Positions 1-64,000 of a stretch of DNA of 64,000 nt are shown here, one piece after another. Source of the stretch: Xylanimonas allomyrinae. GTDB lineage: Bacteria > Actinomycetota > Actinomycetes > Actinomycetales > Cellulomonadaceae. The notes beneath the pieces are model-generated. The model saw only the letters and a list, made by a program, of their open reading frames with translations. It did not search any database and was not told the origin of the DNA. The stretch lies in the NCBI RefSeq assembly GCF_004135345.1, contig NZ_CP035495.1:1240001-1304000 (forward strand). The letters run 5' to 3'. How positions within the stretch are numbered: position 1 is the first letter of the stretch; each line of letters opens with the position of its first letter. The position numbers and the translations under genes are program-made.

Positions 1-819
1 TCGCGCGACCAGCGTGAGCGGTCCTGGGGCGACGCTGGCGCCGTCGAGCCAGGTCACGGGCTGGATGTTGCGCCCGGACGAGGTCAGGGCGAGCGCGGCG
101 CGTCCTGCGGTGACGTCGTCGAGTACGGTGAACGGCAGTTCGCCGGGTTCGGCCTCGCGCACGGGGAGCCCGTCCTCGGCGCCCCACTCCAGGAACAGTG
201 CGCGGGTGATGCCGGCGAGGCATCCGCTGGTGAGGGCGGGGGTGAGCAGTTCGCCGTCGCGTTCGACGACGACGTTGGATCCGGTTCCTTCGCACAGTTC
301 GCCGACGGTGTTGGCGAGCAGCGCCTCGTCGCCGCCTTGGGCGACGGCGTCCGCGAGCGCCACCACGTTTTCGGCGTAGGACGTGGTCTTGAGTCCGGCG
401 ACGGCGGAGCGTTCGTTGCGGACCCAGGGTGAGCGCACGGTGCGCGACTCGGGGCGCATGGTCGAGGTGGCGGCGGCGACGATCACGGTGGCGGGTGCGT
501 CGGCGCGGCCGGAGCCGAGGGGTCCGATGCCGGATGTGACGGTGAGGCGCAGGCGGCCGTCGATGGTTCCGGCGCGGGTGAGCACGGCGTCGATCCCGGT
601 GCGGATGCGTGTCTCGAGGTCGGGGGCGGGGTCGAGTCCGAGGCCGCGCAGGGAGCGGTCGAGGCGTCGCAGGTGCCGGGTGAGGGCGAAGACCTGCCCG
701 TCGACGAGGGTGCAGGTTTCGAAGGCGCCGTCTCCCACGGTGATTCCGTGGTCGACCGCGCTGAGTGCGCGCTCCGACTCTCCGACCAGTTTCCCGTCTA
801 CCCAGACGACCGTCTCCAT
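1..819 (-). CDS. pabC: Aminodeoxychorismate lyase-type class IV aminotransferase (partial)
   Basis: This is a PLP-dependent class IV aminotransferase. The frame is open from an ATG at 817-819 down to base 1, so the C-terminus lies outside the window. The visible 273 codons begin METVVWVDGKLV and carry the family signature in which the protein starts with a short strand followed by a glycine-rich DHGITVGDGAFET segment; the later NTVGELCEGTGSNV segment matches the cofactor phosphate-binding region. Branched-chain aminotransferases share the fold, but the gene lies 4 bases behind the DHFR-like gene and downstream of pabB, which favours 4-amino-4-deoxychorismate lyase making p-aminobenzoate for folate. 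Cytoplasmic. It would be co-transcribed with pabB. Confidence 0.8.
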   Translation of the reverse strand, partial: METVVWVDGKLVGESERALSAVDHGITVGDGAFETCTLVDGQVFALTRHLRRLDRSLRGLGLDPAPDLETRIRTGIDAVLTRAGTIDGRLRLTVTSGIGPLGSGRADAPATVIVAAATSTMRPESRTVRSPWVRNERSAVAGLKTTSYAENVVALADAVAQGGDEALLANTVGELCEGTGSNVVVERDGELLTPALTSGCLAGITRALFLEWGAEDGLPVREAEPGELPFTVLDDVTAGRAALALTSSGRNIQPVTWLDGASVAPGPLTLVAR

Positions 820-823
820 GCGG

Positions 824-1438
824 TCAGTCTGCCGGAACCTGTCGACGGCGGTAGACCAGGTGCGTGACCTCGGGTGTCCATCGGGCGCTGACGGCGGTCC
901 AGGAGCTGGGTCCGACGCTATCGAACACCCGTGTTCCGGTGCGGAGTCCGGCGACGGCGGGGACGACGTGCAGCCGCATCTCGTCGATCTCGCCGAGTGT
1001 CAGGTAGTGGTTGACGGTGGTTGCTCCTCCGGCGACGGCGACGCGTCCGCCGTGTGCGGCGTCGCGCGCCTGGGAGAGGGCCTGGGCTGGGCCTTCGGTG
1101 ACGAAGTGGAAGGTGGTGCCGGTCAGCTCGACGGGGTCGTGGGGGTGGTGGGTGAGCACGAACACGGGGGCGCGGTAGGGCGGTTCGTCGCCCCACCATC
1201 CGGTCCAGTCGTCGGGCCACGGGCCGTCGCTGCGTGGGGCGAACATGTTGCGGCCCATGATGTAGGCGTCGGCGCCGACGATGGCGTCATGTTCGGCCTG
1301 GTGGGCGTCGATGTGCGCCAGGTGCCACGCGTGGAGGGTGTCGGCGTCGATCTCGCCGAAGGGCCGTTCGAGCGTCTGCGTGGGGCCGGCGGAGTATCCG
1401 TCGAGGGTGACGGCGAGGTCGCAGGTGACGATGCTCAT
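824..1438 (-). CDS. Dihydrofolate reductase family protein (RibD C-terminal fold)
   Basis: A 204-residue protein of the DHFR/RibD C-terminal reductase superfamily, which uses NADPH to reduce pterin- or pyrimidine-like substrates. It begins MSIVTCDLAVTLDGYSAG, the usual first strand of this family; the motif AYIMGRNMF (around residues 57-65) and the glycine-rich VAVAGGATTVNHYL (around 132-145) form the expected NADPH pocket. It is wedged between pabB, whose stop overlaps its start by 4 bases, and pabC, 4 bases downstream. That position suggests a folate-related role, but the family is broad and often annotated only by fold. Substrate unknown. Confidence 0.8.
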   Translation of the reverse strand: MSIVTCDLAVTLDGYSAGPTQTLERPFGEIDADTLHAWHLAHIDAHQAEHDAIVGADAYIMGRNMFAPRSDGPWPDDWTGWWGDEPPYRAPVFVLTHHPHDPVELTGTTFHFVTEGPAQALSQARDAAHGGRVAVAGGATTVNHYLTLGEIDEMRLHVVPAVAGLRTGTRVFDSVGPSSWTAVSARWTPEVTHLVYRRRQVPAD

Positions 1439-2574
1439 GCCGGTTCCGACGACGTCGGCGGCGGCGAGTCATCGGGTGTGCTGGCCAGCGCGGTGAGCCG
1501 GGCGGCCTTGAGCTCGGTCTCGTGCCATTCGGCGTCTGGGTCGCTGCCCCAGGTGATGCCTGCGCCGGTGCCGAATCGCAGGGTGCCGCCGCCGGGGTCG
1601 CGCTCCCACCAGAAGGTGCGGATGCCGACGGCGAGCTCGGCGCGCCCGGCGTCGCCGTCGATCCATCCGACGGCCCCGCAGTAGGGGCCGCGGGGGACGG
1701 GTTCGAGCTGGCCGATGAGGCGTAGCGCGGAGCTCTTGGGCGCCCCGGACACGGACCCGGGCGGGAAGGTCGCGGCCAGCACGTCGCGCCACAGGTGGGG
1801 TGAGGCGGCGACGTCGGCGGTGAGCGTGCCGTGCACGCGGGTGACGAGGTGGACGAGGCCGGGGTGGTGCTCGACGGCGAGCAGGTCGGTGACCTCGATG
1901 CTGCCGGCGCGGCACACGCGCTGGAGGTCGTTGCGGACCAGGTCGGTGATCATGATGTTCTCGGCGCGGTCCTTGGCGGTGAGGCCGCCGGGGGTGCGGG
2001 CGGTGCCCTTGATGGGGCCGGAGGTCAGGCGGTCGCCGTCGAGGGTGAGGTACAGCTCGGGCGACGCGGAGACCACCCACACGGGGTCGATGCCGTGGCC
2101 TGCGGGGACGTGGACGGCGGCGGCGTGCGGTGCCGGGTTTCCTGCCGCGAGGACTGCGGCGAGCGCGGCGGCGTCGGGCTCGTCGCCGGTGTCGCTGACG
2201 GGCAGGGGTGCGGACAGCACGCGGCACACGTTGGCCTGGTAGACGTCGCCGTCGCGCACGTGCTCGCGCACGCGTGCGACGGCCTGCTGGTAGGCGTCGC
2301 GGTCCAGGGAGCTGCGCCACGTCCCGGCCTGCGGTCCGGTCCAGCGGGTGGGCCGCCGGTGGCGCGCATCGTCGTCGGCGACGTGGGCGAACCGCCAGGC
2401 CCGCGCGCGTCCGGGGCGTCCTGTCGCTCCCCCGCCGAGGTCGGCCTCGAAGTCGACGACGACGAACCACAGCCCGCCTCGCAGCCGTTCGGGCGCGACG
2501 GCGAGGTCTACGCACTCGACGGCTCCGGTGGCGACGCGGCCGGCGAACCGCGCCCAGGACGGGTTGTGGGGCAC
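1435..2574 (-). CDS. pabB: Aminodeoxychorismate synthase component I
   Basis: A 379-residue chorismate-binding enzyme. It converts chorismate and ammonia (supplied by a PabA glutaminase, not seen here) to 4-amino-4-deoxychorismate, the first committed step to p-aminobenzoate and folate. Visible motifs are SPELYL (171-176), IKGTARTP (188-195), ENIMITDLVRNDL (205-217) and PPGSVSGAPK. The lysine in PIKGT is the PabB-type residue; anthranilate synthases have PIAGT, so TrpE is unlikely. It is shorter than E. coli PabB (453 aa), mainly at the N-terminus. It heads a three-gene minus-strand operon, with a 4-base overlap into the DHFR-like gene. Confidence 0.88.
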   Translation of the reverse strand: MPHNPSWARFAGRVATGAVECVDLAVAPERLRGGLWFVVVDFEADLGGGATGRPGRARAWRFAHVADDDARHRRPTRWTGPQAGTWRSSLDRDAYQQAVARVREHVRDGDVYQANVCRVLSAPLPVSDTGDEPDAAALAAVLAAGNPAPHAAAVHVPAGHGIDPVWVVSASPELYLTLDGDRLTSGPIKGTARTPGGLTAKDRAENIMITDLVRNDLQRVCRAGSIEVTDLLAVEHHPGLVHLVTRVHGTLTADVAASPHLWRDVLAATFPPGSVSGAPKSSALRLIGQLEPVPRGPYCGAVGWIDGDAGRAELAVGIRTFWWERDPGGGTLRFGTGAGITWGSDPDAEWHETELKAARLTALASTPDDSPPPTSSEPA

Positions 2575-2688
2575 GGGTCGAACGCTACTGACCGCCGCTG
2601 ACTGGGGGCGATTGGACGATGTCGGCGAACGTCAACTAGTGTTTGGGACGCGCCGGACGCCGGGGACCTGTCCCCCACGCCCGGCCAT

Positions 2689-2761
2689 GCGGATGTGGCT
2701 CAGTTGGTAGAGCATCACCTTGCCAAGGTGAGGGTCGCGGGTTCGAGTCCCGTCATCCGCT
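2689..2761 (+). tRNA. tRNA-Gly(GCC)
   Basis: A complete cloverleaf can be folded. The acceptor stem pairs gcggatg (2689-2695) with catccgc (2754-2760), with discriminator T at 2761. The anticodon stem is cacct/aggtg, with a loop containing GCC at 2722-2724. The T-arm has the usual ggttcgagtcc. CCA is not encoded. It is the first of three closely spaced tRNA genes. Confidence 0.95.
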
Positions 2762-2802
2762 CGGAGGCCCACTCTCTGCACGCCAGGGAGAGCACGTCTC
2801 AA

Positions 2803-2873
2803 GGTGGGTTGGCCGAGAGGCGAGGCAGCGGCCTGCAAAGCCGTACACACGGGTTCGAATCCCGTACCCACCT
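2803..2873 (+). tRNA. tRNA-Cys(GCA)
   Basis: The acceptor stem pairs ggtgggt (2803-2809) with acccacc (2866-2872), and the discriminator is T at 2873, as expected for cysteine tRNAs. The anticodon stem gcggc/gccgt encloses the loop ctgcaaa, with anticodon GCA at 2835-2837. The T-loop gggttcgaatccc is canonical. CCA is not encoded. Confidence 0.95.
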
Positions 2874-2895
2874 CGCGTCCTGAGCGATCAGGCAC

Positions 2896-2970
2896 GGGCG
2901 ATTGGCGCAGCGGTAGCGCGCTTCCCTGACACGGAAGAGGTCACTGGTTCGATCCCAGTATCGCCCACCA
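2896..2970 (+). tRNA. tRNA-Val(GAC)
   Basis: The acceptor stem pairs gggcgat (2896-2902) with atcgccc (2960-2966), with discriminator A at 2967 followed by an encoded CCA (2968-2970). This makes it the only one of the three tRNAs in the cluster with CCA in the DNA. The anticodon stem cttcc/ggaag carries GAC at 2928-2930. Confidence 0.95.
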
Positions 2971-3075
2971 GCACGTAACGCCAGGTCAGAGGCCGTTCCG
3001 GGGAGATCCGGGGCGGCCTTCGCCATGTCCGCTCGCACCGGCCGCCGTGCGCCCGACGTGGGGCGCCGGGCCGGT

Positions 3076-3081
3076 TAGGCT
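3076..3081 (+). promoter_or_regulatory. Candidate -10 box for the small CDS at 3090
   Basis: TAGGCT fits the actinobacterial TANNNT -10 consensus and ends 8 bases before the GTG start at 3090, so the transcript would be leaderless or nearly so. No convincing -35 box is visible. Confidence 0.35.
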
Positions 3082-3089
3082 CTGCGACC

Positions 3090-3368
3090 GTGGCACCTCA
3101 CGAACCGGCGGTCTCCGCGAGCATGCACCGCGCTAAGGCGGCGGCCCGGGCGTCCCACGTCACCGTGGGCGACCTGCGCAGGCGTCCTGACGGCGGTGTC
3201 GAGATCGACTGCTCGTGCGGGATGGTGCTCACCAACGGACCCGAGTGGTCGCTCGACGAGCACATCCGGTTGCATCGGGCCGAGGCGCGCTACCTCGCCG
3301 TGAGCGAGGTGGCGCCGGCGGGGATGCCGCGCCTCATCCCTGTGGCGGCCGACCGCCGGCCGCGCTGA
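3090..3368 (+). CDS. Small protein of unknown function with a Cys/His cluster
   Basis: A 92-residue protein with a GTG start. I do not recognise a named family. The N-terminal half is basic and alanine-rich; the centre reads DCSCGMVLTNGPEW and is followed by HIRLH, so a CxC pair and an HxxxH pair lie about 20 residues apart, a spacing that could bind zinc. The C-terminus is a short hydrophobic and proline-bearing tail. It sits alone between the tRNA cluster and a convergent small gene. Support for coding comes from the candidate -10 box just upstream, the coherent Cys/His pattern and the filling of an otherwise empty interval. A competing frame on the other strand (3075-3275) has no such features. 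Confidence 0.55.
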   Translation: MAPHEPAVSASMHRAKAAARASHVTVGDLRRRPDGGVEIDCSCGMVLTNGPEWSLDEHIRLHRAEARYLAVSEVAPAGMPRLIPVAADRRPR

Positions 3369-3371
3369 GGC

Positions 3372-3617
3372 TCACAGCTCCTCGGGGTCGTCCCACGATG
3401 TGCCGCTCGAGTCTCCCTCGATCGGGTGCAGCTCGACGGCCGACAGCGATGTCGGCGCCTTGCTGGCGTCACCGCCGGCACGCGGGTCGGCGTCGGGGTC
3501 CGGCTCGGGCTGGCGCAGGGCGATCCGGCCCGCCGAGGCCAGCGACTCGTGCAGGAGCCGGCCCGCGTGGTGCTGTGTTTCGTCGCCCCCTGCGCGGGGG
3601 TCTGGCTGGGTGCTCAT
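3372..3617 (-). CDS. Small acidic hypothetical protein
   Basis: An 81-residue protein starting at the ATG at 3615-3617 (MSTQPDPRAGGDE). The composition is hydrophilic, rich in Asp, Glu, Pro and Gly, with a short helical stretch (GRLLHESLASAGRIAL, about residues 19-34) and an acidic C-terminus ending SWDDPEEL. The tripeptide-like unit PRAGGD occurs twice (about residues 7-12 and 45-50). It ends 3 bases from the stop of the convergent 3090-3368 gene. No membrane segment or known domain is visible and I cannot assign a function. A longer in-frame start at 3686 is possible but would overlap the promoter region of glgX. Confidence 0.5.
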   Translation of the reverse strand: MSTQPDPRAGGDETQHHAGRLLHESLASAGRIALRQPEPDPDADPRAGGDASKAPTSLSAVELHPIEGDSSGTSWDDPEEL

Positions 3618-3715
3618 GCACCCATTCTGTTCCACGCAGGCGTGTGACGTGGCAGGCGCGGCGCACTGCCTGCGCCTGCGCGACATCGGCCGGGCCGTCT
3701 GTGAGGATCGACGAC

Positions 3716-5905
3716 ATGCAGACCTGGCCAGGACGCCCCTACCCGCTCGGCGCGACCTTCGACGGCACGGGCACGAACTTCGCCCTGTTCTCGTCGGTCG
3801 CCGATCGCGTCGAGCTGTGCCTCCTGTCCGACGACGGGGCCGAGCAGCGCGTCGACCTGCGGGAGGTCGACGCGCACGTGTTCCACGTGTTCCTGCCCGG
3901 CGTCGGCCCGGGGACCCGCTACGGGTACCGGGTCCACGGTCCGTGGGAGCCGGCGTCGGGCCACCGGTGCGACCCCACCAAGCTGCTGCTCGACCCCTAC
4001 GCCCGAGCGATCGACGGGCAGGCCGACGGCGACCAGTCGCTGTTCTCCTACCCGTTCTCGGACACGTCGGCGGCCGTGACCGGCAAGGCGCCGACGGGCA
4101 CCGACTCGGCTCCGCACACGCTGACCTCCGTCGTCGTCAACCCGTTCTTCGACTGGGGCCACGACCGGCCGCCGCAGATCGACTACCACGACACGGTGCT
4201 CTACGAGGCGCACGTCAAAGGCATGAGCATGCGCCACCCCGACGTCCCGCCGGAGATGCGCGGCACCTACGCGGGCATGGGGCACCCCGCGGTGATCGAC
4301 CACCTGCGGCGCCTGGGCGTCACCGCCGTCGAGCTGATGCCCGTGCACCAGTTCGTGCAGGACGCGACGCTGCAAGCGCGGGGGCTGGCGAACTACTGGG
4401 GCTACAACACCATCGGGTTCTTCGCCCCGCACAACGGGTACGCCTCCTACGGCACGCGCGGCGAGCAGGTGCTGGAGTTCAAGGCCATGGTCAAGGCGCT
4501 GCACGAGGCCGGCATCGAGGTCATCCTCGACGTCGTCTACAACCACACCGCCGAGGGCAACCACCTGGGGCCGACGCTCAGCTTCAAGGGCATCGACAAC
4601 GCGGCCTACTACCGCCTGGTCGACGACGACGCCGCGCACTACTTCGACACCACGGGCACCGGCAACTCGCTGCTCATGCGCTCGCCGGCGGTGCTCCAGC
4701 TCATCATGGACTCGCTGCGCTACTGGACCACGGAGATGCACGTCGACGGGTTCCGGTTCGACCTCGCGGCGACGCTGGCCCGGCAGTTCCACGAGGTCGA
4801 CCGGCTGAGCGCGTTCTTCGACATCGTGCACCAGGACCCGGTGATCTCCCAGGTCAAGCTCATCGCGGAACCGTGGGACCTGGGCGACGGCGGCTACCAG
4901 GTGGGCGGGTTCCCACCCCTGTGGACGGAGTGGAACGGCCGCTACCGCGACACGGTGCGCGACTTCTGGCGGGGCGAGCCGGCCACGCTGCCCGAGTTCG
5001 CCAGCCGCCTGACCGGCAGCAGCGACCTGTACGAGCACACGGGCCGCAAGCCGATCGCGAGCATCAACTTCGTCGTCGCGCACGACGGGTTCACCCTCAA
5101 CGACCTCGTCGCCTACGACGACAAGCACAACGACGCCAACGGGGAGGGCGGCAAGGACGGCGAGAGCCACAACAGGTCGTGGAACTGCGGCGTCGAGGGC
5201 CCCACGACCGACCCGGAGATCCTGGCGCTGCGGGCGCGGCAGCGGCGCAACTTCCTGACCACGCTGCTGCTGAGCCAGGGCGTGCCCATGCTCGCGCACG
5301 GCGACGAGATGGGTCGCACGCAGGGCGGCAACAACAACGCCTACGCGCAGGACAACCCGACGACGTGGATGGACTGGGACCTCACGGAGGACGAGACCGA
5401 GCTGCTCGCCTTCACCCGGCGGCTCGTCCACCTGCGCCGCGAGCACCCCGTGCTGCACCGCCGCGGGTTCTTCGCCGGCACGGGGCTGGGTGCGACGTCG
5501 CCCGCCGCGGACGGCTCGGGCGACCTGCCCGAGATCGACTGGTTCGACCTGTCGGGCGAGCGCATGGACGGCACCGACTGGACCAACGGGTACGCCCGCT
5601 CCCTCATGGTCTTCCTCAACGGCGACGCGATGCCCGAGACCGACAGGCGCGGCGGCCCGCTCGTCGACGACGCGTTCCTGCTGCTGTTCAACGCGCACTC
5701 CGAGGCGCTGGACTTCGTGCTGCCGCCCAAGGCCTACGGGAGGCGGTGGAGCACCGTCCTGGCCACCGACGGCTCGACCCGCCGCGGCGCGGGCCACGCC
5801 GCGGGCACGCCGTTGCGGGTCGCCGGCCGCGCCGTGGTGGTCCTCACCCGACCCTCGCTGCGGCGTGCCGGGCACGCCCGCGGCCTGACCGGACGTGCCG
5901 TCTAG
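3716..5905 (+). CDS. glgX: Glycogen debranching enzyme GlgX (isoamylase type)
   Basis: A 729-residue GH13 isoamylase-type enzyme that hydrolyses alpha-1,6 branches of (limit-dextrin) glycogen in the cytoplasm. Order: N-terminal CBM48-like sandwich (about 1-150, with the GATFDGTGTNFALFS start), then a TIM barrel. Catalytic regions are intact: DVVYNHT (272-278), DGFRFD (344-349, nucleophile D349), the acid in EPWD (E385), and VAHDGF with H456 and D457. Length agrees with bacterial GlgX (about 650-720). The start ATG at 3716 gives a family-typical N-terminus; the frame stays open further upstream without recognisable sequence. The TreZ-like gene follows immediately, suggesting a shared alpha-glucan operon. 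Confidence 0.93.
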   Translation: MQTWPGRPYPLGATFDGTGTNFALFSSVADRVELCLLSDDGAEQRVDLREVDAHVFHVFLPGVGPGTRYGYRVHGPWEPASGHRCDPTKLLLDPYARAIDGQADGDQSLFSYPFSDTSAAVTGKAPTGTDSAPHTLTSVVVNPFFDWGHDRPPQIDYHDTVLYEAHVKGMSMRHPDVPPEMRGTYAGMGHPAVIDHLRRLGVTAVELMPVHQFVQDATLQARGLANYWGYNTIGFFAPHNGYASYGTRGEQVLEFKAMVKALHEAGIEVILDVVYNHTAEGNHLGPTLSFKGIDNAAYYRLVDDDAAHYFDTTGTGNSLLMRSPAVLQLIMDSLRYWTTEMHVDGFRFDLAATLARQFHEVDRLSAFFDIVHQDPVISQVKLIAEPWDLGDGGYQVGGFPPLWTEWNGRYRDTVRDFWRGEPATLPEFASRLTGSSDLYEHTGRKPIASINFVVAHDGFTLNDLVAYDDKHNDANGEGGKDGESHNRSWNCGVEGPTTDPEILALRARQRRNFLTTLLLSQGVPMLAHGDEMGRTQGGNNNAYAQDNPTTWMDWDLTEDETELLAFTRRLVHLRREHPVLHRRGFFAGTGLGATSPAADGSGDLPEIDWFDLSGERMDGTDWTNGYARSLMVFLNGDAMPETDRRGGPLVDDAFLLLFNAHSEALDFVLPPKAYGRRWSTVLATDGSTRRGAGHAAGTPLRVAGRAVVVLTRPSLRRAGHARGLTGRAV

Positions 5906-5906
5906 T

Positions 5907-7523
5907 GTGACCTCCGTCAGCACCGGCTCACCGCCGCCGCAACCGGGCCCGATGATCCCCTGGCCCGGTCCGCGGCCTATCCTCTGGGCGCCGCACGCGC
6001 GGACGGTCGACGTCGTCACGCAGGGGTCCGGCGGACTCGTCGCGAGTCCGATGCGGCTGGTCGGGGCGCACCGGCCCGGGTACTGGGGCGCGGACCACGA
6101 GCTCGACGCGGGCACGACGTTCGGCTTCTCGATCGACGGCGGCCCGCCGCTGCCCGACCCGACCGGGACGTGGTTCCCCGACGGGATCCACGCGCTGTCG
6201 CGCGTGCTGCCGCCGCTGTCCGGCTGGAGAGACGACGGGTGGCGCCCGCCCCCGATCGACAACGGCGTGCTGCTGCACCTCGATGTCGCGGCCGCGACGC
6301 CCGGGGGCACCCTCGACGACGCCGCACGCCTCCTGCCCCACGTCGCCGCCCTCGGCGTGCAGGGCGTCGAGCTCGCCCCCCTGTGCGCGTACGACCCCGC
6401 AGCGGGCCCGGCTGCGGGCGTGCGGGCGTGCTCCGTCCACGAGCCGCTCGGCGGCACCCCTGCGCTCGCGCGGTTCGTCGACGCGGCGCACGCTGCCGGG
6501 CTCGCCGTCGTGCTGACCACGGCGCACCGCTGGGCCGTGGCGCCCTCGCTCGGGCTCGAGGCGTTCGGGCCGTATGCCGTCGCCGGGCGGCTCAACCTCG
6601 ACGAGTCGGGCAGCCGCGGGGTGCGGGACTTCCTGTTCGCCGACGCCGAGCACTGGTTCGGCCGGCTGCACGTCGACGGCCTGGCGCTCGACGTCGAGGC
6701 GCTCGCCGACAGGTCGGCGGTGCCCTACCTCGCCGAGCTCGCGAACGAGACGCTCGCGACGTCCCAGGAGCTCGGGCGGCAGCTCACGTTGTTCGTCGAC
6801 GGCCCGGGCCGCTCGGACCGTCTCACCGAGGCGCTCGGACGCCTGCTCGGCCGGGACGCGGCGCCCAGCGCGGCCGACGTGGAGCACCTGCGCCGTCTGA
6901 CCGGCTCGCTCACCCCTGCCGCCCGGCTGCCGCTGCGCGCCGACCGGTTCGTACGCAGGTCGCACCCCACGACGCGCCGCGCGGCATCGATCGTCGTCGG
7001 CGACCTCACCCGGCTGCCCGGGGCGCGCCGGGCCATGCCGTGGGTGCCGCCGGGCGAGCGGCACTCCCCCGGCGATCTGGACGCGCGCGCGACGACGCTC
7101 GCGTTCGCGATGCTCGCGGGCACCCCGCTCGTGCTGGACACCGACCACGCCCCCGTCGGCGACGGCTCGCCGGACGCTCGGCGCCTGCGTGCTTGGTGCG
7201 CCGAGCTCGCGGGCCTGCGCGGCGAGGCCACCGCGCAGCTCGACCTCGCGCTCGACCTGCGCGTCGCCGGCTCGACGCTCGCCGTGCGGCGCGGGCGCCA
7301 TGCCGTCGTGCTCGCCTGGGGCGACGACGAGGCGCACGTACCCGTGGCCGCGCTGCTGGCCGGCCCGCCGAGCGCGTGGGACCTGGCGGCCGCCTGGGCG
7401 CCCGGCACGACGCTCGACGCCGGCACGCTGCATCTTCACCCGCGCACGACGGCGGTGCTGCGCGCGCGTGTGCCGCGACCTGGGGTTACGCTCACGCACC
7501 AGGCGGCATCAGCGCCACGGTGA
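5907..7523 (+). CDS. TreZ-like GH13 protein with lost catalytic motifs
   Basis: A protein of about 538 residues that follows malto-oligosyltrehalose trehalohydrolase (TreZ) from end to end. It has an N-terminal LWAPHARTVDV strand (CBM48 type), then LPDP...FPDGIHALSRV, a barrel start resembling TreZ's HVGTFTPEGTF (here HLDVAAATPGGTL), VHEPLGG, and HVDGLALDVEALADRSAV. The catalytic landmarks have changed. The usual LDVVYNH strand reads LTTAHRW; DGLRLDA reads DGLALDV, losing the Arg; and the acid-bearing AES/AED strand reads FVDGPG, replacing Glu with Asp. It is therefore probably not an active hydrolase, and may bind glucan or partner GlgX or TreY. The start is uncertain: GTG at 5907 just after the glgX stop, or GTG at 5895 overlapping it. 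Confidence 0.75.
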   Translation: MTSVSTGSPPPQPGPMIPWPGPRPILWAPHARTVDVVTQGSGGLVASPMRLVGAHRPGYWGADHELDAGTTFGFSIDGGPPLPDPTGTWFPDGIHALSRVLPPLSGWRDDGWRPPPIDNGVLLHLDVAAATPGGTLDDAARLLPHVAALGVQGVELAPLCAYDPAAGPAAGVRACSVHEPLGGTPALARFVDAAHAAGLAVVLTTAHRWAVAPSLGLEAFGPYAVAGRLNLDESGSRGVRDFLFADAEHWFGRLHVDGLALDVEALADRSAVPYLAELANETLATSQELGRQLTLFVDGPGRSDRLTEALGRLLGRDAAPSAADVEHLRRLTGSLTPAARLPLRADRFVRRSHPTTRRAASIVVGDLTRLPGARRAMPWVPPGERHSPGDLDARATTLAFAMLAGTPLVLDTDHAPVGDGSPDARRLRAWCAELAGLRGEATAQLDLALDLRVAGSTLAVRRGRHAVVLAWGDDEAHVPVAALLAGPPSAWDLAAAWAPGTTLDAGTLHLHPRTTAVLRARVPRPGVTLTHQAASAPR

Positions 7524-7537
7524 AGAGCGAGGTCGCG

Positions 7538-8452
7538 ATGAGTGGACGACACAGCAAGCACGACCTGGAGCGCACCCCCGACGACGACATCCTGCGCGAC
7601 CTGGAGAAGCGCTGGGACGACGCGCCGTCGCGGGTGCTGCGGTGGCGCAAGGACCAGGACGTGCACGATCTGGACTGCGACGGGACGCCGGGGTGGGACG
7701 GTGACCGCGACGACGGTGAGCGGCTCGTCGCCGCGCGCGCCGCCGAGCTGTCCGAGCTGCAGGAGCGGCTGTTCGCGGACGGCCGCACGGGCGGCAACCG
7801 GTCGGTGCTGCTGGTGCTCCAGGGGCTCGACACGTCGGGCAAGGGCGGGATCGTGCGGCACGTCGTCGGGCTGGTCGACCCGCAGGGCGTGGCGCACCGC
7901 GCCTTCGGCGTCCCCACGCCCGAGGAGGCCGCGCACGGGTACCTGTGGCGCATCCGCAACGCCTTGCCCCAACCGGGGTACCTCGGTGTCTTCGACCGCT
8001 CGCACTACGAGCAGGTGCTGGTGGTCCGCGTCGACGGGCTGGAGCCCGAGGAGACGTGGCGGGCGCACTACGACGAGATCAACGCGTTCGAGGCCGAGAT
8101 CGCCGCGGCCGGCACGGCGATCGTCAAGGTCGCGCTGATGGTCTCGCGCGACGAGCAGAAGGCGCGCCTCCGCGAACGGCTGGAGCGGCCCGACAAGTAC
8201 TGGAAGTACAACCCAGGCGACCTCAAGACGCGCGCACGGTTCGGCGACTACCTCGACGCCTACCAGGAGGCGTTCGAGCGCACCTCGACCGACGTGGCGC
8301 CCTGGCACGTGGTGCCGGCGGACAAGAAGTGGTTCGCGCGGCTCGCCGTGACCGAGCTCGTCCTGGACGCGCTGCGCTCGTTCGACCTGGGGTGGCCGCC
8401 CGCCGGCTTCGACGTCGAGGAGCAGCTGCGCCTGCTCGACGAGACGGGCTGA
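7538..8452 (+). CDS. ppk2: Polyphosphate kinase 2 family protein
   Basis: A 304-residue PPK2 enzyme, which uses polyphosphate to phosphorylate nucleoside mono- or diphosphates (or the reverse). The P-loop is GLDTSGKGG (96-104), the Walker B/lid region includes FDRSHYEQVLVVRV, and the lid basic motif is in RLERPDKYWKYNPGDLK. This is the single-domain form. Subclass (NDP or NMP phosphorylating) cannot be told by eye. The ATG at 7538 lies 14 bases after the TreZ-like stop, so it may be read through from glgX. An in-frame extension upstream exists only because GC-rich frames stay open. Confidence 0.9.
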   Translation: MSGRHSKHDLERTPDDDILRDLEKRWDDAPSRVLRWRKDQDVHDLDCDGTPGWDGDRDDGERLVAARAAELSELQERLFADGRTGGNRSVLLVLQGLDTSGKGGIVRHVVGLVDPQGVAHRAFGVPTPEEAAHGYLWRIRNALPQPGYLGVFDRSHYEQVLVVRVDGLEPEETWRAHYDEINAFEAEIAAAGTAIVKVALMVSRDEQKARLRERLERPDKYWKYNPGDLKTRARFGDYLDAYQEAFERTSTDVAPWHVVPADKKWFARLAVTELVLDALRSFDLGWPPAGFDVEEQLRLLDETG

Positions 8453-8459
8453 GCGCGGC

Positions 8460-9535
8460 TCAGGCCGCGAGCGCCCGCCCCTCCTCGGCCAGCGCCCCCA
8501 GACGCGACAGCGCCCGGTAGTACTTCTTGCGGTAGCCGCCGCGCAGCATCTCGTCGGAGAACAGGACGCGTTCTCCGGCTCCGGCGAGCAGCACCGGCAC
8601 GTCGCGGTCGTACAGGCGGTCGACGAGGACGACCAGGCGCAGCGCGACCTCCTGGCGCGTCACGGGCCGCACGCCGGTCAGCGCGACCAGGCCGACGTCG
8701 TCGAGCAGCGCGCCGTAGCGGCTGGGGTGCACGGTCGCGAGGTGGTCGAGCAGGCCGGCGAAGTCGTCGAGCGTGGCGTCGGGGCGCTGCGCGGCGACGG
8801 CCTCGACGACGGCGGCCGGCAGCGGCGGCGAGTCGGTCACGACGGCGCGGTGCCGGTAGTCGTCGCCGTCGACGCGCAGCACCTCGAACCGCGCGGCGAG
8901 GGCCTGGATCTCGCGCAGGAAGTCCTCGGCGGCGAACCGTCCCTCGCCGAGGGCGCCCGGCAGGGTGTTACTGGTGGCGGCGAGGGCGACTCCGCGGTCG
9001 GTGAGCTCGCGCAGCAGGCGGCTCATGAGCGTGGTGTCCCCGGCGTCGTCGAGCTCGAACTCGTCGATGCAGACCAGCTTCTTGGCGGCGAGCGCCTCGA
9101 CCGTGGGCAGGAACCCGAGCGCGCCGACGAGGTTGGTGTACTCGACGAACGTGCCGTAGGCGGTGTCGGCCAGGCCGACGGCGTGGGCGAGCGAGGCGAG
9201 CAGGTGCGTCTTGCCGACGCCGAACCCGCCATCGAGGTAGACGGCGGGGCCGGGGCCACCTTGCGGGCGAAGCGGCCGCGCCGAGGCGGGTGGGCGATCT
9301 GCGCGGCGACGTTCTGGAGCCGGGACAGCGCGGCGGCTTGGCTCGGGAACGCCGGGTTGGCGCGGTAGCTGGCGAAGCGCGTCCGCGCGAAGTGTCGCGG
9401 CGGGCGCAGGTCGGCGAGAAGCCGCTGGGGTGCGGCCATGGGCCGCACGTCCGCCAGGGAACGCGTCACGGCGTCACCGGCGCCCGTCGGAGGCTCTGCC
9501 CGTCGAAACCCCGTGGTGCTCGTCACGGGCATCAA
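8460..9535 (-). pseudogene. zapE: Cell division protein ZapE (AFG1-like ATPase), frameshifted
   Basis: The two halves of an AFG1/ZapE P-loop ATPase lie in different frames. The first frame (from 9535) reads through QAAALSRLQNVAAQIAHPPR to FARK. Read in the second frame, the sequence continues GPGPAVYLDGGFGVGKTHLL (Walker A), FVEYTNLVGALGF, CIDEFELDD (Walker B) and SNTLPG, and ends at 8460. One missing G/C near 9256-9262 explains the break; restoring it gives 358 residues, the normal family length. ZapE is an ATPase linked to FtsZ-ring regulation in E. coli; its actinobacterial role is unclear. The motifs are intact, so an assembly error is more likely than decay. It is transcribed away from the reductase gene at 9586. 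Confidence 0.85.
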
Positions 9536-9585
9536 GGCTACGTGGCGTCAGCACGTGCCCGTGTGTGACGTGAAACACTGCGAGC

Positions 9586-10416
9586 ATGTCGTCGCCGGCG
9601 CTGAACCTGCTCGTCCCCGAGGCCCGCACCCTGCCCCCGGACGCCGGTGAGGCGACGCTCGCGCGGCTGTACGCCCATGCGCCGGGGGTCGTGCGCGCCA
9701 CCATGATCGCCACCGTCGACGGTGGTGCCTGGGGACCTGACCACGTGTCCGGTTCGATCAACGACGACGCCGACTGGCGGGTGTTCCGGGTGCTGCGCGC
9801 GCTCGCCGACGTCGTCGTCGTCGGTGCCGGGACCGCGCGTGCCGAGCGGTACACGCAGCTCGGGCGGCCGCGCGGGCTGGGTCACCTGCGCGCCGACTCC
9901 CTCGAGCTCGCCGTGGTGACGCGCAGCGGCGACGTCCCCCAGACCCTGCTCGAGGGCGACCGGCCCCCGCTCGTCATCACCGGCGCGCACGGGGCGCAGG
10001 CAGCGTTGGCAGCGGTGCCGCCGGAGCGCGTGATCGTCGCCCCGGTTCCCCCTGGGGGCGACGGCGCGGACGGGGGTGGGGCGTCAGCGGGCACTCCCCC
10101 GCACGACGTCGACCTGGGTGCGGGCCTGGCGGCGCTCACCGCGCGGGGCCTGAGCCGCGTGCTGTGCGAGGGCGGGCCCCACCTGCTGGCGGACCTCCTC
10201 GCCGCAGGCCTGGTCGACGAGCTGTGCCTGACCACCGCCGCGCTGCTCGTCGGCCCGGGTCCCGACCGCATCGTCGCCGGTGGCCCGCCCGGCGCCGGGC
10301 CGCCCAGCCCGGCGCGGCTGGCCCACCTGCTGCACGCCCCGGATGCCGGGACGATGCTGGCCCGCTGGCTGTTGCGCGCGCCACGTGCCCGCGCCGGGCG
10401 GCCGCAGGCACGTTAG
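9586..10416 (+). CDS. Pyrimidine reductase family protein (RibD C-terminal domain)
   Basis: A 276-residue protein with a RibD C-terminal/DHFR-like reductase fold but no deaminase domain. Landmarks: VRATMIATVDGGAWGPD (about 36-52), the strand VVVVGAGTARAERY (about 76-89), and LSRVLCEGGPHLLADLLAAGLVDELCLT, where CEGG binds the NADPH pyrophosphate and the final strand is typical of riboflavin reductases. A Gly-rich low-complexity insert (about 150-170) separates the halves. It may supply 5-amino-6-ribosylamino-uracil reductase activity or act on another substrate. Divergent from zapE, with 50 bases between starts. It has no close relationship to the DHFR-like gene at 824-1438 beyond the fold. 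Confidence 0.8.
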   Translation: MSSPALNLLVPEARTLPPDAGEATLARLYAHAPGVVRATMIATVDGGAWGPDHVSGSINDDADWRVFRVLRALADVVVVGAGTARAERYTQLGRPRGLGHLRADSLELAVVTRSGDVPQTLLEGDRPPLVITGAHGAQAALAAVPPERVIVAPVPPGGDGADGGGASAGTPPHDVDLGAGLAALTARGLSRVLCEGGPHLLADLLAAGLVDELCLTTAALLVGPGPDRIVAGGPPGAGPPSPARLAHLLHAPDAGTMLARWLLRAPRARAGRPQAR

Positions 10417-10419
10417 GTT
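10414..10419 (+). promoter_or_regulatory. Candidate -10 box for the CDS at 10426
   Basis: TAGGTT, overlapping the stop codon of the preceding gene, ends 6 bases before the ATG at 10426, which would place the transcript start at or next to the start codon (leaderless mRNA). Confidence 0.4.
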
Positions 10420-10425
10420 CAGCCC

Positions 10426-10956
10426 ATGGCGAGTGTTCCCGGTGCCGACCTGTCCGACGTCGTCCTGGTGCTGACCGAGGCTCCGCTCACGGCGGCCGAC
10501 GTCGAGCATCTGCTCGACATCTACCGCGACCCCGACGGCGACGGCACGCCCGACCCGGTCGCGTTCCGCGTGCTCGTGCCCGCGGAGACCGAGCGTCACC
10601 TGCTCGCCGCACTCCTGGAGCACGTCGGCACCGGTGAGCTGCGCAAGGCGTGGCAGGACCTGACGGGAGGCCGGCCCGCGCCCGCACAGGCCGCCGCAGA
10701 CGCCGCCGACAAGCTCGCACGGTCGGTCACCGCGCTGCACGCCGCCGGCATGCCCGCCGAGGGCGAGGTGATGGCTGACGACCCGCTGCCTGCGCTGCGC
10801 GACGCGATCGCCGGCGGCGGGATCCGCGAGGTCGTCGTGGTGACGTATCCGCACGCGTTCGCGGACACGTTCCACGCCGACTGGGCCTCGCGGGCACGTG
10901 ACGCGCTCCAGGTGCCCGTGCTCCACCTCTACGCCGGGACCTCCGAGCTCGGCTGA
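10426..10956 (+). CDS. Conserved-looking hypothetical protein
   Basis: A 176-residue soluble protein with no signal peptide or membrane segment. The N-terminal SDVVLVLTEAPLTAADVEHLLDIY and central VAFRVLVPAE alternate strands and helices, and the end reads EVVVVTYPHAFADTFHADW...VPVLHLYAG, like an alpha/beta Rossmann-type or universal-stress-like sheet. I do not recognise a specific family and claim no function. It is separated by 9 bases from the reductase gene, with its own candidate -10 box inside that gene's 3' end. The codon usage is uniform with its neighbours, so it is very probably a real gene. Confidence 0.75.
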   Translation: MASVPGADLSDVVLVLTEAPLTAADVEHLLDIYRDPDGDGTPDPVAFRVLVPAETERHLLAALLEHVGTGELRKAWQDLTGGRPAPAQAAADAADKLARSVTALHAAGMPAEGEVMADDPLPALRDAIAGGGIREVVVVTYPHAFADTFHADWASRARDALQVPVLHLYAGTSELG

Positions 10957-11094
10957 CTCTCCCCGAAGGCGCAACCCGCACGCGCCGGACATGGCGTGGT
11001 TCACGCTGCACCTACGCGTGTGACGCCGGTCGTGCTCTTACAGTGGGACGTCAGCCGGTGGGTATCAGCGCGCGCGCCGCGCAGGGGGGCAGGG

Positions 11095-12972
11095 ATGGCG
11101 AAGAGTCGACCGTCACGCGAGACGCCGCGACACGTGCGGCACCACGGGACGAGAACCAGGCCGTCCCCTGCACCGGTACCTGCCCCGGCGGCACCTCCCG
11201 TGCGCCGTCCGGTGGCCGCCGGATCGCGCGTCGGCTACCCGGTCCTGACCGGCCCGACCGATCCCACCGAGCTCCTGCCGATCGTCGAGTTCGCGCCGGG
11301 CGACGCCCCCGCGTCTCAGCCCTCGGGCGCCGCGGCAGGCACCGGGGCGGACCTGGGACGCAACACGCTCATCCTGACGATCGGCACCTTCCTGTCTCGC
11401 GCGTCGGGGCAGGTGCGCGCCATGCTGCTCGTCGGCGCGATCGGCATCAGCGGCACCGTCGCGAACGCGTTCGACGTCGCCAACACGCTGCCCAACATGC
11501 TGTTCGCGCTGCTCGCGGCCGGCGTCCTGCAAGCCGTGCTCATGCCGCAGATCATGCGCGCGCTCCAGGCCGACGACGGCAAGCAGCGCCTCGACAAGCT
11601 GCTGACGATCTCGCTGGCCGCGCTCGTGGGCGTGACCGCCCTGCTCGTGGCCGCGACTCCGCTGCTCATCAGGCTCTTCACCCTGGCCGGCGACTGGTCG
11701 CCCCAGGCCCGCGCACTCGCGGTGACCTTCGGGTTCTGGTGCATCCCGCAGGTGCTCTTCTACGGCCTGTTCTCGATCCTGAGCGAGACCCTCAACGCGC
11801 GCGGTCAGTTCGCCGCGAGCGGACTGGCACCCATCGCCAACAACGTCATCTCCGTCATCGGGTTCGGCGCGTTCATCATCCTGTACGGGGGAGCCGACGG
11901 GCCGCTGGACGACCTGACCCTGTGGTCGACGCGGCAGACCGTGCTGCTGGCCGGCACCGCGACCCTCGGCATCATCGCGCAGTCGGCAGTGCTGCTCGTC
12001 GCGCTACGACGCGGCGGCTACCACTGGCACCTGCGCTGGGGGCTGCACGGCATCGGGCTGCGATCCGCGAGCAGGGTGGTCGGCTGGACGCTCGGCGCCG
12101 TCGTCCTGGAGCAGATCGGGCTCATCTACCTGCGCAACGTCACCGGCGCGGCGGGCCAGGCGGCCGCCGGCGAGGCCGTCGCGACAGCCGGCAACGCCGT
12201 CTTCACGAACGCGCTGACCATCTACCTGCTCCCCCACTCGCTGGTCATCCTGTCGATCATGCAGGCGCTGTTCCCCCGCATGTCGCGCTCCGCGGCGGCC
12301 GGTGATCTCGACGACGTCCGCGACGCCATGTCGACGGGCCTGCGGTCGGCGGGCATCTTCTCCGTCATCTCGACGGCCCTGTTCGTCGTCCTTGCCGAAC
12401 CCGGCATGAAGGCGCTCCTGCCCACGCTCCAGCCCTCCGCGGTCGAGCTGTCGGCGCCGGTGCTGCGTGCGCTCGCATTCGGCCTGGTGGCGCTCGGTGC
12501 CACCGCGATGATCAAGCGCATGTACTTCGCCTTCGAGGACGGACGGGGAATCTTCGTCATCCAGATCGTCGCGACCATCGCCCTCAGCGGCGTGCTGTGG
12601 CTCGCCGTGCAGACCTTGGACTCCCGGTACTGGGCGGTCGCCGCCGCCGCCGGGTACTCGCTCTCCGCATGGGTGTCGGTGCTGCTGCGCGCCGGCGGCA
12701 TGAGCAAGAAGCTGGGCGGGATCGACGGTCCCCGCATCGTCCGGCTCCACCTGCGCGCGATCATCGCCGCCCTCCTGGCATCGGGTGCCGGGTACTGGGT
12801 GACACGGCTCATCGGCGGCTACGGCGACCTCACGTGGCTGCGGGCCGTCACCACGTGCGTCCTCGCGGGCGGGACGATGCTCGGCGTCTACTTCGCGGGG
12901 CTGCGGCTCATGCGGGTGCGTGAGCTGGATGCGGCGCTCAAGCCCCTGCTGCGTCGCCTCGGCCGCCGCTAG
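11095..12972 (+). CDS. murJ: MurJ-like lipid II flippase
   Basis: A 625-residue MOP/MATE-superfamily integral membrane protein, matching MurJ (MviN), which moves lipid II across the cytoplasmic membrane. A Pro/Arg-rich cytoplasmic N-terminus (about 1-85) precedes the first helix at NTLILTIGTFLSRASGQVRA, the MurJ opening with its Arg; about 14 hydrophobic segments follow, ending near residue 615. LPNMLFALLAAGVLQAVLMP and the SIMQALFPRMS loop match the family. The ATG at 11095 is preceded by a purine-rich ribosome site (aggggggcaggg). The adjacent convergent cluster builds peptidoglycan bridges, so this gene fits a cell-wall neighbourhood. The 138 bases upstream hold no gene. Confidence 0.87.
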   Translation: MAKSRPSRETPRHVRHHGTRTRPSPAPVPAPAAPPVRRPVAAGSRVGYPVLTGPTDPTELLPIVEFAPGDAPASQPSGAAAGTGADLGRNTLILTIGTFLSRASGQVRAMLLVGAIGISGTVANAFDVANTLPNMLFALLAAGVLQAVLMPQIMRALQADDGKQRLDKLLTISLAALVGVTALLVAATPLLIRLFTLAGDWSPQARALAVTFGFWCIPQVLFYGLFSILSETLNARGQFAASGLAPIANNVISVIGFGAFIILYGGADGPLDDLTLWSTRQTVLLAGTATLGIIAQSAVLLVALRRGGYHWHLRWGLHGIGLRSASRVVGWTLGAVVLEQIGLIYLRNVTGAAGQAAAGEAVATAGNAVFTNALTIYLLPHSLVILSIMQALFPRMSRSAAAGDLDDVRDAMSTGLRSAGIFSVISTALFVVLAEPGMKALLPTLQPSAVELSAPVLRALAFGLVALGATAMIKRMYFAFEDGRGIFVIQIVATIALSGVLWLAVQTLDSRYWAVAAAAGYSLSAWVSVLLRAGGMSKKLGGIDGPRIVRLHLRAIIAALLASGAGYWVTRLIGGYGDLTWLRAVTTCVLAGGTMLGVYFAGLRLMRVRELDAALKPLLRRLGRR

Positions 12973-13014
12973 GCCGCGGCCACGGCCCGCGGCGCTCGCC
13001 GAGGACGTCGCCTC

Positions 13015-14028
13015 TCAGCGCGACCGCACCGCACGCACCGCCTTCTTCGCGGCAGGCAACGCGCGCTCCCACAGTGCGTACAGGGGCCGATTGAGCGGCA
13101 CGTCCCAGCTGCCGACCAGCTCGTCTTCGTGCTTGGCGAAGCTGCGCTTGAACTCGCCGATGCCGTCGTTGAGCAGGCCGTTGAGGTCGTAGCGCCGCAC
13201 GCCCTTCGCGCGCGCGTCCTCGATGGACGCCCAGTACACCGCTGCCGTGGCGCGCAGACGGCGGCCCGCCTCGTTCGCACCGCCGTACAGCAGGAACGCC
13301 GTCTCGCCGGATGCCACCGCCCAGGCGAAGCAGCACGGGTTTCCGTCCTCGTCGAACGCGGAGACCAGGCGCGACGCGTCCCCGAGCTCGCGGTGCACCG
13401 CGAGGTAGTACTCGTCGTCGTGCAGCACGAAGCCGGCGCGCTGCGCGGTGGTGCGGTACACGTCGAGCACCTGGCGCACCTCCTCCTGCGTGGTGATCCT
13501 GCGGATCACCAGACCGTCGCGCGCAGCCTTGCGGATCTCGTACCGCGTGGACTTGCGCATGTCGGCCAGCAGCGCGTCCGGCTCGCGCCCCAGGTCGAGG
13601 ATGAGCGTCGACGGGTACAGGATCGTGTTGCGGCCCGGTCGCGCGGCCGGCAGGCCCAGTGCCGTCCCCGCGGCCCAGTCCGGCTCGAACGTGACACCGA
13701 TGGCCCCGGCGTTCTGCGTGCACCAGTCGACGACGGCGTGGGCCACGGCGGCGCGGTCGTCGTCGGACCCCACGCCGTCGGGTCCGACGACGGGGCCGCG
13801 CGGCACATACGCGAGCGCCTTGAAGGGCGCGGGAAGGTGGCGCACCAGGACCTGCGCGAGGCCGACCACCGCGCCGTTCGCGTCCGCGACCTGAATGCGG
13901 CGGGCAGTCCACGGCCCGCCCTCCTTGACCGATCCCCAGCCCCAGAGCTGCAAGGGGTGGCCCCCCAGCCCGGAGACGGCACGATCCCAGGCCGCTCGGT
14001 CGCGAACCTCGGTGACGGTCACTGACAT
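13015..14028 (-). CDS. FemX-like aminoacyl-tRNA-dependent peptidoglycan bridge transferase (short)
   Basis: A 337-residue FemABX-family transferase, which adds an amino acid from aminoacyl-tRNA to the side chain of the stem peptide in lipid II. Visible FemABX signatures are HPLQLWGWGSVKEGGPW (about 26-42), a GNAT-like core, the DMRKSTRYEIRKAARDGL helix-strand, and the C-terminal ASIEDARAKGVRRYDLNGL...IGEFKRSFAKHEDELVG. I chose the ATG at 14026-14028 because AGGAG precedes it at 7 bases; an ATG at 14041-14043 in frame overlaps the upstream stop. It is the last gene of a three-gene operon with the longer FemX-like and ATP-grasp genes. The amino acid carried cannot be deduced. Confidence 0.87.
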   Translation of the reverse strand: MSVTVTEVRDRAAWDRAVSGLGGHPLQLWGWGSVKEGGPWTARRIQVADANGAVVGLAQVLVRHLPAPFKALAYVPRGPVVGPDGVGSDDDRAAVAHAVVDWCTQNAGAIGVTFEPDWAAGTALGLPAARPGRNTILYPSTLILDLGREPDALLADMRKSTRYEIRKAARDGLVIRRITTQEEVRQVLDVYRTTAQRAGFVLHDDEYYLAVHRELGDASRLVSAFDEDGNPCCFAWAVASGETAFLLYGGANEAGRRLRATAAVYWASIEDARAKGVRRYDLNGLLNDGIGEFKRSFAKHEDELVGSWDVPLNRPLYALWERALPAAKKAVRAVRSR

Positions 14029-14039
14029 TCCCGAACTCC

Positions 14040-15263
14040 TCATCCGCGGCCCAGGGCGCGCTTGGTGACCTGGATCAGCCGGTGCTTCGCCTTGCTCGGG
14101 TAGTACGTGAACCGGCCGACCTTGCGCACCACATGACCCGAGAAGTGCTGCTTGAACCTCAGGACGCCGTCCGAGCCGTCGAACACGCCGTCGATGCCGA
14201 GCATGTTGTAGCGGCCGACGCCGCGCGCCACCGCGTCGCCGAGCACGTGGTCCTGGATCGCGTACGGCCCGTAGAACTGCGACAGCGTGTCGTCGGACCC
14301 GCTGAACAGGTACACCAGCTCGTCGGCGCTGTCGACGAACAGCGACGCCGCGAGCGGGAGCGGCCCGCTGCCGCGCTCGGCCGCGATCCGCGCGGACTCG
14401 GCGAGGCGCGCGCGGTGGGTGGCGATCTGTGCCGCCCACTCGTCGCGCTGGCCTTGCTTCTTGGGCGAGGCAGAAGCGGCGATCCGCGCTTCCAGGTCGG
14501 CGATCTGACGGTGCAGTCCGGATGCGTACGCCTCGAGGTCGACCTCGGCGAGCAGGAACTGCGCCTGGCGGCCGAACGCGTCGAAGAACGCCTCGTAGTA
14601 GCCCAGCGTGTGGTCGTCGTAGCCGCGGCGCGCGCTGGTCATCGCCGTGATGCGTTTGAACGTGCCGAGCTCGTCGCGGGTCAGACGCCGTACGCGCACC
14701 CCGAACGCCTGCGCGCGCTTGACCGCGTACAGGCCGTCCTTGCCGTACGACCGGCGCAGGGCGGCGGTGTCCGTGAGGCCGGAGAGGTCCTTGACGAAGT
14801 GCCAGCCGGGCTCGCCGCCCTCGTATCCGGCGGCCACGCCGCCGTGCGCGTACCCGAGCGCCGTCAGCGCCCGGACCAGGGAGGTGTCCGGTTCGGTGCG
14901 GGGCGTGCCGTCGGCCTCGTGCTCGCGGTAGTCGGCGTCGGGGAGCACCACGAGCTCGAGGGCCCCGATCCGCTTGGCGTACTCGCGCATGGCATCGAAG
15001 AAGAACGCCGCGGCCTCGGCGTCCGGACCCCCGACGGGACCGTACTGGACCTCGGCGTGCGTGCCGCCCAGCATCGGCTTGGACACCACGCGTGAGGCCA
15101 GCACGACGTCGTCGCCGCGCAGCACGGCCACGTGCCGCACCGTCCAGCCTCCGTGGCGCAGCACCGCGGCCATCGGGGCCGCCTGCAAGAAGCTCGCGTG
15201 CGCGGCGGCGCCGACGAACGCGGCAAACCGGTCCTCGCTCAGCTCCGCCAGCCGGAGCGTCAT
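14040..15263 (-). CDS. FemX-like peptidoglycan bridge transferase (long, with coiled coil)
   Basis: A 407-residue FemABX-family protein. Two GNAT-like domains are recognisable (SFLQAAPMAAVLRHGGWTVR at about 24-43; DLSGLTDTAALRRSYGKDG), separated late by an alpha-helical coiled-coil hairpin (about 250-295, HRQIADLEARIAAS...WAAQIATHRARLAESARIA) like the tRNA-interacting arm of FemA/FemX. The family end VGRYNMLGIDGVFDGSDGVLRFKQHFSG is present. Its start overlaps the ATP-grasp stop by 4 bases, and the short FemX gene follows 12 bases later, so the three are surely co-expressed. Two FemX enzymes suggest either two L-residues or two alternative residues in the bridge. Cytoplasmic, acting on lipid II. 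Confidence 0.88.
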   Translation of the reverse strand: MTLRLAELSEDRFAAFVGAAAHASFLQAAPMAAVLRHGGWTVRHVAVLRGDDVVLASRVVSKPMLGGTHAEVQYGPVGGPDAEAAAFFFDAMREYAKRIGALELVVLPDADYREHEADGTPRTEPDTSLVRALTALGYAHGGVAAGYEGGEPGWHFVKDLSGLTDTAALRRSYGKDGLYAVKRAQAFGVRVRRLTRDELGTFKRITAMTSARRGYDDHTLGYYEAFFDAFGRQAQFLLAEVDLEAYASGLHRQIADLEARIAASASPKKQGQRDEWAAQIATHRARLAESARIAAERGSGPLPLAASLFVDSADELVYLFSGSDDTLSQFYGPYAIQDHVLGDAVARGVGRYNMLGIDGVFDGSDGVLRFKQHFSGHVVRKVGRFTYYPSKAKHRLIQVTKRALGRG

Positions 15264-16546
15264 CGGGCCGCCCTCGGGCGGCTCGCGCTCTGCTCGTGCA
15301 GGCGTCGCAGCTCGTCCATCGGCAGGTACCTGCGGTACTTGCGCCAGTAGTTGACGGCCTGGGCGAGCGCGTAGACGCGCCGCTTGAGGCCGAAGTCGCG
15401 CGCGTAGCGCAGCGGGTGCACCGTGCGGCCGGACCGCATGAGCGCGACGGCGCGGGCCCGGAGCGCCGGGTCCAGCAGGTACCTGCGCAGGAGAAGGTGG
15501 GGAACCGTCGCGTAGAGCACCTCGGTGCGTGCCGTGACCGGCTCGCGCGACAGTCCCCGCACGACGTCGTCGACGAGCACCTCGGCGACGTTGGCGCCGC
15601 CGGCCGTGACGTAGTAGTTGTTCCGGCCTATCCGTGGGTTCTGCTCGAAGAACCGGAACACGCCGTCGCGCGGGTCACGCTTGACGTCGAAGTTCGCGAA
15701 ACCGCGCCAGCCCGTCGCCTCGTTGATCCGCACGGCCGCGTCGACCAGGTCGGGAATGTCCTCGACGATCATCGCCGTCGGGTTGCCGCGCGTGATCGGC
15801 GTGTGCTCCTCGAGCAGCACGCGAGCCGCGGCCCGCAACGTCACGCGGCCGGCCCCGTCCGTATAGGTCGTCACCGAGCGCATCTCCGTGTCGTCACCCG
15901 GCACCGTGTCCTGCACCAGGAACCGGCCCCGGAACCCCGCGGCCCGCAACGACTCGTAGAGCGAGTCGAGCTGTGACTGCTCGGTGAGCTCGTAGATCTT
16001 CGCCTTGCCCGGGAAGACGACCCCGTAGTAGTCGGCGCTCGACGCGGGCTTGGCGATCACGGGGAACGGGAAGTGGACCGGCAGCGGCGTCCAGCCCGGC
16101 GAGTCCGCCTCCGCGAAGTCCTGCACGACGGTGGCCGGGGTCGCGATGCCGAGGCTGTCGCAGATCTGGATGAACTCGGCCTTGTCGCCGAGCCGGTCGA
16201 CGAGCTCGCCCGAGGCGAGCGGGACCAGGTAGCCGGCCGCCTCGAGCTCGGTCCGCCGGTGGGCGAGCACGTTGACGACCGAGTCCATGTTCGTCAGCGC
16301 GATGAGCTGCTCCGGACCGGTGTGCGCGGCGGCGACGCTCACCAGCGTCTCGATGACGTCGTCGGACGCCAGGCTCTGGCAGATCACCAGGTCGATGATC
16401 GCCGAGCTGGCGATCGGGCCGGGCTCGGCGAGCGCGACGACGGTGGACCGCGCGCCGTAGCGCTCGTGGAAGGCGCGGGCGAGCGCGTAGACGCCGATGT
16501 CCGGCCCGACGATGACGGGCCGGACGGCCAGGGGTGAGGTGGGCAC
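15260..16546 (-). CDS. ATP-grasp carboxylate-amine ligase, candidate D-aspartate/D-glutamate ligase
   Basis: A 428-residue ATP-grasp enzyme. The N-terminus VRPVIVGPDIGVYALARAFHE is the preATP-grasp strand; ATP-grasp core motifs follow: FPFPVIAKPASSADYYG (about 160-176, with the ATP lysine), GRFLVQDTVPGDDTEM (about 209-224), and the metal-binding GFANFDVKRDPRDG...FFEQNPRIGRNNYYV (about 282-310). The overall layout resembles the enterococcal D-aspartate ligase that joins a D-residue to the stem lysine. Because it leads an operon with two FemX-like transferases, I infer that it adds a D-amino acid (D-Asp or D-Glu) to the cross-bridge of an A4-type peptidoglycan. Substrate identity is inference. 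Confidence 0.8.
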   Translation of the reverse strand: MPTSPLAVRPVIVGPDIGVYALARAFHERYGARSTVVALAEPGPIASSAIIDLVICQSLASDDVIETLVSVAAAHTGPEQLIALTNMDSVVNVLAHRRTELEAAGYLVPLASGELVDRLGDKAEFIQICDSLGIATPATVVQDFAEADSPGWTPLPVHFPFPVIAKPASSADYYGVVFPGKAKIYELTEQSQLDSLYESLRAAGFRGRFLVQDTVPGDDTEMRSVTTYTDGAGRVTLRAAARVLLEEHTPITRGNPTAMIVEDIPDLVDAAVRINEATGWRGFANFDVKRDPRDGVFRFFEQNPRIGRNNYYVTAGGANVAEVLVDDVVRGLSREPVTARTEVLYATVPHLLLRRYLLDPALRARAVALMRSGRTVHPLRYARDFGLKRRVYALAQAVNYWRKYRRYLPMDELRRLHEQSASRPRAAR

Positions 16547-16549
16547 GCC

Positions 16550-18013
16550 TCAGGCCTCCGACTCGGTGCGGTCGCCCGACCACTCGGTGTGGAAGGTGCC
16601 GTCCCGGTCGACGCGGCGGTAGGTGTGCGCGCCGAAGAAGTCGCGCTGCGCCTGGATCAGCGCGGCGGGCAGGCGCTGCGCGCGCACGCCGTCGTAGTAG
16701 GCGAGCGACGAGGAGAACGCCGGGGTGGGCACGCCGTGGGTCGCGGCGGCTGCCACCACGCGCCGCCAGGCGGCCAGACCGCCGGCGACGGCGTCCGTGA
16801 AGTACGGGTCGGCCAGCAGCAGCGGCAGCTGCGGGTCGCGCTCGTACGCCTCGGTGATGCGGTTGAGGAACCGCGCGCGAATGATGCAGCCGCCACGCCA
16901 GATGCGGGCCATCGCACCCCGGTCGATGTCCCAGCCGTTCTCGGCCGACGCCGCCGCGATCTGGTCGAAGCCCTGCGAGTAGGCCACGACCTTCGACGCG
17001 TACAGCGCCAGGCGCACGTCCTCGACGAATGCCTCCCGGTCGGGGACCGACCACGGCTCGGCGTCGGCGGGCAGCGCGGACCGCGCGGCCTCGCGCTGCG
17101 GCACCCCGCCCGACAGGGCGCGGGCGAACGTCGCCTCCGCGATCCCGGTGATCGGCACGCCCAGGTCGAGCCCGTTCTGCACCGTCCACCGGCCGGTGCC
17201 CTTCTGCTCGGCCTGGTCCAGGACGACGTCGACGAACGCCTGGCCCGTCTTCGCGTCGACATGCCCGAGCACGTCCGCGGTGATCTCGATGAGGAACGAC
17301 TCGAGGTCACCGGTGTTCCACCGCGCGAAGATCTCGCCGATCTCCTGTGCCGAGGCGCCCAGGCCCTGGCGCAGCAGGTCGTACGCCTCGGCGATGAGCT
17401 GCATGTCGGCGTACTCGATGCCGTTGTGCACCATCTTGACGAAGTGACCGGCGCCGTCGGGCCCGACGTAGGTGCAGCACGGCACGCCGTCGACCTTCGC
17501 CGCGATGTCCTCGAGGATCGGGCCCAGCCACGTGTACGACTCGCGCGTGCCGCCCGGCATGATCGACGGGCCGTTGAGCGCGCCCTCCTCGCCGCCCGAC
17601 ACGCCGGTGCCCACGAAGTGCAGGCCGTGGGCGCGCAGCGCCTTCTCCCGGCGGATCGTGTCGGGGAAGTGCGCGTTGCCGGCGTCGATGACGATGTCGC
17701 CCTGCTCCAGCAGCGGGACGAGCTCCTCGATCACGGCGTCCGTCGGTCCGCCCGCCTTGACCATGACGACGACCTTGCGGGGGCGGGCGAGCGACGCGAC
17801 GAAGTCGGCCATCGACTCGGAGGCGACGAACGTGCCCTCGTGACCGGCCTCCTCGACGAGCGAGCGCGTCTTGGCGACGGAGCGGTTGTGCACCGCGACC
17901 GTGTAGCCGTGCCGGGCGAAGTTGCGGGCCAGGTTGCGGCCCATGACCGCCAGGCCCGTCACACCGATGTCTGCGGTGCCGCTGCCGACGCCGGGCCCCG
18001 TGGTCTCGCTCAT
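16550..18013 (-). CDS. gnd: 6-phosphogluconate dehydrogenase, decarboxylating
   Basis: A 487-residue enzyme of the oxidative pentose phosphate pathway: 6-phosphogluconate + NADP+ gives ribulose 5-phosphate + CO2 + NADPH. The N-terminal Rossmann fold shows IGVTGLAVMGRNLARNFARHG (the GxAxxG fingerprint) and HNRS as the NADP-type second-strand end. The substrate motif GTGVSGGEEGALNGPSIMPGG (about 136-156) and the catalytic lysine/asparagine segment FVKMVHNGIEYADMQ (about 191-205) are intact, and the length matches the long dimeric family (about 470-490). It ends 3 bases before the ATP-grasp start, which may mean co-transcription with the cell-wall operon. Tandem repeats lie upstream. Confidence 0.95.
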   Translation of the reverse strand: MSETTGPGVGSGTADIGVTGLAVMGRNLARNFARHGYTVAVHNRSVAKTRSLVEEAGHEGTFVASESMADFVASLARPRKVVVMVKAGGPTDAVIEELVPLLEQGDIVIDAGNAHFPDTIRREKALRAHGLHFVGTGVSGGEEGALNGPSIMPGGTRESYTWLGPILEDIAAKVDGVPCCTYVGPDGAGHFVKMVHNGIEYADMQLIAEAYDLLRQGLGASAQEIGEIFARWNTGDLESFLIEITADVLGHVDAKTGQAFVDVVLDQAEQKGTGRWTVQNGLDLGVPITGIAEATFARALSGGVPQREAARSALPADAEPWSVPDREAFVEDVRLALYASKVVAYSQGFDQIAAASAENGWDIDRGAMARIWRGGCIIRARFLNRITEAYERDPQLPLLLADPYFTDAVAGGLAAWRRVVAAAATHGVPTPAFSSSLAYYDGVRAQRLPAALIQAQRDFFGAHTYRRVDRDGTFHTEWSGDRTESEA

Positions 18014-18039
18014 CCGTCTGTGCTCCTCATGCTGGTTCG

Positions 18040-18095
18040 TCGTCTGTGGTTCATCGTCTGTGGATCATCGTCTGTGGATCACCGTTCGTGGTTCG
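18040..18095 (+). repeat. 14-bp tandem repeat upstream of gnd
   Basis: Three near-perfect direct copies of TCGTCTGTGGWTCA start at 18040, 18054 and 18068, and a fourth degenerate copy at 18082 reads ccgttcgtggttcg. They occupy the region 27-82 bases upstream of the gnd start, between it and the divergent DUF3000 gene. The sequence is less GC-rich than its surroundings. Function unknown. Confidence 0.85.
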
Positions 18096-18240
18096 CCACC
18101 GGCGGTGCAGGCGCCGCGCCCCAGGCGCGCACGACCGGAAACAGCCTAGTCGTGCGCGCCCACGCACGAGCGAGGTCACGATCCGGGATCGACCGCGCGA
18201 CGCGTTCGGCGCGGTGTCCGCCGACGGCGGCACCGGGGCC

Positions 18241-18246
18241 TAGCGT
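18241..18246 (+). promoter_or_regulatory. Candidate -10 box for the DUF3000 gene
   Basis: TAGCGT matches TANNNT and ends 6 bases before the GTG at 18253. This supports a leaderless transcript and favours 18253 over the in-frame GTG at 18247. Confidence 0.4.
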
Positions 18247-18252
18247 GTGCTC

Positions 18253-18831
18253 GTGACCCCCGAACAACGGGAGATTCCCGCCCGGTTCGCCGCCGCGCTG
18301 ACGTCTCTGCGCCGGCCCCGGCTACGCCCCGAGGTGCACCTGCACGAGGTGCCCGGCCCCGGACGCGTCGCGCCGTGGACGGCCGCGCTCGAGGGCGACG
18401 TCACCGTGAACGGCCTCGAGCTCGCCACGGGTCGCTTCGTCCTCCTGCACGACCCCGCGGGGCAGGAGACGTGGCGCGGAGACTTCCGTGTCGTCACCCT
18501 GGTGCGCGCGACGCTCGAGCCCGAGATGGCGGCCGACCCGCTGCTGGCCGAGGTCGCGTGGAGCTGGGTGACCGAGGCCGTCGAAGCCGCCGACGTCGAC
18601 GTCGTCGCGATCGGCGGGACGGTCACGCGCGTGCTGTCCAGCAGCTTCGGGGCGCTCGCGGGAACGCCCGACGCCGTCGACCTCGAGCTGCGGGCCTCGT
18701 GGACCCCGACGGACACCGCGCTGGGGGCGCACCTGCACCTGTGGGCCGATCTCATGGCCACGGCCGGCGGGCTGCCGCCGCTGCCCGAAGGTGTCACAGC
18801 GCTGGGACCGTGGCGAACCGGCTTACGGTAG
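18253..18831 (+). CDS. DUF3000 domain-containing protein
   Basis: A protein of about 192 residues matching the actinobacterial DUF3000 family, typically found just upstream of an RNase D gene as here. It begins TPEQREIPARFAAALTSLRRPRLRPEVHL; the middle GRFVLLHDPAGQETWRGDFRVVTLVRATLE and the end LRASWTPTDTALGAHLHLWADL are the conserved blocks. No catalytic residues are known for the family and no membrane segment or signal is visible. The stop at 18831 is 4 bases from the RNase D start. The candidate -10 box at 18241 decides the start codon; an alternative GTG lies 6 bases upstream. Confidence 0.82.
   Translation: MTPEQREIPARFAAALTSLRRPRLRPEVHLHEVPGPGRVAPWTAALEGDVTVNGLELATGRFVLLHDPAGQETWRGDFRVVTLVRATLEPEMAADPLLAEVAWSWVTEAVEAADVDVVAIGGTVTRVLSSSFGALAGTPDAVDLELRASWTPTDTALGAHLHLWADLMATAGGLPPLPEGVTALGPWRTGLR
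18824..18829 (+). promoter_or_regulatory. Candidate internal -10 box for RNase D
   Basis: TACGGT inside the last codons of the DUF3000 gene ends 6 bases before the RNase D GTG at 18836, the same leaderless geometry as at 18241. RNase D may therefore have its own promoter as well as read-through. Confidence 0.3.
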
Positions 18832-18835
18832 GCCC

Positions 18836-20074
18836 GTGACCGCACCGCCCGAGCAGACCGACCCCGCCGACCGGACCGTCGTCCCGCTGACCGACCCGGC
18901 CGACGGCGTCGGCGAGGTCGTCGCGACGGCCGCCGGCCTCGCCAGGACCGTCGCGGCGTTCGGCGGGGGCACCGGCCCCGTGGCCGCGGACGCCGAGCGC
19001 GCCTCGGGGTACCGGTACGGGCAGGCGACCTATCTCGTGCAGCTGCGCCGTGCGGGCGCGGGCACCGCGCTCATCGACCCGGTCGCGCTGCCCGACCTGG
19101 CGACGCTCGGGGACGCCGTCGGTGACGCCGAGTGGGTGCTGCACGCCGCGTCGCAGGACCTGCCCGGCCTGGCCGAGCACGGCCTGCGGCCCGCGCGCGT
19201 GTTCGACACCGAGCTGGCCGCGCGCCTGCTGGGCATGGAACGGGTGGGGCTCGCCGCGGTCGTCGCCGAGTTGCTCGGCCTGGGCCTGGCCAAGGAGCAC
19301 TCGGCGGTCGACTGGTCCACACGCCCGCTCCCCGCCGACTGGCTGCGGTACGCCGCGCTCGACGTCGAGGTGCTCGTCGACCTGCGCGACGTGCTCGCGC
19401 TCCGGCTCGAGGAGGCCGGCAAGTCGGAGTGGGCGACGCAGGAGTTCGAGGCGGTGCGTACCGCCTCGCCGGCGCCGCCGCGGCAGGACCCGTGGCGGCG
19501 CGTGTCGGGCACGCACACGCTGCGCGACCGGCGGCGCCTGGCGATCGTGCGCGCCCTGTGGCACGCGCGCGACGCCTCCGCGCGGGCTCGTGACATCGCC
19601 CCCGGCCGGGTGCTGCCGGACCGCGCGATCATCGCGGCCGCCCAGGCGATGCCGCGCACCGCCGGTCAGCTCGTCCAGGTCGGCGAGTTCGCCGGGAAGG
19701 GCCAGCGGCGCCGCGCCGCCTCGTGGCAGCGGGCGATCGACCAGGCGATGGCGCTGCCCGAGTCCGACCTGCCGAGCCTGCGCGGGCCCAGCACCGACGC
19801 GCCGCCTCAGGCGCGCCTGTGGGCCGACCGCAACCCGGACGCGGCCCGCCGGCTGGCGGCGGCGCGCGACCTGGTCGCGCGCGTCGCGGCCGAGCACACC
19901 GTTCCCGTCGAGAACGTCCTGCAGCCGGACGCCCTGCGCCGCCTGTGCTGGACCCCGCCGCGTCCCGCCACGAGCGACGCCGTCGCGCAGTTCCTGCGCG
20001 GGCGCGGTGCCCGCGAGTGGCAGGTCGGGCTGCTCGCCCCGGGTCTGGCGCACGCGTTCGCCGACCTGGCCTGA
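18836..20074 (+). CDS. rnd: Ribonuclease D family exonuclease with HRDC domain
   Basis: A 412-residue 3'-5' exoribonuclease of the DEDDy group, acting in tRNA and stable RNA maturation. The exonuclease domain (about 30-215) has the first acidic pair in VAADAERASGYRYG (D52, E54), the second motif around HAASQDLPGL and FDTELAARLLG, and the third, YAALDVEVLVDL, with Tyr and Asp. An HRDC domain follows (about 225-300: RRLAIVRALWHARDASARA...LPDRAIIAAAQAMPRT), and a second HRDC-like helical part ends the protein. GTG start chosen from spacing to the DUF3000 stop. Members in this genomic position often replace classical RNase D. Confidence 0.88.
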   Translation: MTAPPEQTDPADRTVVPLTDPADGVGEVVATAAGLARTVAAFGGGTGPVAADAERASGYRYGQATYLVQLRRAGAGTALIDPVALPDLATLGDAVGDAEWVLHAASQDLPGLAEHGLRPARVFDTELAARLLGMERVGLAAVVAELLGLGLAKEHSAVDWSTRPLPADWLRYAALDVEVLVDLRDVLALRLEEAGKSEWATQEFEAVRTASPAPPRQDPWRRVSGTHTLRDRRRLAIVRALWHARDASARARDIAPGRVLPDRAIIAAAQAMPRTAGQLVQVGEFAGKGQRRRAASWQRAIDQAMALPESDLPSLRGPSTDAPPQARLWADRNPDAARRLAAARDLVARVAAEHTVPVENVLQPDALRRLCWTPPRPATSDAVAQFLRGRGAREWQVGLLAPGLAHAFADLA

Positions 20075-20175
20075 TCCGGGCCTCGCGCAGGACCGAACGG
20101 CCCTGGGGCGGCACTCGTGCCCCGTGGTATGAGACTGGGTATCACCAGGGGCTAGGAGATTGCCCGTACTCGCGG

Positions 20176-20181
20176 TAGCGT
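20176..20181 (+). promoter_or_regulatory. Candidate -10 box upstream of fadA
   Basis: TAGCGT matches TANNNT. A transcript starting about 7 bases downstream would begin at the ATG at 20188, giving a leaderless mini-ORF before the thiolase gene. No clear -35 box. Confidence 0.35.
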
Positions 20182-20187
20182 GCATTC

Positions 20188-20235
20188 ATGTGTCCCGAGT
20201 CACACGATCGGGGCTCGTGGCGGCGTCGCCGATGA
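20188..20235 (+). other. Possible leaderless upstream mini-ORF
   Basis: ATG at 20188 to TGA at 20233-20235 encodes 15 residues: Met-Cys-Pro-Glu-Ser-His-Asp-Arg-Gly-Ser-Trp followed by four Arg. It lies 6 bases after a candidate -10 box and ends 38 bases before fadA. A run of four Arg codons near the end could pause ribosomes, but the codons are common GC-rich ones. Coding status unproven. Confidence 0.25.
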
Positions 20236-20273
20236 CGCCGTCGTCCCGACCATCCGCCGCAGATGGAGCTGAC

Positions 20274-21521
20274 ATGACCACCACCGCCCGGCGCCCGCAG
20301 CTTCGCGACGTCGTCTTCGTCGACGGGGTTCGCACCCCCTTCGGCAAGGCCCGCCCCGACGGGCTCTACGCCGAGACACGCGCCGACGACCTCGTCGTCA
20401 AGGCAGTGCGCGAGCTGCTGCGCCGCCACCCCGAGCTGCCTCCCGAGCGCGTCGACGAGGTCGCCATCGCCGCCACCACCCAGCAGGGCGACCAAGGGAT
20501 CACCCTGGGGCGCACCGTCGCCGTGCTCGCCGGGCTGCCGCAGAGCGTGCCCGGCTACGCCGTCGACCGCATGTGCGCGGGCGGCATGACGGCGGTGACG
20601 ACGACGGCGGCCGGCATCGCCGCAGGCCAGCAGGACGTCGTCGTCGCCGGCGGCGTCGAGCACATGGGCCACCACCCGATGGGGTTCGACGCCGACCCCA
20701 ACCCGCGGTTCGTCGCCGAGCGCCTCGTGGACGCCGAGGCCCTCAACATGGGCGTCACGGCCGAGAACATCCACGACCGGATGCCGCACCTGACCAAGGA
20801 GCGGGCCGACGCCTACGCCGTCCAGAGCCAGGCCCGCTACGCCAAGGCCGTCGCCAACGGCGACGTCGGGCCGGAGATCGTGCCGGTCGCCGTCCGCTCG
20901 GGCACGCTCGGGTGGGGACTCGCGACCGCCGACGAGCTCCCCCGCCCCGGCACGACCGTCGAGGCCATCCGCGACCTCAAGACGCCGTTCCGCCCCGGCG
21001 GCCGGGTCACCGCGGGCAACGCCTCACCGCTCACCGACGGTGCGACGGCCTCGCTCCTCGCGGCCGGCGACGTCGCCGACGAGCTCGGGCTGCCCGTGCG
21101 GATGCGCCTGGTCGCCTCCGCGTTCGCGGGCGTCGACCCGGCCGTCATGGGGCTCGGCCCCGTCCCGTCGACCGAGAAGGCGCTCGCCCGCGCCGGGCTC
21201 ACGCTCGACGACATCGGGCTGTTCGAGATCAACGAGGCGTTCGCCGTACAGGTGCTCGCCTTCCTCGACCACTTCGGCCTCGCCGACGACGACGAGCGCG
21301 TCAACGCCTACGGCGGCGCGATCGCCATGGGCCACCCGCTCGCCTCCTCGGGCGTGCGCCTCATGGCGCAGCTCGCCCACCAGTTCGAGCGCAACCCGCA
21401 CGTCCGCTACGGCCTGACCACCATGTGCGTGGGCCTGGGCCAAGGCGGCACGGTCATCTGGGAGAACCCGCACCACGCCGACTACAGCGGGCACACGACC
21501 GCTGCGACTCAGGAGGCCTGA
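20274..21521 (+). CDS. fadA: Acetyl-CoA C-acyltransferase (thiolase)
   Basis: A 415-residue thiolase catalysing thiolytic cleavage of 3-ketoacyl-CoA in fatty-acid beta-oxidation. The nucleophilic cysteine is C101 in DRMCAGGMTAV. The C-terminal motifs EINEAFAVQVLAF, NAYGGAIAMGHPLASSG (catalytic His) and CVGLGQGGTVIWE (second Cys) are intact. The ATG at 20274 follows GGAG by 5 bases. Degradative FadA rather than biosynthetic acetoacetyl-CoA thiolase is favoured because fadB starts 6 bases after its stop. The region upstream (20075-20273) holds a candidate promoter and a mini-ORF. Confidence 0.92.
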   Translation: MTTTARRPQLRDVVFVDGVRTPFGKARPDGLYAETRADDLVVKAVRELLRRHPELPPERVDEVAIAATTQQGDQGITLGRTVAVLAGLPQSVPGYAVDRMCAGGMTAVTTTAAGIAAGQQDVVVAGGVEHMGHHPMGFDADPNPRFVAERLVDAEALNMGVTAENIHDRMPHLTKERADAYAVQSQARYAKAVANGDVGPEIVPVAVRSGTLGWGLATADELPRPGTTVEAIRDLKTPFRPGGRVTAGNASPLTDGATASLLAAGDVADELGLPVRMRLVASAFAGVDPAVMGLGPVPSTEKALARAGLTLDDIGLFEINEAFAVQVLAFLDHFGLADDDERVNAYGGAIAMGHPLASSGVRLMAQLAHQFERNPHVRYGLTTMCVGLGQGGTVIWENPHHADYSGHTTAATQEA

Positions 21522-21526
21522 CACCG

Positions 21527-23665
21527 ATGTCGGACACCACCCCTCAGGTCCGCCCCGAACGCGTCACCCACGCGCTCGTCCGCGACGTCGCGCTCCCCGG
21601 CGGTGCCGGCACGCTCGCGCTCGTCACGCTCGACAACGGGCTGGACCACACCAAGCCCAGCACGCTCGGGCCGCTCGGCATGGCCGAGCTCGCCGAGCGG
21701 CTCACCGAGCTGCGCGCCCGTGCCGACCGCGGCGAGATCGCCGCCATCGCCGTCACGGGCAAGCCCTACTTCCTCGCCGCCGGGGCCGACCTGCTGGGCA
21801 TCGGCGCGGTGACCTCACGCGAGCAGGCGCTCGAACTCGGCCGCATGGGCCATGCCGCCTACGAGCTGCTGCACGACGCCCCCGTGCCGACGTTCGCGTT
21901 CGTCAACGGGCTCGCCCTGGGCGGCGGGCTCGAGGTCGCCCTCAACTGCGACTACCGCACCGTCGCGGCCGACGCGCCCGCCCTCGGCCTGCCCGAGACC
22001 GGGCTGGGCCTGGTGCCCGGCTGGGGCGGCGCCTACCTGGTGCCCCACCTGGTCGGCATCGAGAAGGCCGTCGACGTCGTCCTGACCCGGCCCGCGCAGA
22101 GCAAGCCGTTCAAGCCCGCCGAGGCGCTCGCTATCGGGCTCGTCGACGCGCTGTTCGACGCCGCGGACTTCCTCGAGCAGTCGATCGCCTGGGCCGCGCG
22201 CGTCGTGCGCGGCGACGTCGTCGTCGAGCGGCGCCCGACCGACCCGCAACCGGTGTGGGACGCCGTCGTCGCCGCGGCCCGGGACCAGCTCGACGCCGTC
22301 GTCCACGGGACCCGGCCGGCGCCCTACCGGGCGCTCGACCTGCTCGCCGCCGCACGGACCGCCACGCGCGCCGAGGCGTTCGCCGCCGAGGACGAGGCGC
22401 TGGCCGACCTCGTCATGAGCGACGAGATGCGCGCGAGCGTCTACGCGTTCTCGCTGGTCTCAGGCGGTAAGAAGCCTGCCGGAGCGCCCGACAAGGCGCT
22501 CGCGCGGCCCGTGACGCGCGTGGGCATCGTGGGCGCCGGGCTCATGGCCGCGCAGATCGCCCTGCTGGTCGCACAGCGGCTCGGCGTGCCCGTCGTCATG
22601 CGCGACCTGGACGCCGAGCGCGTCGAGAAGGGCCTGGGCTTCGTGCGCTCGACCGTCGAGAAGCTGGTCGCGCGCGGGCGGATGGGCTCCGACGCCGCCG
22701 CACGCATCGTCGCCTCGGTCCACGGCACCACCGACATCCAGGAGTTCGCGGCGTGCGACGTCGTCGTCGAGGCCGTCACCGAGGTCCTCTCGCTCAAGAA
22801 GCGCGTCTTCGCCGAGCTCGAGGACATCGTGACGCCCGAGACGATCCTCGCGACCAACACGTCCGCGCTCTCGGTCACGGCGATGGCCGCCGACCTCAGG
22901 CACCCGGAGCGGGTCGTCGGCGTCCACTTCTTCAACCCGGTCGCGCAGATGCCGCTCGTCGAGGTGGTCCAGGCCGAACGCACCTCGCCCGAGGCGCTGG
23001 CCACGGCGTTCGCGATCACCGGCAAGCTCCGCAAGACGGCGGTGCTGGTCAAGGACCGGCCCGGTTTCGTCGTCAACCGCCTGCTCGTACTCGTCATGGG
23101 CAAGGTCGTCGAGGCCATCGAGAACGGCACGCCCGTCGAGGTCGCCGACACCGCGCTCGCCCCGCTGGGCTTCCCGATGCCGACGTTCGAGCTGTTCGAC
23201 CTCGTCGGGCCCGCCGTCGGACTGCACGTGCTGACCTCGCTGCGCGAGGACCTCGGCGAGCGGTTCCCCGCCTCCCCCGGACTCGAGAAGCTCGTGGCGG
23301 ACGGCACGCGCGTCGTGCTCGACGCCCCCGCGCCCGGCCGCCCCAAGCCCGTCGACCCCGCCATCCAGTCGGCGTTCGGCCCCGCGCTCACGCCCGGCGA
23401 GACCGGGCGCCAGGGCACGCCCGTGCTCGACGCCGACGGCGTGCTCGACGCCGTGCGGACCGCGTTGGCGACGGAGATCGGGATCATGCTCGACGAGGGC
23501 GTCGTCGCCGGTCCGCCCCAGATCGACCTGTGCATGATCCTCGGCGCCGGATGGGGCTTCCACACCGGCGGGATCACGCCGTACCTCGACCGCACCGGCG
23601 ACAGCGAACGTGTGCTCGGGCACCGCCTGCTGCCCCCGGGCGTGGCGAGCGTCCCGGCGGCCTGA
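21527..23665 (+). CDS. fadB: Fatty-acid oxidation complex alpha subunit (enoyl-CoA hydratase/3-hydroxyacyl-CoA dehydrogenase)
   Basis: A 712-residue bifunctional enzyme. The N-terminal crotonase domain has the oxyanion-hole segment AAGADLLGIG and the two catalytic Glu regions NGLALGGGLEVALN and LPETGLGLVPGWGG. After a helical linker, the dehydrogenase begins with the NAD fingerprint VGIVGAGLMAAQIALLVAQR (near residue 330), then ATNTSALSVTAMA, VGVHFFNPVAQMPLVEVV (catalytic His) and DRPGFVVNRLL. It ends with two 3HCDH C-terminal domains. Size agrees with FadB/FadJ (about 715). It forms an operon with fadA and is terminated by the hairpin at 23717. Confidence 0.93.
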   Translation: MSDTTPQVRPERVTHALVRDVALPGGAGTLALVTLDNGLDHTKPSTLGPLGMAELAERLTELRARADRGEIAAIAVTGKPYFLAAGADLLGIGAVTSREQALELGRMGHAAYELLHDAPVPTFAFVNGLALGGGLEVALNCDYRTVAADAPALGLPETGLGLVPGWGGAYLVPHLVGIEKAVDVVLTRPAQSKPFKPAEALAIGLVDALFDAADFLEQSIAWAARVVRGDVVVERRPTDPQPVWDAVVAAARDQLDAVVHGTRPAPYRALDLLAAARTATRAEAFAAEDEALADLVMSDEMRASVYAFSLVSGGKKPAGAPDKALARPVTRVGIVGAGLMAAQIALLVAQRLGVPVVMRDLDAERVEKGLGFVRSTVEKLVARGRMGSDAAARIVASVHGTTDIQEFAACDVVVEAVTEVLSLKKRVFAELEDIVTPETILATNTSALSVTAMAADLRHPERVVGVHFFNPVAQMPLVEVVQAERTSPEALATAFAITGKLRKTAVLVKDRPGFVVNRLLVLVMGKVVEAIENGTPVEVADTALAPLGFPMPTFELFDLVGPAVGLHVLTSLREDLGERFPASPGLEKLVADGTRVVLDAPAPGRPKPVDPAIQSAFGPALTPGETGRQGTPVLDADGVLDAVRTALATEIGIMLDEGVVAGPPQIDLCMILGAGWGFHTGGITPYLDRTGDSERVLGHRLLPPGVASVPAA

Positions 23666-23667
23666 GG

Positions 23668-23699
23668 CGACTGACCGGTACGACGACTGACCGGTACGA
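23668..23699 (+). repeat. Exact 16-bp tandem duplication after fadB
   Basis: CGACTGACCGGTACGA occurs twice head to tail (23668-23683 and 23684-23699), directly after the fadB stop and before the terminator hairpin. Probably a replication-slippage duplication; no function evident. Confidence 0.9.
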
Positions 23700-23716
23700 C
23701 GACGGCGCGGAACGAC

Positions 23717-23752
23717 GACGCGGCCGGCGGCTCGAAAGCCGCCGGCCGCGTC
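23717..23752. terminator. Perfect 16-bp hairpin, likely bidirectional terminator
   Basis: The arms 23717-23732 and 23737-23752 are perfectly complementary over 16 base pairs around a 4-base CGAA loop. It lies between the convergent fadB (stop 23665) and pflA (stop 23777). There is no U-tract, which is common for actinobacterial terminators. Confidence 0.85.
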
Positions 23753-23776
23753 TGTGGAGACAGAGGCGCGGACGCC

Positions 23777-24805
23777 TCAGAAGGTGGCGAGCCCCCGCGA
23801 GCGGAACTGCTGACGCACCCGCTCGGTGAGCTCGACGCTCGGCGGCTCGGTGTCGCCGAGGGCATAGTCGCGGCCCAGGGCCGACCACTTGTCGCGGCCC
23901 ATCTGGTGGAAGGGCAGCACCTCGACCCGGGTGACCGTGCCCGGGCGGATCTCGTTGAGCTCCGCGGTGTACGCGGCCACGAGGTCCACGTTGCGCTCGT
24001 CGTCGGTCAGGCCCGGCACGAGCACGAACCGCACCCACACCTCGACGGGCCTGGCGGACGTGACACCGCCCGGCAGCCCCGACGCCGCCAGGCGGCGGCC
24101 GAAGTCGAGCGTCGGCTGCAGCGCGCGCTTGGTGACCGCGAGGTAGGTCTCGGGGTCGCCCGACTTGACGTCCAGCAGCACCAGGTCGGTGTCGGCCAGC
24201 ATCTCGTCGGTCATCGCGGCACCCAGGAACCCCGAGGTGTCCACGGCCGTGTGCACGCCGAGCTCCTTGGCGCCGCGCAGGATGCGTCCCGCGAACGCCG
24301 GCTGCTGGAGCACCTCGCCACCCGAGAGCGTGATCCCGCCCTTGGTGGCACGGAAGACCGGCACGTACCGCTTGACGCGCGCGAGCAGCTCCCGCGCGCT
24401 GACCGGTTCGCCGTCGCGCATGTTGAGCGTGTCGGGGTTGTGGCAGTACAGGCACCGCAGCGGGCAGCCGTTGAGGAAGACGGTCAGGCGCGTGCCGGGC
24501 CCGTCGACCGCGGTGACCAGCTCCCAGGAGTGCACCGAGCCGAGCTCGCCCGAGCGCATCATCGCGAGCTTCTCGCTGCGTTCGAGGTCGTCCGCGACGG
24601 TCAGGCCGGACAGCCCTGCCCCGGTGCGGCGCCGCGGGGCGACGGGAACGTCGAGGTCGACGGGGATGGAGTCCCCGAAGAGCTCGGACGCCTGGCCGGC
24701 CTCGGGCACGCCGATCACGGCAGGGGCGCCGAGGAGCGCGCCGCGCCCGGCGCCGCCACCGAGGGGTGGGGTGGCGGTGCCGGGCGTGGTGCTGTCGGTG
24801 GGCAT
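23777..24805 (-). CDS. pflA: Pyruvate formate-lyase activating enzyme (radical SAM)
   Basis: A 342-residue radical-SAM enzyme that installs the glycyl radical on PflB. The iron-sulphur motif CxxxCxxC is C114, C118 and C121 in NGCPLRCLYCHNPDT; LTVFLNGCP and TLSGGEVLQQPAF are family hallmarks (the latter the SAM-binding GGE). Downstream KSGDPETYLAVT and VLVPGLTDDE also match. E. coli PflA has 246 residues; here about 80 extra residues precede the VHSWELVTAVDGPG start, rich in Gly, Ala and Pro. They follow the chosen ATG at 24803-24805, 11 bases after pflB, but a later start near MMRSGELGS cannot be excluded. Confidence 0.9.
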   Translation of the reverse strand: MPTDSTTPGTATPPLGGGAGRGALLGAPAVIGVPEAGQASELFGDSIPVDLDVPVAPRRRTGAGLSGLTVADDLERSEKLAMMRSGELGSVHSWELVTAVDGPGTRLTVFLNGCPLRCLYCHNPDTLNMRDGEPVSARELLARVKRYVPVFRATKGGITLSGGEVLQQPAFAGRILRGAKELGVHTAVDTSGFLGAAMTDEMLADTDLVLLDVKSGDPETYLAVTKRALQPTLDFGRRLAASGLPGGVTSARPVEVWVRFVLVPGLTDDERNVDLVAAYTAELNEIRPGTVTRVEVLPFHQMGRDKWSALGRDYALGDTEPPSVELTERVRQQFRSRGLATF

Positions 24806-24816
24806 GGGGCTCAGGC

Positions 24817-27078
24817 TCACACGGCGCCGTGGAAGGTCCGGCTCAGCACGTCGAGCTGCTGCTCGCGCGTGAGGCGGACGAAGTTCACGGCGTAGCCGGA
24901 GACGCGGATCGTCAGCTGCGGGTAGTTCTCGGGGTGCTCCATGGCGTCCTCGAGTGTCTCCTTGACCAGCACGTTGACGTTCATGTGGTAACCGTCGGCG
25001 CCGACCGAGGCGTCGAGCAGGCCGGCCAGGTTGGCGATCTGCTCCTCCTTGGTGCGGCCCAGACCGGTCGGCACGACCGTGTTGGTCAGCGAGATGCCGT
25101 CCTGCGCCTCGTCGTACGGGAGCTTCGCGACCGACAGGGCGGAGGCGAGCATGCCGTGGGTGTCGCGGCCGTTCATCGGGTTGGCGCCCGGGGAGAACGG
25201 CTCGCCGGCGCGGCGACCGTCGGGCGTGTTGCCCGTGGCCTTGCCGTAGACGACGTTCGACGTGATCGTCAGCACCGACTGGGTCGGCAGCGCGTCGCGG
25301 TACATCTTGTGCGAGCGGATCTTGGCCATGAACGACTCGACGAGCTCGACCGCGATCGCGTCGGCACGGTCGTCGTCGTTGCCGTAGGTCGGGAACTCGC
25401 CCACGGTCTCGTAGTCGACCACGATGCCGCGCTCGTCGAAGACGGGCGTGACCTTGGCGTACTTGATGGCCGACAGCGAGTCGGTCGCCACGGCGAGGCC
25501 GGCGATGCCGCAGGCCATGGTCCGCAGCACCTCCTTGTCGTGCAGCGCCATCTCGATGCGCTCGTACGCGTACTTGTCGTGCATATAGTGGATGACGTTG
25601 AGCGCCTCGACGTAGGTGGCGGCCAGCCAGTCCATCGTCTTCTCGAAGCGGGCGCGAACGTCGTCGTAGTCGAGGGCGACGCCGGGCTCGACGGGCGCCA
25701 CGGCCGGCGAGACCTGCTTGCCGGTGACCTCGTCCTTGCCGCCGTTGATCGCGTACAGCAGCGTCTTGGCGAGGTTGACGCGAGCGCCGAAGAACTGCAT
25801 CTGCTTGCCGACGGCCATCGGCGAGACGCAGCACGCGATGGCGGCGTCGTCGCCCCAGTGGTTGCGGATGGTGTCGTCGGACTCGTACTGCACGGCCGAG
25901 GTGTCGATCGAGACCTTGGCGCAGAAGTCCTTGAAGCCCTGGGGCAGCGCCGCGCTCCACAGCACGGTCATGTTGGGCTCGGGGGCCGGGCCCAGGTTGT
26001 AGAGCGTCTGGAGCATGCGGAACGAGTTCTTGGTGACCAGCGGGCGGCCGTCCTGGCCCATGCCGGCGATCGACTCGGTGACCCAGGTCGGGTCGCCGGA
26101 GAACAGCGCGTCGTACTCCGGGGTGCGCAGGAAGCGCACGATCCGCAGCTTGATCACGAAGTCGTCCATGATCTCCTGCGCCTGCTCCTCGGTGAGGAGG
26201 CCGGCGGCGATGTCACGCTCGAAGTAGATGTCGAGGAACGTCGAGACGCGGCCGAGCGACATGGCGGCGCCGTTCTGCTCCTTGACCGCGGCCAGGTAGC
26301 CGAAGTACAGCCACTGGACGGCCTCCTGGGCCGTGGTGGCCGGGCCGGAGATGTCGTAGCCGTACGAGGCGGCCATCTCCTTGAGCTCGCCGAGGGCACG
26401 GATCTGCTCGGCGTGCTCCTCGCGCTCGCGCACGACCTTCTCCGAGAAGACCTCGGTGTCCAGGCTCAGCTTGTCGATCTTCTTGGCGGCGACGAGCTGG
26501 TCGACGCCGTAGAGCGCCACGCGGCGGTAGTCGCCGATGATGCGGCCGCGGCCGTAGGCGTCGGGCAGGCCGGTGATGACGTGCGACGAGCGCGCTGCGC
26601 GGACGGCCGGCGAGTACGCGTCGAAGACGCCCTGGTTGTGCGTCTTGCGGTACTTGGTGAAGATCTCGTTGAGCGTGGGGTCGACGTCGTAGCCGTAGGT
26701 CTTGAGCGACGTCTCGACCATGCGCCAGCCACCGAACGGCATCATCGCGCGCTTGAGGGGGGCGTCGGTCTGGAGGCCGACGATGACCTCGTCGTCCTTC
26801 GAGATGTAGCCCGGGGCGTGGGCGGTGATCCCGGCGGGGATCTTGTTGTCGACGTCGTAGACGCCCTTCTCACGCTCGGCGGGGAACATCGCCGCGAGCG
26901 TCTCCCACACCTTGGTCGTGCGGGCGGTCGGGCCGGCAAGGAAGGCGTCGTCACCCTCGTACGGCGTGTAGTTCTTCTGGATGAAGTCGCGGACGTCGAT
27001 CTTGTCCTGCCAAGGGCCGTTGGTGAAGCCTGCCCAGGCGGTGGTGATCGTGTCGGCGGCGGACGCTGTCGTCGTCAT
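24817..27078 (-). CDS. pflB: Formate C-acetyltransferase (pyruvate formate-lyase)
   Basis: A 753-residue glycyl-radical enzyme converting pyruvate + CoA to acetyl-CoA + formate under anaerobic conditions. The catalytic cysteine pair is C416-C417 in [12 protein letters not shown], and the radical glycine is G728 in [14 protein letters not shown]. Size and spacing match E. coli PflB (760 aa; C418-C419, G734). The ATG at 27076-27078 ([10 protein letters not shown]) is preceded by a purine-rich ribosome site (ggagagagggc). It is oxygen-sensitive, so its presence implies anaerobic growth. A -10 box and two copies of a palindromic operator lie upstream; pflA follows. Confidence 0.96.
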
Positions 27079-27130
27079 TCTGGCCCTCTCTCCTTCGGGG
27101 AGGGATCGTCCTCCCCTGTCTCCACGTCTG

Positions 27131-27136
27131 ACGTTA
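27131..27136 (-). promoter_or_regulatory. Candidate pflB -10 box
   Basis: On the minus strand TAACGT fits TANNNT, about 55 bases upstream of the pflB start. The proximal operator copy lies immediately upstream of it, so a bound protein would cover the promoter. Confidence 0.4.
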
Positions 27137-27140
27137 CGCC

Positions 27141-27155
27141 CGTGGACAGACCACA
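27141..27155 (-). promoter_or_regulatory. Proximal copy of palindromic operator upstream of pflB
   Basis: On the minus strand it reads TGTGGTCTGTCCACG, 12 of 15 bases identical to the distal perfect copy at 27198-27212, with an identical TGTGGTC left half. It sits in the -10/-35 interval of the candidate pflB promoter, a position expected for repression. Confidence 0.5.
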
Positions 27156-27197
27156 ACCACACGAAACCGGTCCTCCAGGCTGTCGCCTTGCTCACAG

Positions 27198-27212
27198 TGT
27201 GGTCTGACCACA
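27198..27212 (-). promoter_or_regulatory. Distal copy of palindromic operator (TGTGGTC-N-GACCACA)
   Basis: A perfect inverted repeat of 7 bases with a 1-base spacer, 120-134 bases upstream of the pflB start. The core TGGTNNNACCA is the pattern bound by pyruvate- or lactate-responsive GntR/FCD regulators of the PdhR/LldR type. Two copies 57 bases apart make chance unlikely. The cognate regulator is not in this window. Confidence 0.55.
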
Positions 27213-27351
27213 GCGTCTTCGCAGGTCAGTCCGGAAAACTGGCACGCCCGGCGCGCCACGGGGTGGTACGTGGAACGCCGCTCGGCGTGGCGCCACGGGC
27301 GAACCCGCCCACACACGCGAGATCGGCGCCCGCCACCGCGCCCACCTGCGT

Positions 27352-29252
27352 CTACAGCAGCGCCAGCGCCGCCAGCGTGTCGCGCGTCGCGTCGGCCGCC
27401 GTCAGGCGCATCGCCGTGGTGACCTGGTCGATGCTCTGGTGGTCGAGGAACTCCACGGGCAGCCCCAGATGCACCTGCGGGGTCAGCACGCCCTGCTCGC
27501 CCGCGCGCTGCGCGAGCATCGAGCCGATCCCGCCGTCGACCACGCCGTCCTCGATCGTCACCACCAGGTCGTGCTCGCCCGCCAGCTTGACGAGCGCGGC
27601 CGGCACGGGCAGCACCCACGTGGGCGAGACGACCGTGACCTCCAGGCCGTGCGCCGCGAGCGCGTCGCCCGTCGCGAGCGCGCAGCCCGCCATGGACCCC
27701 ACCCCCACCACGAGCACCCGCCGCGCCCCTCGGCCACCTCGGCCACCTCGGCCGCCGGGGCGTGCCGGGCGATCACGTCGACGCCGTCCAGCTCGGCCAC
27801 CGCTGGGATCGCCTCGACGAGGGCGCTCTTGGGGTAGCGCACCACGGTCGGGGCGTCGTCGACGTCGACGGCGGTGCGCAGCGCCGCGCGCAGCGTCGGC
27901 TCGTCGCGCGGGGCGGCCAGGCGCAGGCCCGGCACGATGCGCAGCATCGCCATGTCCCACATGCCGTTGTGGCTCGCACCGTCGTCGCCCGTGATGCCGG
28001 CGCGGTCGAGCACGAACGTCACGCCCGCCTTGTGCAGCGCCACGTCCATGAGCACCTGGTCGAACGCCCGGTTGAGGAACGTCGCATACACGGCCACGAC
28101 CGGGTGCAGCCCGCCGAACGCCATGCCCGCAGCCGACGTCGCGGCGTGCTGCTCGGCGATCCCGACGTCGAACGTGCGCTCCGGGAACTCCTTCGCGAAC
28201 GGCGCCAGGCCCACGGGCGCGAGCATCGCCGCCGTGATCGCGACGACGTCGGGCCGCCGCCGCCCGATGTGCACGATCTCGTCGGCGAACACCGACGTCC
28301 ACCCGAACCGTGACGGCGCCACGGGCAGCCCCGTCTCGGGGTGGATCTGACCGACGGCGTGGAACCGGTCGGCGACGTCCTGCTCAGCCGGGGTGTAACC
28401 GCGGCCCTTCTCGGTGATGGCGTGCACGATCACGGGCGAACCGTAGTCCCGCGCGAGCTGCAGGGCCCGCTCGAGCGCTGCCTCGTCGTGCCCGTCGATG
28501 GGGCCGATGTACTTGATGCCGAGGTCCTCGAACATGCCCTGCGGGGCGACGACGTCCTTGAGGCCCTTCTTCAGGCCGTGCAGCCAGTCGTAGGCGAACC
28601 GGCCGGGCGGGCCCGAACGGAACAGGGTGCGCTTGCCCCAGCCGAGGAACTGCTCGTAGCCGCGCGTGGTGCGCAGCGTGTCGAGGTGGTGCGCGAGGCC
28701 GCCGATGGTCGGCGAGTAGGAACGGCCGTTGTCGTTGACGACGATGACCACGCGCCGGTCCTCCGACTCGGCGATATTGTTCAGCGCCTCCCAGGCCATG
28801 CCGCCCGTCAGGGCGCCGTCACCGATGACGGCGACCACGTGCCGGTCGTCCAGGCCGCGCACCTGGTTGGCCTTGGCGATGCCGTCCGCCCAGCTCAGCG
28901 CCGTCGAGGCGTGCGAGTTCTCGACGACGTCGTGCTCGGACTCGGTGCGCGACGGGTACCCCGACAACCCGCCCCGCTTGCGCAGCGCCGAGAAGTCCTG
29001 CCGGCCCGTGAGCAGCTTGTGGACGTAGGCCTGGTGCCCCGTGTCGAACACGAAGGTGTCGCGCGGCGAGTCGAAGACGCGGTGCATCGCGATGCTCAGC
29101 TCGACCACGCCGAGGTTCGGACCCAGGTGCCCGCCGGTGCGCGAGACGTTGTCGACCAGGAACCTCCGGATCTCCGCGGCGAGCGCAGGCATCTGCGCGG
29201 GCGTCAGCCGTTTGAGGTCGGCAGGCGACTCGACTGCGGCCAACAGGCCCAT
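27352..29252 (-). pseudogene. dxs: 1-deoxy-D-xylulose-5-phosphate synthase, frameshifted near its C-terminal domain
   Basis: Thiamine-diphosphate enzyme joining pyruvate and glyceraldehyde 3-phosphate, first step of the MEP isoprenoid route. The first frame (ATG at 29250-29252) has [17 protein letters not shown], the cofactor motif [16 protein letters not shown] (144-159), the middle pyrimidine-binding domain and the run AEVAEVAEG; the remaining transketolase C-terminal domain ([20 protein letters not shown]...) is in another frame. One missing base in the C4 run at 27726-27729 explains the break; the restored protein has 633 residues, a normal length. Because dxs is usually essential here, a sequence error is likelier than loss. 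Divergent from guaB1. Confidence 0.88.
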
Positions 29253-29471
29253 AGGTGCTTCCTTCCGGCGGACCGCCAGCGAGAGGTCAGGGACACGGAC
29301 CGATCAAGACTAGGCCCTCCGTGCGCGAGTCACCGAAACGCCCGCAAGGCGCCAGACGGCACGCACCGCTTCTGCACGGAGCGTCCACGCGCGCTCCGTC
29401 GCGCGTAGGCTCGCTGGTGCCGACGGGAACATCCCACCGTCGGCACGCGAGCGCTCCGGCCCGTGCCGTGA

Positions 29472-33088
<3,617 letters not shown>

Positions 33089-33161
33089 GGGTTCTCCTCG
33101 GTCGTGGCCCAGGCGCGCCGAGGGCGCTGGAGCCGGCGCGGCCCGTCAGGTTAGCGGACGC

Positions 33162-33167
33162 TAGTCT
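33162..33167 (+). promoter_or_regulatory. Candidate -10 box for the NUDIX gene
   Basis: TAGTCT ends 6 bases before the GTG at 33174, which matches the leaderless geometry of several other genes in this window. It lies in the 85-base gap between divergent helD and the NUDIX gene. Confidence 0.45.
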
Positions 33168-33173
33168 CGGCGG

Positions 33174-33875
33174 GTGACAAGTGCCGCGCGCTGCGCAGCG
33201 GCGCGAGCCCAGCTCGCCGCCCTCGCCCTCGACCCGTCGTTCCCGGGGCCGTGGCCGCACGCGCGCGGGGCGTTCGACGGCGCCGCCGCGCGCGAGGCCG
33301 CGGTCCTGGTGCTCTTCGGCGTGCTCGACGGCCTGCCCGCCGACCATGCCGCACAGGCGCAGGCCGTCTCCGACGACCTCGACGTGCTGCTGCTGCGCCG
33401 CGCCGCGACCCTGAGCTCGCACGCCGGGCAGGTGGCGTTCCCCGGCGGGCGGGTCGAGCCGGGCGAGGACTCGGTCGCTGCGGCGCTGCGCGAGGCCACC
33501 GAGGAGACCGGACTCGACGCCGCCGGGGTCGAGGTGCTCGGCGTCCTCGAGGCGCTGCCCATGCCGGTCAGCAACCACCTGGTGACACCCGTGGTCGGGT
33601 GGTGGGCGACGCCGTCGCCCGTGGGTGTGGTCGACGTCGGCGAGTCGGCGCAGGTGTTCCGCGCGCCCGTCGCGGACCTGCTCGACCCGGCCCACCGCTA
33701 CACGACGGTGCTGCACCGCGGTGCGAGCACGTGGCGCGGTCCGGCGTGGCTGGTGACCGTCGACGGCGTCGAACAGCTCGTGTGGGGCTTCACGGCAGGG
33801 ATCCTCGACGCGATGTTCTCTCGCCTCGGCTGGTCCGAGGACTGGGACCGCACGCGCGAGCTCAGCCTGCCCTGA
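33174..33875 (+). CDS. NUDIX hydrolase, CoA pyrophosphatase-like
   Basis: A 233-residue NUDIX enzyme. The NUDIX box is complete: G(x5)E(x7)REATEETGL, preceded by RAATLSSHAGQVAFPGG, the extended pattern that marks the CoA-pyrophosphatase (NudL/YeaB) branch. That branch hydrolyses CoA and CoA derivatives to 3',5'-ADP and phosphopantetheine; substrate here is inferred. The C-terminal strand VTVDGVEQLVWGFTAGILDAMF fits the fold. The GTG start at 33174 is chosen for its spacing to TAGTCT. Its stop is followed after 2 bases by the start of the damaged kinase gene. Confidence 0.85.
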   Translation: MTSAARCAAARAQLAALALDPSFPGPWPHARGAFDGAAAREAAVLVLFGVLDGLPADHAAQAQAVSDDLDVLLLRRAATLSSHAGQVAFPGGRVEPGEDSVAAALREATEETGLDAAGVEVLGVLEALPMPVSNHLVTPVVGWWATPSPVGVVDVGESAQVFRAPVADLLDPAHRYTTVLHRGASTWRGPAWLVTVDGVEQLVWGFTAGILDAMFSRLGWSEDWDRTRELSLP

Positions 33876-33877
33876 CC

Positions 33878-34428
33878 GTGCAGGCCGAGCTCGATGTCAC
33901 CGCGGGCCTGGCCCGTGCGTTGCTGCGCGAACAGCACCCGGACCTGGCCGGGTTGCCGCTGCGCGTCGCCGCGAACGGCTGGGACAACGTCATGGTCCGC
34001 GCGGGCGCCGACCTCGTGCTACGCCTGCCGCGCCGTGCCGCCGCGGCACCGCTGATCGCGCACGAGCTCGCCGCCCTGCCCCTGCTCGGGCGCTACGGAC
34101 CGGCTGGCGGCCGTCGTCGACTTCGGCGACGTCACCGCGGGCGACCCGGCGAGCGACCTGGGAACCGCATGGCTCACGTTCGACGCGGCCGGGCGAGCCA
34201 CGTTCCGCGCGGCGCTCGCCCACGCGGGAGCGGGACCGGACGGGCGCGGCTGGGACGAGGCGACGTGGGCGCGCTCCCGCGGATGGGCGCTCGTGGTCGC
34301 TGCCGCGATGCTCGCCCACCCGGGCGAGCACCCGGCGCTCGTGCCGGTCGGCGAGCACGCGCTCGCCGCGCTCCTCGACGGACCCGCACCCCGCGCGCAC
34401 CCCCGGGCGCGGCGGTTACCGTCGGTCC
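33878..34428 (+). pseudogene. APH/choline-kinase-like phosphotransferase with a missing centre
   Basis: The first 73 or so residues (AELDVTAGLARALLREQHPD...NGWDNVMVRAGADLVLRLPRR) are the N-lobe of an aminoglycoside-phosphotransferase-like kinase. At about 34098 the frame changes and the sequence jumps directly to DRLAAVVDFGDVTAGDPASD, the metal-binding DFGD loop normally found about 190-220 residues in. The intervening segment with the catalytic HGDxHxxN loop is absent. The remainder resembles the family C-terminus and runs without a stop into the next gene. A true internal deletion or a collapsed assembly would both give this. The original substrate is unknown. Confidence 0.75.
34417..34422 (+). 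promoter_or_regulatory. Candidate -10 box for the DUF1801 gene
   Basis: TACCGT ends 6 bases before the ATG at 34429, again a leaderless arrangement. Confidence 0.35.
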
Positions 34429-34851
34429 ATGGCCACCACCTGGACCGACGCCGACCCGTACGCGTTCGTCGACGCCATCGCGCATCCGGTGCGACGCCGC
34501 GACGGATTCACGCTGATCGAGCTCATGGGGCGCGCCACCGGCGAGCGCCCGCGCATGTTCGGCACGTCGATCGTGGGCTTCGGCGAGTACCGCTACGAGT
34601 ACGAGAGCGGTCGCACGGGAAGGTCGGCCGCCGCGGGCTTCGCGCCGCGCAAGGCCGCGACGGTCGTCTACCTGGGCGACGGCGTCGGCACGCACGCCGT
34701 GTCGCTCGCCGAGCTCGGCCCGCACACGACGGGGGTCGGGTGCCTCTACCTCAAGGACCTCGGCGCCGTGGACCTGGGCGTGCTCGAGGCGATCGTGCGT
34801 GCGTCGTACGCCCGGCTGACGGCGGGGACGCATCACGGGGACGAGAGCTGA
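34429..34851 (+). CDS. DUF1801 domain-containing protein
   Basis: A 140-residue protein with the DUF1801/YdhG-like core: PVRRRDGFTLIELMGRATGERPRMFGTSIVGFGEYRYEY forms the helix and strand pair, followed by the GFAPRKAATVVYL strand that is the clearest family mark. The C-terminal GCLYLKDLGAVDLGVLEAIVRASY is the usual closing helix. Biochemical role unknown; the family is related in fold to small iron-chaperone-like and phosphohydrolase-associated proteins, but no active site is established. It stands alone between the damaged kinase gene and the convergent ABC transporter. A candidate -10 box supports the start. Confidence 0.82.
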   Translation: MATTWTDADPYAFVDAIAHPVRRRDGFTLIELMGRATGERPRMFGTSIVGFGEYRYEYESGRTGRSAAAGFAPRKAATVVYLGDGVGTHAVSLAELGPHTTGVGCLYLKDLGAVDLGVLEAIVRASYARLTAGTHHGDES

Positions 34852-34945
34852 GCGCGCTTGGCACGGGCCGCAACCGGACGCGCCGGGAGCGACCTGCAGC
34901 GTCACCGGCCCGCCCGGGCCGCCCGCGCCGCCCCTGACGATGCCT

Positions 34946-34993
34946 CCTACTGCCAGTGCCGCCTACTGCCAGTGCCGCCTACTGCCGGCGCCG
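34946..34993 (+). repeat. Three 16-bp tandem repeats at the ABC permease 3' end
   Basis: CCTACTGCCAGTGCCG is repeated at 34946, 34962 and 34978 (third copy differs at two positions). Read on the minus strand, each copy contains a TAG stop; the third supplies the stop codon of the permease gene and the other two lie beyond it. Confidence 0.9.
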
Positions 34994-35740
34994 CCCGCGC
35001 CGCACCGCCCACACGGCGACGGTGGCGAAGATCGCGGCCCAGACGACGACGTTGACGATCAGCCACCCCAGAGAGTCCTGCGAGGCCCCGCCGCTCGTGT
35101 CGATGACCTGCCCTCGCAGCAGCGGGTAGCGCACGAGTCCCGCAAATCCGTACATGGGCGTGAACCGCGCGACCTGCAGGATCGTCCCCGACAGCGGCAC
35201 GAACAGGTTGCCGAAGAACGCCAGCAGCACCAGGCCCGCGGCGGCCACGCTGACCGCACTCTCGGACCGGAAGGTCTGAGCGATCGCCAGCCCGAAAAGG
35301 GCGAACAGCGCCGACCCGAGCCACGCGATGACGAACGTCGCCACCCAGATCCACCCGGCGTCGGCCCGGGCCCCGGTGAGCATGCCCGCGACGAACACGG
35401 CGGCCACGGCGCCCGCGGCGACCGTCAGCGCCACCACCACCTTGGTGCCGACGTACGCGGCGGGCGACATCGGCGTCAGCCCGAGCTGCCGCCCCCAGCC
35501 CTGCAGGAGCTCGATCGCAGCCATGCCCGCGATCGACGTCGTCGCGACCGACGCGCCGTAGACGGCCATCGACGTCATGACATAGAACCTCACGTTGCCG
35601 TGGCCGGCTGTCTCGCCGCCCGCGCCGAACGTCGAGCCGAAGATGATGTACATCGCCACAGGCAGCCCGATCACGAACACGATGTTGGCGACGTCGCGTA
35701 GCTGGCGTTGCAGGTCGATTCGCAGAAAGGTCGCGTTCAC
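34979..35740 (-). CDS. ABC-2 type exporter permease
   Basis: A 253-residue integral membrane protein with six predicted transmembrane segments (for example IVFVIGLPVAMYIIFGSTF, VVVALTVAAGAVAAVFVAGML, FVIAWLGSALFALFGLAIA, VAAAGLVLLAFFGNLFVPLSG, NVVVWAAIFATVAVWAV). It matches the ABC-2 permease pattern, including the FGNLFVPLSG loop and RFTPMYGFAGLVRYPLL. GTG start at 35738-35740, overlapping the ATPase stop by 4 bases, so the two form one exporter. Its cargo is unknown; such pairs often export lipids, antibiotics or peptides. The stop codon lies in a 16-bp repeat. Confidence 0.85.
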   Translation of the reverse strand: MNATFLRIDLQRQLRDVANIVFVIGLPVAMYIIFGSTFGAGGETAGHGNVRFYVMTSMAVYGASVATTSIAGMAAIELLQGWGRQLGLTPMSPAAYVGTKVVVALTVAAGAVAAVFVAGMLTGARADAGWIWVATFVIAWLGSALFALFGLAIAQTFRSESAVSVAAAGLVLLAFFGNLFVPLSGTILQVARFTPMYGFAGLVRYPLLRGQVIDTSGGASQDSLGWLIVNVVVWAAIFATVAVWAVRRGRRRQ

Positions 35741-36708
35741 CGCTCGCCCGCCTCCCGGGTCTTCTCCGAGACCGGGCCCTGTGCCGGATCCTGGTGGAGC
35801 GTCTCGGTCAGGGCGAAGAACGCGGACTCGAGCGACGGCGCGGTGACTTCCAGGTCGCGCCCGCCGAGCGTTGTCAGGAGCAGCCGGGCGGCGTCGTCGG
35901 ACGCGGTTCCCGTGGCGACGACGCGGTTGCCGTCCGCGCGCACCTCGCGGATGCCGTCGAGCGCCCGCAGCGCCGCGAGCGCGGCGTCCGAGGTGCCGGG
36001 CGGCACGGTGGCGGCCGCGGTGCGGTCGCCCACGAGGTTGCGCAGCTCGTCGGTGGGGCGGTCGGCGCGGATCCGGCCGTGGTCGATGAGCACGGTGCGC
36101 GGTGCAAAGGCCTGGGCCTCTTCGAGATAGTGCGTAGCAAAGACGACGGTGCGGCCCTGGTGCGTCTCGGCGCGCATCGTCTCCCAGAAGTCGCGGCGGG
36201 CGGCGGCGTCCATCCCGGCTGTCGGCTCGTCGAGCACGAGGATCTGCGGGTCGGGCAGCAGCGCGAGCGCGAACCTCAGGCGTTGCTGCTCGCCGCCCGA
36301 GCACTGGCTCACCTTGCGCGCCGCCAGCTCGGCGAGGCCCGCGCGCCGCATGACGTCCTCGACACGCCCGCCGGCGCCGTGCAGGGCCGCGATCGCCCGG
36401 ACGGTCTCCCCCACGCGAAGGTCGCGCAGCAGGCCCCCGGTCTGGAGGACCGCCGAGACGTGGCCGGCGCTCACCGCCTGCCGCGGCGAGACGCCGAGCA
36501 CCTCGACGCTGCCCGCCGTCGGCGGGACGAGGCCGAGCGCGATGTCGAGCGTCGTCGTCTTGCCGGCGCCGTTGGGGCCCAGGAACGCGACGATCTCGCC
36601 TGCCTCGATGTCGACATCGATACCGTCGACGGCGACGACCGGGCCGTGCCCGTCGTGACCTGGGTACTCCTTCCGCAGCCCACGGATGCGCAGTGCGGTG
36701 GAAGCCAT
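35737..36708 (-). CDS. ABC transporter ATP-binding protein
   Basis: A 323-residue ATPase subunit. Walker A is GPNGAGKTT (about 44-52), the signature is CSGGEQQR (replacing the usual LSGGQ), and Walker B is ILVLDEPTAGMD, followed by the switch His in FATHYLEEAQAFA. A C-terminal extension of about 90 residues after the ATPase core resembles the DUF4162-type domain of drug and lipid exporters. The start at the ATG 36706-36708 (MASTALRIRG) is preferred over 36840 because the domain begins immediately. It is the partner of the permease overlapping its 3' end. Confidence 0.9.
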   Translation of the reverse strand: MASTALRIRGLRKEYPGHDGHGPVVAVDGIDVDIEAGEIVAFLGPNGAGKTTTLDIALGLVPPTAGSVEVLGVSPRQAVSAGHVSAVLQTGGLLRDLRVGETVRAIAALHGAGGRVEDVMRRAGLAELAARKVSQCSGGEQQRLRFALALLPDPQILVLDEPTAGMDAAARRDFWETMRAETHQGRTVVFATHYLEEAQAFAPRTVLIDHGRIRADRPTDELRNLVGDRTAAATVPPGTSDAALAALRALDGIREVRADGNRVVATGTASDDAARLLLTTLGGRDLEVTAPSLESAFFALTETLHQDPAQGPVSEKTREAGER

Positions 36709-36896
36709 GGCGCCATCGTCACGGACCGCCACGGCCCGGGCAACCGCGGCGCCGGCAACCGCGACGCACCACCCGCGCACGCGCCGGACGCCCGCCGGTC
36801 CCACGAGCGACGCGGGCAGCGGCAGAGCAGCGGAAGACACGCCGGAGGCTCGCCGGCACGGGTGCCGACGAGCCTCCGAAGGGTGCGGTGTGTTCG

Positions 36897-39719
<2,823 letters not shown>

Positions 39720-39814
39720 TACGGCTCCTCCACAGGGATTCCGCGCCGCGCACGACGGCGTGCGGCGCTGGGTGTACAGGGGGCTTCGCCCGGTGTGTGC
39801 CGGGACCTGGACCC

Positions 39815-39820
39815 AGCATA
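39815..39820 (-). promoter_or_regulatory. Candidate acnA -10 box
   Basis: On the minus strand TATGCT matches TANNNT, about 95 bases upstream of the GTG. The palindrome at 39827-39844 lies where the -35 box should be. Confidence 0.45.
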
Positions 39821-39826
39821 GCCCGA

Positions 39827-39844
39827 TATCTTGACGTCAAGATA
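39827..39844. promoter_or_regulatory. Perfect 18-bp palindromic operator upstream of acnA
   Basis: TATCTTGAC followed by GTCAAGATA is a perfect 18-base inverted repeat with no spacer, and it is AT-rich compared with its surroundings. Size and symmetry suit a MarR- or TetR-family dimer. It covers the expected -35 position of the acnA promoter, so the likely effect is repression. In Streptomyces the MarR protein TamR controls aconitase; whether this is its site is not established here. Confidence 0.65.
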
Positions 39845-39911
39845 CTTAGCCTCGCCTCACCCGCCGTCGTCCGCCATCTCCCGCGACGCCGCCGCCCTCA
39901 GCACACCGCCC

Positions 39912-40418
39912 TCAGTACACCGCCCGCAGCGCCACCGCCCGCAGCGCCACCGCGAGCGCGGCGGCGGCGTCCGTTCCGTCCACGCGTGTGCGCACGCCGT
40001 CGCGGCGCTCGTCCCAGGGCGCGTAGTCCCACGCCGCGACGTCGTCCCACGACGGCACGCGCTGCCCCGGCAGGTCGGGCAGCCGCTGCGAGACACGCCT
40101 GCGGTGCTCGGCGACGTCGGGCAGGTACAGCTCGAGCACGACGAACGCCGCACCCGCCTCGGCCGCCGTGCTCGCCCACCAGGTGCGCGACACGGGCACC
40201 GGGCACACGGCGTCGACGACGACGTCGAGGCCGTTGCCGAGGTTGGCGGCCGCGAGCGCCCGCGCGACGTCGTAGCCCTCGGTGCGCACGGGTACGCCCA
40301 GCGCGGCCTCGATGGCGTCGATGCGCAGCCACGCGGCCCGCAGGTCGTGCGCGAGGGCGCGGGCGAGCGTGGTCTTGCCGGTGCCGGGCAGGCCGGCGGC
40401 CAGCACGAGTCGGGCCAT
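39912..40418 (-). CDS. Small P-loop kinase (AAA family ATPase)
   Basis: A 168-residue single-domain P-loop protein. Walker A is GLPGTGKTT at residues 9-17 (MARLVLAAGLPGTGKTTLAR); the second strand WLRIDAIEAAL and the Walker B-like NGLDVVVDAVCPVPVSR suit a nucleotide/nucleoside kinase-like or zeta-toxin-like fold. There is no partner antitoxin gene beside it, so a toxin role is not supported. The C-terminal tail AVALRAVALRAVY is a short repeat. It lies between acnA's operator and a small membrane protein gene. Substrate unknown. Confidence 0.78.
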   Translation of the reverse strand: MARLVLAAGLPGTGKTTLARALAHDLRAAWLRIDAIEAALGVPVRTEGYDVARALAAANLGNGLDVVVDAVCPVPVSRTWWASTAAEAGAAFVVLELYLPDVAEHRRRVSQRLPDLPGQRVPSWDDVAAWDYAPWDERRDGVRTRVDGTDAAAALAVALRAVALRAVY

Positions 40419-40447
40419 GCGAGGACGCTACGCCCGCGCCGTGGCGG

Positions 40448-40663
40448 TCAGCGGGTGCCGCGGCCGCGCAGGTCGGCGCGGATCTTCGTCACGACGCCGA
40501 TCGTCGCCAGCACGATGCCCGTGGGCAGCGCGAGCACCTGCAGCGGCGTCACCTCGGTGAGGACGATCGACGACAGCACCAGATAGGCGAGCAGGGCGAG
40601 CCCGACGACGAGGGTCCAGGGCCACGCGCCGCGTGACCTGACCTTGGGCTCCTGTTCCGGCAT
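40448..40663 (-). CDS. Small two-helix membrane protein
   Basis: A 71-residue protein (MPEQEPKVRSRGAWPW) with two hydrophobic helices, TLVVGLALLAYLVLSSIVL (about 17-35) and VLALPTGIVLATIGVVTKI (about 43-61), and basic ends. No known domain. A longer frame to 40861 exists but its N-terminal part is arginine-rich shadow sequence, so I chose the ATG at 40661-40663. It lies 29 bases before the kinase gene on the same strand. Function unknown. Confidence 0.65.
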   Translation of the reverse strand: MPEQEPKVRSRGAWPWTLVVGLALLAYLVLSSIVLTEVTPLQVLALPTGIVLATIGVVTKIRADLRGRGTR

Positions 40664-40763
40664 GGGGCCGACGGTAGCCAGGCGCGCCGTGAGGGCGTGC
40701 CGTGCGGCTGCGCGCGCTCCCGCGCATGGCACGCAACGAGCGGGCGAAGCGCCTCGCACGCTG

Positions 40764-42058
40764 TCAGGGTGAGCCGTCGGCCGGCTCCTCGACCGTGAGC
40801 CTGGTGATGCGGCGGGCCTCGACGCCACTGACCACGAGCACGCTCCCGTCGACCTCGACACGGTCGCCGACCTGGGCGAGGCGTCCGAGCCGGTGGATCA
40901 CGTACCCCGCGGCGGTCTCGTAGGGGCCGTCCGCCAGCGTGACGCCGGTGACCTCGGCGAACTCCTCGATGGTGACGCGTGCGTCCACGACGCGCGGCCC
41001 GCCGGACTCCCCCAGCAGCGCAGGCTCGGGCACGTCGTACTCGTCGCGGATCTCCCCCACGAGCTCCTCGACCATGTCCTCCAGCGTCACGATCCCGTCG
41101 GTGCCGCCGTACTCGTCGACGACCACGGCGATGTGCACGCCCTGGGCACGCAGCGTCGACAGCGACGGCAGCAGCCGGTTGGTCACGGGCAGGAACGGGA
41201 TCGGCCGCACGATGTCCGCGACCGTGCGCCCGCCGTCGAGCGCCCCGAGCAGGTCGCGCACGTGCAGGAACCCGACGACGTCGTCGAACCCCTCCCCCAT
41301 GACGGGGTAGCGCGAGTACGGGCTGGCGGCGACGACGACGGCGGCCTCGTGCAGGGACAGGCTGCCGTCGAGGAAGACGACCTCGCCGCGCGGGCGCATG
41401 ACCTCGCCGAGGGTGCGCTCGGCAGCGGCGAACACGTCGTCGAGGATGCGCCGCTCGTCCTCCGCGAAGGCGTGGTGTCCCGCGACCAGGTCGCGCAGCT
41501 CCTCCCCGGTCATCTCCTCGGTCGTCGCGCGCGGGTCGCCCCGAGCAGGCGCACGACGGCGTCCGTCGACCTCGACAGCAGCCACACGACCGGACGCATC
41601 AGCGTCGCGAACCGGTCCAGCGATGGCCCTACGGCGAGCGACACGGCCTGCGCGCGCTGCAACGCGAGCCTTTTCGGCACCAGCTCGCCCAGGACGAGCG
41701 AGAGGTAGGCGATGACAAGGGTGAGCACGACGAGCGAGACGGGCTGCGCGACGGCCTCGGCGAGGCCGAGCCCCACGAGCGCCGGGACGAAGTCCGGCGC
41801 GAGCGTCGACGCGCCGTACGCGGCCGAGAAGAACCCGGCGACCGTGACACCGATCTGGACGGCCGCGAGGAACCGGTTGGGGTCACGCGCGACGGCCGCG
41901 ACGCGCGCACCCCGCCGGCTCTGCCGTTCGAGCCTGCCCAGCTGCGACTGCCGCAGCGACACCAGCGCCAGCTCCGTCCCGGCGAAGACGCCGCCGACGA
42001 GCACGAAGAGCAGCACGAGGGCCACGTTGAGGACGGTCCCCTGGTTCACCGGTCCCAC
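40764..42058 (-). pseudogene. CNNM/CorC-type hemolysin-family transporter, frameshifted
   Basis: The N-terminal DUF21 transmembrane domain (LNVALVLLFVLVGGVFAGTELALVSLRQSQL, then VVLTLVIAYLSLVLGELVPKRLALQRA) is in one frame; the C-terminal half, with the CBS pair (RTLGEVMRPRGEVVFLDGSLSL; VDEYGGTDGIVTLEDMVEELVGEI) and CorC_HlyC domain, is in another. One missing base in the C4 run at 41539-41542 explains it; adding it gives 431 residues, a usual length. Family members are linked to Mg2+/Co2+ efflux. The start is uncertain between GTGs at 42058 and 42049. An assembly error is likely. Confidence 0.85.
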
Positions 42059-42178
42059 CGCCGCCCACGAGGTGCGTGCCGAGGTACGGACGTCGCAGGG
42101 CGGGGCGGGCCGGGACTCCAGGGGTCATCCATGCCACCAGTACAGGATCGGGGCCCGGCCCCGTCAAGCGGGTGGCAG

Positions 42179-43513
42179 TCAGCGCGCCAGGACGGCGACG
42201 GCCTCGACGTGGTGCGTCATGGGGAACAGGTCGAACGCCCGCAGGCCCTCCAGCGCGTACCCGTGGCCCGCGAAGTAGGCGATGTCACGGGCGAGCGCCG
42301 CCGGGTCGCACGCGACGTAGACCACGCGCCGCGGGCCCCGCTGCGCGATCGCCTCGACCACCGTGCGTCCCGCGCCCGCCCGCGGCGGGTCGAGCACGAC
42401 GACGTCGGCCGCGCCGACTCCCGCGCCCCCGGCGTCGCCGCCCTCGGCGAGCACGCGGTCGACGGCGCCCAGGTGCAGCTCGACCTGCGGCACGTCGTGG
42501 GCGTTGCGTCGCGCGTCCTTGACGGCACGCGTGTCGCCCTCGACGGCCACGACGCGCCCGTCCTCACCGGTGGCCGCGGCGAGCGGCATGGTGAACAGGC
42601 CCGCGCCGGAGTACAGGTCGAGCACCCGGGCACCCGCGATGTCGCCGACGGCGTCGAGCACCGCGCCGCTGAGCACGGCGGGGGCCTCCCGGTGGACCTG
42701 CCAGAAGCCGTCGGCCGCGACGCGGTAGTGGAACCGCGCGGCGGCGTTCGCGTCCGGACGCAGCGGCGTGACGGTCTCCGCGACGGCCCGGCGCGCGTTG
42801 GGCCGCCGGTCCGCGCGCCCACCGCGCCACACCTCGCCGTCGACCAGGAGCACGCCGTCCGCGCCGTCGGCGGGTGCCACCACCTCGAGCCGCGCCCCGG
42901 AGGTCCAGCGTCGCGCGAACACGCCCTCGGCGGCGGCGAGCTCGGCGACGGCGGGCGTGCCGAGCGGCATGTCGTCGAGCGCGACCACGTCGTGCGAGCG
43001 GAACCGGCGCATGCCGGCGCGTCCCTCCGCGTCCGCGACCAGCTCGATGCGCGTGCGGTAGTGCAGGCCGCCGAGCGCGTCGTCGCCGGGCGCGGCCTCG
43101 ACGACGACGTCGCGCTCGAGGTCCGCGAGCCGGCGCAGCTGCTCGGCGACCACGGCGGCCTTCCAGCGTCGCTGCCCGTCCAGGCTCACGTGCGCGAGCT
43201 CGCCGCCGCCGACGCCGCCCGGCCCGGCCTGCGGCCACGCGGAGGGGACGCGGTCGGGCGAGGCGTCGGCAAGCACCTCGACGGCGTCGGCCCGCCAGAA
43301 GCGGTCCCCGCCCTCGGTCACGACGGCGCGCACGCGCTCGCCCGGCAGGGCGTGCCGCACGAAGACGACGCGGCCGTCGAGCCGGGCGACGGCGTGCCCC
43401 CCGTGGGCGACGGGTCCGACGGTCAGCTCGATCTCACGGCCGGCATCGGAGTCGACCGCCCGGGGACGCGGGCGGCGGGAGGCTGGGCGCGGCACGCGCG
43501 GGTTGAGGGGCAC
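42179..43513 (-). CDS. TRAM-domain class I SAM-dependent RNA methyltransferase (RlmD/RumA-like)
   Basis: A 444-residue RNA m5U-type methyltransferase. A TRAM domain (IELTVGPVAHGGHAVARLDGRVVFVRHALPGERVR, about 28-62) binds RNA, followed by a variable central domain and the SAM Rossmann core: VLDLYSGAGLFTMPLA (SAM loop), VAVEGDTRAVKDARRNA, VVLDPPRAGAGRTVV and VYVACDPAALARDIAYF with the catalytic Cys. It ends RAFDLFPMTHHVEAVAVLAR as the family does. The target is probably a uridine in 23S rRNA or tRNA. The GTG at 43511-43513 is the best start; upstream in-frame sequence is unlike the family. Confidence 0.88.
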   Translation of the reverse strand: MPLNPRVPRPASRRPRPRAVDSDAGREIELTVGPVAHGGHAVARLDGRVVFVRHALPGERVRAVVTEGGDRFWRADAVEVLADASPDRVPSAWPQAGPGGVGGGELAHVSLDGQRRWKAAVVAEQLRRLADLERDVVVEAAPGDDALGGLHYRTRIELVADAEGRAGMRRFRSHDVVALDDMPLGTPAVAELAAAEGVFARRWTSGARLEVVAPADGADGVLLVDGEVWRGGRADRRPNARRAVAETVTPLRPDANAAARFHYRVAADGFWQVHREAPAVLSGAVLDAVGDIAGARVLDLYSGAGLFTMPLAAATGEDGRVVAVEGDTRAVKDARRNAHDVPQVELHLGAVDRVLAEGGDAGGAGVGAADVVVLDPPRAGAGRTVVEAIAQRGPRRVVYVACDPAALARDIAYFAGHGYALEGLRAFDLFPMTHHVEAVAVLAR

Positions 43514-43566
43514 CGCCCATTCTCCCAGGAGCGGCGCCCGGCCGCGGCCACGGCCGGGGACGGCGG

Positions 43567-45570
43567 TCAGAATCGCGGCAGGCGGCCCTGCACGTAGGTC
43601 GCGTCCTCCAGGCCCGTGTGCCCCTGCGAGGAGGAGAGCTGCCACGGGACCGAGGCCACCACGACGCCCGGGGTGAACAGAAGCCGCCCCTTGAGCCGCA
43701 GCGCCGACTGGTTGTGCAGCAGCTGCTCCCACCAGTGCCCGACGACGTACTCGGGGATGTAGACGACCACGAGGTCGCGCGGCGACTCGCGCCGGATCGA
43801 GCGCACGTACTTCAGGATCGGGCGGCTGATCTCACGGAACGGGGAGTCGAGCACGCGCAGCGGGACGGGCAGGTCCAGCGCCTCCCACTGCCGGGTCAGG
43901 TCGGCGACGTCCTCGGGGTCGACGCCTACCGTGACCGCCTCGAGCATCGAGGGCCGCGCGGCCCGGGCGTAGGCGAGCGCCCGCATGGTCGGCTTGTGGA
44001 TGCGCGACACCAGCACCAGGGCGTGGACGCGGCTGGGCAGAGCGCGTGCCGCCGCGACGTCGTCGAGCGAGAGCTCGTCCCGCACGCGCCCGTAGTGCTT
44101 GTGGATCGCGAGCATGAGGACGTACAGGGCAGCCATCGCCAGGATGGCGATGTAGGCGCCGTGCAGGAACTTGGTCAGCAGCACGATGATCAGCACGAAC
44201 CCGGTGCACACGAACCCCACGACGTTGATGACGCGCGAGCGCAGCATGTTCCGGCGGGCCGCCGGGTCGGACTGGCGCCGCAGCTCGCGCGTCCAGTGCC
44301 GGACCATGCCGAGCTGCGAGAGCGTGAACGACACGAAGACGCCCACGATGTAGAGCTGGATCAGGCGGGTGACCTGGGCGTCGAACACCACGATGAGCAC
44401 GATCGCAGCGACCGCGAGGGTGACGATGCCGTTGGAGAACGCGAGCCGGTCACCGCGCGTGTGCAGCTGGCGGGGCAGGTACCCGTCCTTGGCGAGGATC
44501 GAGCCGAGCACCGGGAAGCCGTTGAACGCGGTGTTGGCGGCCAGCACCAGGATGATGCCGGTGATGGCCGACACGGCGTAGAACGCCACCGGGAACCCCT
44601 GGAACACGGCGGCGGCGAGCTGGCCGATCGTGGGGTGCTGGGCGTACGACTCGGGCGGCGGGGCGCCGTTGAGCGTGAGCTGCGTGGCCGGGTCCTCGAC
44701 GTACTTGACGCCCGTCGCCTGTGCGAGCAGGAGGATCGAGATGACCATGGTCGCCGAGATCGAACCGAGCAGCGCGAGCGTCACGGCCGCGTTGCGCGAC
44801 TTGGGCTTGCGAAACGCCGGCACCCCGTTCGAGATCGCCTCCACACCCGTCAGCGCCGCGCATCCGGACGCGAACGCGCGCGCGAACAGGAACGCCCCGG
44901 CCACGCCCATCAGTCCCTGGTCGAACCCCGCGGCGGGCACCACCGAGAAGTCGTGGCTCTCCGCCATGGGCAGGTTCCCGGCGAAGAACCGGATGCCGCC
45001 GACGACGGCCATGAGGCCGATGAGCGCCATGAAGCAGTAGGTCGGGATCGCGAACACCGAACCCGACTCGCGCACCCCGCGCAGGTTCATGAGCGTGAGG
45101 ACCACGATGGCGACCACCGCCGCCGTCGCCTCGTGCCCTCGCAGCGCGGGCACCGCGGAGGCCGCGTACTGCGCGGCCGAGCTGATGGAGACGGCCACCG
45201 TCAGCACGTAGTCGACCAGCAGGGCCGAGGCGACCGACAGGCCTGCGGGCGCACCCAGGTTGGTCGTCGCCACCTCGTAGTCCCCACCGCCCGACGGATA
45301 GGCGTGCACGTTCTGCCGGTACGACAGCACGACGACGACGAGCACGAACACGACGCCCAGGCCTGCCCACAGCGACACGGCCGAGGCGGCGAGACCCGCG
45401 AGCGCGAGCGTCAGCAGGATCTCGTCGGGCGCGTAGGCGACCGACGACAGCGCGTCCGAGGCGAAGATCGGTAGCGCGATGCGCTTCGGTAGGAGCGTGT
45501 GCCCCAGGTGCTCGCTGCGCATGGGGCGACCGAGCAGGATCCGCTTGGCGGCGTCCGCGATGTCCGACAC
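43567..45570 (-). CDS. APC-superfamily amino-acid/cation permease
   Basis: A protein of about 667 residues with roughly 12 transmembrane helices in the first 470 residues (SSVAYAPDEILLTLALAGLA is the signature first helix with a Gly-rich loop at SGGGDYEVA), then a cytoplasmic C-terminal domain of about 200 residues (RVHALVLVSRIHKPTMRALAYA...RDLVVVYIPEYVVGHWWEQLLHNQSALRLKGRL). In mycobacteria the equivalent permease sits beside two TrkA/Ceo proteins, as here, which implies potassium or amino-acid uptake regulated by them. I chose the GTG at 45568-45570; an in-frame ATG at 45597 is also possible. Divergent from trkA. Confidence 0.87.
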   Translation of the reverse strand: MSDIADAAKRILLGRPMRSEHLGHTLLPKRIALPIFASDALSSVAYAPDEILLTLALAGLAASAVSLWAGLGVVFVLVVVVLSYRQNVHAYPSGGGDYEVATTNLGAPAGLSVASALLVDYVLTVAVSISSAAQYAASAVPALRGHEATAAVVAIVVLTLMNLRGVRESGSVFAIPTYCFMALIGLMAVVGGIRFFAGNLPMAESHDFSVVPAAGFDQGLMGVAGAFLFARAFASGCAALTGVEAISNGVPAFRKPKSRNAAVTLALLGSISATMVISILLLAQATGVKYVEDPATQLTLNGAPPPESYAQHPTIGQLAAAVFQGFPVAFYAVSAITGIILVLAANTAFNGFPVLGSILAKDGYLPRQLHTRGDRLAFSNGIVTLAVAAIVLIVVFDAQVTRLIQLYIVGVFVSFTLSQLGMVRHWTRELRRQSDPAARRNMLRSRVINVVGFVCTGFVLIIVLLTKFLHGAYIAILAMAALYVLMLAIHKHYGRVRDELSLDDVAAARALPSRVHALVLVSRIHKPTMRALAYARAARPSMLEAVTVGVDPEDVADLTRQWEALDLPVPLRVLDSPFREISRPILKYVRSIRRESPRDLVVVYIPEYVVGHWWEQLLHNQSALRLKGRLLFTPGVVVASVPWQLSSSQGHTGLEDATYVQGRLPRF

Positions 45571-45633
45571 GGCGCCCACTGTAGGCGCGTCGCGCACCGA
45601 GCGCGTACGTCCGCTTGGTCACGTCGCCGCGTG

Positions 45634-45639
45634 TAGCGT
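45634..45639 (+). promoter_or_regulatory. Candidate -10 box for the trkA pair
   Basis: TAGCGT ends 7 bases before the GTG at 45647, placing the transcript start at or next to the start codon (leaderless mRNA). Confidence 0.45.
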
Positions 45640-45646
45640 TTCGCAC

Positions 45647-46315
45647 GTGCACTTCGTGATCATGGGCTGCGGCCGCGTGGGCGCCTCGCTCGCGCAGGAG
45701 ATCGAGTCGCGCGGGCATTCCGTCGCGGTGATCGACCAGAACCCCGACGCGTTCCGGCGGCTGGCCGGCGACTTCGGCGGACAGAAGGTGACAGGCATCG
45801 GGTTCGATCGCGACACCCTCGTGCAGGCCGGGATCGAGGACACGTACGCGTTCGCCGCCGTCTCCGACGGCGACAACTCCAACGTCCTCGCCGCCCGCGT
45901 CGCGCGCGAGACGTTCGGCGTCGGGAACGTCGTGGCGCGCATCTACGACCCCAAGCGCGCGGAGATCTACCAGCGCCTGGGCATCCCGACCGTCGCGACC
46001 GTCCGGTGGACCGCAGACCAGGTGCTGCGGCGCATGCTGCCGCTGGGCGCGACGGACGAGTACCGCGACCCGTCGGGCGAGGTCCGCCTGGCGCAGGTCG
46101 ACTACCACCCGGCCTGGACCGGCCGCTCCGTGCGCCGCATCGAGGCCGCGAGCGGCGCGCGCGTCGCGTTCCTCTCGCGCTACACCGACGGCGTCATGGT
46201 CACGGGCGACACGGTGCTGCAGGAGAACGACGTGCTGCACATGCTCATGCGCTGCGACGACTCCGACGCCGTCGAGCGGACGATGACGCACGCCCCCGAC
46301 CCGAAGGAGGACTGA
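45647..46315 (+). CDS. trkA: TrkA-family K+ transport regulator (first)
   Basis: A 222-residue RCK protein. The NAD-binding Rossmann start is HFVIMGCGRVGASLAQEIES (GxGxxG), with VIDQNPDAFRRLA ending in the NAD-selective Asp, and the RCK_C/TrkA_C domain follows (about 135-215, VDYHPAWTGRSVRRIEAASG...LQENDVLHML). It binds NAD(H)/nucleotides and gates a membrane transporter, probably the neighbouring divergent APC permease or a Trk/Ktr channel elsewhere. GTG start at 45647 is set by the -10 box 7 bases upstream. The stop overlaps the next ATG (TGATG). Confidence 0.9.
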   Translation: MHFVIMGCGRVGASLAQEIESRGHSVAVIDQNPDAFRRLAGDFGGQKVTGIGFDRDTLVQAGIEDTYAFAAVSDGDNSNVLAARVARETFGVGNVVARIYDPKRAEIYQRLGIPTVATVRWTADQVLRRMLPLGATDEYRDPSGEVRLAQVDYHPAWTGRSVRRIEAASGARVAFLSRYTDGVMVTGDTVLQENDVLHMLMRCDDSDAVERTMTHAPDPKED

Positions 46316-46989
46316 TGCGCGTCGTCATCGCCGGCGCAGGTTCGGTGGGGCGTTCGATCGCCCGCGAGCTGCTGAGCCACGACCACGAGGTCGCTCTCAT
46401 CGACAAGAGCCCCGCGGCCATGCGCGTGGCCCAGGTGCCCGAGGCCGACTGGCTGCTCGCCGACGCGTGCGAGCTGCCGACGCTCGAGAACGCCCAGGTC
46501 GCGGAGGCCGACGTCGTCGTGGGCGCGACAGGTGACGACAAGGCCAACCTGGTCTTCTCGCTGCTGTGCAAGACGGAGTTCGGCGTGCCGCGCACGGTCG
46601 CGCGCGTCAACAACCCCCGCAACGAGTGGATGTTCGACCAGTCGTGGGGCGTGGACGTCGCGGTGTCGACGCCGCGCATCATGACGGCGATGGTCGAGGA
46701 GGCCGTCGCGGTCGGCGACGTCGTGAAGATCTTCACGTTCCACCAGTCCGGGGCGGACATCCTGGAGCTCACGCTCCCTCCGTCGTCGCCGCTCGTGGGC
46801 ACCCGCGTGGGGGCGATCGCGTGGCCCGCCGACACGGTGCTGGCGGCGATCGTGCGCGGCCCGCTGCCGATCGCGCCGTCGATCGACGACACGCTCGAGG
46901 CAGGCGACGAGCTGCTGCTGGTCACCGGCCGCGACGTCGACACGGCGGCGTTGCAGAAGCTGCTCGTCGAGCCGCCCAGCAGGGCCTGA
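46315..46989 (+). CDS. TrkA-family K+ transport regulator (second)
   Basis: A 224-residue paralogue of the preceding protein: MRVVIAGAGSVGRSIARELL (GxGxxG), ALIDKSPAAMRVA, VVGATGDDKANLVFSLLCKTEFG, and a TrkA_C part near the end (LELTLPPSSPLVGTRVGAI...LEAGDELLLVTGR). The ATG at 46315 shares its A with the previous TGA stop, so the two are translationally coupled and likely form a heteromeric ring like mycobacterial CeoB/CeoC. A GGAGG site precedes it inside the first gene's end. Confidence 0.9.
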   Translation: MRVVIAGAGSVGRSIARELLSHDHEVALIDKSPAAMRVAQVPEADWLLADACELPTLENAQVAEADVVVGATGDDKANLVFSLLCKTEFGVPRTVARVNNPRNEWMFDQSWGVDVAVSTPRIMTAMVEEAVAVGDVVKIFTFHQSGADILELTLPPSSPLVGTRVGAIAWPADTVLAAIVRGPLPIAPSIDDTLEAGDELLLVTGRDVDTAALQKLLVEPPSRA

Positions 46990-47015
46990 GGGCGGCCGAC
47001 GCTGCTGGCCCGACG

Positions 47016-47768
47016 CTACTGCGGGGCCGAGGGTTCCTGAGGGGCTCTGTCCTCGGCGCGCGCCTCGTGGTGCGCGGTGTGCGCGCCGTGGACCAGCGTC
47101 CACGTCAGCCACAGCACCAGACCCCACAGCGGCACGCCGAGCACGAGGCGCGCGGTGCCGAGCCACCCCACCGAGTTGTCGAGGTACAGCGGCAGCTGCA
47201 CGGCCAGGCGCAGCGCGAACATGCCGACCCACAGCCAGGTCGCGATCGTGTACCGGCGCATCAGCGTCCGGTCGGCACGCCAGGCCGACAGGCCCGCGAA
47301 CGGGTTGGCACCCTCGGCGCCCTGCTCACGCGCCCGCTCGGCGGTGAAGCCGGTGCGCAGCGCCTCGACGACGAACCCGACGGCCGGCCAGCGCAGCAGG
47401 ATCGAGGCGAGCACGGCCACGAGGTACGCCCCGTTGGTCCACAGCCCCACCGCGAAGAAGTTCTGCGCCTCGCCCGAGCGCCACGCCCAGAACACGCCCA
47501 CGGCGATCCCGAGCAGACCGCCCAGCGCCTGGGTCACGGGCGTGCGTTGCGCGAGCCGCAGCCCGACCGCACCCAGCGCAGCCACCCCGGCCGCACCGAG
47601 CGACCAGCCGAGGTTCGTCGTCGCGACGTACACCACGACGAACAGCGTGCCGGGCAGCACCGCCTCGACGACACCGCGCACCCCGCCCACGGCGTCCGCG
47701 AACGAGAAGGTCTCACCCGTGACGGTCTGCAGCCCGCGCCGTGAGGCAGCCCGCTGCTCGCCGCTCAC
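47016..47768 (-). CDS. DUF3159 membrane protein
   Basis: A 250-residue integral membrane protein of the actinobacterial DUF3159 family, with five or six helices (VVEAVLPGTLFVVVYVATTN, WSLGAAGVAALGAVGLRLA, LGGLLGIAVGVFWAWRSG, LVAVLASILLRWPAVGFVV, ATWLWVGMFALRLAVQLPLY, LVLGVPLWGLVLWLTWTLV). Conserved DNSVGWLGTARLVLGVPLW matches the family. GTG start at 47768, overlapping the OB-fold gene by 4 bases; both are followed in the conserved actinobacterial order by DUF3710 and dut upstream. Function unknown, although the family is always next to this block. Confidence 0.85.
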   Translation of the reverse strand: MSGEQRAASRRGLQTVTGETFSFADAVGGVRGVVEAVLPGTLFVVVYVATTNLGWSLGAAGVAALGAVGLRLAQRTPVTQALGGLLGIAVGVFWAWRSGEAQNFFAVGLWTNGAYLVAVLASILLRWPAVGFVVEALRTGFTAERAREQGAEGANPFAGLSAWRADRTLMRRYTIATWLWVGMFALRLAVQLPLYLDNSVGWLGTARLVLGVPLWGLVLWLTWTLVHGAHTAHHEARAEDRAPQEPSAPQ

Positions 47769-48145
47769 TCGCCCGCCCTCGGCCGCAGCTCGTAGCGCGG
47801 GTTGAACATCGTGCGCCGCCCCTCGGTCTCGCACACCATGCCCTCGACCCGCACGCGCCGCCCGGGCTCGACGCCCGCGATGGTGCGCCGGCCCAGCCAG
47901 ACGAGGTCGAGCGCACCCGAGCCGTCGAACAGCTCGGCCTCGACCGACGGAACGCCGTCGCGCGGCCGCAGCACGACCGAGCGCAGCACGCCCGCGGCCC
48001 TGCCACGCGTGCGCGGCGTCAACGTCGAGACGGCCGCGCAGCCCTGGTTCTTGGCGGCGTCCTCGCGCTCTTCGTCCGCGGCCACCGACTCGGCGGACGC
48101 GAACACCTGCCGGACGGCGGTTCGCAGCGACATTCTGGAGTCCAC
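47765..48145 (-). CDS. OB-fold nucleic-acid-binding domain protein
   Basis: A 126-residue protein: an N-terminal helix (SLRTAVRQVFASAESVAADEEREDAA) and a C-terminal OB-fold from about residue 45 (GRAAGVLRSVVLRPRDGVPSVEAELFDGSGALDLVWLGRRTIAGVEPGRRVRVEGMV). The five-strand pattern with DGSG and WLGRR loops matches the OB domain found in this actinobacterial neighbourhood. It presumably binds single-stranded nucleic acid. The start may be the ATG at 48131-48133 (MSLRTAV) rather than the ATG at 48143-48145. Its stop overlaps the DUF3159 start. Confidence 0.82.
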   Translation of the reverse strand: MDSRMSLRTAVRQVFASAESVAADEEREDAAKNQGCAAVSTLTPRTRGRAAGVLRSVVLRPRDGVPSVEAELFDGSGALDLVWLGRRTIAGVEPGRRVRVEGMVCETEGRRTMFNPRYELRPRAGE

Positions 48146-48150
48146 GTCCC

Positions 48151-48879
48151 TCAGCGGATCTCGGTGATCTCGGGCCCCCGGGTGAGGGGGTCGAAGCTGG
48201 GCTTCGCGGGCGCTTCCGCCGCCGCCGCCGGGCCGCCGCCGTCAGGCAGCGTGAGGGTCAGCAGGTCGCGCGGGGGGCGCGGGCTGTCGTCGCGGACGAC
48301 GACGACGTTGGCGAAGACCGACTCGAGGGCGCGCGCCGCCTCGGCGTCCACGGCCGCGGCCCCTGTCAGCACGCCGCGCAGGAACCAGCGTGGACCGTCG
48401 ACGCCGATGAACCGCGCGGGACGCACGCCCTGGCGGCCGTCGGGACCCTGCGCGGGGACCCGCGCGATGAGCTCGCGCCCGAACGGCCCCGGCACGTCGT
48501 CGACGGTGCCGCCCTGCGCCGTGACCGACGCCGCGATCTCGGCCCGGACCTCGTCCCAGATGCCCCACGTGCGGGGCGCGGCGAAGGCCTGGACCTGAAG
48601 GCCCGAGGCGGCGAGGGTCGCCGAGACGCCGGTGACCTTCTGGGTGCGCTTGTCGACCTCCATGCGCAGCTCCAGGCCCGGCAGCACGGGCAGCCAGATC
48701 GCGCCGAGATCGACGCGCGGACCCATGGTCCCCACGTCGGCCGCGTCGAACGGGCCGCGCGCCGGCGTCTCGCTCTCCGGCGTGTCGGCGGCCTCGGCCG
48801 CGGCGTCCACCGTGTCGACGGTCTCTGGCTGAGGCTCGGCGGCCTCGCTCTTCGACGCGTTGCGCCGGAACAGACCCAC
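48151..48879 (-). CDS. DUF3710 domain-containing protein
   Basis: A 242-residue protein with a Glu/Ala/Asp-rich disordered N-terminus (about 1-60) then the DUF3710 core: VDLGAIWLPVLPGLELRMEVDKRT...ATLAASGLQVQAFAAPRTWGIWDEVRAEIAASVTAQGG and ARFIGVDGPRWFLRGVLTGAAAVD. This family is typical of actinobacteria and is not assigned a function. The GTG at 48877-48879 follows a ribosome-binding aaggag about 7 bases upstream, so the in-frame ATG at 48939 is not preferred. It sits between dut and the OB-fold gene in the usual order. Confidence 0.87.
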   Translation of the reverse strand: MGLFRRNASKSEAAEPQPETVDTVDAAAEAADTPESETPARGPFDAADVGTMGPRVDLGAIWLPVLPGLELRMEVDKRTQKVTGVSATLAASGLQVQAFAAPRTWGIWDEVRAEIAASVTAQGGTVDDVPGPFGRELIARVPAQGPDGRQGVRPARFIGVDGPRWFLRGVLTGAAAVDAEAARALESVFANVVVVRDDSPRPPRDLLTLTLPDGGGPAAAAEAPAKPSFDPLTRGPEITEIR

Positions 48880-48980
48880 TGGGGGCTCCTTCACTCGATC
48901 GCGGGCGCGCCGCATCGCGGCGACCTGTCCAGCCCACATTAGCCCGGATGCGCGGTGGCCTCGTCACCGCGTCCGGAGAG

Positions 48981-49471
48981 TCACTGCCCGGCGGCCGACC
49001 AGCCACCGCTCGAACCGAACCCGCCCTCGCCGCGGTGCGAACCGGGCAGCGTCTGCGCCCGCAGGAACCGCGCCCGCTCGACCCTCTGGATCACGAGCTG
49101 GGCGACGCGGTCGCCGCGCTCGAGCCGGACGGGCTCGGCGACGTCCGTGTTGAGCAGCGTCACCCGCAGCTCGCCGCGATAGCCGGCGTCGACCGTGCCC
49201 GGCGCGTTGACGATGGTCAGGCCGTGCCGGGCCGCGAGTCCCGACCGCGGGTGGACGAACGCCGCATACCCGTCCGGCAGGGCGATCGCGACCCCCGTGG
49301 GCACGGTCACGCGCCCCTGCGGGGGATCTCGACCGCGACGGTCGTCACCAGGTCGGCGCCCGCGTCGCCCGGGTGGGCGTAGGAAGGCACCGGGACGCCG
49401 TCGTCGAGCAGGCGGATGAGGACGTCGACGGTCGAACCGTCAGCGCCGTGGGGCTGCGGGTGCGAGGTCAC
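48981..49471 (-). pseudogene. dut: dUTP diphosphatase, frameshifted
   Basis: A trimeric dUTPase hydrolysing dUTP to dUMP + PPi. The first frame from the GTG at 49471 gives VDVLIRLLDDGVPVPSYAHPGDAGADLVTTVAVEIP (motif 1, PGDAGADL); the second frame continues with motif 2 VHPRSGLAARHG, motif 3 NAPGTVDAGYRGELRVTLLN, motif 4 RGDRVAQLVIQ and motif 5 (HRGEGGFGSSG, usually RGxGGFGSTG). Adding one base in the C4 run at 49314-49317 restores 163 residues, the family length. dut is normally essential, so an assembly error is likely. Opposite in direction to the DUF3093 gene. Confidence 0.88.
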
Positions 49472-49520
49472 GGGCCGTAAGCGTACGCGGACACCGCGCC
49501 CGACGCGGCAGGATGAGCGC

Positions 49521-50036
49521 ATGAGCCGCGTCTCCCCCGCCCCCGACTTCCGCGAGCGCCTGGTCCCCGGCCCGGGTCTGCTGGCCGTGTGCGCGGGTGC
49601 CGGGCTGCTGGTCCTGATCGTGCTGCTGCCGGTGGCGCCTGCGCTCGCCTGGGTGGGCGGCGTCGTGGCCGGCGCCGGGTGCGTCGCGGCGGCCGTGCTC
49701 GCGGCGCCGCGGGTCGAGGTCGGCGACGGCGTGCTGCGCGCGGGGCGCGCCCGCGTGCCGGTGCGTCTGCTGGGCGAGTCCGTCGTGCTGGCCACGCGCG
49801 AGCAGCGGGACGCGCAGCTGGGCGCCCGGCTCGACGCTCGCGCCCACGTCGTCCTGGTGTCCTCGGTGGCGACGGCGGTGCGCGTCGTGCTCGACGACCC
49901 GCAGGACCCGACGCCCTACTGGCTCGTCTCGACGCGGCGGCCGCACGACCTCGCCGCGGCGCTGCGCGCGAGTGCCGGCGCCCACGGCGCACAGGGGGAC
50001 GCGGGCACGGCAAAGGCCGTCACGCCTGATGCGTGA
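49521..50036 (+). CDS. DUF3093 membrane protein
   Basis: A 171-residue protein with a double hydrophobic segment at the N-terminus (GLLAVCAGAGLLVLIVLLPVAPALAWVGGVVAGAGCVAAAVL, about 19-60) and a cytoplasmic remainder including VEVGDGVLRAGRARVPVRLLGESVVL and DDPQDPTPYWLVSTRRPHDLAAAL, the DUF3093 hallmark. Function unknown. The ATG at 49521 is used; a nearby ATG at 49513 is in another frame. The stop lies inside a hairpin (50015-50041). Conserved next to dut and DUF4193 in actinobacteria. Confidence 0.87.
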   Translation: MSRVSPAPDFRERLVPGPGLLAVCAGAGLLVLIVLLPVAPALAWVGGVVAGAGCVAAAVLAAPRVEVGDGVLRAGRARVPVRLLGESVVLATREQRDAQLGARLDARAHVVLVSSVATAVRVVLDDPQDPTPYWLVSTRRPHDLAAALRASAGAHGAQGDAGTAKAVTPDA

Positions 50037-50041
50037 CGGCC
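50015..50041. terminator. 11-bp perfect hairpin terminator
   Basis: GGCCGTCACGC and GCGTGACGGCC are perfectly complementary around a 5-base CTGAT loop. It includes the DUF3093 stop and sits between the convergent DUF3093 and DUF4193 genes, so it may serve both strands. Confidence 0.75.
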
Positions 50042-50087
50042 CTGCGCGGACGGTGTCGCCGAGTGCTGCTCGCCGCAGTCGCCTGTG

Positions 50088-50387
50088 TCAGGCAGCGCAC
50101 TCCGAGCAGATCATCTGGCCGTTCTTCTCGTAGGCCAGCTGGCTGCGGTGGTGGACGAGGAAGCAGGACGTGCAGGTGAACTCGTCGGCCTGCCGGGGCA
50201 GCACGCGCACGGCGAGCTCCTCGCCCGAGAGGTCGGCGCCGGGGAGCTCGAAGCCCTCGGCCGCTTCCGTCTCGTCCTCGTCGACGACACCCGACGACTT
50301 GTCTGAACGACGTGCCTGGAGCTCCTGGATCGAGTCCTGCTCCACGTCCTCGTCATTCTTGCGGGGGGCGTCGTAGTCGGTTGCCAT
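50088..50387 (-). CDS. DUF4193 zinc-ribbon-like protein
   Basis: A 99-residue acidic protein of the actinobacterial DUF4193 family. It starts MATDYDAPRKNDEDVEQDSI, has a long Asp/Glu-rich middle, and ends with two CxxC pairs, FTCTSCFLVHHRSQ and MICSECAA, which should bind zinc. It is probably a nucleic-acid or RNA-polymerase-associated small protein; the function is not established. The 208 bases between it and the next gene upstream hold no gene that I can see. Confidence 0.9.
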   Translation of the reverse strand: MATDYDAPRKNDEDVEQDSIQELQARRSDKSSGVVDEDETEAAEGFELPGADLSGEELAVRVLPRQADEFTCTSCFLVHHRSQLAYEKNGQMICSECAA

Positions 50388-50595
50388 CGCTGGGTCACGC
50401 TCCGTGGGTCGGTTTCGATACGCGCTGATAATGCTCGGGCGCCGGGATTTGTTCCCGATCGGCCACCGGATTGTGCCCTATGCGGACGGCCGACGCGAGG
50501 CGATCCGCGCCTCGTGTCGCAGCACCGCCCACGACCTGCGCAAACACCACGCCGTCACGGCCCCCTCCGCAACGATCGCGCCAGCACGGCAAGCA

Positions 50596-51444
50596 TCAGG
50601 CGCCGTCGGGCGCATCGGCCTGCGCAGCCTCCAGAAGGCTCACAAACTGGTCCAGAGCGGGCCCCCGCCCGGCGACCGTCATCGTCGCGCCGGGGGCGTG
50701 GCCACGCAGTCCGACCACCCGCGCTCCGGCCTCGGACGCGACGAGCGCGCCCGCCGCGAGGTCCCACGGGTTGAGGCCGCGCTCGTAGTACAGGTCCAGG
50801 GACCCCTGGGCGAGCAGGCACAGGTCGATGGCCGCCGAGCCGAGCCGGCGGATGTCGCGCACCCGAGGCAGCACCTCGGCCAGGACGCGCGCCTGGGCCG
50901 CACGGCGCGATGCCGCATACCCGAAGCCGGTGCCGACGAGGCTGCGGCCCAGCGGGGCGTGCTCGACCGCAGGCAGCGGCACGCCGTCGGCGGTCGCGCC
51001 CTCCCCGAGCCCCGCCGACCAGGTGCGGCCGGTCACCACGTCATGCACGCACCCGGCGAGGATCGTCCACCGTTCCGGGTCCGCAGGTCCGGCCACCACC
51101 GCGACCGAGACCGCGAACGACGAGACGCCGTACAGGTAGTTGACGGTGCCGTCGATCGGGTCGACCACCCAGGTGAGCCCGCTCGTGCCGGGCACGTCGT
51201 CGCCCTCCTCGCCGAGGATCGCGTCCTGCGGACGCTCGGTCGCCAGGCGCGCCACGAGCAGCTCCTCGACGGCGCGGTCCATCGCGGTGACGGGGTCGAC
51301 GTCCGAGGACTTGGTGGCGGCGACGGTGACGTGCTCGGGGCGCCGGGCGCGCACGGCCGCGCCCGCCTCGGTGGCGAGGGACAGCGCGAGCGCGCGCAGG
51401 CCGGCGATGCTGACGCCGTCGGGGAGAACGGGAGCGGTGTTCAT
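50596..51444 (-). CDS. Inositol monophosphatase family protein
   Basis: A 282-residue Mg2+-dependent phosphatase of the IMPase/FBPase superfamily. Motifs: DVDPVTAMDRAVEELL, then ILGEEGDD (first acidic cluster), VVDPIDGTVNYLYG (metal-binding DPIDGT) and the C-terminal NPWDLAAGALVASEAGARV (WDxAAG). Substrate may be inositol, histidinol or another sugar phosphate. The ATG at 51442-51444 is used; a GTG 6 bases upstream is equally possible. It ends near a region (50402-50595) with no gene. The TRIC gene lies 2 bases upstream on the same strand. Confidence 0.9.
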   Translation of the reverse strand: MNTAPVLPDGVSIAGLRALALSLATEAGAAVRARRPEHVTVAATKSSDVDPVTAMDRAVEELLVARLATERPQDAILGEEGDDVPGTSGLTWVVDPIDGTVNYLYGVSSFAVSVAVVAGPADPERWTILAGCVHDVVTGRTWSAGLGEGATADGVPLPAVEHAPLGRSLVGTGFGYAASRRAAQARVLAEVLPRVRDIRRLGSAAIDLCLLAQGSLDLYYERGLNPWDLAAGALVASEAGARVVGLRGHAPGATMTVAGRGPALDQFVSLLEAAQADAPDGA

Positions 51445-51446
51445 GA

Positions 51447-52136
51447 TCACGTGCCCATCCTGCCCTCCGCGCCCCATCGTCCGCTCCAGCCCGAGCCGGG
51501 AGCGGGCACGACCCAGCCCCGGCGCAAGGAGAGCAGGCGGATCCCGCTGACCAGCAGGACGACGAGCACCTGCGTCCACACGCTCAACCAGCCGGTCCAC
51601 CACAGGGCGACGGTCACGCCCGCGCCCAGGAACGCGGGGATCGCGTAGAGCTGACGGTCGGCGAGCACGAGGGGAACCTCGCCGACCAGCACGTCGCGCA
51701 TGATCCCGCCGCCGATGCCCGTCAGCACCCCCACCATGACCGCCGCGAGCGGCCCGGCACCCAGCGCGAGGCCCTTGGTGGTGCCGAGCAGCACGAAGAA
51801 GGCGAGCGCCCACGCGTCCAGGACGATCACCGTGCGGCGCATGCGCTCGACGCTCGGGTGCAGGAAGAAGATCACCACGCCGGCCGCGAGGGCGGTCACG
51901 ACGAACTTCCAGTTGGAGATGCCGACCGGCGGCGTCGCGCCGATCAGCACGTCGCGCAGCACGCCGCCGCCCAGACCCGCGGCCCACGCCAGGACCAGGA
52001 CGCCGAAGACGTCGAAGTTCTTGCGCACGCCGGCCAGGCCACCCGAGAGCGCGGCGAAGAACACACCGGCGAGCTCGAGCAGGGTGTCGGCGTGCAGGGA
52101 GTCGAGCCAGGTGAGCAATGCGGTCACAAGAGACAT
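51447..52136 (-). CDS. Trimeric intracellular cation channel-family membrane protein
   Basis: A 229-residue, seven-helix membrane protein of the TRIC/UPF0126 (YicG-like) family, made of two related halves. The repeated signature is GLAGVRKNFDVFGVLVLAWAAGLGGGVLRDVLIG in the first half and GVLTGIGGGIMRDVLVGEVPLVL in the second, each with a GGGxxRD glycine kink. Prokaryotic TRICs are K+ channels; a metabolite (glycine) transporter role has also been proposed for YicG. The start at the ATG 52134-52136 matches the usual N-terminus. It shares a 2-base gap with the IMPase gene. Confidence 0.87.
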   Translation of the reverse strand: MSLVTALLTWLDSLHADTLLELAGVFFAALSGGLAGVRKNFDVFGVLVLAWAAGLGGGVLRDVLIGATPPVGISNWKFVVTALAAGVVIFFLHPSVERMRRTVIVLDAWALAFFVLLGTTKGLALGAGPLAAVMVGVLTGIGGGIMRDVLVGEVPLVLADRQLYAIPAFLGAGVTVALWWTGWLSVWTQVLVVLLVSGIRLLSLRRGWVVPAPGSGWSGRWGAEGRMGT

Positions 52137-52269
52137 CCTGCCGGGAGTCGGGGCGCCCGGATCGGCGGCACACCGGCGCGGTTGCCGGGTCCACCGGTTG
52201 CGCGGTGGCACGCTCGATCCGTCAGTACGTCGGCGCGGGGCCGCGTCCTGGCCCTGCCGAGGAGGAAGC

Positions 52270-53603
52270 ATGGCCGAGCTCGAGCTCGTGAGGGTGCACG
52301 GGGATGGTGCCCACCTCGTCCTGCGCGCCCCCGACGGCACGGAACACGCCCTGCCCGTCACCGACGCGTTGCGTGCCGCGATCCGTTCCGTGCCGCGCGC
52401 AGGCGCGACGTCGTCGTCCCCGTCCGCCGACACGCCCACCGAGCCGACACTGCGCCCGCGGGACCTGCAGGCCCGCATGCGCGCGGGCGCGACCGCCGAG
52501 GAGCTCGCGGCCCAGGCGGGACTGCCCGTCGAGCACGTGCGCCGCTACGAGTGGCCCGTCATCACCGAGCGCGACCACGTCATCGCGATGGTGCGCGCCC
52601 ACGAGGTCCAGGGCACCGGCACCAGCGCACCGCTCGGCGAGATCGCCGACTCCCGCCTCGCGGCGCGCGGCGTCCCCGCCGACGAGGCGGTCTGGTCGGC
52701 CCGGCGCGAAGGCGCGGCCCCCTGGCTCGTGGAGGTGTGCTTCGCCGCGGGCGACCGCGAGCGCCGCGCCCGCTGGACGTTCGACGTGCGCGGGCGCGTG
52801 GTCACGCCGCTCGACGACGAGGCGCGCTGGCTCGGCCAGCCGGACGAACCGCTCACGCCCGAGATGCGTGGCGTGCCCTCGCTGGCCGCGCGCCGCGGTC
52901 TGCCGCCAGGCGACCCGGCCGTCTCGGAGCGCGGGGGCTCGTGGGGCGACGACGAGACCGACCTGCTGCTCGACGACCTGGCGGGGCGGCGCGGGCACCG
53001 TCCGCCTGCCCGCGCACAGCGCCCCCGACGACGGCGTCCCCCGCCGTTCCCACGGCCGGCGGCCCGGAGGCGGACGGCGGGGTCATCCCGCTGGGAACCG
53101 TGCCGGTGCGCGAACGTGCGCCCGTGCGCGACCCCGACCCGGAGCCGGTCGCGCAGGCGGACGGTGCGGGGGCGAGCGTGGTGGATCTCGGACGGTGGAA
53201 CCCTCGCCGCTCCCGTGACCGGTCGGTGTCACCGGCGGCTGGACCGGGTGCGGCTGAGCCGGCGCTGCGCCCGGCGACCGCGCCCGAGCCTGCCCCGCCG
53301 CAGCCGGGGGCCGCGCAGGCGGGCCCGGCGGCCGCCGACGTCACCCCCGACGCTGCCGGCGCTCCCGCGGGCGAGGTGCCCGTGCGCGGCGAGGCCGACG
53401 CCCGAGCCGGTGCCGACGGCTCCGAGCGTCGCGCCGCCCGCGGCTCGGAGAAGCCCGACGCCGCGCGCGCGGCGGACGCCGGCGGCGCACGGCCGGGGAC
53501 GGCCGCTCGCGGCGTGCCGGCGACACGGCGTGCGGGACGCAAGGGGCGCGCCCAGGTGCCGAGCTGGGACGAGATCGTCTTCGGGGCTCGCCCGGACGCC
53601 TGA
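52270..53603 (+). pseudogene. sepH: Septation protein SepH (DUF3071), frameshifted in the linker
   Basis: SepH binds FtsZ in actinobacteria and promotes Z-ring assembly. The N-terminal DUF3071 domain with helix-turn-helix (LQARMRAGATAEELAAQAGLPVEHVRRYEWPVITERDHVIAMVRAHE) and the conserved RRARWTFDVRGRVVTPLDDEARWL strand are in the first frame; after the run DDLAGRRG the reading shifts. The second frame reads a Pro/Ala-rich linker and ends with the family's KGRAQVPSWDEIVFGARPD tail. One missing base near the GGG at 52993-52995 suffices (444 residues when restored). The intact tail argues for an assembly error. ATG at 52270 with AGGAGG upstream. Confidence 0.85.
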
Positions 53604-53624
53604 GCGTCCGGCCCTGCGCCGCCG

Positions 53625-54272
53625 TCAGGGCAGGTCGAGCCGCGACTCCCCCGCCGACGCGCGCTGACGTGCCGCGTCCGCCGTCATGCGTCGCATGTGG
53701 TGGCGGCGGCACAGCACCTCGTAGGCGACGACGGCCTCGGACGTCGCGGTGTCCCCCACGACGACCTGCTCCCCCTCGACGACCATCGCCCCGCCGACCG
53801 TGCGCGCGTTGTGCGTGGCACGCCGCCCGCACCAGCACAGGGCCTGGACCTGGAGGATCTCGGTGCGGTCCGCGAGCTCGATGAGGCGTGCCGATCCGGG
53901 GAACAGCCGCGTGCGGAAGTCGGACGTGATCCCGAAGGCGAAGACGTCGATCTCGACCTCGTCGACCAGCCGCGCGAGCTGCTCGACCTGCTCGGGCGAG
54001 TAGAACTGCGCCTCGTCGCACACGATGTAGTCGACCAGCCGGCCCCCGTGACGCTCCTGCGCGACGACCTGCCAGAAGTCCGTCTCGTCGTCGACCTCGC
54101 GCGCCCCGGTCTCTAGGCCGAGGCGCGAGGAGATGCGGGCGGCGCCGGCGCGGTCGTGGCGTGTGAACACCAGCCCGGTGCGCCCGCGCGCGGCGTGGTT
54201 GTAGTCGGTCTGCAGCGCGAGGGTCGACTTGCCGGAGTCCATGGTGCCGCTGAAGAAGACGAGCTCGGCCAT
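53625..54272 (-). CDS. tdk: Thymidine kinase
   Basis: A 215-residue type II thymidine kinase phosphorylating thymidine for nucleotide salvage. Walker A is FFSGTMDSGKSTLALQ (about 6-21), Walker B/lasso region is DYIVCDEAQFYSPEQVEQLARL, and GITSDFRTRLFPGSARLIELAD is the family's next block. The zinc-binding set is ALCWCGRRATHNAR plus the late CRRHH. It is 16 bases upstream (in transcription) of the sepH convergent end, and follows the phosphodiesterase gene by 15 bases on the same strand. Confidence 0.94.
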   Translation of the reverse strand: MAELVFFSGTMDSGKSTLALQTDYNHAARGRTGLVFTRHDRAGAARISSRLGLETGAREVDDETDFWQVVAQERHGGRLVDYIVCDEAQFYSPEQVEQLARLVDEVEIDVFAFGITSDFRTRLFPGSARLIELADRTEILQVQALCWCGRRATHNARTVGGAMVVEGEQVVVGDTATSEAVVAYEVLCRRHHMRRMTADAARQRASAGESRLDLP

Positions 54273-54287
54273 GTGGGTCCTTCGGGT

Positions 54288-55520
54288 TCAGGCGCTCGCG
54301 ACCACGAGCGGGATCGTCATCTCTTCGGGCGTGAACGACCCGTGCACGCCCCGCAGGTCGAGCGACTCCGGGGTCTGCGTGTGCGAGTCCACGATGGTCA
54401 GCCGCCCGCGCGGGGCGACGACGACGTCACCCACCCAGGGCAGCACGTGATCGGCGACGGGGCCGAACCACCCGGAGGCGACGGCCTCGGCGCGCGAGGC
54501 GACGACGGCTCGCTCCCCCAGCACGTCCCGCCACCGGTCGGCGACGGCCTCGGCCTGCTCCGGCCGCTCGGCGTACACGTGGACCGCACGCGGCTCACCG
54601 CCCACGAGGGCGACGCCGTCCGCGAGCGCGGGCGTTCGCGCGACGTCGAACCGGTCGGCCTGGTCGACCTCGACCTGGCCGTGGTCGGCCGTCACCAGCA
54701 CGAGCGTGCCCGCCGGGACGGACCGCACGAGCCGGGCGAGCTCCCGGTCGAACGCCTCGAGCTCGTCGCCCCACTGCCACGACTGCCAGCCGTGGTGGTG
54801 CCCCGTCTTGTCGACGTCCCCCCAGTAGAGGTATGCGAGGCCCGGTTCGCGCAGCGCGCGCACGACGCCGTCGACCCGCGCCTCGAGGGACTCGGCGGCC
54901 AGGTGCTGGGCCCCGCGCAGCGCGGCGCGCGTCATGCCCGAGCCGGCGAACCGCGACGGCCCCACGGAGGTGACGCGCACGCCCGCACCGACGAGCGCCT
55001 CGAAGACGGTGGGCTCCTGCTGGAGCGTCTCGGCGGGCACGGGCAGCGTGGAGGCACGTGCCTGCCCGCCCGGCCGCGAGACCAGGGTCGGATCGGACTG
55101 CTCGGTCCACGACACCATGTTCGCGAGCCCACCCGTGGCCGGGTTGCGCTGCGTGTAGCCGAGCATGCCGGTGCGTCCCGGGGCGGTGCCCGTGCCGAAC
55201 GTGCTGATCGCTGCCGCCGTCGTCGACGGGAACGTCGAGCGCAGCGCGCGCGTCTCGGGCAGGCGGGCGCGCAGGAACGGGGCGTGGCCGGCACGCTCGG
55301 CCACGTTGAGCAGCCCCAGGCCGTCGCACAGCACGACGACGACGCGCCGCGCCGCGGGCAGCCCCAGGGCCGCGGCGCACACGGCCGAGCGGAGACCGGT
55401 CACGGTCGTCAGGTCGACGCCCAGCGCACCGGCCGCCCCGGGCAGCACCGCCGCGAGCGAGTCCGTGCCGTAGGTCGGGGCGAGCAGGCCGTCGGGAAGC
55501 GCGAGCGCCAGATCGTCCAC
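54288..55520 (-). CDS. Alkaline-phosphatase-fold nucleotide pyrophosphatase/phosphodiesterase
   Basis: A 410-residue NPP/alkaline-phosphatase superfamily hydrolase. Metal ligands and nucleophile are recognisable: RRVVVVLCDGLGLLN (Asp), RSTFPSTTAAAISTFGTG (catalytic Thr), LAYLYWGDVDKTGHHHG (Asp, His) and LVLVTADHGQVEVDQ (Asp-His). No signal peptide is evident, so it is probably cytoplasmic, unlike many homologues. It cleaves phosphodiester or phosphonate substrates of unknown identity. It lies between DUF5998 (1-base gap) and tdk, the standard actinobacterial order. Confidence 0.88.
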   Translation of the reverse strand: MDDLALALPDGLLAPTYGTDSLAAVLPGAAGALGVDLTTVTGLRSAVCAAALGLPAARRVVVVLCDGLGLLNVAERAGHAPFLRARLPETRALRSTFPSTTAAAISTFGTGTAPGRTGMLGYTQRNPATGGLANMVSWTEQSDPTLVSRPGGQARASTLPVPAETLQQEPTVFEALVGAGVRVTSVGPSRFAGSGMTRAALRGAQHLAAESLEARVDGVVRALREPGLAYLYWGDVDKTGHHHGWQSWQWGDELEAFDRELARLVRSVPAGTLVLVTADHGQVEVDQADRFDVARTPALADGVALVGGEPRAVHVYAERPEQAEAVADRWRDVLGERAVVASRAEAVASGWFGPVADHVLPWVGDVVVAPRGRLTIVDSHTQTPESLDLRGVHGSFTPEEMTIPLVVASA

Positions 55521-55521
55521 C

Positions 55522-56127
55522 TCAGGCCCGCCGCGTCGTCGCGGCGGAGAGCCGGTGCGCGAACGCGAGCGCCCTGCGCACGGCGTCCGGTCCTTCGGCG
55601 GCGCTCGACACGCGCACCACGACGTCGTCCGGCATGAGCTGGCCGGTCAGCCCGTGGTCGGCCTCGCACTGCGGGTCGCCGCAGGTCGCGGGCTCGAGCT
55701 CCAGCCGGGAGACCGAGCCCCAGCCGATGGCGAGGTTCAGCTCGGACGTGTGCTCGCCGCCGTGGCCGGACCGGTACGCGGCCGGCTCGGCCACCACGTG
55801 CGTGAGCGAGACCGACTTGATCTCGGCCAGCGGGACGGCCTCGGTGGTCGCTGCGGCCGACGACGGGTGCGCGTGGTCGCCCTCGTGGTCGTCGACGTGC
55901 GCGGAGACCAGACGCGTGCCGGTCAGCGCGAGCACGGTCAGGTGGCGGCGCACCTCGGAGTCGAACGTCGTCTCGGCCTGCACGAGGTGGCTGACCACCG
56001 ACTCGCCCCCGAGCGCCACGTCGAGCACGTCGACGACGAGCTGCGGGTAGTAGCCGGCGCGCACGATCTCGGCGTGCAGGTCGGCGGGCAGGGTCGAGGA
56101 CGCGGCAGGACGGTCGGCGTGTGGCAC
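55522..56127 (-). CDS. DUF5998 family protein
   Basis: A 201-residue protein of the actinobacterial DUF5998 family. It reads LPADLHAEIVRAGYYPQLVVDVLDVALGGESVVSHLVQAETTFDSEVRRHLTVLALTGTRLVSAHVDDHE, then VPLAEIKSVSLTHVV and LNLAIGWGSVSRLELEPATCGDPQCEADHGLTG; the two Cys in CGDPQC could bind a metal or be structural. The fold looks like a beta-barrel PH-type domain. It always occurs upstream of the phosphodiesterase gene in relatives. Function unknown. Confidence 0.85.
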   Translation of the reverse strand: MPHADRPAASSTLPADLHAEIVRAGYYPQLVVDVLDVALGGESVVSHLVQAETTFDSEVRRHLTVLALTGTRLVSAHVDDHEGDHAHPSSAAATTEAVPLAEIKSVSLTHVVAEPAAYRSGHGGEHTSELNLAIGWGSVSRLELEPATCGDPQCEADHGLTGQLMPDDVVVRVSSAAEGPDAVRRALAFAHRLSAATTRRA

Positions 56128-56202
56128 CGGCCCATTGTTCCACCCCGGCGACCGTCGGCGGCGGTCGTCCCCCGATGGATCACGAGCGGCGACGCCGATT
56201 GA

Positions 56203-58935
56203 TCACGCGGGCAGGACGCGCCGCAGCGGGTCGCGCCGCTCGGTCGCGCGCCGCACCCGCACCGCCGCGTGCAGCGTCGAGGCGCCGCGCTCGGCCACGA
56301 CCACCGGGTACAGCTCGAGCGACGCCAGCTCCGGCAGGTCGTCGGCCATGACCGCGACGCGCGCCACGACGTCCTCGACCGCGTCGACGTCCGCGAGCGG
56401 GGCGCCCTGGTAGCCGAACAGGCGCGGAGCCGCGCGCACGGCCCGCACCAGGTCGCGCACGTCGACGTCGGTCAGGGGTGCGACGGCCGACGCGACGTCG
56501 CCCAGCAGGTCCACGGCGTCGCCGGCGAGCCCGAACGAGACGACGGGCCCGAACAGCGGGTCCTCGACGGAGCGCACGACGACGGCGACGCCCGCCGGTG
56601 CCATCGACTGGACCTCGAGGACCGGCTCGATCCCGGTCGCGACCGCCACGGCCGTCATGCGCTCGACGGCGTCGCGCAGCTCGTCGGCGTCGCCCAGGTC
56701 GAGGCGCACGCCGCCCAGGTCGGTGCGGTGCCGCAGCACCTGGTCGGCCGTCTTGAGCGCCACGGGCCAGCCGAGCTCCTGGGCCGCCGCCACGGCCTCG
56801 TCGGCGGTGCGGACGCTCGCCGCACGCCACGGGTGCAGGCCGTAGCAGCCCAGCAGCTCCGCGGCCGTGGCGTCGTCGAGCAGCGCTCCGTCGTCGGGCG
56901 TCCCGCCCGACGCGAGCACCTGCTCGACGATCCTGCGCGCGCGGGTGCGGTCGACCCCGGACGGCCGCACGGGCGCGCCGTGGTCCTGCTCGCGCCAGCG
57001 TGCGTAGCCGACCACCTTGCCGAGCGCGGCCACGGCGTCCTCGGGCGTCGAGTAGGCGGGCACCCGCACGGTCGACCCGTCGGGCGCGGTCGCGGCCAGC
57101 TCGTCGGGCAGGCCGTGCAGGCCCACGACCGACACGACGGTGGTGCGCCCGGTACGCGCGGCCGCCTGCGCGACGGTGCGCGCCACGACGTCGCCGCGCG
57201 GCATCACCACGGGCACGTCGACCACGACGACGACGTCGCACGCGTCGTCGGCGTACAGCGCCTCGACGCTGCGGCGCACGTCGTCGGCCGACCGTTCGGG
57301 GGCGAGGAAGTCGCTCGACGCGGCGACCACGAGGCCGTTCGCCGCCGCGGCCTCGGCGACGAGGGCGGCGAGAGCGGCCGAGCTCGCGAGGATCCCGACC
57401 CGCCCGCCGCGCGGCAGCGGCTGGTGCGCCAGCACCTGCGCGATGTCGATGAGCTGGTGGGTGTTCTCGGCGCGGATCACCCCGGCCTGGCGCAGCATCG
57501 CGTCGAGCATGGCCCGCGGCGCGCTCGTGGCGCGCACGGCGTGACCGGGCGGGACCACCTGGCCGGACCTGCCCGCGACCACCACGACGACGGGTTTCTC
57601 GGCCGCGAGCCGCCGCGCGACGCGCGTGAACTTGCGCGGGTTGCCGATCGACTCGAGGTACAGGCAGGCGACCTGCGTGGCGGGGTCGGTGAGCCAGTAC
57701 TGCATGAGGTCGTTGCCCGACACGTCCGCGCGGTGCCCCGCGGACACGAGCGCCGAGACCCCCAGGCCACGCCGTTCGAGCGTCGCCGCCAGCGTCACCG
57801 CCGCGGGCGAGGACTGGCAGAACAGCCCCACGACGCCCGGCGCCGGCGCGCGGTCGGCGAGGCTCGCGCGCAGCCGGGCGCCCGGCACGGTGGTGACGAT
57901 GCCGTACGACGCCGGTCCCACGACGCGCATGCCCAGCCCGTGCGCCGCGCGCAGCAGCTCACGCTGGCGTTCCAGGCCGCCGGGCCCGGTCTCGGCGAAC
58001 CCGGCCGACAGGACGACGACGCCGCGCGCGCCCGTCCCGGCCAGGCGCCGGACCGCGGCGACGGCGTGCACCGCGGGCAGCGACAGCAGCACGAGGTCGA
58101 CGGGTGGCACGTCGTCCCAGGTCGCGACGGCGTGCAGCGCGGGCGCGTCCGGCAGCACCGCGCACGGCGCGTCGAGCACGAACAGCTCGGTGTCGCCCGG
58201 GTCGGCGACGGCCGCGTCGATCACCCGCTGGGCCAGCAGCGCCGCGCTCTGCGCCCCGGGGGCGTCGCCGCCGTCGTCCTGCGGCAGGCCGGGGCCCACG
58301 AGCAGCACGCGCCGCGCCGACAGCAGCGCCTGCATGCTGCGCGCCTCGGCGCGGTGCTCGCGGTCGGCCATGACCTCGCGCGAGCGCTCGGTCGGATCGA
58401 GGTCGACCGACACCGTCACCACGCCGTCGTCGATCTGCTGGCGCACCCCGTAGCCGGCGTCGCGGAACACCGCGAGCATCGTGCCGTTCTGCGGCAGGAC
58501 GTCGGCCGTGAACCGCCGCACCCCGCGCTCGCGCGCGGCCGCGGCCAGGTGCTCCAGCAGCACCGAGCCCAGGCCCATGCCCTGCACGGAGTCGGCGACG
58601 TTGAACGCGACCTCGGCCAGCCCGGGCTCGACCACGTCGTAGCGGGCGACGCCGATGATGTCCTCGACGCTCGGCTCGTCTGGCCCGGGCCGCACGGCGA
58701 CCAGCGCGGCACGGTCGGTGTGGTCGACGTTCGTGAACTTCTCCAGCTCGCGGTCGGTCAGGCTGCGCACGGGCGCGAAGAACCGGTAGTAGGACGACCG
58801 CTCCGACTGGTGCATCTGGAAGCGCTGCAGCGCGTCCGCATCGTCCGGCACGATCGGGCGCACGTGCGTCGTGGTGCCGTCACGCAGCACGACGTCGGCC
58901 TCCCAGGCCACGGGGTATGCCGGCGTCTCGTTCAC
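56203..58935 (-). CDS. GNAT acetyltransferase fused to ADP-forming acyl-CoA synthetase-like domains
   Basis: A 910-residue fusion. The N-terminal GNAT domain (about 20-190) has [44 protein letters not shown] with the acetyl-CoA loop. Then come a CoA-binding Rossmann domain (RRVLLVGPG), ligase-CoA domains ([35 protein letters not shown]) and a C-terminal ATP-grasp domain ([26 protein letters not shown]). This is the reverse of E. coli PatZ, where GNAT is C-terminal, and matches actinobacterial protein lysine acetyltransferase (Pat-like) fusions. Whether the synthetase part is active is unknown; the catalytic His of acetate-CoA ligases was not identified. Divergent from the EamA gene. Confidence 0.85.
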
Positions 58936-59075
58936 CCGCCCAGGCTATCGGGGCCGCCCCGCGCTTCACCCGGTGGCGTCGGACACGCCGTGTCGCACCT
59001 GCGGTCTACGCTTCCCCCGCTGCCCGGTGCGGCGCCCGCCGGGAGCCCGGCCGGCGGCCCGGCGAGGAGGAAAGC

Positions 59076-59969
59076 ATGACCACGCGCGGCGCCGTGCTCT
59101 TCGGGTCCCTCGGGCTCATCTGGGGCATCCCGTACCTGTTCATCCGGATCGCGGTCGCCGACCTGTCGCCCGCCGTCGTCGTGCTGGGGCGATGCGTCAT
59201 CGGCGCGCTCGTGCTGCTGCCGTTCGCCGTGCGCTCGGGCGACCTGCGCGCCGTGCTGCGCCGCTGGCCCGTGGTGCTGGCGTACGCGAGCGTGGAGATC
59301 GCGACGGCGTGGTGGCTGCTGACCGACGCGGAACGTCACATCACCTCGTCGCTCGCGGGGCTCCTCGTGGCCGCGGTGCCGATCTTCGCGACCGCGCTCG
59401 CCCTGGTGCTGCGCATCGAACGCCGCCTGCCCGTCCGGCGGGTGGCCGGGCTCCTGGTCGGGCTCGCGGGCGTCGCCGCGCTCGCCGGGGTCGACGCCGC
59501 GCAGGGCGCCGCGCTGCGCCCCGTGCTCCAGGTGCTCGCCACGGCGCTGTGCTACGCCGTCGGGCCGATGATCGTGGCGCGCTCGCTCGGCGGGGTGTCC
59601 CCCGTGGCGGTCAACGCCGTCTCCCTGACCTTCTGCTCGCTGGTGTACGCGCCGTTCGCGATCGCGACGTGGCCTGCGACGGCACCCTCGGGCGGGGCCG
59701 TCGCGTCCGTCGTCGTGCTCGGGCTCGTGCCGACGGCGCTCGCGTTCGTGCTGCTGTTCGCGCTCATCGCCGAGGTGGGTCCCGCCCCGGCGACCGTCAT
59801 CACCTACCTCAACCAGGCGGTCGCCCTCGTCGCGGGCGTGCTGTTCCTCGGCGAGCCGATCACGGCCGGAATCCTCGTGGGCTTCCCGCTCGTGCTCGTC
59901 GGCGCGTTCCTCGCGACGTGGCGGCCACGCCGCGCGCTTATCGCGGAGGCCACGGCCCGGGCGGGCTAG
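59076..59969 (+). CDS. EamA/DMT-family transporter
   Basis: A 297-residue protein with 10 transmembrane helices, the drug/metabolite exporter pattern of two EamA repeats ([36 protein letters not shown] in the first; [34 protein letters not shown] in the second). The second repeat's [20 protein letters not shown] signature is clear. GAGGAGG lies 7 bases before the ATG at 59076. Substrate unknown; candidates are amino acids or drugs. It is separated from the topoisomerase gene by 53 bases on the same strand. Confidence 0.88.
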
Positions 59970-60022
59970 CATGCGGTCGAACGTCCGTCCGAACCCGCCG
60001 ACCCCGCAGGAGCCGCACTCCG

Positions 60023-62517
60023 ATGGCGCGCAAGCCCGCCGCACCCCCCGTCGAGCCGTTCGACGAGAAGATCGTCGACATCGACGTCGCCTCGGAGATG
60101 GAGACGTCGTTCCTCGAGTACGCGTACTCGGTCATCTACGCCCGGGCCCTGCCCGACGCGCGCGACGGCCTCAAGCCCGTCCAGCGCCGCATCCTGTACA
60201 TGATGGCCGACATGGGCCTGCGGCCCGACCGCCCGCACGTCAAGTCCTCGCGCGTGGTCGGCGAGGTCATGGGCAAGCTGCACCCGCACGGCGACGCCGC
60301 GATCTACGACGCGCTCGTGCGGCTCGCGCAGGACTTCTCGCTGCGGCTGCCCCTGGTGGACGGGCACGGCAACTTCGGCTCGCTCGACGACGGCCCCGCC
60401 GCCCCGCGCTACACCGAGGCGCGGCTGGCCCCGCCCTCGACGGCCATGACGGCCGGGCTCGACGAGGACGTCGTCGACTACGTGCCGAACTACGACAACA
60501 AGCTCACCCAGCCCGAGGTGCTGCCCTCGGCCATCCCCAACCTGCTGGTCAACGGCGCCAGCGGCATCGCCGTCGGCATGGCCACCAACATGGCGCCGCA
60601 CAACCTCGTCGAGGTCGTCGCCGCGGGACGGCACCTGCTGGCCCACCCCGACGCCACACTCGAGGACGTCATGCGGTTCGTCCCCGGCCCCGACCTGCCG
60701 ACGGGCGGCAAGATCGTCGGCCTCGACGGCGTGCGTGACGCCTACCGCACCGGCCGCGGCACGTTCCGCACGCGGGCCACGGCACGCGTCGAGAGCATCA
60801 CCCCCCGCCGGCGCGGCATCGTCATCACCGAGCTGCCGTACCTGGTGGGCCCGGAGAAGGTCGTCGAGAAGATCGCCGACGGCGTCAAGGCCAAGAAGAT
60901 CCAGGGCGTCGCCAACGTCCAGGACCTCACCGACCGGCAGCACGGGCTGCGCCTGGTGGTCGAGGTCAAGACGGGCTTCGACCCCGACGCCGTGCTCGAG
61001 CAGCTCTACCGCACGACGCCGCTCGAGGACTCGTTCGGCATCAACAACGTCGCGCTCGTCGAGGGTCAGCCCCGCACGCTGGGCCTGCTCGAGCTGCTGC
61101 GGGTGTGGGTCGACCACCGCATCGACGTCGTGCGCCGCCGCACCACCTACCGGCTCGGCCGCCGCAAGGAACGCCTGCACCTGGTCGAGGGCCTGCTGCT
61201 GGCGATCGTCGACATCGACGAGGTCATCCAGGTCATCAGGTCCTCCGACGACGCCGGCATCGCGCGCGACCGCCTCATGAGCGTGTTCGAGCTCTCCGAG
61301 CCGCAGGCGACGTACATCCTCGACCTGCAGCTGCGCCGCCTGACCAAGTTCTCGCGCATCGAGCTCGAGAAGGAGCAGTCGGAGCTGGAACGCGAGATCG
61401 CGACGCTCGAGGAGATCCTCGGGTCGGACGAGGTGCTGCGGCGCGTCGTCTCGGGCGAGATGGCCGATGTCGCCGCGACCTACGGCACGCCACGACGCAC
61501 GGTGCTGCTCGACTCCGCGGGCGCCGCCGCGACGTCGGCGGCGGCCGCGCCCGGCGCGGGCTCCGCGCGCGGCCGCGGAACGCCGGCCATCTCGCTGGAG
61601 ATCGCCGACTCCCCCACACGGGTGCTCCTGTCGGCGACGGGTCTGCTGGCCCGCACGTCGGGCGAGGACGCCGAGGCGGCCGTCACGCGTGCCGGGCGCC
61701 GCCACGCGCACGACGCCCTGCGCGGCGACGTCGCGACCACGACGCGCGCCGACATCGGGCTCGTGACCTCGGCCGGGCGCCTGCTGCGCGTCTCCGCGCT
61801 CGACCTGCCCGCCATCCCCCAGACCGACGGCGCCCCGTCGCTGTCGGGCGGCATCCCCGTCACCGAGCTGGCCGAGCTCGCCGCAGGCGAGGAGGCGCTG
61901 GCCGTCGTGTCGCTCGCCGACGACGCGCCCACGCTCGCGCTCGGCACCGCGGGCGGCGTCGTCAAGCGCGTCGCCGCGGGCGACGTGCCGAGCAACAAGG
62001 ACGAGTGGGAGGTCATCGCCCTCAAGGACGGTGACACCGTCGTCGGGGCGGCCCCGGTCGGCGACGACGACGAGCTCGTCTTCATCGCCTCCGACGCAAG
62101 CCTGCTGCACTTCGACGCCGCCGCCGTCCGGCCCCAGGGCCGCGCCGCGGGGGCATGGCCGGCATCAAGCTCGCGCCCGGGCAGTCGGTCGTGTTCTTCG
62201 GCGTCGCACGCGCGGCCGTCCGGCCCGAGCTGACGGTCGTGACGGTCGCCGGGTCGAGCGCCCAGCTTCCCGGCGTGGGCAGCGGCTCGGTCAAGGTGAC
62301 CCCGTACGAGCTCTACCCCGGCAAGGGGCGCGCCACGGGCGGCGTGCGGTCGCACCGCTTCCTCAAGGGCGAGGACCGGCTGGTTCTCGCGTGGGTCGGC
62401 GAGGCGCCGGCGCGGGCGGTCGGCAGTGGCGGCCAGCCCGTCGATCTCCCCGCACCGGACCACCGCCGCGACGGGTCGGGCACGCCGCTGGCGGGCCCGG
62501 TCGCCGCGCTCGGCTGA
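60023..62517 (+). pseudogene. Type IIA DNA topoisomerase subunit A (ParC/GyrA type), frameshifted near its C-terminus
   Basis: The 5' part reads through 60023 to about 62150 and includes [25 protein letters not shown]-type start ([20 protein letters not shown]), [34 protein letters not shown], and the breakage-rejoining motif [10 protein letters not shown] with the catalytic Tyr; the coiled-coil arm follows. The C-terminal beta-pinwheel ends in another frame ([17 protein letters not shown]...GKGRATGGVRSHRFLKGED). One base missing from G5 at 62149-62153 restores 831 residues. GyrA/ParC decision is open; with SepH and DUF5998 nearby, the second actinobacterial subunit (topoisomerase IV-type) is favoured. 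Confidence 0.85.
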
Positions 62518-62565
62518 GTCGCGACCGCGTCGGGCCGGCGTCGCCCGTCGGGGCGTGAGCCGGCC

Positions 62566-62892
62566 TCAGCGCACGCCCCGGCGGGCGCGCCAGGAGTCGG
62601 TGAGGATCTCGGCGAGCTCCTGCTCGTCCAGGCGGTCGAGCCACGCCCAGACGCTCGCCTTCACCGCGAACGTGTCGACGCGGAAGAACACGTCGTGCTC
62701 GGCGGCGAGCGCCGAACCGGCGTCGAGGTCGAGCGACCAGAACTGCACCGCCTCGCGCCCCTCGTCGCCGAGCCGCAGCCGCGCGAACGGGTGCCTGCCG
62801 ACGACGACGGTCGGCGCGCCGTCGGGCGCCGAGCCGCGCCGCGCGCCCGCGAGCCGCAGGGCGATCCGCTCGACGTCGCCCCACGTCGACAT
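62566..62892 (-). CDS. MmcQ/YjbR-like protein
   Basis: A 108-residue protein of the YjbR/MmcQ fold (cyclin-like two-layer domain): MSTWGDVERIALRLAG is the opening helix, and GRHPFARLRLGDEGREAVQFWSLDLDAGSALAAEHDVFFRVDTFAVKASVWAWLDRLDEQELAEILTDSWR fits the core with its conserved FARLR and VWAWLD segments. DNA-binding has been proposed for homologues; function is not established. It ends 11 bases before the hydrolase gene on the same strand. Confidence 0.78.
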   Translation of the reverse strand: MSTWGDVERIALRLAGARRGSAPDGAPTVVVGRHPFARLRLGDEGREAVQFWSLDLDAGSALAAEHDVFFRVDTFAVKASVWAWLDRLDEQELAEILTDSWRARRGVR

Positions 62893-62902
62893 CAGCTCGG
62901 CC

Positions 62903-63616
62903 TCAGTCTCGCTCGACGGCCGCCAGGATCGCCGCCGCGAGCTCGGCCGGCTTGGTGAGCATGGGCCAGTGACCTGTCGGCAGGTCGACGATCTCGACGT
63001 CGTCCACGTGGGCGAGCTCGCGCACGTACGGGTGGTCCTGCGCCATGAGGGCGCGGATCTGCGCGGCCGGGAACTCGCAGGCGATGACCGTGGCGGGCAC
63101 CGCGCGCCGCGCGGCAGGGTCCCCGGGGTGGTGGTGCCCTTCGCGCACGGTGTGCCCGGGCTGCGGCAGCGCCCTCTCGCGGAACGCGGCCCGCAGGTCG
63201 TCCGTCAGGTCGACCAGGTCGGCCGGTTCGAACTCGTCCCATGGCGGCAGCTCGTGGTCGATGACCGCCGGGTCGAGGTCGCTCCCCACGGCCTGACCCT
63301 CGCCCATCGGCCCGGAGTCCACGTACACGACGCGCGCGACCCGCTCGGGGCGCCGACCGGCCGCGTTGTAGGCGAGTCCGCCGCCTGCGGAGTGGCCGAC
63401 GAGGACGACCTTCCGCTCGCCGGGCACGTCGTCTACGGCCGCGACCACGGCCTCGACGTGATCCTCGAGGTGGACGCGTGAGCGGTCCTCGCCCGGCGCC
63501 AGGCCCGGCAGGGTGAGGGCGTGGACGTCATGGCCGGCGGCCACGACCAGGGGGGCGACGTCGTCCCACGCCGAGGCGTCGAGCCAGAACCCTGGGACCA
63601 GGATGATGTCCATCAC
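62903..63616 (-). CDS. Alpha/beta-fold hydrolase
   Basis: A 237-residue serine hydrolase. The nucleophile elbow is LVGHSAGGGLAYNAAG (Gly-His-Ser-Ala-Gly), the oxyanion/strand start is IILVPGFWLDASAWDDV, and the late DVEIVDLPTGHWPMLTKPAELA supplies the catalytic His; an acid is expected around IRALMAQDHPYV. Resembles small esterase/lactonase-like proteins such as YdeN/EstC relatives. Substrate unknown. A long-range start at 63616 (MMDIILVPGFW) is fine. It lies 63 bases from the TnpB end, so an element may have inserted right upstream. Confidence 0.87.
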   Translation of the reverse strand: MMDIILVPGFWLDASAWDDVAPLVVAAGHDVHALTLPGLAPGEDRSRVHLEDHVEAVVAAVDDVPGERKVVLVGHSAGGGLAYNAAGRRPERVARVVYVDSGPMGEGQAVGSDLDPAVIDHELPPWDEFEPADLVDLTDDLRAAFRERALPQPGHTVREGHHHPGDPAARRAVPATVIACEFPAAQIRALMAQDHPYVRELAHVDDVEIVDLPTGHWPMLTKPAELAAAILAAVERD

Positions 63617-63679
63617 ACGACACTAAAGCCTGTCGAACAACCTCGGTGAGGTGTACGGCAGCGTCCTTCTCGGACGTCC

Positions 63680-64000
63680 TTATGCCGCGGTGGCGGTGAG
63701 GGTTCCCACGTCATCCCGGCTGGTTTCGTCTGCGCGTGTGCGCGGGCCAGAGCCGTCTGGTCGGTGGGCGTTGGTGACCTGGCCTCGTGCTTCGGGGTCC
63801 AGGACCTGGGTGGTGTGGTGCTGTTCGCCCCAGGTGGCGAGGTTGATCGCGGCGTTGCGGTCGCGATCGATCGTCAGCCCGCAGTCCTCGTTCTCACAGG
63901 TGAAGACGCGGTCGCCGAGGGTGAGCGTGGTCTTCACATCACCGCAGGCCGAGCAGGTCTTCGACGAGGGGAACCACCGGTCCGCTGTGACGACTTGCCC
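63680..64000 (-). CDS. tnpB: TnpB-type RNA-guided transposon nuclease (IS200/605 or IS607 group), C-terminal part
   Basis: The visible C-terminal part of a TnpB/OrfB protein, running off the right edge; 107 codons including the stop are seen. It has the C-terminal zinc ribbon, FPSSKTCSACGDVKTTLTLGDRVFTCENEDCG (two CxxC-type pairs), followed by IDRDRNAAINLA, whose Asp in DRNAAINL is the third RuvC catalytic residue. The tail of about 50 residues after this is hydrophilic. TnpB of such elements is an omega-RNA-guided DNA nuclease; that is known for the family, not shown here. A TnpA transposase or serine recombinase would lie beyond the window. Confidence 0.87.
   Translation of the reverse strand, partial: GQVVTADRWFPSSKTCSACGDVKTTLTLGDRVFTCENEDCGLTIDRDRNAAINLATWGEQHHTTQVLDPEARGQVTNAHRPDGSGPRTRADETSRDDVGTLTATAA

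Follow-up and report, generated by a model that had tools for sequence, protein, structure and literature searches.

A candidate operon for a mixed L- and D-amino acid peptidoglycan bridge in Xylanimonas allomyrinae

Introduction

The composition of the interpeptide bridge is a long-standing taxonomic character of actinobacteria. The window analyzed here, a 64,000-nucleotide stretch of the Xylanimonas allomyrinae genome, carries a gene for an ATP-grasp ligase next to two genes for Fem-type transferases, which raises the question of what bridge these genes might build. We consider it reasonably likely, judging from gene content and homology, that the operon builds the interpeptide bridge of a peptidoglycan of the A4alpha, L-Lys type, namely L-Lys-L-aa-L-aa-D-Glu. 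The kinds of enzymes involved are known; the combination is new.

Organization of the locus

The genes follow each other on the minus strand in the order gnd, ligase, FemA-type, FemX-type, with gaps of 3, -4 and 11 nt (Table 1). The ligase and FemA-type genes overlap by 4 nt (ATGA), and the FemX-type gene, preceded by AGGAG, begins 11 nt after femA. An earlier note on this DNA described three bridge genes that overlap or nearly touch in one operon, with murJ next door in convergent orientation, and both points are borne out, the femX stop being separated from murJ by 42 bp. The span given there for the operon, 13015-16546, is correct in its coordinates but plausibly too narrow, as gnd may also be part of the operon and is a member of the conserved locus: in 63 of the 70 family loci compared (the window counted in), it is the gene immediately upstream of a ligase gene, a linkage beyond chance. 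It is probably co-transcribed with the ligase and Fem genes. The final gnd tree left out a list of 12 loci. Scans for promoters and terminators each gave zero hits.

Table 1. Coordinates of the genes and of two ligase codons within the window; codon positions are manual counts with the GTG start codon (16546) as origin
Feature	Position	Strand	Remarks
murJ, lipid II flippase	10996..12972	+	convergent context, outside operon
FemX-type gene	13015..14028	-	ATG start, 337 aa
FemA-type gene	14040..15263	-	ATG start, 407 aa
ATP-grasp ligase gene	15260..16546	-	GTG start, 428 aa
Asn309 codon of ligase	15620..15622	-	separating column, S/A (racemase-linked) vs N; adjoins conserved NPRIGR
Ser224 codon of ligase	15875..15877	-	separating column, I/V (racemase-linked) vs S
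gnd, 6-phosphogluconate dehydrogenase	16550..18013	-	3 nt upstream of ligase gene

The two flanking genes are readily identified with Pfam (MurJ, E-value 1.1e-61; 6PGD, 1.3e-125). In the neighborhood comparison, a convergent murJ was also found in X. pachnodae and in the genomes G205 and G264, the adjacency being limited to part of Xylanimonas. An anti-phage reading of the three-gene set was dropped, PADLOC having returned no match for the ligase, FemA-type or FemX-type protein.

Two distinct Fem transferases

Both Fem proteins score above the curated cut-off of PF02388 (FemAB), with 353.5 and 93 bits against 24 (E-values 1.8e-105 and 2.4e-26), and they are the sole FemAB matches in the genome. 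One is closest to FemA and the other to FemX-type enzymes, so that the two genes are not close paralogues. For the FemA-type protein, the assignment comes from both sequence and structure: the model has helical arms (helices 243-263 and 267-297), and its best match is FemA of S. aureus (1lrz, TM 0.83). The FemX-type protein is classed by sequence, with the closest homolog in Xylanimonas G205 (74%). Of the two different FemX-like transferases that had been proposed, the distinctness stands, but they represent a FemA-type and a FemX-type subfamily, not the halves of a duplicated pair.

The FemA type of the window was found in 1 of the 200 family genomes (1 of 11 in the genus), and its presence in no other genome of the family marks it as an addition. 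Its best relatives reach 41% identity, those in a probable Bifidobacterium group lying at 31-41%, and the closest ones are probably bifidobacterial. Among the 70 family loci compared, that of the window is the only one with more than one Fem gene; eight other genomes (G172, G197, G220, G239, G261, G300, G315 and G360) show three PF02388 stretches each, not resolvable into genes, so that the window cannot be claimed to be alone in the family in having two FemAB genes.

The narrow distribution of femA also fits an unlikely alternative, under which FemX adds a single L-residue, while FemA, an acquired modifier, puts in a different residue, shields the wall from foreign bridge-cutting enzymes and leaves the wall heterogeneous. 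The lysostaphin immunity factors Lif and Epr provide the model for such a modifier, plasmid records with FemA-like genes exist for Staphylococcus (30) and Bifidobacterium (4), and the ligase-FemX pair of X. pachnodae, G205 and G264 lacks a FemA companion. The position of femA inside a biosynthetic operon, with translational overlap, argues against this interpretation, as does its composition: recent transfer is unsupported by GC (0.719) and GC3 (0.944), which match the neighboring genes, and by this measure femA is settled, no fresh guest. It may still be that FemA exchanges or varies a residue and adds none; the preference for two L-residues over one or a variable one is slight.

The ligase and the identity of the D-residue

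Profile matches of the ligase are all sub-threshold: ATPgrasp_Ter in Pfam (21.1 bits vs a cut-off of 29.1) and carbamoyl-phosphate-synthase-like families in NCBIfam (best, 50.3 bits vs 316). A sequence search of solved structures gave nothing useful. The AlphaFold model (mean pLDDT 92.5) retrieves ATP-grasp enzymes in Foldseek with E-values of about 1e-15, and tblastn detects lactobacillar ligases (E-values 5e-53 to 7e-41; 27-29% identity over 89-96%), among which one of three adjoins a racemase gene and two do not.

The nearest kin of the window ligase, with 63-69% identity, is LIG_A of Isoptericola, X. cellulosilytica and Puerhibacterium. In the second ligase tree, from which 20 of the 120 gathered ligases, mostly near-duplicates, were omitted (and which are hence absent from the column analysis as well), the window ligase falls in a 76-row clade without a linked racemase (SH-aLRT 98). 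Six alignment columns fully separate the racemase-linked ligases, assigned by gene neighborhood, from the others, and the window ligase has the non-linked residue in all six. For this analysis, LIG_A was set apart even though LIG_B and the racemase share a gene run with it, and three Brachybacterium ligases (L104, L108 and L109) were counted as non-linked, the racemase on which they converge belonging to the facing ligase. The class score of the window ligase is +93, compared with -15 to -203 for the 24 racemase-linked ligases, and is slightly under those of all 63 non-linked ligases (97.7 to 181.5) and all 12 LIG_A (93.7 to 122.2); at columns 213, 268, 280 and 332, which are strong but not full separators, its residue is the one frequent among racemase-linked ligases. 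What the six columns mark could be clade membership and not specificity, and few measured walls stand behind the non-linked class. The window ligase, altered at 33 of the 232 LIG_A-invariant columns, has diverged unusually fast while retaining the conserved core, and its specificity may therefore have shifted. The 80 named ligase loci are the best 80 of at least 564 confirmed candidates ranked by match to the window ligase, and so lean to its class.

Within the GTDB family, the ligase is present in 194 of 200 genomes, and an aspartate racemase adjoins one class of ligases (the racemase is called in 89 of the 200 genomes at E 1e-60 and in 106 at 1e-15). In the genus of C. flavigena (60 genomes), the racemase is found in 17 of the 20 genomes with a middle-class ligase, in 0 of 36 with a near-class one and in 0 of the other 4; these classes do not represent clades but bins of the best E-value obtained with the window ligase. 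In the genus g89, the racemase is present in 2 of 7 genomes, and the ligase of its member G287 groups with that of Oerskovia merdavium in the second ligase tree. A search of the window genome with the racemase itself gave no match to aspartate racemase; the one protein of the Asp/Glu racemase family (PF01177) is encoded 1 Mb from the operon and is taken as MurI.

Since the genome search gave no aspartate racemase and the ligase belongs to a clade without a linked one, the D-residue is quite probably D-Glu and not D-Asp. The earlier likening of the enzyme to D-aspartate ligase thus survives as to the ATP-grasp fold and distant homology, not as to the favored substrate. It is rather improbable that the ligase adds D-Asp from another source, which could be an unrecognized racemase, and makes L-Lys-L-aa(s)-D-Asp; this possibility draws on the lactobacillar homology, on the parallel of aslA and racD of L. 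lactis in the extract of PMC4155827, and on the L-Lys-D-Asp wall that an excerpted description gives for one organism carrying the nearest kin of the window ligase, and it is at odds with the racemase search and the six columns.

Published wall types and gene content

The wall types given in the excerpts of published descriptions can be set beside the gene content. The genomes of X. cellulosilytica (L-Lys-D-Asp, a one-residue bridge) and C. flavigena (Orn with D-Asp) have the racemase and no Fem; those of S. keddieii (L-Lys-Ser-D-Glu) and J. denitrificans (L-Lys-L-Ser-D-Glu) have Fem and no racemase; and the loci of Pengzhenrongella (L-Orn-D-Glu), matched by genus and 10-kb flanks only, have neither. 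Two switches, Fem for an L-residue and the racemase for D-Asp (none for D-Glu), fit all five of these excerpted wall types. The comparison of cluster presence with chemotypes suggested in the earlier note thus comes out in agreement, as does its core proposal of an A4-type bridge in which the ligase adds the D-residue and Fem the L-residue. B. faecium, with an A4gamma wall containing mDAP, Ala and Glu according to the excerpted source, was dropped as a test of the two switches. No paper linking genes to bridge chemotype in these genera, or tracing bridge changes among near relatives, was found in the open-licence literature searched.

The number of genes does not give the number of residues: the rule that the number of ligases is the number of D-residues was dropped, contradicted by X. 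cellulosilytica, where LIG_A and a racemase-linked ligase coexist with a one-residue bridge, and LIG_A may do something else than add a D-residue to the bridge. A very unlikely alternative has the window ligase acting off the bridge, e.g. capping another wall component, and the two Fem enzymes making an L-only A3alpha bridge by themselves. It is suggested by the retention of LIG_A beside three different partner sets (LIG_B with the racemase, FemX with FemA in the window, and in X. oleitrophica a Cellulomonas-like ligase), as though its task did not depend on its partners. Against it, all 83 of the 200 family genomes with FemAB also have the ligase, and at the locus of Pengzhenrongella, a genus with a D-Glu bridge, the only bridge enzyme seen is a single ligase from the same broad clade.

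The MurE motif DDDPHG is shared by the window genome with X. cellulosilytica and S. keddieii, two organisms with a published L-Lys wall, compared with ENPR in one Cellulomonas. Together with the presence of bridge enzymes, this makes a directly cross-linked A1 wall unlikely.

Predicted bridge and related loci

The wall formula predicted from the sequence is L-Lys-(L-aa)1-2-D-Glu, A4alpha. With aminoacyl-tRNA as donor, FemX would attach an L-amino acid (or Gly) to the L-Lys epsilon-amino group of the cytoplasmic precursor, FemA would place a second residue on the first, and the ATP-grasp ligase would convert the carboxylate of a D-amino acid to an acyl phosphate and join it to the free alpha-amine, with MurJ flipping the lipid-linked product. 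We infer both the FemX-FemA-ligase order of addition and the choice of the L-residues.

By its sequence affinities, the operon is a mosaic of a ligase from the two-ligase lineage of Isoptericola and X. cellulosilytica, the FemX of the genus and an added FemA. More tentatively, and with somewhat less than an even chance of being correct in all its parts, the stretch downstream of gnd would be a chemotype-switch locus, at which cassettes (a racemase-linked Asp-type ligase, a Glu-type ligase, Fem with a ligase, two ligases) are swapped at one genomic address across the family. The bridge would then be readable from the Fem and racemase/ligase-class switches, residues such as Ser224 and Asn309 would set D-Glu vs D-Asp, and the window would represent a newly assembled three-residue L-Lys-L-aa-L-aa-D-Glu state drawn from three lineages, with a ligase in the course of adapting to a new acceptor. 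Provided that the two switches hold, the wall chemotype can be read from the genome, a few point changes suffice to test ligase specificity, and X. allomyrinae is a natural case of a bridge rebuilt by module mixing.

Among known systems, AslA/Aslfm of Lactococcus lactis and Enterococcus faecium, ATP-grasp carboxylate-amine ligases for the bridge D-residue in the extract of PMC4155827, resemble the window enzyme as ATP-grasp bridge ligases, the homology being to lactobacillar relatives, with the characterized sequences themselves outside the comparison. Unlike them, the window ligase is coupled to Fem transferases, has no racemase partner found and is predicted to use D-Glu; from racemase-linked ligases, it differs by clade and at the six positions. 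FemXAB of S. aureus and BppA1/BppA2 of E. faecalis are successive tRNA-dependent transferases that make multi-residue bridges; the window shares the FemA fold with them but has its transferases in one operon with a D-amino-acid ligase.

Closer by, loci of Sanguibacter, Jonesia, Promicromonospora and X. pachnodae resemble that of the window in having one FemX near the ligase, with gnd adjoining except in Jonesia, and differ by the single Fem and by a ligase of another lineage (44-48% identity to that of the window). Isoptericola and X. cellulosilytica have the arrangement gnd-LIG_A-LIG_B-racemase, without Fem, the second ligase and aspartate racemase occupying the place of FemA and FemX in the window. 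In the genome G002, a ligase 33% identical to that of the window is followed on the same strand by two FemA-like genes, with FemA of the window's type.

Gene content and layout of the operon

The earlier note described an ATP-grasp ligase and two FemX-like transferases in one operon beside a convergent murJ, and likened the ligase to D-aspartate ligase. The genes and their order were found, but the emphasis on D-Asp is probably misplaced, given the lack of a racemase match in the genome, the clade to which the ligase belongs and its sequence signature.

Genes of the Xylanimonas allomyrinae operon and its neighbours
Feature	Coordinates	Strand	Assignment
gnd	18013-16550	minus	Pfam 6PGD
ATP-grasp ligase	16546-15260	minus	ATP-grasp fold of the model
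FemA-type gene	15263-14040	minus	Pfam FemAB
FemX-type gene	14028-13015	minus	Pfam FemAB
murJ	10996-12972	plus	Pfam MurJ; end 42 bp from the femX stop

From gnd through the ligase and the FemA-type gene to the FemX-type gene, the junctions are, in order, 3 nt, a 4-nt ATGA overlap and 11 nt. The ligase falls below every curated cut-off in the Pfam and NCBIfam searches, and its structure model adopts the ATP-grasp fold with a mean pLDDT of 92.5. For the FemA-type protein, the top solved match in both sequence and fold is S. aureus FemA (1lrz); for the FemX-type protein, the top solved matches are FemX-type enzymes (6snr, followed by the W. viridescens enzyme). These two genes are the only FemAB matches in the whole source genome. 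The MurE motif of this genome is DDDPHG, the same as in X. cellulosilytica and S. keddieii, for which excerpts of the published descriptions give L-Lys walls (PMC3035249, PMC3035225), and unlike the ENPR of the one Cellulomonas MurE sequence compared (genome G130).

Elsewhere in the window (23777-62233), the Pfam search of 10 long ORFs detected ordinary housekeeping genes (radical SAM protein, DXP synthase, IMP dehydrogenase domain, inositol monophosphatase family, DUF3071, and gyrase/topoisomerase IV subunit A), with 4 ORFs lacking a match. Contig C2 of the same assembly (32,160 bases) is probably a plasmid because its first 20 kb match parts of actinobacterial plasmids, including TraM-recognition, ArdC-like and ParA genes.

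The locus downstream of gnd

A ligase lies directly downstream of gnd in 63 of the 70 family loci compared; two Fem genes occur together in the window locus and in none of the other 69. Three states follow gnd in Xylanimonas: ligases of the LIG_A and LIG_B lineages with an aspartate racemase (X. cellulosilytica, G238); a LIG_C ligase, FemX and convergent murJ (G205, G264, X. pachnodae); and a LIG_A ligase, FemA, FemX and convergent murJ (the window). Across 11 Xylanimonas genomes, the ligase is present in 10, FemX in 5 and FemA in 1. The named loci are the best 80 of at least 564 candidates, those most like the window ligase, so the sample leans to its class; among these matches, 11 loci of Isoptericola and Puerhibacterium carry LIG_A, LIG_B and the racemase, and those of Cellulomonas have a single ligase with no Fem or racemase within the flank. 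A single FemX is found within the flanks in Promicromonospora, Myceligenerans, Oerskovia, Sanguibacter and Sediminihabitans.

Mapped onto a gnd tree built from 53 loci, the racemase state requires at least 7 changes and the FemX state 6. The pattern hints at repeated cassette exchange at the locus but falls short of proof: trees of this kind are weak (in a similar one, 17 of the 53 inner branches are starred), and gnd itself may move together with the cassette.

In the X. cellulosilytica locus (L162) and loci L034-L045 other than L038 (Isoptericola, Puerhibacterium), the two tandem ligases that accompany the aspartate racemase are of different classes. In X. oleitrophica (L038, 9989-12546), another mixed cassette pairs LIG_A with a Cellulomonas-like ligase, and the flank contains no racemase. 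In Brachybacterium (L104, L108, L109), an Asp-type ligase is followed by a racemase on which a Glu-type ligase converges; other Brachybacterium and Helcobacillus loci (L076, L083, L110) have two ligases and no racemase in the flank. The ligase of L046, titled Cellulosimicrobium cellulans DE0111, groups with Cellulomonas hominis-like sequences and has no Fem or racemase within 10 kb; the record may be misnamed.

Bridge composition and two proposed switches

In the known chemistry of these families (PMC4155827, among others), Fem enzymes use aminoacyl-tRNA to add L-residues or Gly, and the ligase uses ATP to add a D-residue. Two genomic switches can be compared with wall chemistry: Fem (an L-residue in the bridge) and the racemase/ligase class (D-Asp versus D-Glu). 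Both fit all 5 published wall types compared, as given in excerpts: L-Lys-D-Asp in X. cellulosilytica (PMC3035249), Orn with D-Asp in C. flavigena (PMC3035266), L-Lys-Ser-D-Glu in S. keddieii (PMC3035225), L-Lys-L-Ser-D-Glu in J. denitrificans (PMC3035236) and L-Orn-D-Glu in Pengzhenrongella (PMC11165906), the last combining walls of P. phosphoraccumulans and P. sicca with a P. frigida locus with 10-kb flanks. The genome search of the source organism found Fem and no racemase match; therefore, an L-residue and D-Glu are predicted.

In 200 family genomes, the ligase is present in 194, FemAB in 83 and a strong racemase match (E 1e-60) in 89, and none has FemAB without the ligase. Racemase presence tracks the ligase similarity class, the classes being bins of best E-value against the window ligase rather than clades. 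Among Fem-less genomes with one ligase, the racemase occurs in 24/25 of the middle class, 0/61 of the near class and 1/1 of the most distant class; among Fem genomes with one ligase, in 13/16 of the middle class, 0/22 of the next nearer class and, as a mixed result, 16/28 of the most distant class. Two-ligase genomes have it in 21/24 cases without Fem and 14/16 with Fem.

In C. flavigena, the racemase match starts about 50 bases past the ligase match. Over 201 residues, the racemase shares 38% identity with an annotated amino acid racemase of Latilactobacillus curvatus that adjoins a carboxylate-amine ligase; no racemase lies next to two further lactobacillar relatives of the ligase. In L. lactis, aslA and racD share one operon (PMC4155827, in excerpt).

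Divergence of the window ligase

In a tree rooted on the L. curvatus sequence, a 76-member clade (SH-aLRT 98) unites the window ligase with LIG_A, LIG_C and the Cellulomonas near type, and 23 other ligases assigned as racemase-linked by neighbourhood fall outside. Six columns (136, 220, 224, 236, 306, 309) completely separate 24 racemase-linked ligases from 63 others, and at all 6 the window ligase and 12 LIG_A sequences belong with the second class. The total separating-column score of the window ligase (+93) is far from those of the racemase-linked ligases (-15 to -203) and slightly below those of the other 63 (97.7 to 181.5); its residue at columns including 213, 268, 280 and 332 is the one frequent in racemase-linked ligases. 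The separating columns may reflect shared ancestry instead of specificity.

Nested within LIG_A, the window ligase sits on an end branch of 0.57-0.6, compared with 0.02-0.16 in the rest of the clade; the gnd branch of the window is 0.12, similar to G264 and X. pachnodae (0.11), with G205 at 0.44. It deviates at 33 of 232 LIG_A-invariant columns, against at most 7 of 239 for any LIG_A member left out in turn, yet it retains 58 of the 59 columns on which at least 95% of the other 108 ligases agree. Such a pattern would be expected of an enzyme that still works but has changed substrate; in our reading, the new acceptor would be a Fem product in place of Lys or D-Asp.

Proposed pathway

The sequence comparisons establish the genes, their order and co-occurrence, the clade and signature of the ligase, and the lack of a racemase match. 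From these we infer that FemX would act first and FemA second, and that the ligase would act last, adding D-Glu. Counting against this scheme, X. cellulosilytica has both ligase classes, yet its published bridge, as excerpted, is one residue (PMC3035249), which leaves LIG_A, the lineage of the window ligase, without an assigned job. The kinds of enzyme are already known and their combination is new; the comparison offers a testable route from genome to bridge chemistry.

Distribution of the FemA-type gene

At a threshold of E 1e-15, the search for this gene matched 1 of 200 family genomes and 1 of 396 phylum genomes, in both cases the source genome itself; of 396 order genomes, 17 matched, the source genome among them. 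Ten of these 17 belong to one genus (g28; 1-4 copies each, 31-41% identity), which we take to be Bifidobacterium because the best named matches are plasmid-borne B. longum genes. The base composition of the FemA gene bears no mark of recent arrival. The arrangement in the window has a precedent in genome G002, where a ligase is followed by two FemA-like genes on one strand. A large bifidobacterial plasmid of B. longum (NZ_CP065398.1; L219, 3725-5011) carries a FemA/FemB-family bridge gene and is a possible vehicle for bridge changes.
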